35,465 bases of DNA. Source: a virus. Location: positions 1-35,465 of IMG/VR virus record IMGVR_UViG_3300045541_000036; one strand, 5' to 3'. The position numbers and the translations under genes are program-made. The notes under the pieces are model-generated. The model had not been told where the DNA came from. It was given only the letters and a program-made list of their open reading frames with translations, and searched no databases. Shown here piece by piece: positions 1 to 35,465 of the stretch (position 1 is its first letter; the number at the start of each line of letters is the position of its first letter).

Positions 1-127
1 TTTTTTTAATCAATTCCTGAACCAAAAGTTCTAATTCTTTAGAATACAAATCAGTCCCTCCGTCTCTGAATTTCTTATCTCCTCGTTTGTTAATTAAATA
101 AGCTAAACTTTTCCCGCTCATCCATTG
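1..127. repeat. Terminal direct repeat, copy 1
   Basis: The first 127 bases are identical to the last 127 (35339-35465). An exact overlap of this length is what a de Bruijn assembler with k=127 leaves on a circular contig, so I read it as an assembly overlap on a circular or circularly permuted genome and not as a biological terminal repeat. It lies inside the tail-completion gene that spans the junction. Confidence 0.95.
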
Positions 128-433
128 ATCACCGACTAAAAAGTATTTGACGTTGTTTTTGCTTGTCTTTGTTTGGAATCCCTTATCGCTTAACCATTCC
201 TCTAATCTTTGATCAAAGCCAGAATATCCGCCTTGCTTATACGGCCCACGTCCTGTTTCTATCGCTTTAAAATATGGCCGACCCTTTACTAATAAACTGA
301 TCTTATCCTCTTCTTTAACCACCTCATAATAAACCGAATCCCTTGTCTTACCGGTAACAACAGGTACTTTCGACTTGATTAAATCAACTGCCTTTTTACC
401 GTATTCGTTTAATATGCGATCTAAACTAATCAC
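1..433 (-). CDS. HK97 gp10-like tail-completion protein (5' part, runs through the junction)
   Basis: Joined across the circular junction with 35304-35338, this frame encodes 155 residues. It starts at a GTG (431-433) inside the motif GTGATTAG, where the preceding gene ends, so the two overlap by eight bases and are probably translationally coupled. The N-terminal half contains VPVVTGKTRDSV followed by YFKAIETGRGPY. This resembles the 'P..TG.LR.S' and 'EfGt' signatures of HK97 gp10-like head-tail or tail-completion proteins, which help close the tail tube or join it to the head. The short size and position beside a likely tail terminator agree. The family call is from motif memory, so 'minor structural protein' is the safe fallback. 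Confidence 0.6.
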   Translation of the reverse strand, partial: MISLDRILNEYGKKAVDLIKSKVPVVTGKTRDSVYYEVVKEEDKISLLVKGRPYFKAIETGRGPYKQGGYSGFDQRLEEWLSDKGFQTKTSKNNVKYFLVGDQWMSGKSLAYLINKRGDKKFRDGGTDLYSKELELLVQELIKK

Positions 434-854
434 AAGAAGTGTTTTGAACGGTTAAAGTAAATTCCAAAACAATACCAGTTAAGCAGTCAGCGTGTTTCTT
501 AATAAACGGAGTCCTTGAGATTCCTGAGATTAAAACTAAATTGTAATCGTTTATCACGTCGTTATATCTTCTGACCAACCTTTGGGCTAAATAGTCCGCA
601 TCGTCTATTAACTCTTCATATTGGCTCATTTTAGAATCAGGTGAGTCTTTTGAGGCTAAATGCAGTCTGATAGTCCAATTGTCTGTTTGGACTGAATTAA
701 TTAAATCAGTAGTCACGTTAGGAGTTTCAAAAAAGATAAAAGGGTATGTATTTGACCTGGAGGAATTAAACTCGCTTATCCTTCCCGTATCGAAAGGAAT
801 AGCGTAAAACTCCGCCCCTGCTTCTATGAATTGTTTAACCTCTGATCTTTTCAT
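426..854 (-). CDS. Putative tail terminator or tail-completion protein
   Basis: 142 residues with no recognisable catalytic motif. Its ATG (852-854) overlaps the TGA that ends the -1 frame of the tail-assembly chaperone (851-853) as ATGA, and its own end overlaps the gp10-like gene by eight bases. The three are therefore one tightly coupled block. A protein of this size beside a gp10-like gene and a tail chaperone is usually a tail terminator (gpU-like) in siphophages. That function rests on context and size; the sequence shows only a soluble mixed alpha/beta protein. Confidence 0.5.
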   Translation of the reverse strand: MKRSEVKQFIEAGAEFYAIPFDTGRISEFNSSRSNTYPFIFFETPNVTTDLINSVQTDNWTIRLHLASKDSPDSKMSQYEELIDDADYLAQRLVRRYNDVINDYNLVLISGISRTPFIKKHADCLTGIVLEFTLTVQNTSCD

Positions 855-1587
855 CTTTTCATACTTAAAATCTCTTGATACTTTTTCACAGTATTGTTAT
901 GATGAGACAAATATACTAAGTTAAAGTTCACCTCTGCGACTGACCATTTTAGTATCTCGTCCCTTTTATACGGAGTTTCCTTTTCCAGATATAATAGCGT
1001 AGAGTAAAATCCAAATTTCTCAGCCAGACGATCAAAACCCGCTTGAATCTCTTCGTCGGTGTACTTTGAGGGAGCGAGTTGTTTTTGATGCCGTTCATCA
1101 ATTCTACTAATTTCAGTAAGGTAAAATTTCCGATGCCCACTACCTCCCGAGCAGGTGCTTTTAGAAATTCATCTTTTTTCTTTTCTGCTTCTTTGAAATC
1201 ATAAGGCTTTGTTGCGTAGATAGCACAGAATAAAGTATATCTGCTTATGTCCTCTTTCATTTCTAAAGCCTCTAACTTTAAATCCTGAAACTGGCCTATG
1301 GATTCAAATTCAAGGTTCTTAGGTATGTCATAGCCTAAGCACTTTTCAGGTACTACGGGTTCAAAGTCAGTCTTTAAGAATGATAAAAGATTAATAATGA
1401 CCTCAAGGTTTTGAATGGTAGCCTTTCTTAAAATGTCCGGCTCTACCCCTGTAAAGATTGAAAGTATCTCCGCTATGTCATCCCCTGCTTTGACTAATTT
1501 AAGAAATTGCTCAAAGTTTACCTGATCCCAGTTTAAAGGGATTTGCCTTTCTTGTTTTACTCCGTTTAGTTCGATTGTTATTTTCAT
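851..1587 (-). CDS. Tail assembly chaperone, -1 frameshift fusion product
   Basis: At the heptamer C AAA AAC (1087-1081, minus strand) a one-base backward slip moves translation into a frame that stays open to TGA at 851-853. The fusion has 169 zero-frame residues plus 76 new ones, 245 in total. The new segment (LAPSKYTDEEIQAGF, YLEKETPYKR, ILKWSVAEVNFNL) looks like the T-domain of known G/GT chaperone pairs, whereas the zero-frame tail does not. The fusion stop overlaps the ATG of the next gene as ATGA, which also argues that this frame is translated. Frameshift efficiency cannot be judged from sequence. Confidence 0.65.
949..1587 (-). CDS. Tail assembly chaperone, zero-frame product
   Basis: The zero frame encodes 212 residues. 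Residues 1-169 look like the conserved part of Bacteroidota-phage tail chaperones: an N-terminal beta region, FEQFLKLV, FTGVEPDILRKA, YATKPYDF and VGIGNFTLLKLVELM. The last 43 residues are basic and unlike the rest, as expected for a frame that is only the terminated alternative of a programmed frameshift. Tail chaperones bind the tape measure and recruit tube subunits during tail assembly. The gene follows TerL after a 98-base spacer that holds a tRNA-like element. Confidence 0.7.
   Translation of the reverse strand: MKITIELNGVKQERQIPLNWDQVNFEQFLKLVKAGDDIAEILSIFTGVEPDILRKATIQNLEVIINLLSFLKTDFEPVVPEKCLGYDIPKNLEFESIGQFQDLKLEALEMKEDISRYTLFCAIYATKPYDFKEAEKKKDEFLKAPAREVVGIGNFTLLKLVELMNGIKNNSLPQSTPTKRFKRVLIVWLRNLDFTLRYYIWKRKLRIKGTRY
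1081..1087 (-). promoter_or_regulatory. -1 frameshift slippery site C AAA AAC
   Basis: On the minus strand the zero-frame codons are ATC AAA AAC AAC. The heptamer C AAA AAC is one base from the canonical A AAA AAC and allows the A-site tRNA to re-pair on AAA. Downstream, CUCGC and GCGGG could form a five-pair stem with a long loop, but this is weak evidence for a stimulatory structure. Confidence 0.6.
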
Positions 1588-1602
1588 AAGTATTTAATTT
1601 TG

Positions 1603-1680
1603 TAGTCAGGGACGGACTCGAACCGTATAAGCAACCATTTCTGGATTCGGCTACCAGTGCCTCATTACGCCCACCTGACT
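1603..1680 (-). tRNA. tRNA-like element, possibly a degenerate tRNA-Phe(GAA)
   Basis: A 78-nt minus-strand sequence in the TerL-chaperone spacer. The seven-base acceptor stem is perfect (AGTCAGG with CCTGACT). The T-arm is canonical (GGTTCGAGTCC), followed by an A at the discriminator position and then CAA, so CCA is not encoded. The rest is abnormal: the D-loop is about 17 nt although it holds a normal TGGTA, and the anticodon stem has only four pairs including G-U. If the loop is CAGAAAU, the anticodon positions read GAA with A where U33 should be. It could be a decayed tRNA, a tRNA mimic or a processing signal. A tRNA-finding program may score it low or miss it. Confidence 0.45.
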
Positions 1681-1685
1681 ATATT

Positions 1686-2828
1686 TTACCTAAATCCCAT
1701 TAATACAGGTGCGGTATAAGCGTTTTTGAATGACATCGCCCCATAACGTGCAGCATCCATTCCGTCATCAAACATCTTAACAGGTTCGTCCAATATCTCC
1801 CCTGTCGGTTTTCTTTTCCACTTATACGTCCTGAATTCTTTCTGCAAATCTACTGATTCCCTATGAATGTAGATTTTATGACTCCTTATGAAGTCGATTC
1901 CTTCCTTAACGCTTTTATCAGCAGGGTAAGCATTTACCCCGTTTAAGACTAAATCAGTAATAATCTCAGGTCGTGCCGTGTCACAATACACCAAAGCGTT
2001 TCCTACTATTTCTTTAATCTCTTTAATCAGTTCACTTGTGGTTAAATGAGACTTATAAAGTTTCTGCTCAAAGTATAACTCATTCTCTACCCTTGTGACC
2101 TTAACGAGTGCGTTCGGGTGATTGAATCCAAAATCTAAACCATAGGCAAAATCGCCCTGTATTTCGTCATACAAAGTAAATCCGTGATAGATGGTATCTT
2201 GAGTCGTTCCTCTTTCTCCCAAGCCGTAAACCTTCCACAAATTCGGATCAGCGTCTTTTAAACTTTCAATCTGTTGCTTCTGAATCTCAGGTAGGAAAGG
2301 ATTGTCTAAGTATGTTGATTGGATGAACTCTGTGTCCTTTAAAGGCAGGATTCGGTCATAGATCCAATGCGATTCGTCAGCAGGGTTATAGTCAATGAAA
2401 ACCGTCTTGCGGGTTCGCATATTTAACTGCTCAAAGGTTTCCTTTTGAATCAGGTTAGCCTCGTTGATAAAAAGAATATCCCTGCCTGGGCCACGAACCT
2501 TTAAAGAATTATCCACAGAAAAGAATTCAATGTATGAACCTGTTGGAAAACGGTATAGCGATTCCGTTAGTGAGTGCATATTAGGGTCATAAAGATTTGC
2601 ATTCTCCATTATCTCCATAAAGTCCCTGATTGCTCCTTTCCTTAAATGCGGGAAAGCTATTGAGGTGACTGATATACTTAACTTTTCCTGAAGTGCTAAT
2701 ACAATTAATAACTGCATTAGGGAATAGGTCTTTCCTGATCTTGACCCTCCCTGATTGACTATAAACCTCTTTTCTGATTTATAGGCTTGTTCGTTACGCT
2801 CCCAAATTTCACTTGTCTTTAGATGCAC
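1686..2828 (-). CDS. terL: Terminase large subunit (ATPase/nuclease)
   Basis: 380 residues. It packages DNA into the prohead and cuts it. The N-terminal ATPase has Walker A GGSRSGKT (27-34) and Walker B ILFINEAN (118-125). The C-terminal RNase H-like nuclease has acidic residues in LDFGFNHP (231-238), CDTARPE (282-288) and DDGMDAARYG (354-363). The arrangement fits the PBSX/Terminase_3 group and the protein looks complete though compact. The start is GTG at 2826-2828, inside the 3' end of TerS (20-base overlap); no nearby in-frame ATG would retain Walker A. Confidence 0.93.
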   Translation of the reverse strand: MHLKTSEIWERNEQAYKSEKRFIVNQGGSRSGKTYSLMQLLIVLALQEKLSISVTSIAFPHLRKGAIRDFMEIMENANLYDPNMHSLTESLYRFPTGSYIEFFSVDNSLKVRGPGRDILFINEANLIQKETFEQLNMRTRKTVFIDYNPADESHWIYDRILPLKDTEFIQSTYLDNPFLPEIQKQQIESLKDADPNLWKVYGLGERGTTQDTIYHGFTLYDEIQGDFAYGLDFGFNHPNALVKVTRVENELYFEQKLYKSHLTTSELIKEIKEIVGNALVYCDTARPEIITDLVLNGVNAYPADKSVKEGIDFIRSHKIYIHRESVDLQKEFRTYKWKRKPTGEILDEPVKMFDDGMDAARYGAMSFKNAYTAPVLMGFR

Positions 2829-3069
2829 GAATTATTTCTACTGTCAGTTTTTGATCTACTTCAGCATCCATTTTTAAATCAACCTTATCTGTCGGTTTAC
2901 CATAGAAATACTCAAAAAACATCTTAATGAATGCGTGGTCTCCTCTTTTAATTCCTTGATTCAATGCTTTTAAAGCATCGTCTTTCATTGGATATAAACT
3001 CTCTGCAAGATTCTGTTCTTCAGACTTTGACTTCCTTCCTGCTCCAGGTCTTGATCCTCCGTGTTTCAT
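2809..3069 (-). CDS. terS: Terminase small subunit-like protein
   Basis: 86 residues beginning with GGSRPGAGRKSK, a basic DNA-contacting N-terminus often seen in small terminase subunits, followed by predicted helices and an acidic, helical C-terminus. It lies directly upstream of TerL and overlaps it by 20 bases, the normal arrangement for the DNA-recognition subunit. It is shorter than most characterised TerS proteins, so the call depends partly on position. Confidence 0.65.
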   Translation of the reverse strand: MKHGGSRPGAGRKSKSEEQNLAESLYPMKDDALKALNQGIKRGDHAFIKMFFEYFYGKPTDKVDLKMDAEVDQKLTVEIIRASKDK

Positions 3070-3084
3070 CTTGAATTATTTTGA

Positions 3085-3600
3085 TTATTCAAGTTCACCT
3101 AATTCTCTTAGTTTATTCCTTGACCATCCTAAAGCGGCTTTTCCTCCCCAAAGAAGATAAGAAATCGTTCCACAAGCCTTTGAGTCGTTAGGGTCATAGT
3201 ATTCCTCCGCTCTGGATAGATACGAATACATTCTTTTAATAGTTTCCAAAGAGATAGCTTTCCCGTCTGCTAATTGTTGTGCCCTTACCTTTCCAACCTG
3301 AGTGGCGCATTTGTTATTGACTTTCTCGTTCAGTTCAATTCCCCTCTTAGCATTTCCCTTAACGCCATCAGGATAATCAGAGTATGATTCAGCCTTTGGG
3401 TTCAGGTATTCTTTAACCTGTGCCTGTGCTTCTATCAGATTCTCTTGGGTTTTCTTATATGCCTCCGCTCTGGATTCCCTGTAAGTATTAAAACAAATCG
3501 CTACCGCTTGGTCTTGGTCGTACTCGTTTGAGATTTCGCTTATGCAACGACCGACAAAGTCTGACTCTGATTCTCCGCTATTAGGTTTTGGTATTGGCAT
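3085..3600 (-). CDS. Phage structural-type protein with an MPIPKPNSGES N-terminus
   Basis: 171 residues in two parts. Residues 1-45 (MPIPKPNSGES, FVGRC, AVAICFNTYR) form a short motif common in phage structural and capsid-maturation proteins. Residues 75-165 (YPDGVKGNAKRG, KVRAQQLADG, ISLETIKRMYSYLSRAEEYY, YLLWGG, ALGW) form a helical domain often found alone or fused near phage portals and proheads. I recognise the pattern but not a defined function. It ends 15 bases before TerS, with a short inverted repeat (CTTGAAT, 3070-3076, with ATTCAAG, 3087-3093) between them. Confidence 0.55.
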   Translation of the reverse strand: MPIPKPNSGESESDFVGRCISEISNEYDQDQAVAICFNTYRESRAEAYKKTQENLIEAQAQVKEYLNPKAESYSDYPDGVKGNAKRGIELNEKVNNKCATQVGKVRAQQLADGKAISLETIKRMYSYLSRAEEYYDPNDSKACGTISYLLWGGKAALGWSRNKLRELGELE

Positions 3601-3601
3601 A

Positions 3602-4210
3602 CTATTTTTCAGCGATAAATATAATCCAATTTTTGTTAGTTAAGTTTATTGTTTGTTTTAAAACAATCTTTAACTGATAATCTTTAGTGTCAAGTTTGAC
3701 TCCTTCCTTGTTGGAAATAGTTAAAGAATCTCCTAAAGTCATATTCCATTGATGGAATCCTTGCCAGTTTTCATAGTCCGCTTCATTCTCAAATCCCTGA
3801 ATTATTAGATATTTCTTGGTCGCTCTTAATAGGTTTTCAAAAGCCTTCTTCGGGTCTTGTGAGTGATCCAAAGCGTTCGAGATATGGACTATATCAAATT
3901 CGTTTTCGAACTTTAACTCCTCAGCAGTAAAAGGAAGGCAAGGGGTTATATTATGTTTCTGATAGTCGAAAATGCATTCATACAATTCCCCCAAAGGATC
4001 ACAAGCCGTCAAATCATTTACCGTTCCGTTTAAAAGAGAAACAACTCCACTACCGACGTCTAAAGTCTTACCGTTGTTTTGTTTTAAAAAGTTATAAACG
4101 ATCTCATTCAATTCAGGTGTTTTCTTTTTCCTTACCCATCCGTCTAAGAATCTCGGAGTAGCTATAAACCACTTCCAAAACTTTAATTCGTGTGCAATAG
4201 CTGAGATCAT
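3602..4210 (-). CDS. Class I SAM-dependent methyltransferase
   Basis: 202 residues. TLDVGSGVVSLL near residue 50 is the glycine-rich SAM-binding loop, followed by an acidic residue after the next strand (TACDPLGE) and then EFDIVHISNALDHSQDP, which corresponds to motif IV of Methyltransf_11-type enzymes. The C-terminal region is divergent. The ATG lies in the 3' end of the phosphatase gene. Its place among glycosyltransferases suggests a sugar or other small-molecule acceptor rather than DNA. The substrate is inferred. Confidence 0.7.
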   Translation of the reverse strand: MISAIAHELKFWKWFIATPRFLDGWVRKKKTPELNEIVYNFLKQNNGKTLDVGSGVVSLLNGTVNDLTACDPLGELYECIFDYQKHNITPCLPFTAEELKFENEFDIVHISNALDHSQDPKKAFENLLRATKKYLIIQGFENEADYENWQGFHQWNMTLGDSLTISNKEGVKLDTKDYQLKIVLKQTINLTNKNWIIFIAEK

Positions 4211-4611
4211 AGTTTCATAATTAAATGCTCAATAACCCCGTGACCTCCTTTGCAGTTTAGGACAATCATTCCAGGTATAGTTTTTATTACCTCGTCTGCG
4301 TCTGAGGGGCAGTACTTGTACTTGGCTCTGACGAGCATTGGGATGTCGAGGACTGAGTCACCGATGGCGTGCGTGGCTTCAATATCTTTTTCACGGGTAT
4401 AAATATGTTCAATTTTTCTTCTTTCACAATATCTTTTTATTGTCTCATCTGAATTCGCAGTCACAACTACCACCCTGTAACCCATATCCACCAACTCTTG
4501 AAGCGATGAATTGTCTCTTGAATGAACTGAATAAAACTTTTTACCATCGTGATCTATGTAATGCTTCCCGTCTGTTAGGACACCGTCAAAGTCTATTGCA
4601 ATCGTCTCCAT
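4207..4611 (-). CDS. KdsC-like HAD phosphatase
   Basis: 134 residues. All HAD motifs are visible: DFDGVLTDG (D7 nucleophile, D9 acid/base), VVTANSD (T51) and IGDSVLDIPML (D85, D89). The lack of a cap domain and the small size match the C0/KdsC type, which dephosphorylates eight- or nine-carbon acidic sugar phosphates such as Kdo-8-P or nonulosonate-9-P. The stop overlaps the methyltransferase start by four bases. In a phage sugar island this points to making or editing an activated sugar, but the substrate cannot be read from sequence. Confidence 0.75.
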   Translation of the reverse strand: METIAIDFDGVLTDGKHYIDHDGKKFYSVHSRDNSSLQELVDMGYRVVVVTANSDETIKRYCERRKIEHIYTREKDIEATHAIGDSVLDIPMLVRAKYKYCPSDADEVIKTIPGMIVLNCKGGHGVIEHLIMKL

Positions 4612-4638
4612 ATTGTCTATGGTTGCAAAAATAATAAA

Positions 4639-5238
4639 TTAAAAATAAACCCGCTTTCGCCACCCATTGTAGTGAGTGTCTAAATATGTCTCAGTTTGCT
4701 TATCAGTTTCAAGTCTTCTTCTCTTTCTTTCTTCTGTTACTTTGTTCTTCTTAGAGTCCCAAATGTAAACGTGGTCTATCTTGGTGGTGTGGTCTACTGC
4801 TAACTTATATCCCTTTTTCTCGCACTCAATCCCGAAAGCTATATCGTGTCCCCAGTATGGCATTTCCTCGTTTAGTCCGATTTCTCTAAATACTTCTGAC
4901 CGAATCAAAGGAGCGGTGAACTCTAAAAATGGAGCCTGTTGAATTCCTTTACCGTGTTTGATAAACTTATGATGCGAATCAAACTGAGGATGGACACCTT
5001 CAAAGCCTTCGATTGATTTTAAAAGCCTTTGAGGTACGGTCTTATCAAATGAGATATTCGAAATAAACCAAGTGTATTCCGCTTCAACCTTTTTAAATCC
5101 TCTGTTGTAAGCCTCAGCCAATGACCCTACACCCTTTCGATCTACAAAGATTGTAGGAATCCCACACGCATTAATTGACCTCAAGGTGGCGTTATACTCA
5201 GGCTCTAAATATTGAACCGCTACTATTTGCAGTTTCAT
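4639..5238 (-). CDS. GT-A fold glycosyltransferase (GT2-like)
   Basis: 199 residues. The N-terminus has a Rossmann-like strand (QIVAVQYLEP), then GSLAEAYNRGF, typical of GT2 nucleotide-sugar binding. The C-terminal half has EMPYWGHDIAFGIECEKKGYKL, which resembles the acceptor/catalytic region of GT2 enzymes. No clear DxD is present; TWFISNISFD sits where it would be expected, so metal binding is uncertain. It overlaps the next upstream gene by four bases. A 27-base spacer with a TATTTTTG box separates it from the phosphatase. Confidence 0.7.
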   Translation of the reverse strand: MKLQIVAVQYLEPEYNATLRSINACGIPTIFVDRKGVGSLAEAYNRGFKKVEAEYTWFISNISFDKTVPQRLLKSIEGFEGVHPQFDSHHKFIKHGKGIQQAPFLEFTAPLIRSEVFREIGLNEEMPYWGHDIAFGIECEKKGYKLAVDHTTKIDHVYIWDSKKNKVTEERKRRRLETDKQTETYLDTHYNGWRKRVYF

Positions 5239-5666
5239 TTAATTGGCATTGCGTGAACGATTAAATTTCCCTGCCTTGTCTCAATATGCAATGACCCCCA
5301 ACACTTATCCGTATAACCAAACTTATCTATTCCATCAATCGTTAAGTAATTAATCCAACTGTGAGGCGTGTAAGGTCTGACGTGTGTCGGGTCTGACCAG
5401 ACTAATTCAGGTGAACCATAAGCCGAAGGAGTTTCTAAATACAAAGTCCCGCCAGGTTTTAGAACCCTCCAAGCCTCGTTATGAAAGTGAAGGAATGAAT
5501 TTAAATGTTCGATGACGTGAGTAGCTATTAACGCAGTACAAGAATTGTCTTCTAATTCCCATTTATTATTTAGATCAAAAACATAATCCACGTCTAAGGG
5601 AAGATGATCGTGAGTCTTCCAACCTTCTAACCTTTGACTTTTACCTGCTCCTAAAATCAAGCGCAT
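5235..5666 (-). CDS. Small SAM-dependent methyltransferase
   Basis: 143 residues. LILGAGKS near the N-terminus is a shortened SAM loop. LIATHVIEHL and AWRVLKPGGTLYLETPS are the classic motifs IV-V of Methyltransf_11/UbiE-like enzymes, and DPTHVRPYTP is typical of methyltransferases found in polysaccharide gene clusters. It overlaps the GT4 gene upstream by 10 bases and the GT2-like gene downstream by four. The likely role is methylation of a glycan added by its neighbours. Confidence 0.75.
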   Translation of the reverse strand: MRLILGAGKSQRLEGWKTHDHLPLDVDYVFDLNNKWELEDNSCTALIATHVIEHLNSFLHFHNEAWRVLKPGGTLYLETPSAYGSPELVWSDPTHVRPYTPHSWINYLTIDGIDKFGYTDKCWGSLHIETRQGNLIVHAMPIK

Positions 5667-6598
5667 ATAAATTCTTCAATTTGATTAACGTATTTCTCCC
5701 AAGTGTTTTCTTTTAAATGGTTGATCATATTCTTAGCCAACTTCTTTCGTCCTTCTTCATCTGATAAAATATCCAAACAAGCCGCAAGTAGTTGTGTTTC
5801 GTTATAAGGAACCCTAACACAATTAAAATCATCTACTAAATCATCATCTCCTTTTGTTATCGCTCTTACCGTCACGCATCCTTTCGTTCCAGCTTCCAAA
5901 GGTGAAGTGCTTCTGAAATCTAACTGAGTAGCTTTGATTAAAATCATCGCATCAGAGTATAAACGATTCAAAGTCTTAAGATCTGGATTAACATAAAACT
6001 CATCTAAATCTGCTTTCAATGCTCCGTATCCTACGACCTTATGTCCTAACTCTCTGAGTTTATTTCCGACTTTTAAAGCGATCTGGTTTCTGTCCTTTGT
6101 TGGATTAGTAGGGACCGGACTCTCTAAAAGTATCGTTGTTTTCTTTCTCTTATTTGAAATCGGGAAGTGTTCAAAATTCACTCCGTTTCCAATGTATAGA
6201 AATTTATTCCTGTTTCCGTATCTTAAAACCTCTTCCAATCCCCATTGACTTATAGTAATAAAAGGCAGTTCACGATAAAACCTCATCGCCTGTGCTTTGA
6301 ATCTTAAATTTTGCGGTTGGAAAAGATGCTCAATCATTTGAATGTAAGCGAACTTCTTAGCCTTGATTTTTAAATCTTTTAAGTGAATATGATGAGGCGA
6401 ACAGATTATTAAAACGTCTTGCTCTTTTAGTTCGTTGTTATGTTGAATCACTCTCACGGTAATCGGATACCAATGACAACCCTTATCAGGGCAGAGTATT
6501 GTTACATCGTGTCGTTTAGATAATTCGTGAGCAACGTCAAGTATTACCCTAATGCCTCCGTTAGGACTAAAGGCGGGGCAGGTCATTGTTATCTTCAT
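5657..6598 (-). CDS. GT4-like (GT-B fold) glycosyltransferase
   Basis: 313 residues. The N-terminal domain has FSPNGGIRVILDVAHELSKRHDVTILC, the usual GT-B N-domain with a G-G acceptor loop. The C-terminal domain has the pattern of the UDP-sugar-binding region: DAMILIKATQLDFRSTSPLEAGTKGCVTV, where E and the following G match the E-x7-E-like retaining GT4 motif. It is the first gene of the sugar island, 37 bases after the terminator that closes the upstream ncRNA unit. Confidence 0.8.
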   Translation of the reverse strand: MKITMTCPAFSPNGGIRVILDVAHELSKRHDVTILCPDKGCHWYPITVRVIQHNNELKEQDVLIICSPHHIHLKDLKIKAKKFAYIQMIEHLFQPQNLRFKAQAMRFYRELPFITISQWGLEEVLRYGNRNKFLYIGNGVNFEHFPISNKRKKTTILLESPVPTNPTKDRNQIALKVGNKLRELGHKVVGYGALKADLDEFYVNPDLKTLNRLYSDAMILIKATQLDFRSTSPLEAGTKGCVTVRAITKGDDDLVDDFNCVRVPYNETQLLAACLDILSDEEGRKKLAKNMINHLKENTWEKYVNQIEEFICA

Positions 6599-6634
6599 AG
6601 ATTCCAGATTTGTATTTTTATGTAGAAGTGGAAT

Positions 6635-6665
6635 AAAAAAAGAGGGACAGGCGCACCCATCCCTC
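6635..6665 (-). terminator. Intrinsic terminator after ninG and the ncRNA
   Basis: Minus-strand hairpin GAGGGA (6665-6660) with TCCCTC (6647-6642) and a 12-nt loop that can pair further (GG-UGCG-CC), followed by seven T. The direction is clear because the plus strand has no T-run. It separates the replication region from the glycan island. Confidence 0.8.
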
Positions 6666-6727
6666 GTTACCTAAACCCTGATTTTTTGCCCTATTCTCTG
6701 GGGATCTTTGGTTGATCAGCCTAACGC
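6635..6727 (-). ncRNA. Candidate structured small RNA (92 nt), downstream of ninG
   Basis: Starting about 5 nt after a TAAGTTTG box and ending at the terminator T-run, this spacer has no ORF but folds well by eye. CGUUA (6726-6722) pairs with UAACG (6669-6665), and CUGAU (6719-6715) with AUCAG (6682-6678), giving a long helix with an internal loop. Inside, CCC pairs with GGG (6703-6689). The terminator hairpin then stacks at the 3' end. I do not recognise a known RNA family. It could be a small regulatory RNA or the leader of a read-through transcript into the glycan island. Confidence 0.5.
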
Positions 6728-6731
6728 TTGA

Positions 6732-6763
6732 CAAACTTAACATTTTTAATTTAACTTTTCCAA
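6732..6763 (-). promoter_or_regulatory. Bacteroidota-type promoter (TTG-N21-TAAGTTTG)
   Basis: On the minus strand, TTG at 6763-6761 and TAAGTTTG at 6739-6732 fit the -33/-7 consensus TTG ... TAnnTTTG with a 21-nt spacer. The -33 box lies in the 3' end of ninG. Initiation would fall at about 6726-6728, exactly where the structured RNA begins. Confidence 0.6.
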
Positions 6764-7120
6764 TTCTTTTACTTTTCTTTTATATAACTCAATCAGCGTT
6801 TCGTACTCGCCTTTCGTGATCTTGATCGTCTGCTTCGACTTTTGGATGATCTCGTCAACCGTACCTTTCCCGTACTTTTTCTCGATAAATAGCGAAAAGA
6901 AATACTGCTGACCTTGGTTGTAGGTGTTGCAGTACGGACATTGAAAAGCGGTATTTCGCTCATCCCAACGTGTAGCCAAATGTCTTCTGCTAATAAAATG
7001 CCCACAATGTGCTTCTTTCCAATGTAGCTTTTTTCCACAAGTGCAACATTGACCAATACCTCCATTTGAATCTCGAAGACGGATATACTTAGAAAAGATT
7101 TTATCGAGTTTATCCTTCAC
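6746..7120 (-). CDS. ninG: NinG-like (Rap) recombination protein
   Basis: 124 residues. FSKYIRLRDS, then CCTCGKKLHW, HCGHFISRRHLATRWDERN and FQCPYCN are the hallmarks of the lambda NinG family. These are small zinc-binding, HNH-like nucleases that act on branched recombination intermediates. Metal-ligand residues C25/C28, H41/H47 and C61/C64 are in place. The start is GTG at 7118-7120, overlapping the upstream gene. It fits with the exonuclease/annealase pair elsewhere in the early region. It is shorter than lambda NinG, as in many Bacteroidota phages. Confidence 0.88.
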   Translation of the reverse strand: MKDKLDKIFSKYIRLRDSNGGIGQCCTCGKKLHWKEAHCGHFISRRHLATRWDERNTAFQCPYCNTYNQGQQYFFSLFIEKKYGKGTVDEIIQKSKQTIKITKGEYETLIELYKRKVKELEKLN

Positions 7121-7292
7121 GATAAACTTTTAATTTATCTCCGATCCTGCGAGTGTGAATCTTAAAACCGTTCTTTTTGGCGTAAGTTATCACGCTGACT
7201 CTCAATGATTTGGAAAAGTCAAACTCTGCTTCTTGATTAGAAAGTAGTGGGGTGAAGTCATACTTCGCTATTCTTCCTCTTGTCTCGATCAT
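7110..7292 (-). CDS. Small conserved-type phage protein
   Basis: 60 residues from the ATG at 7290-7292. The frame stays open further upstream (to 7418), but that part overlaps the preceding gene in another frame, so the later start is preferred; it follows the preceding stop by one base. The sequence is basic and looks like one compact domain (RVSVITYAKKNGFKIHTRR, GDKLKVYR). No catalytic motif is seen. It sits between the SSB-like protein and ninG, so a role in replication or recombination is possible. Confidence 0.6.
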   Translation of the reverse strand: MIETRGRIAKYDFTPLLSNQEAEFDFSKSLRVSVITYAKKNGFKIHTRRIGDKLKVYREG

Positions 7293-7293
7293 A

Positions 7294-7509
7294 TCAGAAT
7301 GGTAGGTCGTTTGAATTGGTAACTTCTTTGGATTCCTTTTTCTTAACTGACAAAGAGAAAAACTTTCCCTTCTGTCCTTCTTTGACCCAAGCGGAAATAA
7401 GATAGTCTCCGTCTTCAAGTTTTAGTGATCCTGTGTAGTCAGGATGTTTTTCGGATTTCTTTTCAGCCTTGAAAAGTGATCCAGTGTTTGGTTTTTGTTC
7501 GTACTTCAT
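7294..7509 (-). CDS. SSB-like/DUF736-like small protein with an acidic NDLPF tail
   Basis: 71 residues from the ATG at 7507-7509. The body (GSLFKAEKK, HPDYTGSLKL, YLISAWVKEG, FFSLSVKKK) is a short all-beta pattern common in phage DUF736-like or OB-fold proteins. The C-terminal NSNDLPF resembles the acidic tip by which single-stranded DNA-binding proteins recruit partners. An alternative GTG at 7518 lies inside the promoter -7 box and would not be in the transcript, so ATG 7509 is favoured. DNA binding is inferred. Confidence 0.65.
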   Translation of the reverse strand: MKYEQKPNTGSLFKAEKKSEKHPDYTGSLKLEDGDYLISAWVKEGQKGKFFSLSVKKKESKEVTNSNDLPF

Positions 7510-7517
7510 AAGTTTCA

Positions 7518-7547
7518 CAAATATAAGTTAAAGATTAAACTTTTCAA
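7518..7547 (-). promoter_or_regulatory. Bacteroidota-type promoter (TTG-N19-TATATTTG), near-leaderless
   Basis: TTG at 7547-7545 and TATATTTG at 7525-7518 on the minus strand have the ideal 19-nt spacing. Initiation would be at about 7511-7514, only 2-5 nt before the ATG at 7509, so the transcript for the SSB-like gene, its neighbour and ninG would be almost leaderless. The boxes lie across the 3' end of the DNA methyltransferase gene. Confidence 0.65.
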
Positions 7548-8754
7548 TTATTTTAAATAAAACATTTACTACGATTGAATTACCGGCTTGTTTGTAAGCT
7601 TGAGAGTCGCTAACAGGCCAGGTGAAAGAATCAGGAAAGTCCATAAGACGGAAGCATTCTCTTGGAGTAAGTCTGCGTATTTTAGTTTTACACGGCATTA
7701 ATGTTTTTGTTAAGTGTGGTGTACTACCGTGTGTTCCAGCTGGGATAGCACCAATAATTCCTTCTGAATCGTAAAAACAATCTTGTTGATGCTTACCGTA
7801 AGTTGTTTTTTGAATCATCACTCCTTGATTACAAGCGGTATCTAAAGTCTGTGCCACTCCCTTGCCTACTCTTCCTCTTCTTGTTTCTGAATTAGGTACG
7901 CTGAAATTTATTGAATCACCTTCAGTTGCTTCTTCATATCCTTTTGATGTTGCGGATTTGATTTTGATATATGGATCTTCTGCTCCCATCTTGAAATATC
8001 TTGCAGTAAGACAACTTCCAATATCATTCTCATCCATTGGAAATTTATTTTGACTATCTCTCTTGTCTCTATGATTTAAAATGCAATGAACCATATTTTC
8101 ACTCAAAAAATACTTTTCACCCACATTTTCTTCCAATACATCCTTTAACCTTTTGGTCAGATGTTCCTCAACTGGCCAACGAAAGTTATTGTCATTATCA
8201 TCACGAATGCCGATTAAAAATACTCGCTCTCTGTTTTGAGGGACTCCGTGTTCTTTTGCGTTTAAGACTTTCCAATAAAGATGATAAGGTACGGAATCAG
8301 GATAAGGGAATAAAACAGAATCGCCATTAACAGACTTTCCTCCTAAAAGATTAACCCACTCCTGAAAGGTCTTTCCGTTGTCATCAGAAAGTAACCCTTT
8401 GACATTCTCAAAAATGAAATATCGTGGCTTGTTTACTTTGATAAATTCGTGTGAGTTGAAGAATAAAATTCCCCTTTTATCATCTTTACCTAACCGCTTC
8501 CCAGCTAATGAGAACGCTTGGCAAGGTGGCGAAGTCATATAGATATCCAAAGACTCTTCAGGTATTGCCCTATCATAAACATTAGTCGGATAATAGTCAG
8601 GTTCTCCGTAGTTGTGAATAAATGTCTGCCGTGCGTATTTGTCCATATCACAGGCAAAAACTTCTTTGTAAGGGATGCCTAACCTTTTAAGTGCCTGATT
8701 GAATGCACCTACTCCGCTGAAGTCTGAACCTACTTTGATATTATTTACTATCAT
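7528..8754 (-). CDS. C5 cytosine DNA methyltransferase
   Basis: 408 residues with all main motifs in order: DFSGVGAF (I, near 11), SPPCQ with catalytic C78 (IV), ENVKG (VI, 116-120), RERVFLIGIR (VIII), a variable target-recognition region, and QAGNSIVVNV (X) at the C-terminus. It transfers a methyl group from SAM to cytosine in a specific DNA site. No restriction endonuclease is adjacent, so protection of phage DNA from host restriction is likely. The start overlaps the ribbon-helix-helix gene by 14 bases. The recognition sequence cannot be predicted. Confidence 0.95.
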   Translation of the reverse strand: MIVNNIKVGSDFSGVGAFNQALKRLGIPYKEVFACDMDKYARQTFIHNYGEPDYYPTNVYDRAIPEESLDIYMTSPPCQAFSLAGKRLGKDDKRGILFFNSHEFIKVNKPRYFIFENVKGLLSDDNGKTFQEWVNLLGGKSVNGDSVLFPYPDSVPYHLYWKVLNAKEHGVPQNRERVFLIGIRDDNDNNFRWPVEEHLTKRLKDVLEENVGEKYFLSENMVHCILNHRDKRDSQNKFPMDENDIGSCLTARYFKMGAEDPYIKIKSATSKGYEEATEGDSINFSVPNSETRRGRVGKGVAQTLDTACNQGVMIQKTTYGKHQQDCFYDSEGIIGAIPAGTHGSTPHLTKTLMPCKTKIRRLTPRECFRLMDFPDSFTWPVSDSQAYKQAGNSIVVNVLFKIIEKFNL

Positions 8755-8941
8755 CTGGAAGGTTAGTTTTCCAACTATGAAGGCTCTTATTGATTATCTG
8801 AACTTTTTTTAGTATGCGATCCGGATGCGTGAATAAAAGCGTCTCGATGTAATTGTTAAAAGGTCTGTTCTCCTTTTTGGCTTCTGCTTTTAATTCTTCT
8901 AAAAGTTCAGGATTTAGTTTTATTGTGTAGGTTTTTTTCAT
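8741..8941 (-). CDS. Ribbon-helix-helix (Arc/CopG-like) DNA-binding protein
   Basis: 66 residues. KKTYTIKLNPELLEELKAEA followed by NRPFNNYIETLL is the beta-strand then helix-turn-helix pattern of the Arc/CopG fold, with the strand that enters the major groove at residues 3-9. The last 20 residues are extra. These proteins bind DNA as dimers and usually repress transcription. It lies just upstream of, and overlaps, the methyltransferase, so it may control that gene or the early operon. No operator was identified. Confidence 0.6.
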   Translation of the reverse strand: MKKTYTIKLNPELLEELKAEAKKENRPFNNYIETLLFTHPDRILKKVQIINKSLHSWKTNLPDDSK

Positions 8942-9023
8942 CTCTTAATATTTCTATAATTAGTCCGACTATGTACATAACTGCCCAAAGTATTACGGCA
9001 ACGGTGCAAATGATCTGTATCAT
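8907..9023 (-). CDS. Small single-pass membrane peptide (38 aa)
   Basis: The ATG at 9021-9023 overlaps the upstream stop as ATGA, typical of a coupled gene in this operon. Residues 2-23 are strongly hydrophobic (TVAVILWAVMYIVG, GLIIEIL) and form one membrane helix, followed by a charged tail (LRDEKN). The 3' end overlaps the ribbon-helix-helix gene by 35 bases. Function unknown. Small phage membrane peptides can be superinfection-exclusion or host-takeover factors, but nothing here shows that. Confidence 0.5.
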   Translation of the reverse strand: MIQIICTVAVILWAVMYIVGLIIEILRDEKNLHNKTKS

Positions 9024-9235
9024 AAGTTTAAAATAAAAACCTTTTCATCGTGGAATTTTAAGTAATGACTCTCAGCGTCATTAGCGTAAGCCGCAAAACA
9101 AAACAACGGAAAGCTAATCTGATTTTGAAGTTTCATTTTTTCGTAATGTTCAACCAATAAATCGTTATTGGCTTCTAAAAACAAAGCGAAGTCTTCTCCG
9201 ATTTTATTTAACTCGATGTAGATTTCTTTATCCAT
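9020..9235 (-). CDS. Small hypothetical protein (71 aa)
   Basis: An acidic, mostly helical protein (LNKIGEDFALFLEANNDLL) with a hydrophobic aromatic middle (FPLFCFAAYAN). No known motif. The start overlaps the upstream gene by eight bases and the end overlaps the 38-residue membrane peptide by four, so it is one link in a tightly packed cluster of small early genes. Confidence 0.6.
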   Translation of the reverse strand: MDKEIYIELNKIGEDFALFLEANNDLLVEHYEKMKLQNQISFPLFCFAAYANDAESHYLKFHDEKVFILNL

Positions 9236-9458
9236 TTTGATCCATAATCATTTGTGAAACCTCAATCCAATCCACCAGGTGAGTGACCTCTTGAAGAAGT
9301 ACGCCATAGAGATCGTCTTCTATTTTACGTTCAACAAGATTCATAAAATACTTTTCCGCAAATTCACTGAGGTGCATTTCAGTATGAGTATGCTCTGAGT
9401 AGATATGATCTGCGTGGTCTTCTAATATTTCAATCATTAGTTTAGTTGCCTGATTCAT
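9228..9458 (-). CDS. Small acidic hypothetical protein (76 aa)
   Basis: Rich in acidic residues and histidine (EDHADHIYSEHTHTEMHLSE). It is probably helical throughout and has no catalytic motif that I can assign. Its ATG lies inside the 3' end of the 32-residue membrane peptide gene upstream. Small acidic early proteins of phages often inhibit host enzymes; here that is only a possibility. Confidence 0.6.
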   Translation of the reverse strand: MNQATKLMIEILEDHADHIYSEHTHTEMHLSEFAEKYFMNLVERKIEDDLYGVLLQEVTHLVDWIEVSQMIMDQNG

Positions 9459-9540
9459 TTGTTATGGGTTTACGGGTTACGAAATAGAGTAGAGCAAAAA
9501 ATATTAAAGCAGGGAGTAGTTCGTTGATGAAGTCTATCAT
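9442..9540 (-). CDS. Small single-pass membrane peptide (32 aa)
   Basis: The ATG at 9538-9540 overlaps the stop of a micro-ORF upstream, and the end overlaps the 76-residue gene by 17 bases. Residues 4-20 (FINELLPALIFFALLYF) form one membrane helix, followed by a basic and polar tail (TRKPITNESGN). Length and hydrophobicity fit a membrane micro-protein. Function unknown. Confidence 0.45.
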   Translation of the reverse strand: MIDFINELLPALIFFALLYFVTRKPITNESGN

Positions 9541-9617
9541 TGGTTTTGAATTTCACAGATTGTTGAGCCTCCTATTTTTTTAATGTTTAGAATATAACCT
9601 TTCATTTGAATTTTCAT
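9537..9617 (-). CDS. Candidate micro-ORF (26 aa)
   Basis: Starts at ATG 9615-9617 (a second ATG lies at 9605) and ends with TGA overlapping the next ATG as ATGA. The peptide is basic, with no recognisable domain. Support is only the tight coupling with the membrane peptide downstream and the lack of any other gene here, so it could be a leader peptide. Confidence 0.3.
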   Translation of the reverse strand: MKIQMKGYILNIKKIGGSTICEIQNQ

Positions 9618-9641
9618 AAAAAGCAGTTGGTCGGATACTGC
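9618..9641 (-). terminator. Weak intrinsic terminator
   Basis: Minus-strand hairpin GCAGT (9641-9637) with ACTGC (9627-9623) and a nine-nt loop, followed by five T (9622-9618). It lies just after the 94-residue gene. The stem is short, so it may only reduce read-through. Confidence 0.35.
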
Positions 9642-9655
9642 ACCCCGTTAGTGGT

Positions 9656-9940
9656 TTAGAATGAAGTTACAAATCCTGTTTCTTTTGTAAATAATGATGT
9701 CAGATTTTCAGCATACACGTTTTCAAATTGTGATACCTGATATTGAGCCTTTCTCATATTGTAGAAAAAAACATTATACAAATCATTTTTAAGTTCAATT
9801 CTGATTTTGTTAATGCCTGACTTTGCTCCTCTTCCGATGTTAAACATTAATACTGATTCTCCGGCTACGAAGTTTTTTGCACCAGTCATTACGATGAATT
9901 TGTTTCCGCCTAACTGATTGATGAGTGATTGTGCGTTCAT
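9656..9940 (-). CDS. Hypothetical early protein (94 aa)
   Basis: Start set at ATG 9938-9940 because a promoter (-7 box 9964-9971) would place the transcript start at about 9958, downstream of the longer frame's beginning at 9994. The protein has a beta-rich pattern (NKFIVMTGAKNFVAGESVLMFNIG, NKIRIELKNDLYNVFFYNM). I recognise this type from other phages of this group but know no function. It has its own promoter and a weak terminator, so it may be expressed as a single gene. Confidence 0.65.
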   Translation of the reverse strand: MNAQSLINQLGGNKFIVMTGAKNFVAGESVLMFNIGRGAKSGINKIRIELKNDLYNVFFYNMRKAQYQVSQFENVYAENLTSLFTKETGFVTSF

Positions 9941-9963
9941 TTTGTTTGGGTTTAAATATTGTT

Positions 9964-9994
9964 CAAAGATATAGGCTTTAACTATTCCTTGCAA
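9964..9994 (-). promoter_or_regulatory. Bacteroidota-type promoter (TTG-N20-TATCTTTG)
   Basis: TTG at 9994-9992 and TATCTTTG at 9971-9964 on the minus strand match the consensus with 20-nt spacing. The predicted 5' leader to the ATG at 9940 is about 18 nt. Confidence 0.65.
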
Positions 9995-10008
9995 GTTTTT
10001 TTAAATAA

Positions 10009-10164
10009 TTATTTTAAACCCTTGTTTTTAGCGTTTTTTATGAGTTTTGAAATGTGGCTCAGTTTTATCGTTTTAATGCTTTTGGAGTAAGGAATTAAGG
10101 TTTGGGCAGATAATCGTTTATAGGGCAAATAAATAGGCTCTACGGGCTTAAAAAGGTACCTCAT
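10009..10164 (-). CDS. Small basic hypothetical protein (51 aa)
   Basis: The ATG at 10162-10164 lies in the 3' end of the primase-helicase gene (17-base overlap) and the frame is open to TAA at 10009-10011. The peptide is very basic in its C-terminal half (KSIKTIKLSHISKLIKNAK) and proline/tyrosine-rich before it. It fills what is otherwise a 150-base gap. No known motif; RNA or DNA binding would fit the charge. Confidence 0.45.
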   Translation of the reverse strand: MRYLFKPVEPIYLPYKRLSAQTLIPYSKSIKTIKLSHISKLIKNAKNKGLK

Positions 10165-11815
10165 CTATTTCGGTCTGACGCTCCCTATTTACCCAGTTTG
10201 TTAAATCCTGCCCTGTTTCGTTGTATCTGCCATTCGTAGGGTCCCATCGGTAGGTGATCTTTCCCGTCTCTCCCCAAAATTTAAACTTGACCTTTTGGAT
10301 ATAAAGGGTATTCGTGTAGGCTTCGCTTTCCTTGTACATTGAAATTCCTATATCTGCTTTGTTGTAAAAGTTGGCAGAACCTGAAATGTCATACAATCCA
10401 GGAACCTCATATCTACTCGCTTGGTGATCGTATTTCATTTTCGTGGGATGAGCCACGATAAAAGCGTGAGTTCCGTTTTTCTTGTTAAAGTTTGAAATCA
10501 AATCCAAAGACCGACTAATGTAATTTGTCGAATCATCTTGATGCTCTAACTTATTCCACGGGTCAATAACAAACCATTTGATTCCATACTTTAAAACTGC
10601 CTGTCGAATCTTATTTAGAACCTGCTCCAATCCGTAACCTTCTTCAGGATATACCCAAAAGATTTTATCGTTTAGAAAAGCTTTCGCCATTCCTAATTCT
10701 AATTCGTTGCATTTAAACGCACTCTTTCCGATTATCTTTTCAATCATTTTAATTATGTGAATATCCGTAGGGAAATTCTCAGGTGTAAAAAATGCGCCTT
10801 TAATGTCGTAGTCTATGCAGAGTTGTAAAAGCATAAAGTCTAACCATTCGCTTTTACCGTGTCCCGGTATTCCTGTAATGATTGAAGTATACCCTGGATG
10901 AATTGAAATATGCTTTCCTAATTCGCCTCTTGGTTTCCATCCTTGCGGGAATCCGTTTTTTAAAATACTCAGCGTAGTGTCCCAATGATCACTAACCGAA
11001 TAAATTCCTGTGATTGGAAAAGGCTTTTGATTGGTTAAGTCTATCTGACCTGTTTTACAGAACTGCTCATTGACATCCTTAAAAGGAATTTGAATACGGT
11101 AGCACTTTTCAATTCCTATCCTTCGGGCTAATTCATTTGCAAGGTTCTCTCCAGGTTCATCGTGGTCCGTCAAAATGTAAACCTTTTCTGAGTTCTCAAA
11201 ATACTCCCAACAAGAATCTAAATAGTCAAGATTATTATTTCCTTTAGTAGCACCATTCGGAACAGATACCGTATTTGTAAATCCGTTCTGAATCATCGTG
11301 AGGCAGTCAATCTCCCCCTCGACTATGTAGATTTCTTTTTGGTCTTTAATCCCGTCCAAGTTGTAAAATATCTTTTCCGCATCCTTTACCAGTTTAAAGT
11401 TCTTCGCTCCGTCTCTGCTTTTGATGTTTATAAGTTGTCCGTTTTTAAAATAATTAAACTGGATCACGTTCATCTCTTTACCGACTTGAGGCATCCACTC
11501 TTTTCCTTCGGTGATCTGCATTTTGTTTAAAACCTCCTGAGATATATTCCTTGAAAGGAACCACTCTAAAACTTTATCCGAGAGTTCAGTATTGTTTTTC
11601 CATTCAGGTCTAACGAATGACTTATCCATTTTTTTGTAGAATGATTTTCCGCAATGATTACAAAAGCCTAATCCTGATTCTGTGTTGAAAGAAAACGATT
11701 TGGCATTTTTCTTTTTTCTGTCTTGTGAACAAATCGGGCAGGGTTGCGGATTCTCTCCAACCTTGTTAGCCTCGATTTCAAATTCTATTCTGGAATCCTT
11801 TTCGACTATGAGCAT
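10148..11815 (-). CDS. DNA primase-helicase (T7 gp4-like)
   Basis: 555 residues. An N-terminal zinc finger (CPIC at 26-29, CNHC at 52-55) is followed by a TOPRIM core (VEGEID at 165-170, TDHDEPG near 216). The C-terminal RecA-like helicase has Walker A GIPGHGKS (315-322) and Walker B FVIDPW (415-420). It unwinds and primes at the fork. The ATG at 11813-11815 is preceded by GGAGGTGTGAA, a strong Shine-Dalgarno sequence unusual for this phylum, so I prefer it to the ATG 18 bases earlier. The gene overlaps the DUF4373 gene by 10 bases. Confidence 0.92.
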   Translation of the reverse strand: MLIVEKDSRIEFEIEANKVGENPQPCPICSQDRKKKNAKSFSFNTESGLGFCNHCGKSFYKKMDKSFVRPEWKNNTELSDKVLEWFLSRNISQEVLNKMQITEGKEWMPQVGKEMNVIQFNYFKNGQLINIKSRDGAKNFKLVKDAEKIFYNLDGIKDQKEIYIVEGEIDCLTMIQNGFTNTVSVPNGATKGNNNLDYLDSCWEYFENSEKVYILTDHDEPGENLANELARRIGIEKCYRIQIPFKDVNEQFCKTGQIDLTNQKPFPITGIYSVSDHWDTTLSILKNGFPQGWKPRGELGKHISIHPGYTSIITGIPGHGKSEWLDFMLLQLCIDYDIKGAFFTPENFPTDIHIIKMIEKIIGKSAFKCNELELGMAKAFLNDKIFWVYPEEGYGLEQVLNKIRQAVLKYGIKWFVIDPWNKLEHQDDSTNYISRSLDLISNFNKKNGTHAFIVAHPTKMKYDHQASRYEVPGLYDISGSANFYNKADIGISMYKESEAYTNTLYIQKVKFKFWGETGKITYRWDPTNGRYNETGQDLTNWVNRERQTEIDEVPF

Positions 11816-12540
11816 TTCACACCTCCGTGCCATTGCGGTTTAGAATTACCAAAGCTATATTCAATCTTCATATTTTTTAACCAATTATTTAAAAGTTGTT
11901 TGCATCTTTTTTTATCTGCTTGTTCGATTCCGTTAGTTATGAGGTAAGCATAGGATTCAGTTATAGCCTTTTGAATTAGACTAATCTTTTCAGGATGTAC
12001 CGCTTTCATCTGATCAATGAACAAGTCATCAAATTGTGAGTTGTACCAATTAAAGTCTTTGGCGGATATATCTATATTTACTTTACTTTCTTTTACTTTA
12101 CTTTCCTTTACTTTACTTTGTTGAACGGTCGTTGAACGGTCGTTGAACGGCTGTTGAACGGTCGTTGAATTTCCTGCAATTCTGCGCTCTGCTGAGGCTT
12201 TACCTGCTATCTTACGTTGTTCCTTCATCTTTAAATAAGGCTGAAGGGACTCGTTTAAATCAGCGGAAAAGAACTGCTCCTGGGTGTCAACGTTGAAAAG
12301 TTGATAGTTGCAAATCACTACTCGAACCTTCTGCTCAGATGAACCAATCTCATCAGCCAAAAGATCAATATCTTTTAGCGGATATTTAAAATCAGGTTGC
12401 TCCCTTAGTATCTCTAAAAGTTTAAAATATATCGCATAAGCCTCAAGACCTAACTCCTTTTCCATACGCATAATCCTTCGCTCGTGCCTTGTATTAGAAA
12501 AGTGCGGAAAATAAAATACATCGTTTTTCATATTAGTCAT
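11806..12540 (-). CDS. DUF4373-type replication protein (origin-binding candidate)
   Basis: 244 residues. The N-terminal 90 (FYFPHFSNTRHERRIMRMEKELGLEAYAIYF, followed by LLADEIGSSEQKV) match the DUF4373/Lin1244-like winged-helix domain found in phage replication initiators. A low-complexity linker (about 125-152) is encoded by two sets of DNA repeats, and a helical C-terminal domain follows. Placement directly upstream of the primase-helicase is like lambda O-P. The start is ATG 12540, overlapping the HNH gene by eight bases, with a second ATG at 12531. The initiator role is inferred from fold, position and the iterons inside the gene. Confidence 0.75.
   Translation of the reverse strand: MTNMKNDVFYFPHFSNTRHERRIMRMEKELGLEAYAIYFKLLEILREQPDFKYPLKDIDLLADEIGSSEQKVRVVICNYQLFNVDTQEQFFSADLNESLQPYLKMKEQRKIAGKASAERRIAGNSTTVQQPFNDRSTTVQQSKVKESKVKESKVNIDISAKDFNWYNSQFDDLFIDQMKAVHPEKISLIQKAITESYAYLITNGIEQADKKRCKQLLNNWLKNMKIEYSFGNSKPQWHGGVKCS
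12077..12120. repeat. Three 14-15 bp pyrimidine/purine repeats
   Basis: Three copies of (T)TTTACTTTACTTTC at 12077-12090, 12091-12105 and 12106-12120. The 15-bp period is in frame and encodes repeated KESKV. The tract is AT-rich, with C/T almost exclusively on one strand, and directly adjoins the 11-bp iterons, as an unwinding element would in an origin. Confidence 0.8.
12121..12164. repeat. Four 11-bp iterons (TTGAACGGTCG), candidate replication origin
   Basis: Direct repeats at 12121, 12132, 12143 and 12154; three are exact and the third ends CTG. A fifth partial copy starts at 12165. The 11-bp period is not a multiple of three, so the repeat shifts frame in each copy, which points to selection on the DNA rather than the protein. 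One copy per helical turn puts all sites on one face. Confidence 0.8.
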
Positions 12541-12904
12541 TGTATAAAAAGTCCATCAAATTCCACTTATTTATCTTAGGATCACCTTCTAAAAAATAAC
12601 GCCTCATTTCAATAGCGATATGCAGTAAATCCCTTCTTGATATACCAATTTTTAAGAACTGAGCGTATATCATTTTGTCATCTTCTTTTAGTTTTTCCTC
12701 ATCCTGATGGCAGTTTTTGCATAAAGTAAAAAGCATTTCATCTGCGTAATCTTCAGGATTTTCTTTATCAAAATAAAAAGCGTGATGAATTTGCAACTCA
12801 GTTTTATCATCTCCGCAAAACATACACTTAAATCCATCTCTGTTCATAATCTCAAGTCGCTTTCTTTGCCAACCTGGAAGCCTTAATTTTTCTTTGTAAG
12901 TCAT
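12533..12904 (-). CDS. HNH endonuclease
   Basis: 123 residues from ATG 12902-12904. The longer frame (to 12958) would run through the terminator hairpin and is not used. CMFCGDD (C27, C30), LQIHHAFY (H40, H41) and LCKNCHQDEE (C62, C65, H66) form the HNH core with its zinc-binding pairs. It lies between the structured RNA and the replication protein, so it is not in the usual terminase-adjacent place. A replication or recombination role is possible; a selfish homing role is less likely because it is embedded in the operon. Confidence 0.85.
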   Translation of the reverse strand: MTYKEKLRLPGWQRKRLEIMNRDGFKCMFCGDDKTELQIHHAFYFDKENPEDYADEMLFTLCKNCHQDEEKLKEDDKMIYAQFLKIGISRRDLLHIAIEMRRYFLEGDPKINKWNLMDFLYND

Positions 12905-12907
12905 ATA

Positions 12908-13010
12908 ATAAAAAAGCCCAATGGTCGGGTTCGGATTGACGGCTCCTCCCCCTACCACTGGGCAAAAAATTCTTAAATCGTTGCCGTCACAACGTGTCGA
13001 TCCTATCGAC
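12908..13010 (-). ncRNA. Candidate structured small RNA with a kissing loop (about 100 nt)
   Basis: Hairpin 1 is GUCGAU-AGG-AUCGAC (13010-12996). Hairpin 2 is CGUUG-UGACGG-CAACG (12994-12979). Hairpin 3 pairs GCCCAGUGGU (12963-12954) with ACCAUUGGGC (12925-12916), continues through GGG/CCC and GGA/UCC, and is followed by six U. The loop of hairpin 2 (UGACGG) is perfectly complementary to CCGUCA in the apical loop of hairpin 3 (12942-12937). A promoter box ends four bases upstream. No ORF is needed here. It could be a stand-alone RNA or an attenuator for the HNH-replication operon. Confidence 0.65.
12910..12963 (-). terminator. Intrinsic terminator before the HNH gene
   Basis: A ten-pair stem (one G-U) from 12963-12954 and 12925-12916, extended by inner GC pairs, with a T-run at 12915-12910 on the minus strand. 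It ends six bases before the HNH start codon, an unusual place unless read-through is regulated. Confidence 0.8.
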
Positions 13011-13013
13011 TCC

Positions 13014-13047
13014 CAAATATAAAATTATCTCTTCAGAACTAAAACAA
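13014..13047 (-). promoter_or_regulatory. Bacteroidota-type promoter (TTG-N23-TATATTTG)
   Basis: TATATTTG at 13021-13014 is a perfect -7 box on the minus strand, with TTG at 13047-13045. The 23-nt spacer is at the long end of the allowed range. Initiation at about 13008-13011 falls on the first base of hairpin 1. The -33 element is inside the upstream membrane-protein gene. Confidence 0.6.
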
Positions 13048-13216
13048 TGTTTAAAATTAAATTAGTCCCTATGACTACACAAAGCAAAAGTTCCCATTTA
13101 ATACACACATAATTACCGTTGAAATATCCTGAGAACATTAGGATGCTCAAAAACAAAACACCCGTAGTCATTAGAGTCCAGACTGTGATGAATTTTAATA
13201 TTTTATAAATTTCCAT
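13025..13216 (-). CDS. Small two-helix membrane protein (63 aa)
   Basis: Two hydrophobic helices are evident: residues 8-30 (FITVWTLMTTGVLFLSILMF) and 42-60 (ELLLCVVIGTNLILNIVLVL). A short polar loop joins them and LKR ends the protein. The start lies two bases after the stop of the LuxR-type gene. The 3' end carries the promoter of the structured RNA. No holin-like features beyond the topology, and its place in the early operon argues against lysis. Function unknown. Confidence 0.6.
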   Translation of the reverse strand: MEIYKILKFITVWTLMTTGVLFLSILMFSGYFNGNYVCIKWELLLCVVIGTNLILNIVLVLKR

Positions 13217-13218
13217 AA

Positions 13219-13581
13219 TCAGTCATTTGTAGCCCACTCTTGCACATCTTTTTTAACCGCTCTTCTAATTGTTTCTTGGTTTTCTCCGAGTAGTTCGGGT
13301 TGTTCCGCCAGAAGCATAGTTCCCCCGATAGCCACCTTGAGTCCTTCAGGTAGTGTAGGTCTTCCCTGTATCCTTTTGAACTTGATCTCATTTGGTTTTA
13401 CAATTTTAGTTTTTATTGCGTATAACATTAATCCGAATCGTCCTGTAACCTTTAACTTCTGACATAGGAACTGAGCGTAATTGTGAGCATCATACTCACT
13501 CTTACCCATAGCTTGACCGATTTCTTTGTAGGTCATCTCTGAGCAAATAAGTTTAAGAAATTCTAAATGATGCGGTTTCAT
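13219..13581 (-). CDS. LuxR-type helix-turn-helix protein
   Basis: 120 residues. Residues 5-60 (LEFLKLICSEMTYKEIGQAM, NYAQFLCQKLKVTGRFGLML) match the GerE/LuxR four-helix DNA-binding domain, with the recognition helix around 25-40. The C-terminal 60 residues (GRPTLPEGLKVAIGG and an acidic helix) are not a receiver or ligand domain, so this is a stand-alone regulator. It overlaps the exonuclease gene by four bases. It may act on early phage promoters or on host genes. Confidence 0.65.
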   Translation of the reverse strand: MKPHHLEFLKLICSEMTYKEIGQAMGKSEYDAHNYAQFLCQKLKVTGRFGLMLYAIKTKIVKPNEIKFKRIQGRPTLPEGLKVAIGGTMLLAEQPELLGENQETIRRAVKKDVQEWATND

Positions 13582-14210
13582 AAATTATCAATCAGTTTCT
13601 TTTTGTACTCTTCTGCCTTTAGGATTTTCTCAGTCATTCTATCCTGTTCGTCTTGGTCTTTCTTTACCTCTACGACGTAGATTCTTTTCTCAACGGGAAT
13701 GTCAAAAGTAAACTCTACTTCATTCGTATAAGTATTCACAAACTCTTTTGCTAAGTAATAGACAAGAAAAGCAGTTTCACTTTTGGTTGCCATCATCTGC
13801 ATCTGTAATTGATAGAAGTACTTAGTGTCAACTTCAGGACGTTCAGCGACAAGTTCCATAAACGTCAAAGGTTGCGGACACTTTATATCACAAACAGAGA
13901 TAATATCCAACCCGTCATAAAGAACTCCATCAGGTGAGGCTCCACTAAAGTCATTGATAGAAAAGAACTCCTTTGCGGTGTAAGTATAAGGCACACCTGA
14001 GACATTAACCCACGCCTCGAAGGCTTCAGGTTCAGTCATTATTCCGTGTTCCATTTCCTTACTTGAGAATTGTTTTCTGTAACCGTATTTTGCCTCAACG
14101 GCTTTTTCTAAGATATAACTCTTAGCAGTCTCCGACCAAGCCTCGGACTTTTTCCGAGGTTCAGTCATTAACTTCCAAATCTCAGAGGCGGTAAATTTTC
14201 CCGTTCTCAT
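13578..14210 (-). CDS. YqaJ/lambda-exonuclease-type recombination nuclease
   Basis: 210 residues. GKFTASEIWKLM, MEHGIMTEPEAFEAW (E60/E62), SGASPDGVL (D94), CDIKCP (D108, K110) and YFYQLQMQMM (Q134/Q136) are the conserved elements of the YqaJ/lambda Exo family, which degrades the 5' strand of duplex DNA. Directly upstream is the ERF annealase, so the two form a recombination pair comparable to Red alpha/beta. The start overlaps the annealase stop by four bases. All catalytic residues appear present. Confidence 0.9.
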   Translation of the reverse strand: MRTGKFTASEIWKLMTEPRKKSEAWSETAKSYILEKAVEAKYGYRKQFSSKEMEHGIMTEPEAFEAWVNVSGVPYTYTAKEFFSINDFSGASPDGVLYDGLDIISVCDIKCPQPLTFMELVAERPEVDTKYFYQLQMQMMATKSETAFLVYYLAKEFVNTYTNEVEFTFDIPVEKRIYVVEVKKDQDEQDRMTEKILKAEEYKKKLIDNL

Positions 14211-14722
14211 TTGACTTTGGTTTTCTGTTCAGCGAATAACTTCTTAAGACGGTCGTCGTTTTCTACCTGACTTTTGTTCTGAGTGTAGAGTTCGGTCAGT
14301 TCACTAAGTGTCTTGCATCCTCTGATAGAGTCAGCCCAATCATCTGAGTGGTTATTAAGGGCGTCCTGGTCTTTGGTATCATCCAATGCGAATAGGTTTC
14401 CTAAAGCGTATTTCCCTGCATAAGACGCAGTCGCTCCTGTTATTTGTGATTCGTCCATACCCTTTTTAGATTCTGCCTCCCTTGCCCATCCTGTGGCTTC
14501 GTAGCGTTCCTTTCCGTCTGTAAGAATAGCGGTGGCTTTGATGTAAAATCGGTTTCCTAATAGTACGACTTCATCCTGCACGGTGATTGAGAATCCGAGC
14601 GGATTTACGACTTGTTTTACTGACTCTAAAATGTCTTCCTTTGAGCGGTATTTGTATTTGCCAAACGAGTTAAAATTGGACTTTGGAGCCTTTACGAGAT
14701 TTTGAATTTCTGCGAGTTTCAT
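14207..14722 (-). CDS. erf: ERF-family single-strand annealing protein
   Basis: 171 residues from the ATG at 14720-14722, which overlaps the upstream stop as ATGA. The longer frame (to 14788) runs over the preceding gene and is rejected. FGKYKYRSKEDILESVKQVV, LGFSITV and the glycine-rich ITGATASYAGKYALGNLF are the ERF signature. The C-terminus is a charged helical tail. It anneals complementary strands produced by the adjacent exonuclease, serving recombination and probably genome circularisation or concatemer formation. Confidence 0.88.
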   Translation of the reverse strand: MKLAEIQNLVKAPKSNFNSFGKYKYRSKEDILESVKQVVNPLGFSITVQDEVVLLGNRFYIKATAILTDGKERYEATGWAREAESKKGMDESQITGATASYAGKYALGNLFALDDTKDQDALNNHSDDWADSIRGCKTLSELTELYTQNKSQVENDDRLKKLFAEQKTKVK

Positions 14723-14922
14723 AGGTTTTGAATTGGTAGAGTTACTTCGATTTCTAATGGGATGTTTTTCTTTGCTCTTATGATACATTCTTTGAGCATT
14801 TCAAATTTTTCCTCATCGTTTAAATAAGCACGGACTGCAAGATGTTGTCCGTCTAAGGTAGCCTCCCAGAGACCGCCTTTTTCGTTTTTGTGTTCAGTTA
14901 TTTTTAGCATAGGTTTTTTCAT
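14719..14922 (-). CDS. Small hypothetical protein (67 aa)
   Basis: A beta-beta-alpha-beta pattern (PMLKITEHKN, LWEATLDGQHLAVRAYL, then a helix KFEMLKECIIRAKK and a last strand LEIEVTLPIQ). It may start at either of two ATGs (14922 or 14910). It is coupled to the annealase gene by ATGA overlap and precedes it in the operon. No function is known to me; a recombination accessory is plausible by position. Confidence 0.6.
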   Translation of the reverse strand: MKKPMLKITEHKNEKGGLWEATLDGQHLAVRAYLNDEEKFEMLKECIIRAKKNIPLEIEVTLPIQNL

Positions 14923-15046
14923 AAAATTCTAAAGCGTATTTGTAACCAAGTACCTCGGAGTGTTTCCGAATAAACATCATTTTGTGTTTCGTCTTCCTTG
15001 AGACGAATAGCACGAGCCAATAGGCGTTTTTAATTAACCAAATCAT
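14894..15046 (-). CDS. Small hypothetical protein (50 aa)
   Basis: The ATG at 15044-15046 lies in the last 17 bases of the upstream gene and the frame ends at 14894, overlapping the 67-residue gene by 29 bases. The N-terminus is hydrophobic (IWLIKNAYWLVLFV) and the rest is basic and aromatic. It fills a 107-base gap in an otherwise continuous operon. Translation could also begin at the ATG pair 66 bases in. No function assignable. Confidence 0.45.
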   Translation of the reverse strand: MIWLIKNAYWLVLFVSRKTKHKMMFIRKHSEVLGYKYALEFYEKTYAKNN

Positions 15047-15266
15047 TTTGTATAAGTGTATGTTCATAAAGTTCTACTAACCAATCTTCAGAGATTGTTT
15101 CAGCGATTAAAAGAGTATCGCCTTCTCTCACTAAGCAATTCCTCCACGGCAGTTGTCCTGTTTCTACAATCTCTTTAAAAGCGGAGTAAGCAATCATTGC
15201 TCTAAAGTAGGCTTGGGTTTCGGTATCTCCGTTTTTATCTGTCACTGACACGGTGTACATTTTCAT
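15030..15266 (-). CDS. Small hypothetical protein (78 aa)
   Basis: A short N-terminal strand (MYTVSVTDKNGDTE), a helix (RAMIAYSAFKEIVE), a loop with two cysteine-flanked strands and an acidic C-terminal helix. The pattern resembles small phage proteins of the replication region, with no known activity. The start overlaps the stop of the first operon gene by four bases. An ATG two codons later is equally possible. Confidence 0.6.
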   Translation of the reverse strand: MKMYTVSVTDKNGDTETQAYFRAMIAYSAFKEIVETGQLPWRNCLVREGDTLLIAETISEDWLVELYEHTLIQNDLVN

Positions 15267-15532
15267 TGGAATATAGTTTGGTATTTGACTTTCTTTCTTT
15301 CAAGATAAGACTTCCCTCTGAGACCTGGAAACTCTTCCTGTAATTTCTGACGGCATCTGCGGATAGATTCTGCTGAGGTGTAGAACTTTTTAGAGTAGTT
15401 CATAAGAAAACCAAAGGCGGTCATATCCTTATCACATTCCTTCCACCAAATCAGAGCGGTCAGGAGTTCGTCCGAGTCTCGAGTCCGTGGGTCTTCGTTT
15501 AGGAGTTTTAAAACTTTGTCGATTGTCTTCAT
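15263..15532 (-). CDS. First gene of the early operon, conserved-type phage protein (89 aa)
   Basis: Helical protein with a basic C-terminal half (SAESIRRCRQKLQEEFPGLRGKSY), a motif I have seen repeatedly in small phage early proteins and which looks like a short DNA-binding helix pair. Function unknown. It opens the minus-strand early operon. The 113-base region upstream should hold the main early promoter, but I find no clean TAnnTTTG there on this strand, so a different promoter or transcription from further upstream is possible. Confidence 0.65.
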   Translation of the reverse strand: MKTIDKVLKLLNEDPRTRDSDELLTALIWWKECDKDMTAFGFLMNYSKKFYTSAESIRRCRQKLQEEFPGLRGKSYLERKKVKYQTIFQ

Positions 15533-15533
15533 T

Positions 15534-15564
15534 TTGTTTGCGTTGGTGATGCTAATTAACTTTA
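15534..15564 (+). promoter_or_regulatory. Possible promoter for the endolysin gene
   Basis: TTG at 15534-15536 and TAACTTTA at 15557-15564 (seven of eight consensus bases) with a 20-nt spacer lie on the plus strand. It is the only candidate I found for the single plus-strand gene. AT-richness of the region makes chance likely. Confidence 0.3.
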
Positions 15565-15645
15565 AAGAAATGATATAAAAAATAGTTCAATGAATCTTTT
15601 TTTTAAAAAGTGCAAAATCAACCAAAAAACGCATATTTTAGGGCT

Positions 15646-16101
15646 ATGAATTTGACAAAAAACTTCACCCTTGCGGAGCTGACATACGCTAATCCGGTCC
15701 ACGGAATCGAGAATACCCCGTCTCCGATGGTCATTGAGAACCTAAAATTACTTGCTGAAAAGGTCCTTCAGCCTATTCGGGACCAATTTAAAATACCTGT
15801 TATCGTGACCTCAGGATATAGATCGCCTGAGTATAACTTAAGAATCGGCGGGGCTATAAACTCCCAACATATGAGAGGCGAAGCGGTAGATATCGATCTG
15901 GGACCGAAGAACAGAGAGGTCTTTGAGTGGGTAATTAACAACCTAACGGTTGACCAAATCATCTGGGAACTCGGAACACCACCGCCTAACGGAAATCCTC
16001 AGTGGATTCATATCTCATATAAGAAAGAAGGAAATAGAAATATGGTCACCAGAGCAGAGCAGAAAAACTCTAAAATCGTCTATTATATAATGCCTCGTTA
16101 G
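15646..16101 (+). CDS. Endolysin, peptidase M15-type (D,D/L,D-carboxypeptidase fold)
   Basis: 151 residues from ATG 15646. An upstream GTG at 15610 adds 12 residues with no match to the family start, so ATG is preferred. VTSGYRSPEYN, SQHMRGEAVDID (H75, G78, D82) and WIHIS (H122) are the zinc-binding and catalytic signatures of Peptidase_M15_3 peptidoglycan hydrolases. No signal peptide, so release would need the holin. It is the only plus-strand gene; its stop overlaps that of the phosphoesterase gene tail-to-tail. Confidence 0.9.
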   Translation: MNLTKNFTLAELTYANPVHGIENTPSPMVIENLKLLAEKVLQPIRDQFKIPVIVTSGYRSPEYNLRIGGAINSQHMRGEAVDIDLGPKNREVFEWVINNLTVDQIIWELGTPPPNGNPQWIHISYKKEGNRNMVTRAEQKNSKIVYYIMPR

Positions 16102-17078
16102 AGAACCTTTCCGTCAATGATTTTTAGATTCCGAACGTGGAATTCTGCTCCATAATTTTCTACCAAAGCGAAGCCGTGATTGTGTGAATTGATCGGCATA
16201 TATTGAGGCGTCAGACCACAAAGACAACCTGTACTAAAACATCCGATAAACTGACCATTCAGATCGTGTTCGATGTGTTCCGAAGTTCTATGATGGTGAC
16301 CGCCTAACGTTGAGGCTTTAGTTTTCAAAAAGAATCCCCTTGCGATATTCACAGGACTTATAATTCCTGCTCTTAATTCGTGTCCGTGAATGACGTTAAG
16401 ACTATGACCAATCTTTATTACTCGCTTATTTTTAACTACTTCAATGCCCCAATTCTTAGCCTCTACGACATTCTCTAATGATAAGAAATTAAGATCAATC
16501 AGTTCAGGAATACGATTCAAAATGAATCTTTCGTACCTATCACAATGGTTACCAGTTTTGTAGATAATCCTTGCCTTTGGGAACCTTTGTCTTAACTGCT
16601 CAAAGAAGTTTTTAAGCATACTTAACTCATAAGAAAAGGAACGCTTCTTCGGGTCCTTTTCAAATGAAGAAAGATGATATGCGTCTATAATGTCACCGTT
16701 TAGGATTATACAATCAGGCGAGAAATTAAACGAAGACTTTAAAGCAGAATCTAAAGCCTTCTTGTCGTAATACGGAAAGTGAATGTCTGATAAAATCGCT
16801 ATCCTCTTCTGATCTACCTGGACTTTAGTATAGTCTTCTTTCTCAGGTTCAGGCAGATTCAAACCTTTCCATTCGATTTGCTTGTATTCTTTTCTGGCTC
16901 TTTCTCCTGCTGATCCCGTGACGTTTCTTACAATCTTCCTTGCGTGTTCTGCATCATCAAATAAATCTGGGTGTCGCTTGTATAAAATTTCACTAAGCTT
17001 CTTTTTAGAGTACTTAACTCCTTCTGCTGTGGTGAATTCTTTGATTGTCTTTCTAACGAGTTCGGATTTGTTAATCAT
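16098..17078 (-). CDS. Calcineurin-like metallophosphoesterase
   Basis: 326 residues. SDIHFPYYD (97-105), NGDIID (127-132), TGNHCDR (near 175), VIHGHE and GGHHHR hold all five metal-binding blocks. The N-terminal 70 residues are helical and basic, with no match I can name, and could be a small nucleic-acid-binding domain. The family includes nucleases and nucleotide phosphatases; the substrate here is unknown. It is the last gene of the long minus-strand transcript, overlapping its upstream neighbour by eight bases, and converges with the endolysin. Confidence 0.85.
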   Translation of the reverse strand: MINKSELVRKTIKEFTTAEGVKYSKKKLSEILYKRHPDLFDDAEHARKIVRNVTGSAGERARKEYKQIEWKGLNLPEPEKEDYTKVQVDQKRIAILSDIHFPYYDKKALDSALKSSFNFSPDCIILNGDIIDAYHLSSFEKDPKKRSFSYELSMLKNFFEQLRQRFPKARIIYKTGNHCDRYERFILNRIPELIDLNFLSLENVVEAKNWGIEVVKNKRVIKIGHSLNVIHGHELRAGIISPVNIARGFFLKTKASTLGGHHHRTSEHIEHDLNGQFIGCFSTGCLCGLTPQYMPINSHNHGFALVENYGAEFHVRNLKIIDGKVL

Positions 17079-17313
17079 TGATTTTACGATAATTGAGTTT
17101 CCATAGGTAGTCTCTTAAAATCTTCGCTTCCTTTTTTACTTTGGTTTCACTCCAATCAGGAAAACGAATGTGCAGAAATTCGTGTATTTCTGTATCTAAT
17201 AAAGTCTTTGGTTTTTGTCTTGGGTCGATTTCAATCAGATTCTTTTCTGTGAACGCCTGACCGTAGGCTTTTTCTTTTCCGAGTTTTCTGATTACTACTT
17301 TCGGTAGTTTCAT
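17071..17313 (-). CDS. Small HExxH metalloprotease-like protein
   Basis: 80 residues. TEIHEFLHIRFPDWSE contains HExxH (H44, E45, H48) in a helix, as in SprT and other minimal zincins. A third ligand could be one of the acidic residues in the next helix. The protein is too small for a secreted protease. It lies between the holin and the phosphoesterase and overlaps both. Many phages carry such single-domain proteins next to lysis genes, but the substrate is unknown. Confidence 0.65.
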   Translation of the reverse strand: MKLPKVVIRKLGKEKAYGQAFTEKNLIEIDPRQKPKTLLDTEIHEFLHIRFPDWSETKVKKEAKILRDYLWKLNYRKIND

Positions 17314-17753
17314 TTCATATCCTTAATCCTCGAGGATGCGGATGAACCAAAATAATAAGAATACATAGAAACCACAACCCCCTCTATGATACCAAGAAAA
17401 TGAACGAATAACTCTTTGTTCTGTAAGTTGTTGTTAATCAATGTATAAAGACAATAAGACATAATCCCCATTCCTATTATAGCAAGGAACCACATTAAAT
17501 AGTCGATATGTCCTGTGGCTTTTACAAAGTCAGATTCCCTCGTTCTTGCACTACTACGATCCTGAACTTGTAGTTCCTGTTCTTTTAAGATATTCGCTTG
17601 GATAGCTTCTAAGTGTCGGTTGATTTCTTTGTCGAGTTCTAACTTAACTTGAGCGAGTTCTTCTTTATTGGTAATGACTTTATCTAAAACGTTCCCAACA
17701 GATTCTATGATCTGAGAACCTCCACCGCTTAGAATCTTTTTAATGAAACTCAT
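17310..17753 (-). CDS. Holin (3-TM type)
   Basis: 147 residues. The N-terminal 75 form an amphipathic and charged helical region (DKEINRHLEAIQANILKEQE). Then come hydrophobic segments at about 85-105 (YLMWFLAIIGMGIMSYCLYTL) and 118-135 (FLGIIEGVVVSMYSYYFG), and a basic end SSRIKDMK. The G-x2-E-G-V-V-x3-Y-x2-Y-F-G-S-S pattern is typical of phage holins with a cytoplasmic tail. It overlaps the XhlA-like gene by four bases. Confidence 0.8.
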   Translation of the reverse strand: MSFIKKILSGGGSQIIESVGNVLDKVITNKEELAQVKLELDKEINRHLEAIQANILKEQELQVQDRSSARTRESDFVKATGHIDYLMWFLAIIGMGIMSYCLYTLINNNLQNKELFVHFLGIIEGVVVSMYSYYFGSSASSRIKDMK

Positions 17754-17992
17754 TTAAGAACAATCGTCAGTAAAAGAATAAGTAAAGATCCTAATACTCC
17801 GAAAAAAGAATAAACCGCTTTCAACTGACTCCGCCAGGTATTTAGTTTTGTTATCTCTTCTTCTGCCTTAGAAAGACGTCCGTTGGTTTTAGTGGTTTGG
17901 ATCAGAATGGCGTCGATCTTTTCATCGATACGTTTGTATCGTTCGTCCAACCGAGCTAAAAGTTCATTCTGATCCTTGTCCACCTGTTCCAT
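17750..17992 (-). CDS. XhlA-like holin-associated membrane protein
   Basis: 80 residues. Residues 5-58 are a coiled coil (NELLARLDERYKRIDEKIDA, KAEEEITKLNTWR) and 60-79 a single membrane helix (FFGVLGSLLILLLTIVL). The coil-plus-helix layout matches XhlA-type proteins that work with holins. It lies directly upstream of the holin and overlaps it. It is too short for a spanin. Confidence 0.7.
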   Translation of the reverse strand: MEQVDKDQNELLARLDERYKRIDEKIDAILIQTTKTNGRLSKAEEEITKLNTWRSQLKAVYSFFGVLGSLLILLLTIVLK

Positions 17993-18270
17993 TACTCAGT
18001 TACTACTTCAGCGGGAACGTGATCACCTGTGATGACTACTCCTAACTTACCTGCGATCCAGTTATAAGCGTAGTCGTTAGAAACGAATCCGTCATAGTCT
18101 TCTCCGGTCATTGTAAGATTTCCCTGAGAGAGTACTTCGGTATCTGATTGGATAGCAAAGTAGAAAGTAGCTGAGTCTTTTAAGTTGTCCGCTACTACAT
18201 AAGCGTTCAAAAGTGTGCCTTGTTTTACCTGTCCGAGGCTCCAGATTACGATTGGTTGGATAGTTTTCAT
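17992..18270 (-). CDS. Fibre-proximal hypothetical protein (92 aa)
   Basis: A beta-rich protein (IQPIVIWSLGQVKQG, NAYVVADNLKD, ATFYFAIQSDTEVLSQG, LTMTGEDYDGF) without known motifs. This type is often found just after fibre genes in phages of this group, which suggests a fibre tip, fibre chaperone or baseplate accessory. It starts 20 bases after the fibre stop and ends at the XhlA-like ATG (one-base overlap). Confidence 0.6.
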   Translation of the reverse strand: MKTIQPIVIWSLGQVKQGTLLNAYVVADNLKDSATFYFAIQSDTEVLSQGNLTMTGEDYDGFVSNDYAYNWIAGKLGVVITGDHVPAEVVTE

Positions 18271-18290
18271 TTGTTTATTTATTTGTAAAA

Positions 18291-21200
18291 TTAAGCCAAA
18301 ATTCCTAAATTCTTTAACGCTTGTGCAATTTGCTGAAGCGTATATCCTGCAAAAGTTGAGTCCACATTCACCGCAGTTCCTCCGCTATTTTCTACGAAAG
18401 TGGCTTCGGCTATTCCTGTAGTAGGCTGAACAATCGGAGTAGCGTTCCAAAATCCTAACTTTTGAGAGGTAGCAGTTCCTATCTTAGTTCCTGTAGTGGT
18501 TCCGAATACTAAGTTATTGGCATCGGTTACATTAAAGTTTCCGAATATGTAATTGTTTGTTGTTGAGGTATTACCTATTGTGGTTGTATTAGAACCATTT
18601 CCTATTGCTTGGTATCCTATTACTAATTGATTGGTTTCAGAATCTGCATTGGCTCTTGTATCGTAACCTAAGAATGTTGAGTTATTAGCAATAGTTAAAT
18701 TACCACCTCCTGAGATTCTTCTTCCACTATCAACTCCAAAAAATATATTATTTGATCCTGTTGTTTGATTAGTTGCTGATTCTCTACCAAAGCCTGAATT
18801 ACTTGATCCTGTATTTGCAAGTCCAGAATAAGCACCAAAGAAAGAATTACTATTGGAGGTTGTATTAGATTGAGCAGTAGCAAATCCAACATAAGTATTA
18901 TTGGAACCTGTTGTATTATTTTGACCTGAAGTTGTACCTATAAATACATTGGCTGAAGAAGTGTTTGATTGAATGCCTGTCCATCTGCCTAAAAATGTGT
19001 TACCACTTCCTGTTGTTACAAATCTCCCCGAAAGTTCTCCAATAAAAGTATTATTCGCTCCAGATGTTATAGCGTTACCTGCTGAAGCTCCAAATACTGT
19101 ATTACTTGATAAATTACTTGCACCTCTTCCGACTGTCAATCCGTTTATAGTAGCATCACTCTGCACCCTCGCAGTACCGTTTACGTCTAACTTAAATCCT
19201 GCGTCTGTGCCTGTTCCAACTAATATATTACCTCCATTTGTTATTACAAGTCTATTATCAGTATTGTTAGTTCTAAAAACAATATCACTTGTTGATGTTG
19301 CAAAATACATTCCAAGCGTTCTTGTAGTATTACGCCATATTCCTGAATTCAATCCAGTAGTGTATATTCCTGAAGCTCCTTGAAAAAGAACTTCACCAGA
19401 AACTGTTCTTATAGCCCAATTCTGTACCCCTGTAAACGCTCCATTCGTAAAAGTAGGATTAATATCCAGTCCTACTAAGACATCGTTATTTGCTGAGGCT
19501 ACGAGAGTAGAAGTGATATTCTGACCTCTTGCTACTCCTGAAGATGCAGTCGTTGAACCTGTTACAGTAGCGGATCCTGTTAAAAGCGAAGTTCCTGTTA
19601 CTTGTAAAGCCTGACCTGAGTTTACTGAAGAACCAACCAGAAGATTACCCCACCATCTTCCGAAGGTAGTAGATGAGTTACCTATTACGGTAGTGTTAGA
19701 GCCGAGACCACGACCTTGATAGCCGATAACTATTTGGTTAGTTTCAGCGTCTGCGTTAGGTCTTGAGTCTTGACCTATAAATGTAGAATTACCAGCCGTT
19801 AAAAGATTTGCTCCGGTTGAAGTTAAGAATCCTGCTGAGTCACCTAATGCTACTACGTTTGATGATGTAGTTAAATTAAAAAGTGCTTGCGTACCAAATG
19901 CAGAATTATTTGCTCCAGTAGTTAAATTAAAAAGTGCTAATGAGCCAAATCCAGAATTTCTTCCTCCGGTAGTAGTAGCAAGTGCCTGTCTTCCAAATGC
20001 ACTATTATTATCTGCATTAGATGTTTTTAATGCTTCCCATCCAAATGCACTATTTGTACTTCCTGTTGTATTTGTTTGAAGTGCTTGATAACCAAAAGCG
20101 TTATTATATTGTCCAGTTAAATTATTTTGTAACGCAGATACACCAAAAGCATTATTATATTGTCCCCAAGTATTAGCTTGAAGACTTCTATTTCCAAAAG
20201 CTGAATTAAATGATCCAGTTGTGTTATTTTGTAGAGACTCTGATCCAACAGCAGTATTGCGTGTTGATTCAACAGTTACAGTTGTTCCTAAATTCTTTGA
20301 TCCTGCGTTTAGCCCAATGAATGTGTTAGTTGTTAATGAATTATTTCTAATCTCGTTTGTAATCGTTCCTGAACTGTTTCTAAGTTGAATAGTTGCTGAA
20401 GAATCGGTGATTACTTTAATCGAAATAACGATAGTACCGTTAAAGTCAGTTGTAGGTGTGATAACAAGCGTTCCTGTACTTGTCGCTCGTGGTCCTACTG
20501 ATCCGCTACCACTCAATCCTCCTGAAGTGAATCCACCAAAAGCTATTGTAAAGCTTCCTGTTGTACGATTAGTAACAGTATAAGAAATCTGATAATAAGT
20601 ACCATTAACTGCGGCAAGTGTATTTGTAAGCGTAGCCGTACCTGAAGAGTGAGCGAAACCTGTGGCGTATGTTCCCGTCCATCCTGCACCTAAAGTCCAG
20701 TTCGCACTTGACAGAAGTTCAGAGCCAAGCTGACCACCGTCACTTGCCGTTGTGCCTGTGAATGAAGATAACCCACGAGTATCTAATGTTACCGTTGGAC
20801 TATTCGTTCCTATTCCTAATCTTCCGTTCGCATTGTCCCAGAATAGATTATTAGAACCTGCTTGAGTATTCGGTCCGCTCCAATAACTTACTTGTCCGCT
20901 TACTCCCGTTCCTGTTACTGGATTAGTGATACTATCTTGAATCTCAGTCCAAGCAGTACCGTTATAGTAATTGACTCTATTAGTCGTTGTATTGTATATA
21001 GATAAACCAGTCGCAGGAGATACGATAGCGTCTCTTTGTACGGTGGTCATTCTTGGACGAAGGAATCCTTTTGTAGTTGAATCCATCGTTAGAATAGAAG
21101 TTCCAACGTCAGTCGTAGTTCCTAAAAGAAGATTACCTGTTCCAGTTATTCTTGCTTTTTCTGCTCCAAGAGTAGTAAAAGACAGATCTGACCATATTGA

Positions 21201-22919
21201 TGAAACAAGTTCTGGTTTTATATATAATTGAGAACTTGTAAATCTTAATTGACTTCCATTTCCGATAAGTACATTATCATCAAAATAACTTGTTCCAAAT
21301 ACTTCAAATCTATATCCTGTTGCGGCAAGACCAACACCTAATCTTTTATTTGTATTGTCCCACGTTAATCCTGTTGCTCCTCCAAAGTTTACATTACCAG
21401 TTACCTGAAGACGCTGACCTGCGTCAGTAGTGCTTCCTAAAAGAAGATTACCGCCTAACCAAGTAGAAGTAGTCGAACTCGTTCCTATTAATGTGCGGTT
21501 CGAAGATGTTGTTATTAAACTTGATAAATTATAAGCACCTATGGAAATATTATTTGAACCAGTAACAAATCCCGATCCACTTGAAGTATTCCCGTTACCT
21601 ATTAAAATATTATTAGTTCCACTTGTAACAAGTGAACCCGCTGAATCACCAATGGCAATATTACCACCAGATACCGCAGTAGCATTGTATAAACTTTGCG
21701 GTCCTATTCCAATATTTCCACTTTGATTATTTGTACCCAAAGCCTGATAACCAATGGCGACACTCGCATAACCTGAAGTTATTTGAGCACCTGCACCATA
21801 ACCGATTATTACATTCTTTGCTCCTGAAGTTAATGAACTTAAAGCCCCTGTTCCTAATGATGTATTATAAGCTCCATCCGTTCCAGAACCAGATACACTT
21901 TGACCACCAGTACCTACAAATAAATTACCACCATCTGAACCGCCACTCTTAGTCGATACATAAGCCTCATCTGTGCCTGTTACTCGGATAATTGAATTAC
22001 CAATCGTTCCTGTTCCTGTGAACTTAGCGACATAATCCGTAGTTCCTGAGCCTGTAACTCCTGCATCCGCTGAAGGAGCCCATATTGTTCCGTTGTATTT
22101 TAAAACTTGTCCCGCAGTCGCACCTGTGGTATCTACGTCGTGGAGTTCGCCGAGCTCCCATCCGTTCATCACTTTTACATATATCTTACCGTTGTTAGCG
22201 TGTGCGTAAACAACGTAGCCTATTACAACAAGATGCTGAGGAGCGATAGGTTTTACATTCGTAATCCTTCCTGCTACGGTAGGACTTAAATATAAAACGT
22301 CACCGTCTGCCCAAGTCTCACCTTGTAAGGAACCAGTAGTATTAATACCTGTAATTTCACCTACCGTGTAGATGTTTCCTTCTTGGTTATTGTCAATCGT
22401 CTCTACTGCAAGACCGATAGTATCTGCACTATTATTATCGTTATTCGCCTGAGCCAAAGCCACGCCTAAACGCTGACCTTGTGCCGTGCTTATTCTAACC
22501 GCTTGGTAAGCCGCTTTCGTAAGTTGAACGCCTGTTTTATTAACAACACGCTCGAATATATCACGACCGATCTTTAACTGAACGGTCCCGCCTTTTAAAG
22601 TGGTCTCTAAAGTACCTACGGTGTCGTTATAACCGATATTTCCAACCGCAGGAGTGTAAGTTGTCGGAGTGGTGTCTAATTGAACATACCCCGCACTTAT
22701 TCCGTATTCTCCTAAATTGACATTACCAGTCGCTCCTGAATAAGGAACCTTCGCATTTAAAGCGTTTTGAAGATCAGTTTGGTTACTTAAAGTCCCTGTA
22801 ATAGTTCCCCAAACCGCTCCACCTGCTCCACTTGTAGCAATTATTACAGTTACAGGTGTGCCATTCTCATCGATAATTACCTCCGCTGAAGGCTCGTTGT
22901 ATATGTTAATCTGCGACAT
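18291..22919 (-). CDS. Large tail fibre / receptor-binding protein with YadA-like head repeats
   Basis: 1,542 residues, the largest gene. The N-terminus (INIYNEPSAEVIIDENGTPV and a GAVWGTITGTLSNQTDLQNAL region) resembles phage fibre attachment domains. The body has three arrays of short repeats of type NSAFG-x-x-AL or NTFIG, as in the left-handed beta-roll heads of trimeric adhesins, separated by LLLG-TTDAG-LQVTG modules. The C-terminal 35 residues (GYTLQQIAQALKNLG) could be a trimerisation tip. It probably recognises the host surface. A cleaved chaperone domain is not evident. Confidence 0.85.
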   Translation of the reverse strand: MSQINIYNEPSAEVIIDENGTPVTVIIATSGAGGAVWGTITGTLSNQTDLQNALNAKVPYSGATGNVNLGEYGISAGYVQLDTTPTTYTPAVGNIGYNDTVGTLETTLKGGTVQLKIGRDIFERVVNKTGVQLTKAAYQAVRISTAQGQRLGVALAQANNDNNSADTIGLAVETIDNNQEGNIYTVGEITGINTTGSLQGETWADGDVLYLSPTVAGRITNVKPIAPQHLVVIGYVVYAHANNGKIYVKVMNGWELGELHDVDTTGATAGQVLKYNGTIWAPSADAGVTGSGTTDYVAKFTGTGTIGNSIIRVTGTDEAYVSTKSGGSDGGNLFVGTGGQSVSGSGTDGAYNTSLGTGALSSLTSGAKNVIIGYGAGAQITSGYASVAIGYQALGTNNQSGNIGIGPQSLYNATAVSGGNIAIGDSAGSLVTSGTNNILIGNGNTSSGSGFVTGSNNISIGAYNLSSLITTSSNRTLIGTSSTTSTWLGGNLLLGSTTDAGQRLQVTGNVNFGGATGLTWDNTNKRLGVGLAATGYRFEVFGTSYFDDNVLIGNGSQLRFTSSQLYIKPELVSSIWSDLSFTTLGAEKARITGTGNLLLGTTTDVGTSILTMDSTTKGFLRPRMTTVQRDAIVSPATGLSIYNTTTNRVNYYNGTAWTEIQDSITNPVTGTGVSGQVSYWSGPNTQAGSNNLFWDNANGRLGIGTNSPTVTLDTRGLSSFTGTTASDGGQLGSELLSSANWTLGAGWTGTYATGFAHSSGTATLTNTLAAVNGTYYQISYTVTNRTTGSFTIAFGGFTSGGLSGSGSVGPRATSTGTLVITPTTDFNGTIVISIKVITDSSATIQLRNSSGTITNEIRNNSLTTNTFIGLNAGSKNLGTTVTVESTRNTAVGSESLQNNTTGSFNSAFGNRSLQANTWGQYNNAFGVSALQNNLTGQYNNAFGYQALQTNTTGSTNSAFGWEALKTSNADNNSAFGRQALATTTGGRNSGFGSLALFNLTTGANNSAFGTQALFNLTTSSNVVALGDSAGFLTSTGANLLTAGNSTFIGQDSRPNADAETNQIVIGYQGRGLGSNTTVIGNSSTTFGRWWGNLLVGSSVNSGQALQVTGTSLLTGSATVTGSTTASSGVARGQNITSTLVASANNDVLVGLDINPTFTNGAFTGVQNWAIRTVSGEVLFQGASGIYTTGLNSGIWRNTTRTLGMYFATSTSDIVFRTNNTDNRLVITNGGNILVGTGTDAGFKLDVNGTARVQSDATINGLTVGRGASNLSSNTVFGASAGNAITSGANNTFIGELSGRFVTTGSGNTFLGRWTGIQSNTSSANVFIGTTSGQNNTTGSNNTYVGFATAQSNTTSNSNSFFGAYSGLANTGSSNSGFGRESATNQTTGSNNIFFGVDSGRRISGGGNLTIANNSTFLGYDTRANADSETNQLVIGYQAIGNGSNTTTIGNTSTTNNYIFGNFNVTDANNLVFGTTTGTKIGTATSQKLGFWNATPIVQPTTGIAEATFVENSGGTAVNVDSTFAGYTLQQIAQALKNLGILA
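18560..19120 (-). repeat. Fibre repeat array C (C-terminal)
   Basis: About eight repeats of 15-18 codons with the core N-T/S-x-F-G/L-G, for example ANNTFIGELSG, GNTFLGRW, NNTYVGFATA, NSFFGAYSG. The block ends with a segment similar to one in array M (ETNQLVIGYQAIGNGSNTTT), showing internal duplication. Boundaries are approximate. Confidence 0.7.
19740..20340 (-). repeat. Fibre repeat array M (middle)
   Basis: Eight or nine repeats of 16-17 codons, such as TGSFNSAFGNRSLQ, GQYNNAFGVSALQ, GQYNNAFGYQALQ, GANNSAFGTQALF. Several neighbouring repeats are nearly identical at DNA level, so the array could change length by recombination. It ends with ETNQIVIGYQGRGLGSNTT, the counterpart of the array C end. 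Boundaries are approximate. Confidence 0.75.
21480..21930 (-). repeat. Fibre repeat array N (N-terminal)
   Basis: More diverged copies of the same repeat (AKNVIIGYGAG, YASVAIGYQALG, GGNIAIGDSAG, TNNILIGNGN, SNNISIGAYN). Divergence suggests an older array than the middle one. Boundaries are approximate. Confidence 0.65.
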
Positions 22920-23253
22920 CTACTGATCCGTTGTATAGTACAAATTTACCATTAATCCTTACCTTGTTATCGTACAGGAGTTGATAATAATACTCTCCCT
23001 CGTTTAGATTACTTTCTGCTGCACTAATCGGAACCTCTAACTCGTTAGTCGTTAAAGTCAAATCAGATGAATCCAAAGAGATTACATCTTTTTTGTCTCC
23101 CATATATTTTTTAACCTTGAAAGAAAAAAGATTCGATGGGTAAATATATGGGTCACCGTTAGCGTCTTTGAAAGTAAAAGTTAAACTCTCCGCTTGATTG
23201 ACTCTTTTGTAGAGCGTTAAAATTCCCTCGCCTCCGAATGTTACTTTACTCAT
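22906..23253 (-). CDS. Baseplate/fibre-linked beta protein (115 aa)
   Basis: The N-terminal half (EGILTLYKRVNQAESLTFTFKDANG, then YPSNLFSFKVKKY) is a beta-sandwich pattern similar to the N-terminal domain of upper baseplate (BppU) proteins and to short proteins found before phage fibres. The 3' end overlaps the fibre start by 14 bases and the 5' end overlaps the connector by eight. Likely an adaptor that attaches the fibre; this is inference. Confidence 0.55.
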   Translation of the reverse strand: MSKVTFGGEGILTLYKRVNQAESLTFTFKDANGDPYIYPSNLFSFKVKKYMGDKKDVISLDSSDLTLTTNELEVPISAAESNLNEGEYYYQLLYDNKVRINGKFVLYNGSVDVAD

Positions 23254-23785
23254 TTGTAATTATAGCTTTATTGACTTTAATCAATACGTCACTTTTCTTA
23301 TCTACTGAAGTTATAGCAAATCCAAAGTCCATTTCACACTTCTCAGAATACAGAGGATATTTACTTGAGTCTTTGTACTTTTCTAACTTTAAAAAGTTAA
23401 TCATCTTTCCTCTGTAAAACTCAACCATTCCTTTGACGTTCTTTTCGATGCCGTACATCTTCACGTCATTGACAATAGATGAATTTTCGTCAATAAATTC
23501 CCTTACTCCTGTTGGAGTGTTGTCAGCATTTGCGAATTTTAAATAATTATAATAAGTCAGCCAAGCGAGGAAATCTTTGATGAAAGGATCATAAAGATCG
23601 TCATTATCAGCAGTAAGTGTATTAGTGTCATATTCAGTTGTTATTTCTTCGTAAAATTCTGTTCCTATGATTTGCTCTAAAGTATCTTGAGCAATCTTTA
23701 AACACATTTGGTACTTTTTATCATCTGTATTCAGAGACAAAAAACACGCTTCATTAAGATAAGCTATTGGAATCAAATTTATCAT
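23246..23785 (-). CDS. Head-tail connector (adaptor) protein
   Basis: 179 residues, mainly helical, with the pattern of gp6-like head completion proteins: a YLNEACFLSLNTDD start, a helix bundle (AQDTLEQIIGTEFYEEI, FIKDFLAWLTYYNYLKFAN) and a C-terminal strand region. It follows the portal and overlaps it by four bases, the normal place for an adaptor. No enzymatic motif. Confidence 0.65.
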   Translation of the reverse strand: MINLIPIAYLNEACFLSLNTDDKKYQMCLKIAQDTLEQIIGTEFYEEITTEYDTNTLTADNDDLYDPFIKDFLAWLTYYNYLKFANADNTPTGVREFIDENSSIVNDVKMYGIEKNVKGMVEFYRGKMINFLKLEKYKDSSKYPLYSEKCEMDFGFAITSVDKKSDVLIKVNKAIITNE

Positions 23786-25299
23786 TCTTCTTCAGGTGTT
23801 ACTAACCAAGCATTGACCTCTTCCTCAGAGAAACCAAAGCCACTCTTTAGAAGTTGCGAAGCCTGATCAAATGTTAATTCTTCTTTGTTATATTTTCTGA
23901 CAACTCTTTGAATACCTTGTAACTGTCTACCAGTCAGGTTCTTAAGGTTGTCGTTTACATTATTTGGCTCTGAAGGCTGAATCTGAATCGGAGTAGTGAA
24001 ATCCAAATTAGAAAAGCCTGGAACGTTTTCTTTAACGAACTGAATCTTTGCCTCATTAGGAAGTAAATCCCAAAACTTATCTTCAATTCTAATTTCTTGA
24101 ACCGCAGGGACATAGTTAATAATCTTAACCTCTGCACTAATTCCCATCATCGGTAAAAGAACCTCGTTGTAAAATTGTTCTAATTTCCTCTGTCTTGCGC
24201 TCACTCGTGAGTGCATTAATTCAATAGCTTTCTGAATCGAGTTACCGTCAGAACCTAAAGAAGATTGTTGCTGAGGCAAATTTGCCAGTACGGCAGGAAC
24301 TTCTGTTGCGATAGTTATACCCCGAATAGCGTCTGATAAAGTACCTTGTAAAACGTCAAAGTTTGAATTAGTCGGGAACGCCTGAATCTTTGTAGAAGTA
24401 TCAGGGCTTAAAGACCATTGCACTAAAGCCGTTCCTGCTTTTTTAGAGCCTGAGAAAGCCTCACCCATTTGCTCGTTAAACTCTTCGCCTACCGTGCGGG
24501 TAGATCGCATCCGCTTAACTCCGCTTTCGTCTGTGTATGTTTCTTGATACTTTGGATTTTTACTCGGTTGATTCGGATCACCGATGACATTCATCAGTAC
24601 TGACTGAAAGAATCCGTTATCGAGATTCTCTTTGTGAAATTCCTGAATCTTTCCGTCTACGTATATCCAATGCTTACCTGACCAAAATCTTGGCACAGGA
24701 TAGAATTTATAAAGCGGACGAGTCATACCGAAATAGTAAACCTGTCCGTTATATGCGATTCCTTCCGCTTGTTGTTCGTTTAGAATCGTCTTAGGATTGA
24801 AAGCGTGATAAGTAACCGTGAAATCCTTTTTATATTCTTGAGTTCCGAAATAAGGATTGTATTTAAAGAAATTAATATTCCTTGAATCACTCTTTACAAA
24901 CCTTACGCTTTCAAAAGGAAGAACGTATGTATTCGTGATCCGTCCTTCGATGTTGTATTTAAAATTGACACAGAAGCCTTCAAATAAAGCCATCTGGTCA
25001 GAAAGTTGGTTATGAAGTTCCCACAAAGTTGTACCGTATTGGTCAACCTTTAGAGACATTAGATTAGGATCAGAAAACCGTGAGCCTTTTACAAACGAAG
25101 AAATCGTGTTAATACACGCAGTCGTAGCAGGACTTTCGTCAACCGCTTGAGCAATCCTCAAAGGCAGAGCATCGTCTTCTCCGTAAATAATAGTGTCCTC
25201 CTGCCAGTTCTTTTGAGTATTAACTGAAATCTCTCTAACGAGATTCTTAGGATAAGCAGTTGGAAAGGGAGAAACGTATCTTTTTTTCGGCTTTCTCAT
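23782..25299 (-). CDS. Portal protein
   Basis: 505 residues. The N-terminal third has ALPLRIAQAVDESPATTACINT and a wing region. The middle has the long helix-rich stem (QQSSLGSDGNSIQKAIELMHSRV preceded by ITIATEVPAVLANLP), and the C-terminus has an acidic crown (GFSEEEVNAWLVTPEEE). This is the layout of dodecameric portals of siphophages. It is unusual that the portal lies far downstream of TerL and after the capsid gene. The gene is preceded by a 53-base spacer with a perfect palindrome. Confidence 0.8.
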   Translation of the reverse strand: MRKPKKRYVSPFPTAYPKNLVREISVNTQKNWQEDTIIYGEDDALPLRIAQAVDESPATTACINTISSFVKGSRFSDPNLMSLKVDQYGTTLWELHNQLSDQMALFEGFCVNFKYNIEGRITNTYVLPFESVRFVKSDSRNINFFKYNPYFGTQEYKKDFTVTYHAFNPKTILNEQQAEGIAYNGQVYYFGMTRPLYKFYPVPRFWSGKHWIYVDGKIQEFHKENLDNGFFQSVLMNVIGDPNQPSKNPKYQETYTDESGVKRMRSTRTVGEEFNEQMGEAFSGSKKAGTALVQWSLSPDTSTKIQAFPTNSNFDVLQGTLSDAIRGITIATEVPAVLANLPQQQSSLGSDGNSIQKAIELMHSRVSARQRKLEQFYNEVLLPMMGISAEVKIINYVPAVQEIRIEDKFWDLLPNEAKIQFVKENVPGFSNLDFTTPIQIQPSEPNNVNDNLKNLTGRQLQGIQRVVRKYNKEELTFDQASQLLKSGFGFSEEEVNAWLVTPEEE

Positions 25300-25339
25300 T
25301 TATACAAAATTAAATATTAAACAAGTCTTTAAATTACTT

Positions 25340-25355
25340 TAACCTTTAAAGGTTA
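25340..25355. other. Perfect 16-bp palindrome (TAACCTTTAAAGGTTA)
   Basis: Overlaps the stop of the zinc-ribbon gene and lies about 40 bases upstream of the portal ATG. It is self-complementary, with no T-run suitable for termination. It could be an operator, a processing hairpin or chance in AT-rich DNA. Confidence 0.6.
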
Positions 25356-25559
25356 CCACTTACCAACAGGACACTCTTCTTCTTCTAATTGGACTTTTGC
25401 GGAGATTACGCATCCACATTCACCGCATATTAAACCTTTCCTTAGTTCGCACTTCTTACAGATTAACCGCCTTTCGATAGCTTTTGGCGAGTCATTCCCT
25501 GTTAGGACTAAATAAAATCCTGTGAGAATTCGATGGAGTTTTGATAGCAGTCGTTCCAT
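25353..25559 (-). CDS. Small zinc-ribbon protein
   Basis: 68 residues. C34-K-K-C37 and C45-G-E-C48-G-C50, with C63, make at least one zinc knuckle pair of rubredoxin/ribbon type. The N-terminal 25 residues (HRILTGFYLVLTG) are a hydrophobic helix. The start lies 52 bases inside the 3' end of the glycosyltransferase gene. It is the last gene of the second sugar-transfer cassette; function unknown. Confidence 0.6.
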   Translation of the reverse strand: MERLLSKLHRILTGFYLVLTGNDSPKAIERRLICKKCELRKGLICGECGCVISAKVQLEEEECPVGKW

Positions 25560-26215
25560 TCTTTTCGTTTTTTCTTTTCTTCTGTTAAATAATGATAACC
25601 TAATCTTAAACGTTTATTCAAATCGCTCATCCGTCTTCTGTATGACTTATGTCTTTGAATTAACCTTTCAACTCCTCCGACATTTCTGTAATGAAACAAA
25701 GGAAGGACAGTATTTGAATACTTTAAATCACCTTCTGGATGGCAAACGTGACACCCATAAACGTAATTAATCCCTCTAAGTTTAGGACTGAAAATTATCT
25801 GCTTGGAAAAGTTAGGGTCGTGGAAGCCTGTTGTAATCTCTGACCAATTCTTTTTAGGCATCTTATTAGAAAATATATTCCAACCCCAGGTCTTGAAAAT
25901 CGTTACACCTTTGCTTAACTCTCTCTCAATTAGTTTATTATCTATCTGTAAAATCTCATCCGCATCGCAGACTACCACATAATCCGCTTTGGATTCTTTC
26001 CAACAGTTGTTTTTAATCTTTAAATATTCTCTGTCATCTAAGACTCCCTTCTTTCCAAAGGACTGAACATAAGCCCCTAATTTATCTGCGATCTCAGGAG
26101 TCCCGTCATTTGAAAAGTTATCGAATAAGGTAACCTTCCCGAATTGTAGATAATGATTTATCGTTAAATGAATTGTTTCGCTTTCGTTCCAACTGATTAA
26201 AAAGGTTTCGATCAT
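25508..26215 (-). CDS. GT2-type glycosyltransferase
   Basis: 235 residues. VTLFDNFSNDGTPEIADKL and VVVCDADEIL (DAD at 84-86) are the nucleotide-sugar and metal-binding elements of GT-A/GT2 enzymes of the Glyco_tranf_2_4 kind. HDPNFSKQIIFSPKLRG and the C-terminal arginine-rich helix (IQRHKSYRRRM) are typical of that subfamily. It overlaps the gene upstream by four bases. Insertion between tail-tube and portal genes suggests the acceptor may be a virion protein. Confidence 0.8.
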   Translation of the reverse strand: MIETFLISWNESETIHLTINHYLQFGKVTLFDNFSNDGTPEIADKLGAYVQSFGKKGVLDDREYLKIKNNCWKESKADYVVVCDADEILQIDNKLIERELSKGVTIFKTWGWNIFSNKMPKKNWSEITTGFHDPNFSKQIIFSPKLRGINYVYGCHVCHPEGDLKYSNTVLPLFHYRNVGGVERLIQRHKSYRRRMSDLNKRLRLGYHYLTEEKKKRKEWNDCYQNSIEFSQDFI

Positions 26216-26859
26216 TTGTTTACTATCTTTAAATTCATCGAATTAACCCATATTGAAAAGAGCCTTTCAAGGACAAAGGGAGCAATCGGCCAGTCATTCT
26301 TTCCGGTTTTTTTCTTGTACTCTTCGACCTCCTGAACGCTTTTCTTTTTTGCATACCCAGAAGGAGCAAAGAAAACAGGACGGGTAGACATAAAGTCCAT
26401 AACAGGCAGAAGGCAGACTTTAACATAATCTTTATAAACGTCACTCGAAGCAACGAAGTGATTTTCATAAATAGAATGCTTAACCTCTGCCGGTATCTTA
26501 ATGAATTTCTTGAGTTCCTTGATGGAATCAACCCACGCCTTGCCGTGCCAAATAGAAGCCATATAAAGAGGCTTATGCGAAGGACTCCGAGGAGTAAGAA
26601 TCGCAACGTCGTAGTCATCAATTAAAGCCTCTCTGCTTAAGTTTTTATTTAGCCTTATTCCGTTACCTCTTTTCTGTTTTAATCGCCAAGAAGCCACGCA
26701 AATGCGTTTAGATTGGGCTTTAGGAACGAGGTCAGCAATGACTGAGTTTTCAAAGTAATCCGTGACCGTTTCATTAAAGTGAGGAATAGCGAAATCGTAG
26801 AGTTCAGTCTTTTGGTCTTCTTTGAAATAAATCTGATAAAAGGCTATTTCAGAATCCAT
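26212..26859 (-). CDS. Putative glycosyltransferase-related protein (215 aa)
   Basis: Begins EIAFYQIYFKEDQ and ends PIAPFVLERLFSIWVNS. These are features I have seen in uncharacterised phage and bacterial proteins next to glycosyltransferases. YDVAILTPRSP and the following region could be a sugar-nucleotide-binding part, but no DxD is evident. The start overlaps a 57-residue gene, and it overlaps the GT2 gene downstream by four bases. Sugar transfer is suggested by context only. Confidence 0.5.
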   Translation of the reverse strand: MDSEIAFYQIYFKEDQKTELYDFAIPHFNETVTDYFENSVIADLVPKAQSKRICVASWRLKQKRGNGIRLNKNLSREALIDDYDVAILTPRSPSHKPLYMASIWHGKAWVDSIKELKKFIKIPAEVKHSIYENHFVASSDVYKDYVKVCLLPVMDFMSTRPVFFAPSGYAKKKSVQEVEEYKKKTGKNDWPIAPFVLERLFSIWVNSMNLKIVNK

Positions 26860-27017
26860 TCTTTAACCTTTTTAAAGCAAGTCCCACAGGTAGGTTTGAG
26901 ACTTTCTCCTTTGGTTGAGTTGTACATATTGAAAGCCATACTCCAGAGCGGAGCCTGTTTGAATCTGTTAATGAGTCCACTTTCAATGAGTCGTTTTTTT
27001 AGTTCTTCTTTAGTCAT
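26844..27017 (-). CDS. Small CxxC protein (57 aa) at the head of the second sugar cassette
   Basis: ATG 27015-27017 opens the cassette 35 bases after the tail-tube terminator. The sequence has two helices and a C-terminal TCGTCFKKVKEW element with a CxxC pair that could bind zinc with a partner or act as a redox site. It overlaps the next gene by 16 bases. Function unknown. Confidence 0.6.
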   Translation of the reverse strand: MTKEELKKRLIESGLINRFKQAPLWSMAFNMYNSTKGESLKPTCGTCFKKVKEWILK

Positions 27018-27040
27018 TTACAAAAATAAAAAAAGGATTA

Positions 27041-27067
27041 AAAAAAAGAAAGGGGCACGAAGCCCCT
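27041..27067 (-). terminator. Intrinsic terminator after the tail-tube gene
   Basis: Minus-strand stem AGGGGC (27067-27062) with GCCCCT (27056-27051), loop UUCGU, then a T-rich tract (27050-27041). A strong terminator that isolates the highly expressed capsid and tail-tube genes from the sugar cassette and portal. Confidence 0.85.
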
Positions 27068-27087
27068 CTCTTCAACCTATGAAGAAC

Positions 27088-27636
27088 TCAAATCTCGTAT
27101 GACTCGACCAGATTGAGTGTGGTTTGGTAGTCAGTATCCAACAAGCGCAAAGGCTTAGTCAGTTCCTGTCCTTCCAATGTAACAGTATCTGAAGCGTCAG
27201 AATCTCCGGTTTGACCAGAGTTTTGAACGTCAGTTACTGCTGACAATCCGTTACCTGCTCCGAGGATAAAAAACTTTTGGTTGTTATCCTGAACAACTAC
27301 GAAAATGTCATTACCCAAATTCAAATCCTGAAGATTAACATCGTCAGCAGTTGAATTGGTCAGAATCTTAAAAGCAAAAGAGTGCTTGTAAGACTTATTG
27401 CCTCCTGCCGCTACGACAAGTTCAGAACCAAATGAATGGCTGAATTTATTACCGTCGAAACGATAGAGACCACCGTACGCTCCGAATGAAAGCGCACTAA
27501 TGTCGCCGGACTGATCCAGATCTATTTGCGTAGAAAGGTCTGAGATGTAGCCGATCCAAAAGGTTTTAGCTACACCTCCGACTCTCAAAAGATCGGAGCA
27601 ATCATTTACAATTCCAGATGTGATTTTGCAACTCAT
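27088..27636 (-). CDS. Major tail (tube) protein
   Basis: 182 residues, beta-rich. SCKITSGIVNDCSDLLRVGGV, then FGAYGGLYRFDGNKFSHS and GGNKSYKHSFAFK are signatures I recognise from tail-tube proteins of Bacteroidota siphophages. It probably forms the hexameric tube around the tape measure. AAAGGAG is two bases before the ATG. It follows the capsid gene by 18 bases and is followed by a strong terminator, as expected for a high-copy protein. Confidence 0.75.
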   Translation of the reverse strand: MSCKITSGIVNDCSDLLRVGGVAKTFWIGYISDLSTQIDLDQSGDISALSFGAYGGLYRFDGNKFSHSFGSELVVAAGGNKSYKHSFAFKILTNSTADDVNLQDLNLGNDIFVVVQDNNQKFFILGAGNGLSAVTDVQNSGQTGDSDASDTVTLEGQELTKPLRLLDTDYQTTLNLVESYEI

Positions 27637-27654
27637 ACTCCTTTATCTTTTTGT

Positions 27655-28686
27655 TTAGTAAGCAATAGTTTGAAGATCGCAATGCAAGTAAGTATATCCG
27701 AACTTCATATCAGCTTCGAAATAATACTTACGATCGGTACGATCATAGAAACCTTCAACACGGTTCAAATCACCACCATTTTCAACACCGATGCGGTGGT
27801 TGTCTTTTGTAGTGTAAAGAACCAAGTGACGGGTTGTTGCATTCAGCGGGTTGTCTGCATCTTCAAGCATAGTGTCCCAGATACGAACAGGAACCACAGG
27901 TATGCCCTTGAAAGTCAATGAATTAACACCATTAACCAAGTTACTGAAAGCCTGTTCAGTTACTGCACCATTAGCCGCCAAACTATTGAAGTAGTTGTCC
28001 CAAATAGAACCAGTTACAAACATAGCCTTCTTGTTAGTAGGCAGAGCCTTAAGGATGTTTGCAGACTGATCGTAAACTTTCTCGAGAACGTCAAGAGCCT
28101 CACCTGCCGCAAGAGCAGAAGTACCCAAAGAAGTACCTGATGCACGACGTACGCAATAAGTAGAAGCAGTACCTGAGTCAGCAATCAACTGAGTCCATAC
28201 ACCATCGATAGTGTCGAAGTCAGCAGAAGCAGAACCAGTATCACCAAAAGAAATACGACGGAACACGTCCTGACGCAGAGCCTCTTCGATCAAACGATTG
28301 ATCATAGTAGCTACTGGAGTACCTGAAGGATCGAAAGAATCAACACCACTCTTCAGCATCTCCTGAGCAAGGTAGTTGTACTGGTTTGTAAGATAATCAG
28401 TAAAATCGTCCTTACACCATTCGAGGTTAGCCTCAAATTCCTTTGTCTCCAAAGTTTTGTTGGTGATTTCCTGTGAACCTTCGTAAGTCCTTGCACAACC
28501 TGCATAAGGCTTAAGGATTTTAGAAAGTTGAGGAAGGATGTTGTACTGTTTTTTGTAAGAGATACCCTGATCAATGATAGCAATATCAGAGAGTGCAGGA
28601 GAATCTTCTACGGGCTTAAAGAATACCTCCGTGGTAAGAATACCAGGATAGGTATAGTTAAAATTAGTTTCTAAAGCAGATGCCAT
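27655..28686 (-). CDS. Major capsid protein
   Basis: 343 residues. It has an extended N-terminal arm, a spine-like helix region (NRLIEEALRQDVFRRISFG), a beta-hinge and a C-terminal strand set (FKGIPVVPVRIWD, RHLVLYTTKDNHRIGVEN). This is the HK97-fold pattern of Bacteroidota phage capsids. It starts two bases after the protease-scaffold stop, the classic arrangement. No long N-terminal delta domain is present, in line with a scaffold encoded by the upstream gene. Confidence 0.85.
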   Translation of the reverse strand: MASALETNFNYTYPGILTTEVFFKPVEDSPALSDIAIIDQGISYKKQYNILPQLSKILKPYAGCARTYEGSQEITNKTLETKEFEANLEWCKDDFTDYLTNQYNYLAQEMLKSGVDSFDPSGTPVATMINRLIEEALRQDVFRRISFGDTGSASADFDTIDGVWTQLIADSGTASTYCVRRASGTSLGTSALAAGEALDVLEKVYDQSANILKALPTNKKAMFVTGSIWDNYFNSLAANGAVTEQAFSNLVNGVNSLTFKGIPVVPVRIWDTMLEDADNPLNATTRHLVLYTTKDNHRIGVENGGDLNRVEGFYDRTDRKYYFEADMKFGYTYLHCDLQTIAY

Positions 28687-28688
28687 TT

Positions 28689-29786
28689 TTATTTACGTTT
28701 GAATTGTGGTAGATATTGATTGATAAAAGATTCAGTCAAGGCATCCACCTTAGCCTCTTCTGAAACTGGCTTAACCTGTGCCACAGGAGCAGAAACCGGA
28801 GGATGTGGATTTCCTACGGTCATCTTCTTGAGTTCGTTGAACTCCTTCTGGAGGTCTGCCATCATCTCCATAGTCTTTTTAGACTTAGCCTGAGCCTCAG
28901 CCAATACTGATTCTTTTTCAGCCTTAACTGCCTCAGCCTCAGCCTTTAGCATTTCTACTTCTTCCTTCAGTTTTTTGTTTTCCTCTTCCATTGCTTGTTC
29001 AACGGAAACGGTTTCTTTAACCTCAGTGATCATTCCTTTGTCATCTACGACAATGATTGAACCGTTAGCGAGTTCGTGTTCACCCGCAGGTGCAGGTTGA
29101 CCATCTACGGTAACCATCTTTCCTACAAGGTCTTCACCTTCTTCCATTTCAACGACTACAATCTTTCCGTCTTTCAGCGGAACTTCCATATTCATTGGAC
29201 CAAATAGCTCCTTGAGCATACCAGTCATTCTTTGCCCGAAGGCTTCAAGTTTATCTTGCATTTTGATTTTTGTTTTTCCTATTGCTACCATTTTAAGAGG
29301 GTCGACAACCTCATCAACAAAGCCATACTTCCGTGCTTCGTGAGCAGTCATTGAAGTTTCTTTCATCATCATCTCACGGATTTCTGTTTCAGGTAGATTG
29401 GTCTTAGACTGATAGGCTTTAACCATCACGTCCTCAATCTTTCTCAACTCGTTGGCTCCGGCTTCCATTGTGCGTGAGTCACCTTCTAATGAGGTCCACG
29501 GCGAATGAATCATATAAACTGACGGGTTACGAGCGATTACCTTGTCTCCTGCGAGAGAGATAAAAGTAGCTATTGACTGACACTCACCTTCAATGATGAC
29601 TTCAACTTGTTTGCCAGATGCCTTCAACGAGTGATAAATATTATAACCCGAATAAACAGAACCTCCTGGACTTTGGATATGAACAATAATTCTATCCACG
29701 TTGCCAAGTGCCTGAATCTGCTTTCTGACATTCAAATGAGCATCTTCGGAGATTACTCCATCGATGTAGATGTGTCCTTCTTTCAT
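28689..29786 (-). CDS. ClpP-type prohead protease with C-terminal scaffold
   Basis: 365 residues. The N-terminal 190 form a ClpP/S14 fold: IVHIQSPGGSVYSG is the oxyanion region, GECQSIATF carries the catalytic serine (S71) and YMIHSP the histidine (H94). The aspartate is probably in the FVDEVVDP region. Residues about 265-325 are a long coiled coil, the usual scaffold segment removed during maturation. A TAATTTTG box (29799-29792) lies just upstream of the ATG, but no -33 TTG is at the right distance. Confidence 0.88.
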   Translation of the reverse strand: MKEGHIYIDGVISEDAHLNVRKQIQALGNVDRIIVHIQSPGGSVYSGYNIYHSLKASGKQVEVIIEGECQSIATFISLAGDKVIARNPSVYMIHSPWTSLEGDSRTMEAGANELRKIEDVMVKAYQSKTNLPETEIREMMMKETSMTAHEARKYGFVDEVVDPLKMVAIGKTKIKMQDKLEAFGQRMTGMLKELFGPMNMEVPLKDGKIVVVEMEEGEDLVGKMVTVDGQPAPAGEHELANGSIIVVDDKGMITEVKETVSVEQAMEEENKKLKEEVEMLKAEAEAVKAEKESVLAEAQAKSKKTMEMMADLQKEFNELKKMTVGNPHPPVSAPVAQVKPVSEEAKVDALTESFINQYLPQFKRK

Positions 29787-29842
29787 ATAGACAAAATTAG
29801 ACTTTACAAAACTTGTTTTATTATTTTAACAAATGCAGGTTA

Positions 29843-30028
29843 CTACTTATTGTCATTTAAGATTCTAATAATCTGCATCCGTGTCAAGTCGTACTTGATG
29901 GCTAATTGACCCAAAGACAAACCCCTTTGCCTGTCTGTAACTATGTCGTAGTTTCTCAAAGACTGCGGTTTAGCAATCTTTTCCTTGACCATATTTTGAA
30001 TCAGTTCCTTTGGATATTTAGTTATCAT
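29843..30028 (-). CDS. Small helix-turn-helix protein between tape measure and protease
   Basis: 61 residues. RQRGLSLGQLAIKYDLTRMQIIRIL has the classic HTH spacing of glycine-turn motifs. The N-terminus is helical and basic. The start overlaps the tape-measure stop by four bases, so it is co-translated with tail genes. A DNA-binding regulator within the structural operon is unusual. It may tune late transcription or packaging; there is no evidence for the target. Confidence 0.6.
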   Translation of the reverse strand: MITKYPKELIQNMVKEKIAKPQSLRNYDIVTDRQRGLSLGQLAIKYDLTRMQIIRILNDNK

Positions 30029-32052
30029 ACGGTTGTAAGTGACTCTTTAAATCTTACCTTATTTTGTACTTCAGTAGCTTCCTTCCAAGACGCTACAATA
30101 GGAGGCATATTTTTAACTGCATTAGCTACTGAGAAACTTTGATTAATAGGATTTGTAGTAGCCTGAGTTGCAGTAATTCCAGAACGACCACCAGATACTG
30201 ATGTACTTATTGAAGAGCCTCCAGTTGAAGAATTACCACTTTGAATGATTGCTCTTGCTTTTGAAGCAGCGGCTAATATTGCACTAATCTGAGTTGCATA
30301 AAAAGCAGGAAAAGCAAATGCCGCACCTGGACCAGTTGCTTTTGCTGATTGTTGAGCAATAACAAGTCCATTTGAAAATCCTACACCAACATTATATGCA
30401 ACTTCAGCAAGTGCGGCAATTTTTTGAGCCTTTGATCCTTCTTTTAGTAATGATCCAACAAAAGAAATGGTATCTGCTACTGCTCTTTGCCTTAATAATC
30501 TTAAATTGTTTTCTAAATTTATTTTTTGAATATTATCTGCTTTTATTCTTTCAATTTCTTTTTCCCTTTCTTGTTCTTTAAATGCTTGCCATTGTTTTTC
30601 ATTCTCTTCAAGTTGCTTCTTAGTGTCTTCGTCTATTTGAAGTTGTTGAATTGCTTTTTTTAATTGAGCATCATTTTCAATTCTTGTCTCTTCAGCCAAT
30701 TTATCACTAAGTGCTTGAATTTCAGCGTCTTGTCTTGCTTGAATAGCTTCTTCAGTATATTGAGCATCTAATTGATCTTTTTTCTTTTTTTCTTCTGCCG
30801 CCTTTTCTCTATCTGCTTTATCCTTTTCAGCTATTGCATCCTTTTGGTTCTGAACCTTTTCTAAAAATGCAAGACTCTCACCTTCCGCTTGATCTATGGC
30901 TTTAAATGATGCTAATGCTTTAGCTAATTGTTCAGGACTGAAAATTCCTGATTTAGCAAGTATTTCAAATTGCTCACCTAATGTTTTGTTTTGTTGAACC
31001 GCTTCTGTAAATGCTTTATTCTTATCTACCTGTGCTTTTTTACTTTGAATTAAAGCCTTTACATCTGCTTCAAATTGTAAATTTTTTATTCTTAGGTTTT
31101 CCTGTATTTGGTTGTTTTCTAATTCAATTGCTTGATTTAAAAGGTCTTGTTGTTCTTTTGCAGTTAATGTTCTATTCTTTGCGGCTATTACAAGTCGTTT
31201 AATTTGTAGTTCAACACGGGAAGAACTTAATTCAAAAGCTATTGTTGCGTCCTCTATTTCACGGGTTAGATTAACAATATCTTGACCATCTTTTGCCGCT
31301 TGAGCCATTTTATCTCCTAAATTTTTAGCCTCATCTGCGGCTTTTGAAAAATTAAGCGTTAAAACATTCCCAAGGATTCTGCCGACTTGATCTATATTTT
31401 GAATGAAAGAATCAAAAGCAGATGTAACCTGAGTTACTGCATTTTCAATTAAATCTAAAATAGGCTCATATTTTTCCAAGTATTTGTAAACCGCTCCAAG
31501 TGCAAGTGCTATTGCGGCTAATATCGCACCAAGTGGAGTTGCAATAAATTGTTTACTTGCCTTAGTTGCCCCATCTATACCATTAACAAATCCACCCAAT
31601 CCAGGAACTACACCATCTAAAGCAGATGCGTAGTTACCAATGTTTATTTTCTGTTGCTCAAGTGAAGAAACATTTTCTTTTATCTTTTTATTATTCTTAT
31701 CTAACTGATCATTTATTTCTTTAAGTCTTTTTTGACCTTCGGCATTAGATAAGTTTAAATTGTTTCTTTCTTGAGTTAGTTTTTTGTTTTGTTCCCTTAA
31801 ATCATTAATTGAATCTTGTTGAATTTTTACTGCGGATGTAACTGATTTTAAAGCATTTTCTTGACTCTTTAATTGAGTTGAATTTTCTTTTGTTTGCTCT
31901 CTATATTCCGCAAGAGTTTTTGAACCACTAATAAAATCAGCATTTAACTGCTCTTGCTTAGTTTTAAGACTTTCAATATTCTTATTTAGGTCGTCAATAC
32001 CTCTAATATCAGTCTCAACTTTTATCTCTATTATTACTTGTTCGTCAGCCAT
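30025..32052 (-). CDS. Tape measure protein
   Basis: 675 residues. Coiled coil at about 20-140 (KTKQEQLNADFISG, DQLDKNNKKIKENVSSL), hydrophobic glycine/alanine segments near 170-195 (TPLGAILAAIALALGAVYK), a second long coil (about 265-525) and a small-residue-rich C-terminal region. This is the usual composition of a short siphophage tape measure. The size would predict a tail of about 100 nm at roughly 0.15 nm per residue. The gene overlaps the upstream tail protein by eight bases. Confidence 0.8.
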   Translation of the reverse strand: MADEQVIIEIKVETDIRGIDDLNKNIESLKTKQEQLNADFISGSKTLAEYREQTKENSTQLKSQENALKSVTSAVKIQQDSINDLREQNKKLTQERNNLNLSNAEGQKRLKEINDQLDKNNKKIKENVSSLEQQKINIGNYASALDGVVPGLGGFVNGIDGATKASKQFIATPLGAILAAIALALGAVYKYLEKYEPILDLIENAVTQVTSAFDSFIQNIDQVGRILGNVLTLNFSKAADEAKNLGDKMAQAAKDGQDIVNLTREIEDATIAFELSSSRVELQIKRLVIAAKNRTLTAKEQQDLLNQAIELENNQIQENLRIKNLQFEADVKALIQSKKAQVDKNKAFTEAVQQNKTLGEQFEILAKSGIFSPEQLAKALASFKAIDQAEGESLAFLEKVQNQKDAIAEKDKADREKAAEEKKKKDQLDAQYTEEAIQARQDAEIQALSDKLAEETRIENDAQLKKAIQQLQIDEDTKKQLEENEKQWQAFKEQEREKEIERIKADNIQKINLENNLRLLRQRAVADTISFVGSLLKEGSKAQKIAALAEVAYNVGVGFSNGLVIAQQSAKATGPGAAFAFPAFYATQISAILAAASKARAIIQSGNSSTGGSSISTSVSGGRSGITATQATTNPINQSFSVANAVKNMPPIVASWKEATEVQNKVRFKESLTTV

Positions 32053-33934
32053 CGATTTGAATTAAGTTAACTTCTACTAATGTGGTCGAGTCCTTGTAGT
32101 TTACTATTGAATCCACAAAGAACAAACCATTTATCTTTCCGTTGTTTATATAAACGAACTCAAAATTAAAATTTAGAAAATCAATCTCAGGGATTAACAT
32201 ATTCACCCGAATAGTAGGACTCACAATCATTTTTTTAACACTATTCAGATAAATATCACTCAATGAAAAGTCGTTATATCCGCTGACTTGTCCGTACGTT
32301 AAACCTTGTCTATAAGAATTGATTTTATTGTAATACTGATTATAAGGCTTGTAATAATAAGCGATTGGTAAAGTCTGTAATTCAAACTCTGTGTCGTCAT
32401 CTAATGCAGTCTTAATTGGCACTTTCTTTTTACCTACGTCGTTGAAATCTACAAAAGTCGTAAAGTCTTTAAAGTCAATCGAAGGGATATAACTTAAAAC
32501 CCTCGTTCCTGCTTGGTTCTTAGTGACCTTCTGTGTAAAGAATGTACCTGGATAAGTTCCCGCACCTGCACTTACTTGACCCGTTATCTGTGCCGCAGTT
32601 GAACCATTTGTAAATGAAGGTGTTTGGATTAATCTGTGATAACCAGTATAAATACCGTCGTTATCAACTATTCTTATCGGTGTGGAATAAGAGATACTTA
32701 AGAAAGGAAAGTCTGTTCCAACGATTTCTAAAGTATCATCGTATCCAGTATCTGTGAAGTTATTTATATCAGTATAAAGGAAACTTTTATCATCCTCTAC
32801 TTTGTACAAAGGAACATAGACCATCTTTTGCCTTCCTGTGGCTGATGTCCAATCATAACAAGTAGGGAAAATGCTTTGATAGAGTTCTTTTGTCTGCCCG
32901 TCTAATTTAGAACTTTCAATATTTGTTTCCCCGAATTGAATGTCGTTGACTTCATTATAGTCATTAAATACTTCATCCTTTTGGGTTATTGTAAATAAGT
33001 TATTCTGAACCTGATCATATTTTATGTTATGATTCTTAACGTAAGAACTCCAGTCTAATCCTGTTAATTGTCTCTTATCGATTAAATCTAAAGTCAAAGT
33101 ATTTGAGAACGAATCATAAGTCGGCACCACTCCGAAGGAAACTACTATCCACTTTATTAAATCAACCGCTTTAATGTTCGGTGCAACTGCTTGAATCTTA
33201 ACCTCTGAGAATGTGTTTAAAACATACTGAGGCTTTAGTAAAGTCCTTGTCTCAGGATCGTAAATATCTGGAGAATCAGGCGTTAGAATTAAAGTCTTAA
33301 AGAATTTATCATCTAATAAATTACCTGCAATCTTTACCCCTGAATGGATAGCCAATTCATCTAATAGGGTATGTAGATAAACGCAAGGGAAGTAATCATA
33401 ACACTCAAAAGACGCATCATCGTATTTAGGATAGTATTGTAAAATGTATCTGTCTGCTTTCTGACCTTTAAAGGCCCAATCAATATAAGGGAAAACTATT
33501 CCTTGGGTTTTATTAACAGAATCTTTAATGCAGTTATAAACTGAGTTAGAATCGATCCACCATTGAACGCTCCATCGATCTGTTCTTATATCCCTACAAT
33601 TAAAGTCGAACTTTGCAAACCAATTTGAATTACCGCTTACGAAATAAAGACTAAGATTCTCTCCGTCATCCTCTTCAATGACCATAAGACCACGCATTAA
33701 AATATTCCCGTCTTTAACAAGATTAAAAGCGGTTTCTGAAAATATCGGTGAGTCTAATTGGTTTAATCCGAAGTATCCTAAGGCATCCCTATTTTCTGAA
33801 TTGTTCTCTACGTTAAACGAAATAGAATAATCACCTTTGATGGTAAAGTTTTTAAAGTTAGCCACCTGACGAGTGATCAAAATCTCCTCATCTACTTTTA
33901 TCTGCTTTCCGTTATCTGAAATAAAAGAAATCAT
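32045..33934 (-). CDS. Tail tip/baseplate structural protein (629 aa)
   Basis: The N-terminal part (ITRQVANFKNFTIKGDYSISFNVEN) is a beta-rich domain like those of tail-tip and hub proteins. The middle contains many aromatic strands, and the C-terminal 100 residues are strand-rich (SVKKMIVSPTIRVNMLIPEIDF, then VEVNLIQIDG). It lies directly upstream of the tape measure gene and overlaps the 457-residue gene. No hydrolase motif is seen. Position beside the tape measure suggests a distal tail or hub protein. Confidence 0.6.
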   Translation of the reverse strand: MISFISDNGKQIKVDEEILITRQVANFKNFTIKGDYSISFNVENNSENRDALGYFGLNQLDSPIFSETAFNLVKDGNILMRGLMVIEEDDGENLSLYFVSGNSNWFAKFDFNCRDIRTDRWSVQWWIDSNSVYNCIKDSVNKTQGIVFPYIDWAFKGQKADRYILQYYPKYDDASFECYDYFPCVYLHTLLDELAIHSGVKIAGNLLDDKFFKTLILTPDSPDIYDPETRTLLKPQYVLNTFSEVKIQAVAPNIKAVDLIKWIVVSFGVVPTYDSFSNTLTLDLIDKRQLTGLDWSSYVKNHNIKYDQVQNNLFTITQKDEVFNDYNEVNDIQFGETNIESSKLDGQTKELYQSIFPTCYDWTSATGRQKMVYVPLYKVEDDKSFLYTDINNFTDTGYDDTLEIVGTDFPFLSISYSTPIRIVDNDGIYTGYHRLIQTPSFTNGSTAAQITGQVSAGAGTYPGTFFTQKVTKNQAGTRVLSYIPSIDFKDFTTFVDFNDVGKKKVPIKTALDDDTEFELQTLPIAYYYKPYNQYYNKINSYRQGLTYGQVSGYNDFSLSDIYLNSVKKMIVSPTIRVNMLIPEIDFLNFNFEFVYINNGKINGLFFVDSIVNYKDSTTLVEVNLIQIDG

Positions 33935-35304
33935 AGACTCTGTGAAGGGATTGTATCAGTCATTTGAATTGTAAACGAAATAGAATAAAGTTTGTCTGTC
34001 TCACTATAAACCAAGAAAGACCCACCGTCTACGGATACGTTCTTTCCATTCCACATTACCAAAGGACTTGTTTTGATATATTTTATAGCACTTAATTGGT
34101 CGAATGTTAAATTCTGACTTCTGACTAAGATGCTTTCCCGTGCCGTTCTTTTTGTGTCGTATTTAATCTTTGAACCATTGTAAGAAGTAGGCCAGTCAAT
34201 GAAAATATCCTTTTCTGTTGTTTTAACTTCTTCAATATCTATTGAGAAATCCTTTTCAGCCGTGAACAACCAGTAGTCCATTCCTCCTAAATAATTCAAC
34301 CAACCTAAATAAATCGAATCATTATAGCAGGTATTATTTATTTTAATTGTCTTGGTTTCACTTTGTCCAGTCATTACAACTGACAATTCATCTTCGTTTC
34401 CTTGCAAGACAGAGTTTAATAGTTTTGAGTAAACTCCCTCATCCTCATCTGTGACCGTTATTGTTGAAGTCCCTAATGAAACCCCATCTGCGTATCTTGT
34501 AACGCTTAGATTGTACGGATCACCCATAAAGAATAAATAAAAGTCATTCCCTGGAAAGATTACAGGCTCATCAAACAAAGTCAAATATTTTCTTGATGTT
34601 CCAACGTATAAATCCATTTCACCACCGTTTCCGTTCTTAAAAGGTAGCTTGGAGTTGGTAGCGATTGCATAATTCGAAGAGTCGCTTGTATAGCTACTAA
34701 CGTATGTCGTAAGTGTGTAGCCGTCAACGGAGTAATCATAAGCCTCTGCGTATTCTATGTAAAATTCAGTGAACTGACTTATATCATTCCCGTCTGTGTC
34801 AATGCTTAAAACCGAAATATCAGATTTTAATATTTCTGCGATGTTTATCACAATGTCATTAGCTGAATCAGGTACTGCTTTAATTGTGGTTAAAAGTCTA
34901 TAAGGCTTTTGAGCGTTTAAAGTGTGGCCTGATCTTAACCCTGCGTATATCTTAAATCTTGCGTGGTAATTTGAATAATAATACTGAACGGAAGTAAATG
35001 TCAAACTTGCGTTATATTCTAAATCTATCGTGATTGACGTGTCCGAATACCAAGTAATGATCTGAAATATCTCAGTACCTCCAGAGTAAACAACCTTAAC
35101 AAATTCCAATTCATTCGCACTTCCAGAAGCCTTGATGTCACCAGAAAGAGCAAGTTTACAATATCCATTATCGTTAGTAAATGATGAGACCGTCCTTGAA
35201 GTATCTACTGAATTAGTAGGGAAAGCCGTTGAACTAAATTCATAAACGATAGGAAGGTGAACACAATTATAACCGCTTGGTCTCGTGTCTAAGGTTAAAG
35301 CCAT
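33931..35304 (-). CDS. Tail structural protein (457 aa)
   Basis: A beta-rich protein without catalytic motifs. Short conserved-looking blocks are GYNCVHLPIVYEFSS near the N-terminus and KTSPLVMWNGKNVSVDGGSF near the C-terminus. It overlaps the next gene by four bases and the gp10-like gene by one. Adjacent tail genes and size suggest a minor tail or tail-tip component. The exact role is unknown to me. Confidence 0.55.
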   Translation of the reverse strand: MALTLDTRPSGYNCVHLPIVYEFSSTAFPTNSVDTSRTVSSFTNDNGYCKLALSGDIKASGSANELEFVKVVYSGGTEIFQIITWYSDTSITIDLEYNASLTFTSVQYYYSNYHARFKIYAGLRSGHTLNAQKPYRLLTTIKAVPDSANDIVINIAEILKSDISVLSIDTDGNDISQFTEFYIEYAEAYDYSVDGYTLTTYVSSYTSDSSNYAIATNSKLPFKNGNGGEMDLYVGTSRKYLTLFDEPVIFPGNDFYLFFMGDPYNLSVTRYADGVSLGTSTITVTDEDEGVYSKLLNSVLQGNEDELSVVMTGQSETKTIKINNTCYNDSIYLGWLNYLGGMDYWLFTAEKDFSIDIEEVKTTEKDIFIDWPTSYNGSKIKYDTKRTARESILVRSQNLTFDQLSAIKYIKTSPLVMWNGKNVSVDGGSFLVYSETDKLYSISFTIQMTDTIPSQSL

Positions 35305-35465
35305 TACTTAAATATTTGCGTTTTAAATTCTTGTGGTATTTTTTTAATCAATTCCTGAACCAAAAGTTCTAATTCTTTAGAATACAAATCAGTCCCTCCG
35401 TCTCTGAATTTCTTATCTCCTCGTTTGTTAATTAAATAAGCTAAACTTTTCCCGCTCATCCATTG
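35304..35465 (-). CDS. HK97 gp10-like tail-completion protein (3' part, at the window end)
   Basis: This is the C-terminal part of the junction-spanning gene; bases 35339-35465 repeat 1-127. The stop codon TAA is at 35304-35306 and shares one base with the ATG of the next gene downstream (start 35304). On the circle the whole gene is 468 bases including the stop. Confidence 0.6.
   Translation of the reverse strand, partial: QWMSGKSLAYLINKRGDKKFRDGGTDLYSKELELLVQELIKKIPQEFKTQIFK
35339..35465. repeat. Terminal direct repeat, copy 2
   Basis: Exact second copy of bases 1-127. Removing one copy gives a 35,338 bp circle and restores an intact 155-residue reading frame across the join, which supports true circularity. 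Confidence 0.95.

Follow-up and report, generated by a model that had tools for sequence, protein, structure and literature searches.

A divergent phage RNA with complementary hairpin loops precedes an HNH-replication operon

When the DNA directly upstream of a phage replication operon appears to encode a short RNA with its own promoter, its own terminator, and two hairpin loops that could pair with one another, the question arises of whether this fold is real and what such an RNA would do in that position. The DNA in which we encountered this arrangement, hereafter the window, is a phage record from IMG/VR that is 35,465 nucleotides in length, and the element spans positions 13021-12910 of its minus strand. 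The promoter, two 5' hairpins, and terminator with six U residues that were described in the original prediction are all present on that strand. The Bacteroidetes-type -7 promoter box, TATATTTG, occupies 13014..13021. The TAnnTTTG box is a Bacteroidetes promoter (PMC6847099), and several such boxes are found in the intergenic regions of the window. Since the G of the F. johnsoniae box, which has the consensus TANNTTTG, lies at -5 (PMC6847099), transcription is predicted to start near 13010/13009, which agrees with the proposal that the first hairpin begins at the transcription start. This 5' hairpin, GUCGAU-AGG-AUCGAC (12996..13010), is followed by hairpin A, CGUUG-UGACGG-CAACG (12979..12994), by an A/U-rich, unstructured linker (12964..12978) that is variable among relatives, and by hairpin B, the terminator hairpin (12916..12963). 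Folding places in hairpin B a 10-bp basal stem, GGG/CCC, a GGA/GAA internal loop, GGA/UCC, and an apical loop, GCCGUCAA (12943-12936). The basal stem is succeeded at once by six T residues (12910..12915), as is expected for the U-tract of an intrinsic terminator. The UGACGG loop of hairpin A (12989-12984) is fully complementary, over 6 nt, to CCGUCA (12942-12937) in the hairpin B loop, just as had been claimed, and these two segments are the halves of the putative loop-loop helix.

The operon behind the element lies on the same strand. Its first gene, an HNH endonuclease ORF of 123 aa (12533..12904; PF01844, E 1.2e-4; PHROG 119, E 6.8e-13), has its ATG at 12904, 6 nt past the U-tract, and is followed by genes for a replication initiation protein (11806..12540; PHROG 2562, E 2.4e-23) and a DNA primase/helicase (10148..11833; PHROG 239, E 2.9e-91).

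The window RNA is more stable than expected for its composition, with a folding energy of -42.5 kcal/mol compared with -28.6 ± 3.8 kcal/mol for shuffled sequences (z -3.6). A descriptor that combines a promoter, a loop-complementary hairpin, and a terminator was passed by 11 of 2,511 shuffled regions. Across the 35-kb window, the element at 13021-12910 is the sole site reported by the promoter-containing descriptor, and a version without the promoter yields one extra match, at 30279 on the plus strand, inside coding sequence. A tRNA or tmRNA reading of the window RNA was rejected. Two other stretches of the window deserve mention. At 6739-6620 on the minus strand, a TTAAGTTTG box, approximately 100 nt of noncoding DNA, and a GAGGGA/TCCCTC terminator with seven T residues precede the ATG of a glycosyltransferase-like gene, with no clear loop complementarity. 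Positions 15533-16097 comprise 565 nt without a convincing minus-strand gene in a genome that is otherwise tightly packed.

The decisive evidence for the element is its covariation in relatives, and these were not readily reached from the window sequence. The HNH protein, used as bait, recovered only 2 weak relatives. The window hairpin A, used as a DNA pattern, matched 42 stretches, all of them chance matches or coding repeats, and a pattern representing the internal loop found in the window gave 4 matches, in tRNA-like or coding contexts, from which the element is absent. Related phages were instead fetched via their primase and exonuclease genes, and the corresponding slot ahead of the replication initiator was inspected. 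BLASTN of the window RNA against the related-primase loci returned low-complexity matches only. In this slot, locus L078 carries GUGCAG opposite CUGCAC and L079 carries GUAAGGA opposite UCCUUAC. The element is missing from the initiator slot in some close relatives (L076 and L077), and the sequence of the window's nearest relative, L075, whose exonuclease is 87% identical, ends before the element would be reached. A descriptor search then surfaced a large homogeneous group of relatives, which we refer to as family R1.

We scanned IMG/VR with nothing but the terminator's conserved internal loop, TGAGTAGAG-N8-CTCGAAAGC, a query in which neither kissing loop is specified. The scan returned 61 stretches in 48 distinct contexts, and in every one of the 48 the loop of the hairpin upstream and the 7-nt terminator loop are exactly complementary, an outcome for which the chance expectation is well under 1% per context. 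Within an alignment of 28 members, all seven loop-loop pairs show changes on both sides and none shows one-sided changes; two-sided changes are also seen at 4 of 4 hairpin A pairs and at 6 of 8 terminator stem pairs. Loop-loop cells are paired in 99.2% of cases, as opposed to 26-41% when the partners are slid relative to one another, and none of 500 shuffles matched the loop-loop covariation. Shuffle tests of this kind are inflated by relatedness, which the slid control preserves. The relatives therefore keep loop complementarity while using different sequences, and they display the compensatory loop changes that had been put forward as the check on the kissing contact. The fold is real, in that structure and covariation are observed; function is inferred. 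The kissing helix measures 6-7 bp in the family and reaches 10 bp in a divergent variant.

We used a covariance model of R1, built from the 28 members and excluding both the window sequence and the loop-loop helix, to ask whether the window RNA belongs to this family. The top match in the window lies at 12996-12908 and scores 28.4 bits (E 0.0013 in a search without filters; the E-values are rough, given a short calibration), and the next scores 13.6 bits. Hairpin A and the terminator hairpin, including both loops, are in register with the model, and the window also has the TAnnTTTG box directly upstream (13021-13014) and the ATG shortly downstream (12904) by which family members are recognized. 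The core internal loop, a loop-E-like UGAGUA/GAAAG closed by GAG/CUC, is absent from the window, where the counterpart is GGA/GAA closed by GGA/UCC; locus L078 keeps AGUA/GAA together with CCG/CGG. The constancy of this internal loop in the core set arises partly by construction, as the motif was in the query that gathered the set. The 5' hairpin at 12996..13010 falls outside the model and is particular to the window RNA, since relatives begin directly with hairpin A. Because it lacks the core internal loop and carries this extra hairpin, the window RNA is, judged by sequence and predicted fold, a divergent relative of R1 and not a core member. Its match to the model is modest, and similarly divergent matches occur in L078 (25.5 bits) and L089 (25.0 bits). 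Tenacibaculum phage JQ, which surfaced only with the covariance model and a relaxed promoter box, has a match of 23.3 bits with a 10-nt loop complement that precedes its replication genes; searching seven named phages with the TAnnTTTG descriptor had given no clear match. JQ is a named phage whose RNA, though divergent, has the same layout, so the fold is open to experimental test.

Given that the fold is conserved, its placement bears on what it might do. In 36 of 39 relatives the promoter box lies 9-10 nt before the hairpin A loop, and the transcript is therefore expected to start at the hairpin. The gene upstream of the element usually ends near the promoter box. A co-directional ATG follows within tens of nucleotides wherever the contig continues, so there is no space for a second promoter. 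One might suppose that the RNA is simply the 5' end of the mRNA, with a folded end that protects the message, an open stretch before the AUG, and a U-tract that goes unused. The structure does begin at the predicted transcript 5' end and stop shortly before the AUG, and structure at the start codon tunes translation in Flavobacterium, where the start-codon region is usually less paired from -20 to +20 (PMC6847099). What makes this stabilizer or translation element unlikely is the T-run after the stem, which is a mark of intrinsic terminators: T makes up 80-100% at positions 1-6 after the stem in relatives, as compared with 31% before ATGs generally, where the sequence is A-rich (46% A, 31% T). 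The U-tract is weak in a few members (L086 and L078).

The conserved U-tract, on the other hand, is what would be expected of a trans-acting small RNA, a complete promoter-RNA-terminator unit that lies before the next gene only by chance. In such an RNA the kissing helix might stabilize the molecule, two copies might pair with each other, or phage or host RNAs might be targeted. RNAs sharing one contig carry different loop sequences, which for co-resident RNAs of this type would avoid cross-talk. We regard this explanation, in any of its three forms, as possible but on the unlikely side, since a free small RNA needs neither an ATG consistently within tens of nucleotides nor the particular genes found downstream. 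Most of these encode either replication initiators, drawn from several unrelated families (DUF6291, Lin1244-like, HTH, and others), or homing-type endonucleases (HNH, NUMOD4, and GIY-YIG), the remainder being a KilA-N protein and some unknowns. For several of the initiators the assignment relies on gene position and weak profile matches in place of a curated family.

The usual location next to a replication initiator gene, mostly with one copy per phage, would also suit an origin-linked RNA that directly primes or regulates DNA replication. The element is present in 13 of 14 records searched, once in eleven and twice in two. We consider a role at the origin very improbable, since the R1 RNA also precedes GIY-YIG and NUMOD4-HNH genes, including in one 266-kb phage contig, and there is no GC-skew turning point at the element in the window. 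Still harder to credit is the idea that the RNA guides the HNH nuclease encoded next to it, as in IscB/omega-RNA. In the window an HNH gene does follow a structured RNA, but the majority of members precede non-nuclease genes, the RNA is ended by its own terminator, and there is no variable guide segment. Membership in the IscB/omega-RNA system would call for a RuvC-split HNH nuclease as the next gene, whereas the 123-aa HNH protein matches nothing but HNH in Pfam.

The explanation that we consider best, though we would put it no higher than evenly balanced against being wrong, is that the window RNA belongs, if distantly, to a new phage leader RNA family and acts in cis as an attenuator of the replication operon. 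It is favored because the terminator is conserved, a start codon lies directly behind it, and the set of downstream genes is narrow. In this scheme, transcription would start at the TATATTTG box and the RNA would fold into a 5' hairpin (two in the window phage) and an intrinsic terminator whose apical loops kiss. Most transcripts, whether from the element's own promoter or running in from upstream, would stop at the U-tract and release a stable RNA of approximately 100 nt, and the replication operon, here with the HNH gene in front, would be made only through regulated read-through. The kissing helix could either tighten the terminator and protect the short RNA, or delay terminator closure and so set the level of read-through. 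The element probably gates the timing of phage replication protein production. The placement from promoter to start codon and the conserved terminator U-tract are observed, whereas attenuator action in cis is inferred, without transcript data. The original prediction had offered both a stand-alone RNA and a switch for the operon; of the two, the evidence favors the cis role over an RNA that only stands alone, given the ATG immediately after the element and the small number of functional classes among the downstream genes, but neither is proven.

Some observations weigh against attenuation. No competing antiterminator helix is conserved among relatives, in which the linker is A/U-rich and variable, and the attenuator's switch is therefore missing. 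A gene soon after a terminator is to be expected anyway in compact phage genomes, and a different RNA family occupies the same position before other genes. The weak U-tracts of a few members, the lack of the element from the slot in some close relatives, and the window's modest match to the model with its differing internal loop also count against it. In favor of attenuation, scanning four near-complete phage contigs did not reveal other promoter-terminator-ATG cassettes of this kind. The exact family motif has no match in a set of 84,980 bacterial and archaeal genomes, one per species, which suggests, within the limits of an exact-match test, that the carriers may be virulent phages.

The association of a single RNA fold with initiators from unrelated families as well as with homing endonucleases suggests that these genes have a common requirement for gated expression. 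A broader and tentative proposal, which is possible though we would not lean on it, is that Bacteroidetes phages gate their replication initiators, and the homing endonucleases that took over the leader, via an intramolecular kissing-loop attenuator, and that divergence of the loop pairs keeps RNAs sharing a cell from cross-reacting, much as loop changes affect plasmid incompatibility.

Further RNAs were noticed in these phages. A second, distinct family comprises 51 stretches in related phages (L107:2763 +, L092:6420 +, L100:4131 +, L117:2439 +, L223:2222 +, L207:471 -, and approximately 25 more). Its members have a TAnnTTTG box, then a constant 5' hairpin, ATCGG-AGTAACGA(A)-CCGAT, a linker, and a branched terminator; seven nucleotides of the linker covary with seven in a hairpin loop of that terminator (CATCAAC/GTTGATG, CATCTAC/GTAGATG, GAGTAAC/GTTACTC, CAATCAC/GTGATTG, and others), and the RNAs end in a U-tract followed by an ATG. 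Five of these loci were scanned against Rfam without a match. Additional promoter-hairpin-terminator RNAs with complementary loops of 7-8 nt and differing internal sequences lie at L134:423 +, L143:2172 +, L173:6936 -, and L159:1049 +, on contigs that also carry the main family. A conserved terminator-like element, GCCCGCGAAA.AGTTAACC ... AATGACCGGGC followed by a T-run, occupies the slot before the initiator at L080:1263-1380 + and L078:3060-3175 +, in the latter in tandem with the kissing-loop RNA.

The statement that the window RNA belongs to no known RNA family is borne out by Rfam 15, which gave 0 matches at the gathering threshold for the window and 27 related loci and, at E<=10, nothing meaningful. 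No published description of the RNA was found in open-access full text. The RNA family is new, but its general kind, the structured phage leader, is known; the kissing contact with a terminator loop is unusual. To our knowledge, only a handful of model phages have provided examples of structured leaders that control replication genes; here, an uncatalogued family with a fully covarying tertiary contact is spread over dozens of environmental phages. Two phage RNAs share features with it. The phi29 pRNA is a small phage RNA with complementary loops that pair between molecules and drives DNA packaging, whereas R1 adjoins replication genes and carries a terminator. The HK022 put RNAs are two-hairpin RNAs that begin a phage transcript and suppress downstream terminators, whereas the second hairpin of R1 is itself the terminator.

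The closest functional parallels, offered as analogies without a claim of membership, are the P4 CI RNA and IsrK (PMC4825925) and the repZ leaders (PMC10724649). The leaders of IncI-complex repZ genes (ColIb-P9, IncB, and IncK) likewise have long-range loop pairing before a replication initiator; they are controlled by a pseudoknot, and loop changes alter plasmid compatibility (PMC10724649). In these leaders a separate antisense RNA acts on translation, whereas R1 contains a terminator, and no antisense counterpart was detected for it. With IsrK of prophage Gifsy-1, R1 would share a single phage promoter whose transcripts either terminate as a small RNA or read through into the mRNA, but IsrK activates translation of the long form, and the account consulted describes no covarying kissing-loop terminator (PMC4825925). 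In P4, premature termination in the leader of the replication genes is controlled by pairing with a short RNA from that same leader (PMC4825925), which parallels the pairing-linked termination proposed for R1. Rfam, the sole comparison made, gives no sequence relation between the CI RNA and R1. The CI RNA pairs with separate seqA and seqC sites, whereas in R1 both loops reside in one small RNA and the 3' pairing partner is the loop of the terminator itself.
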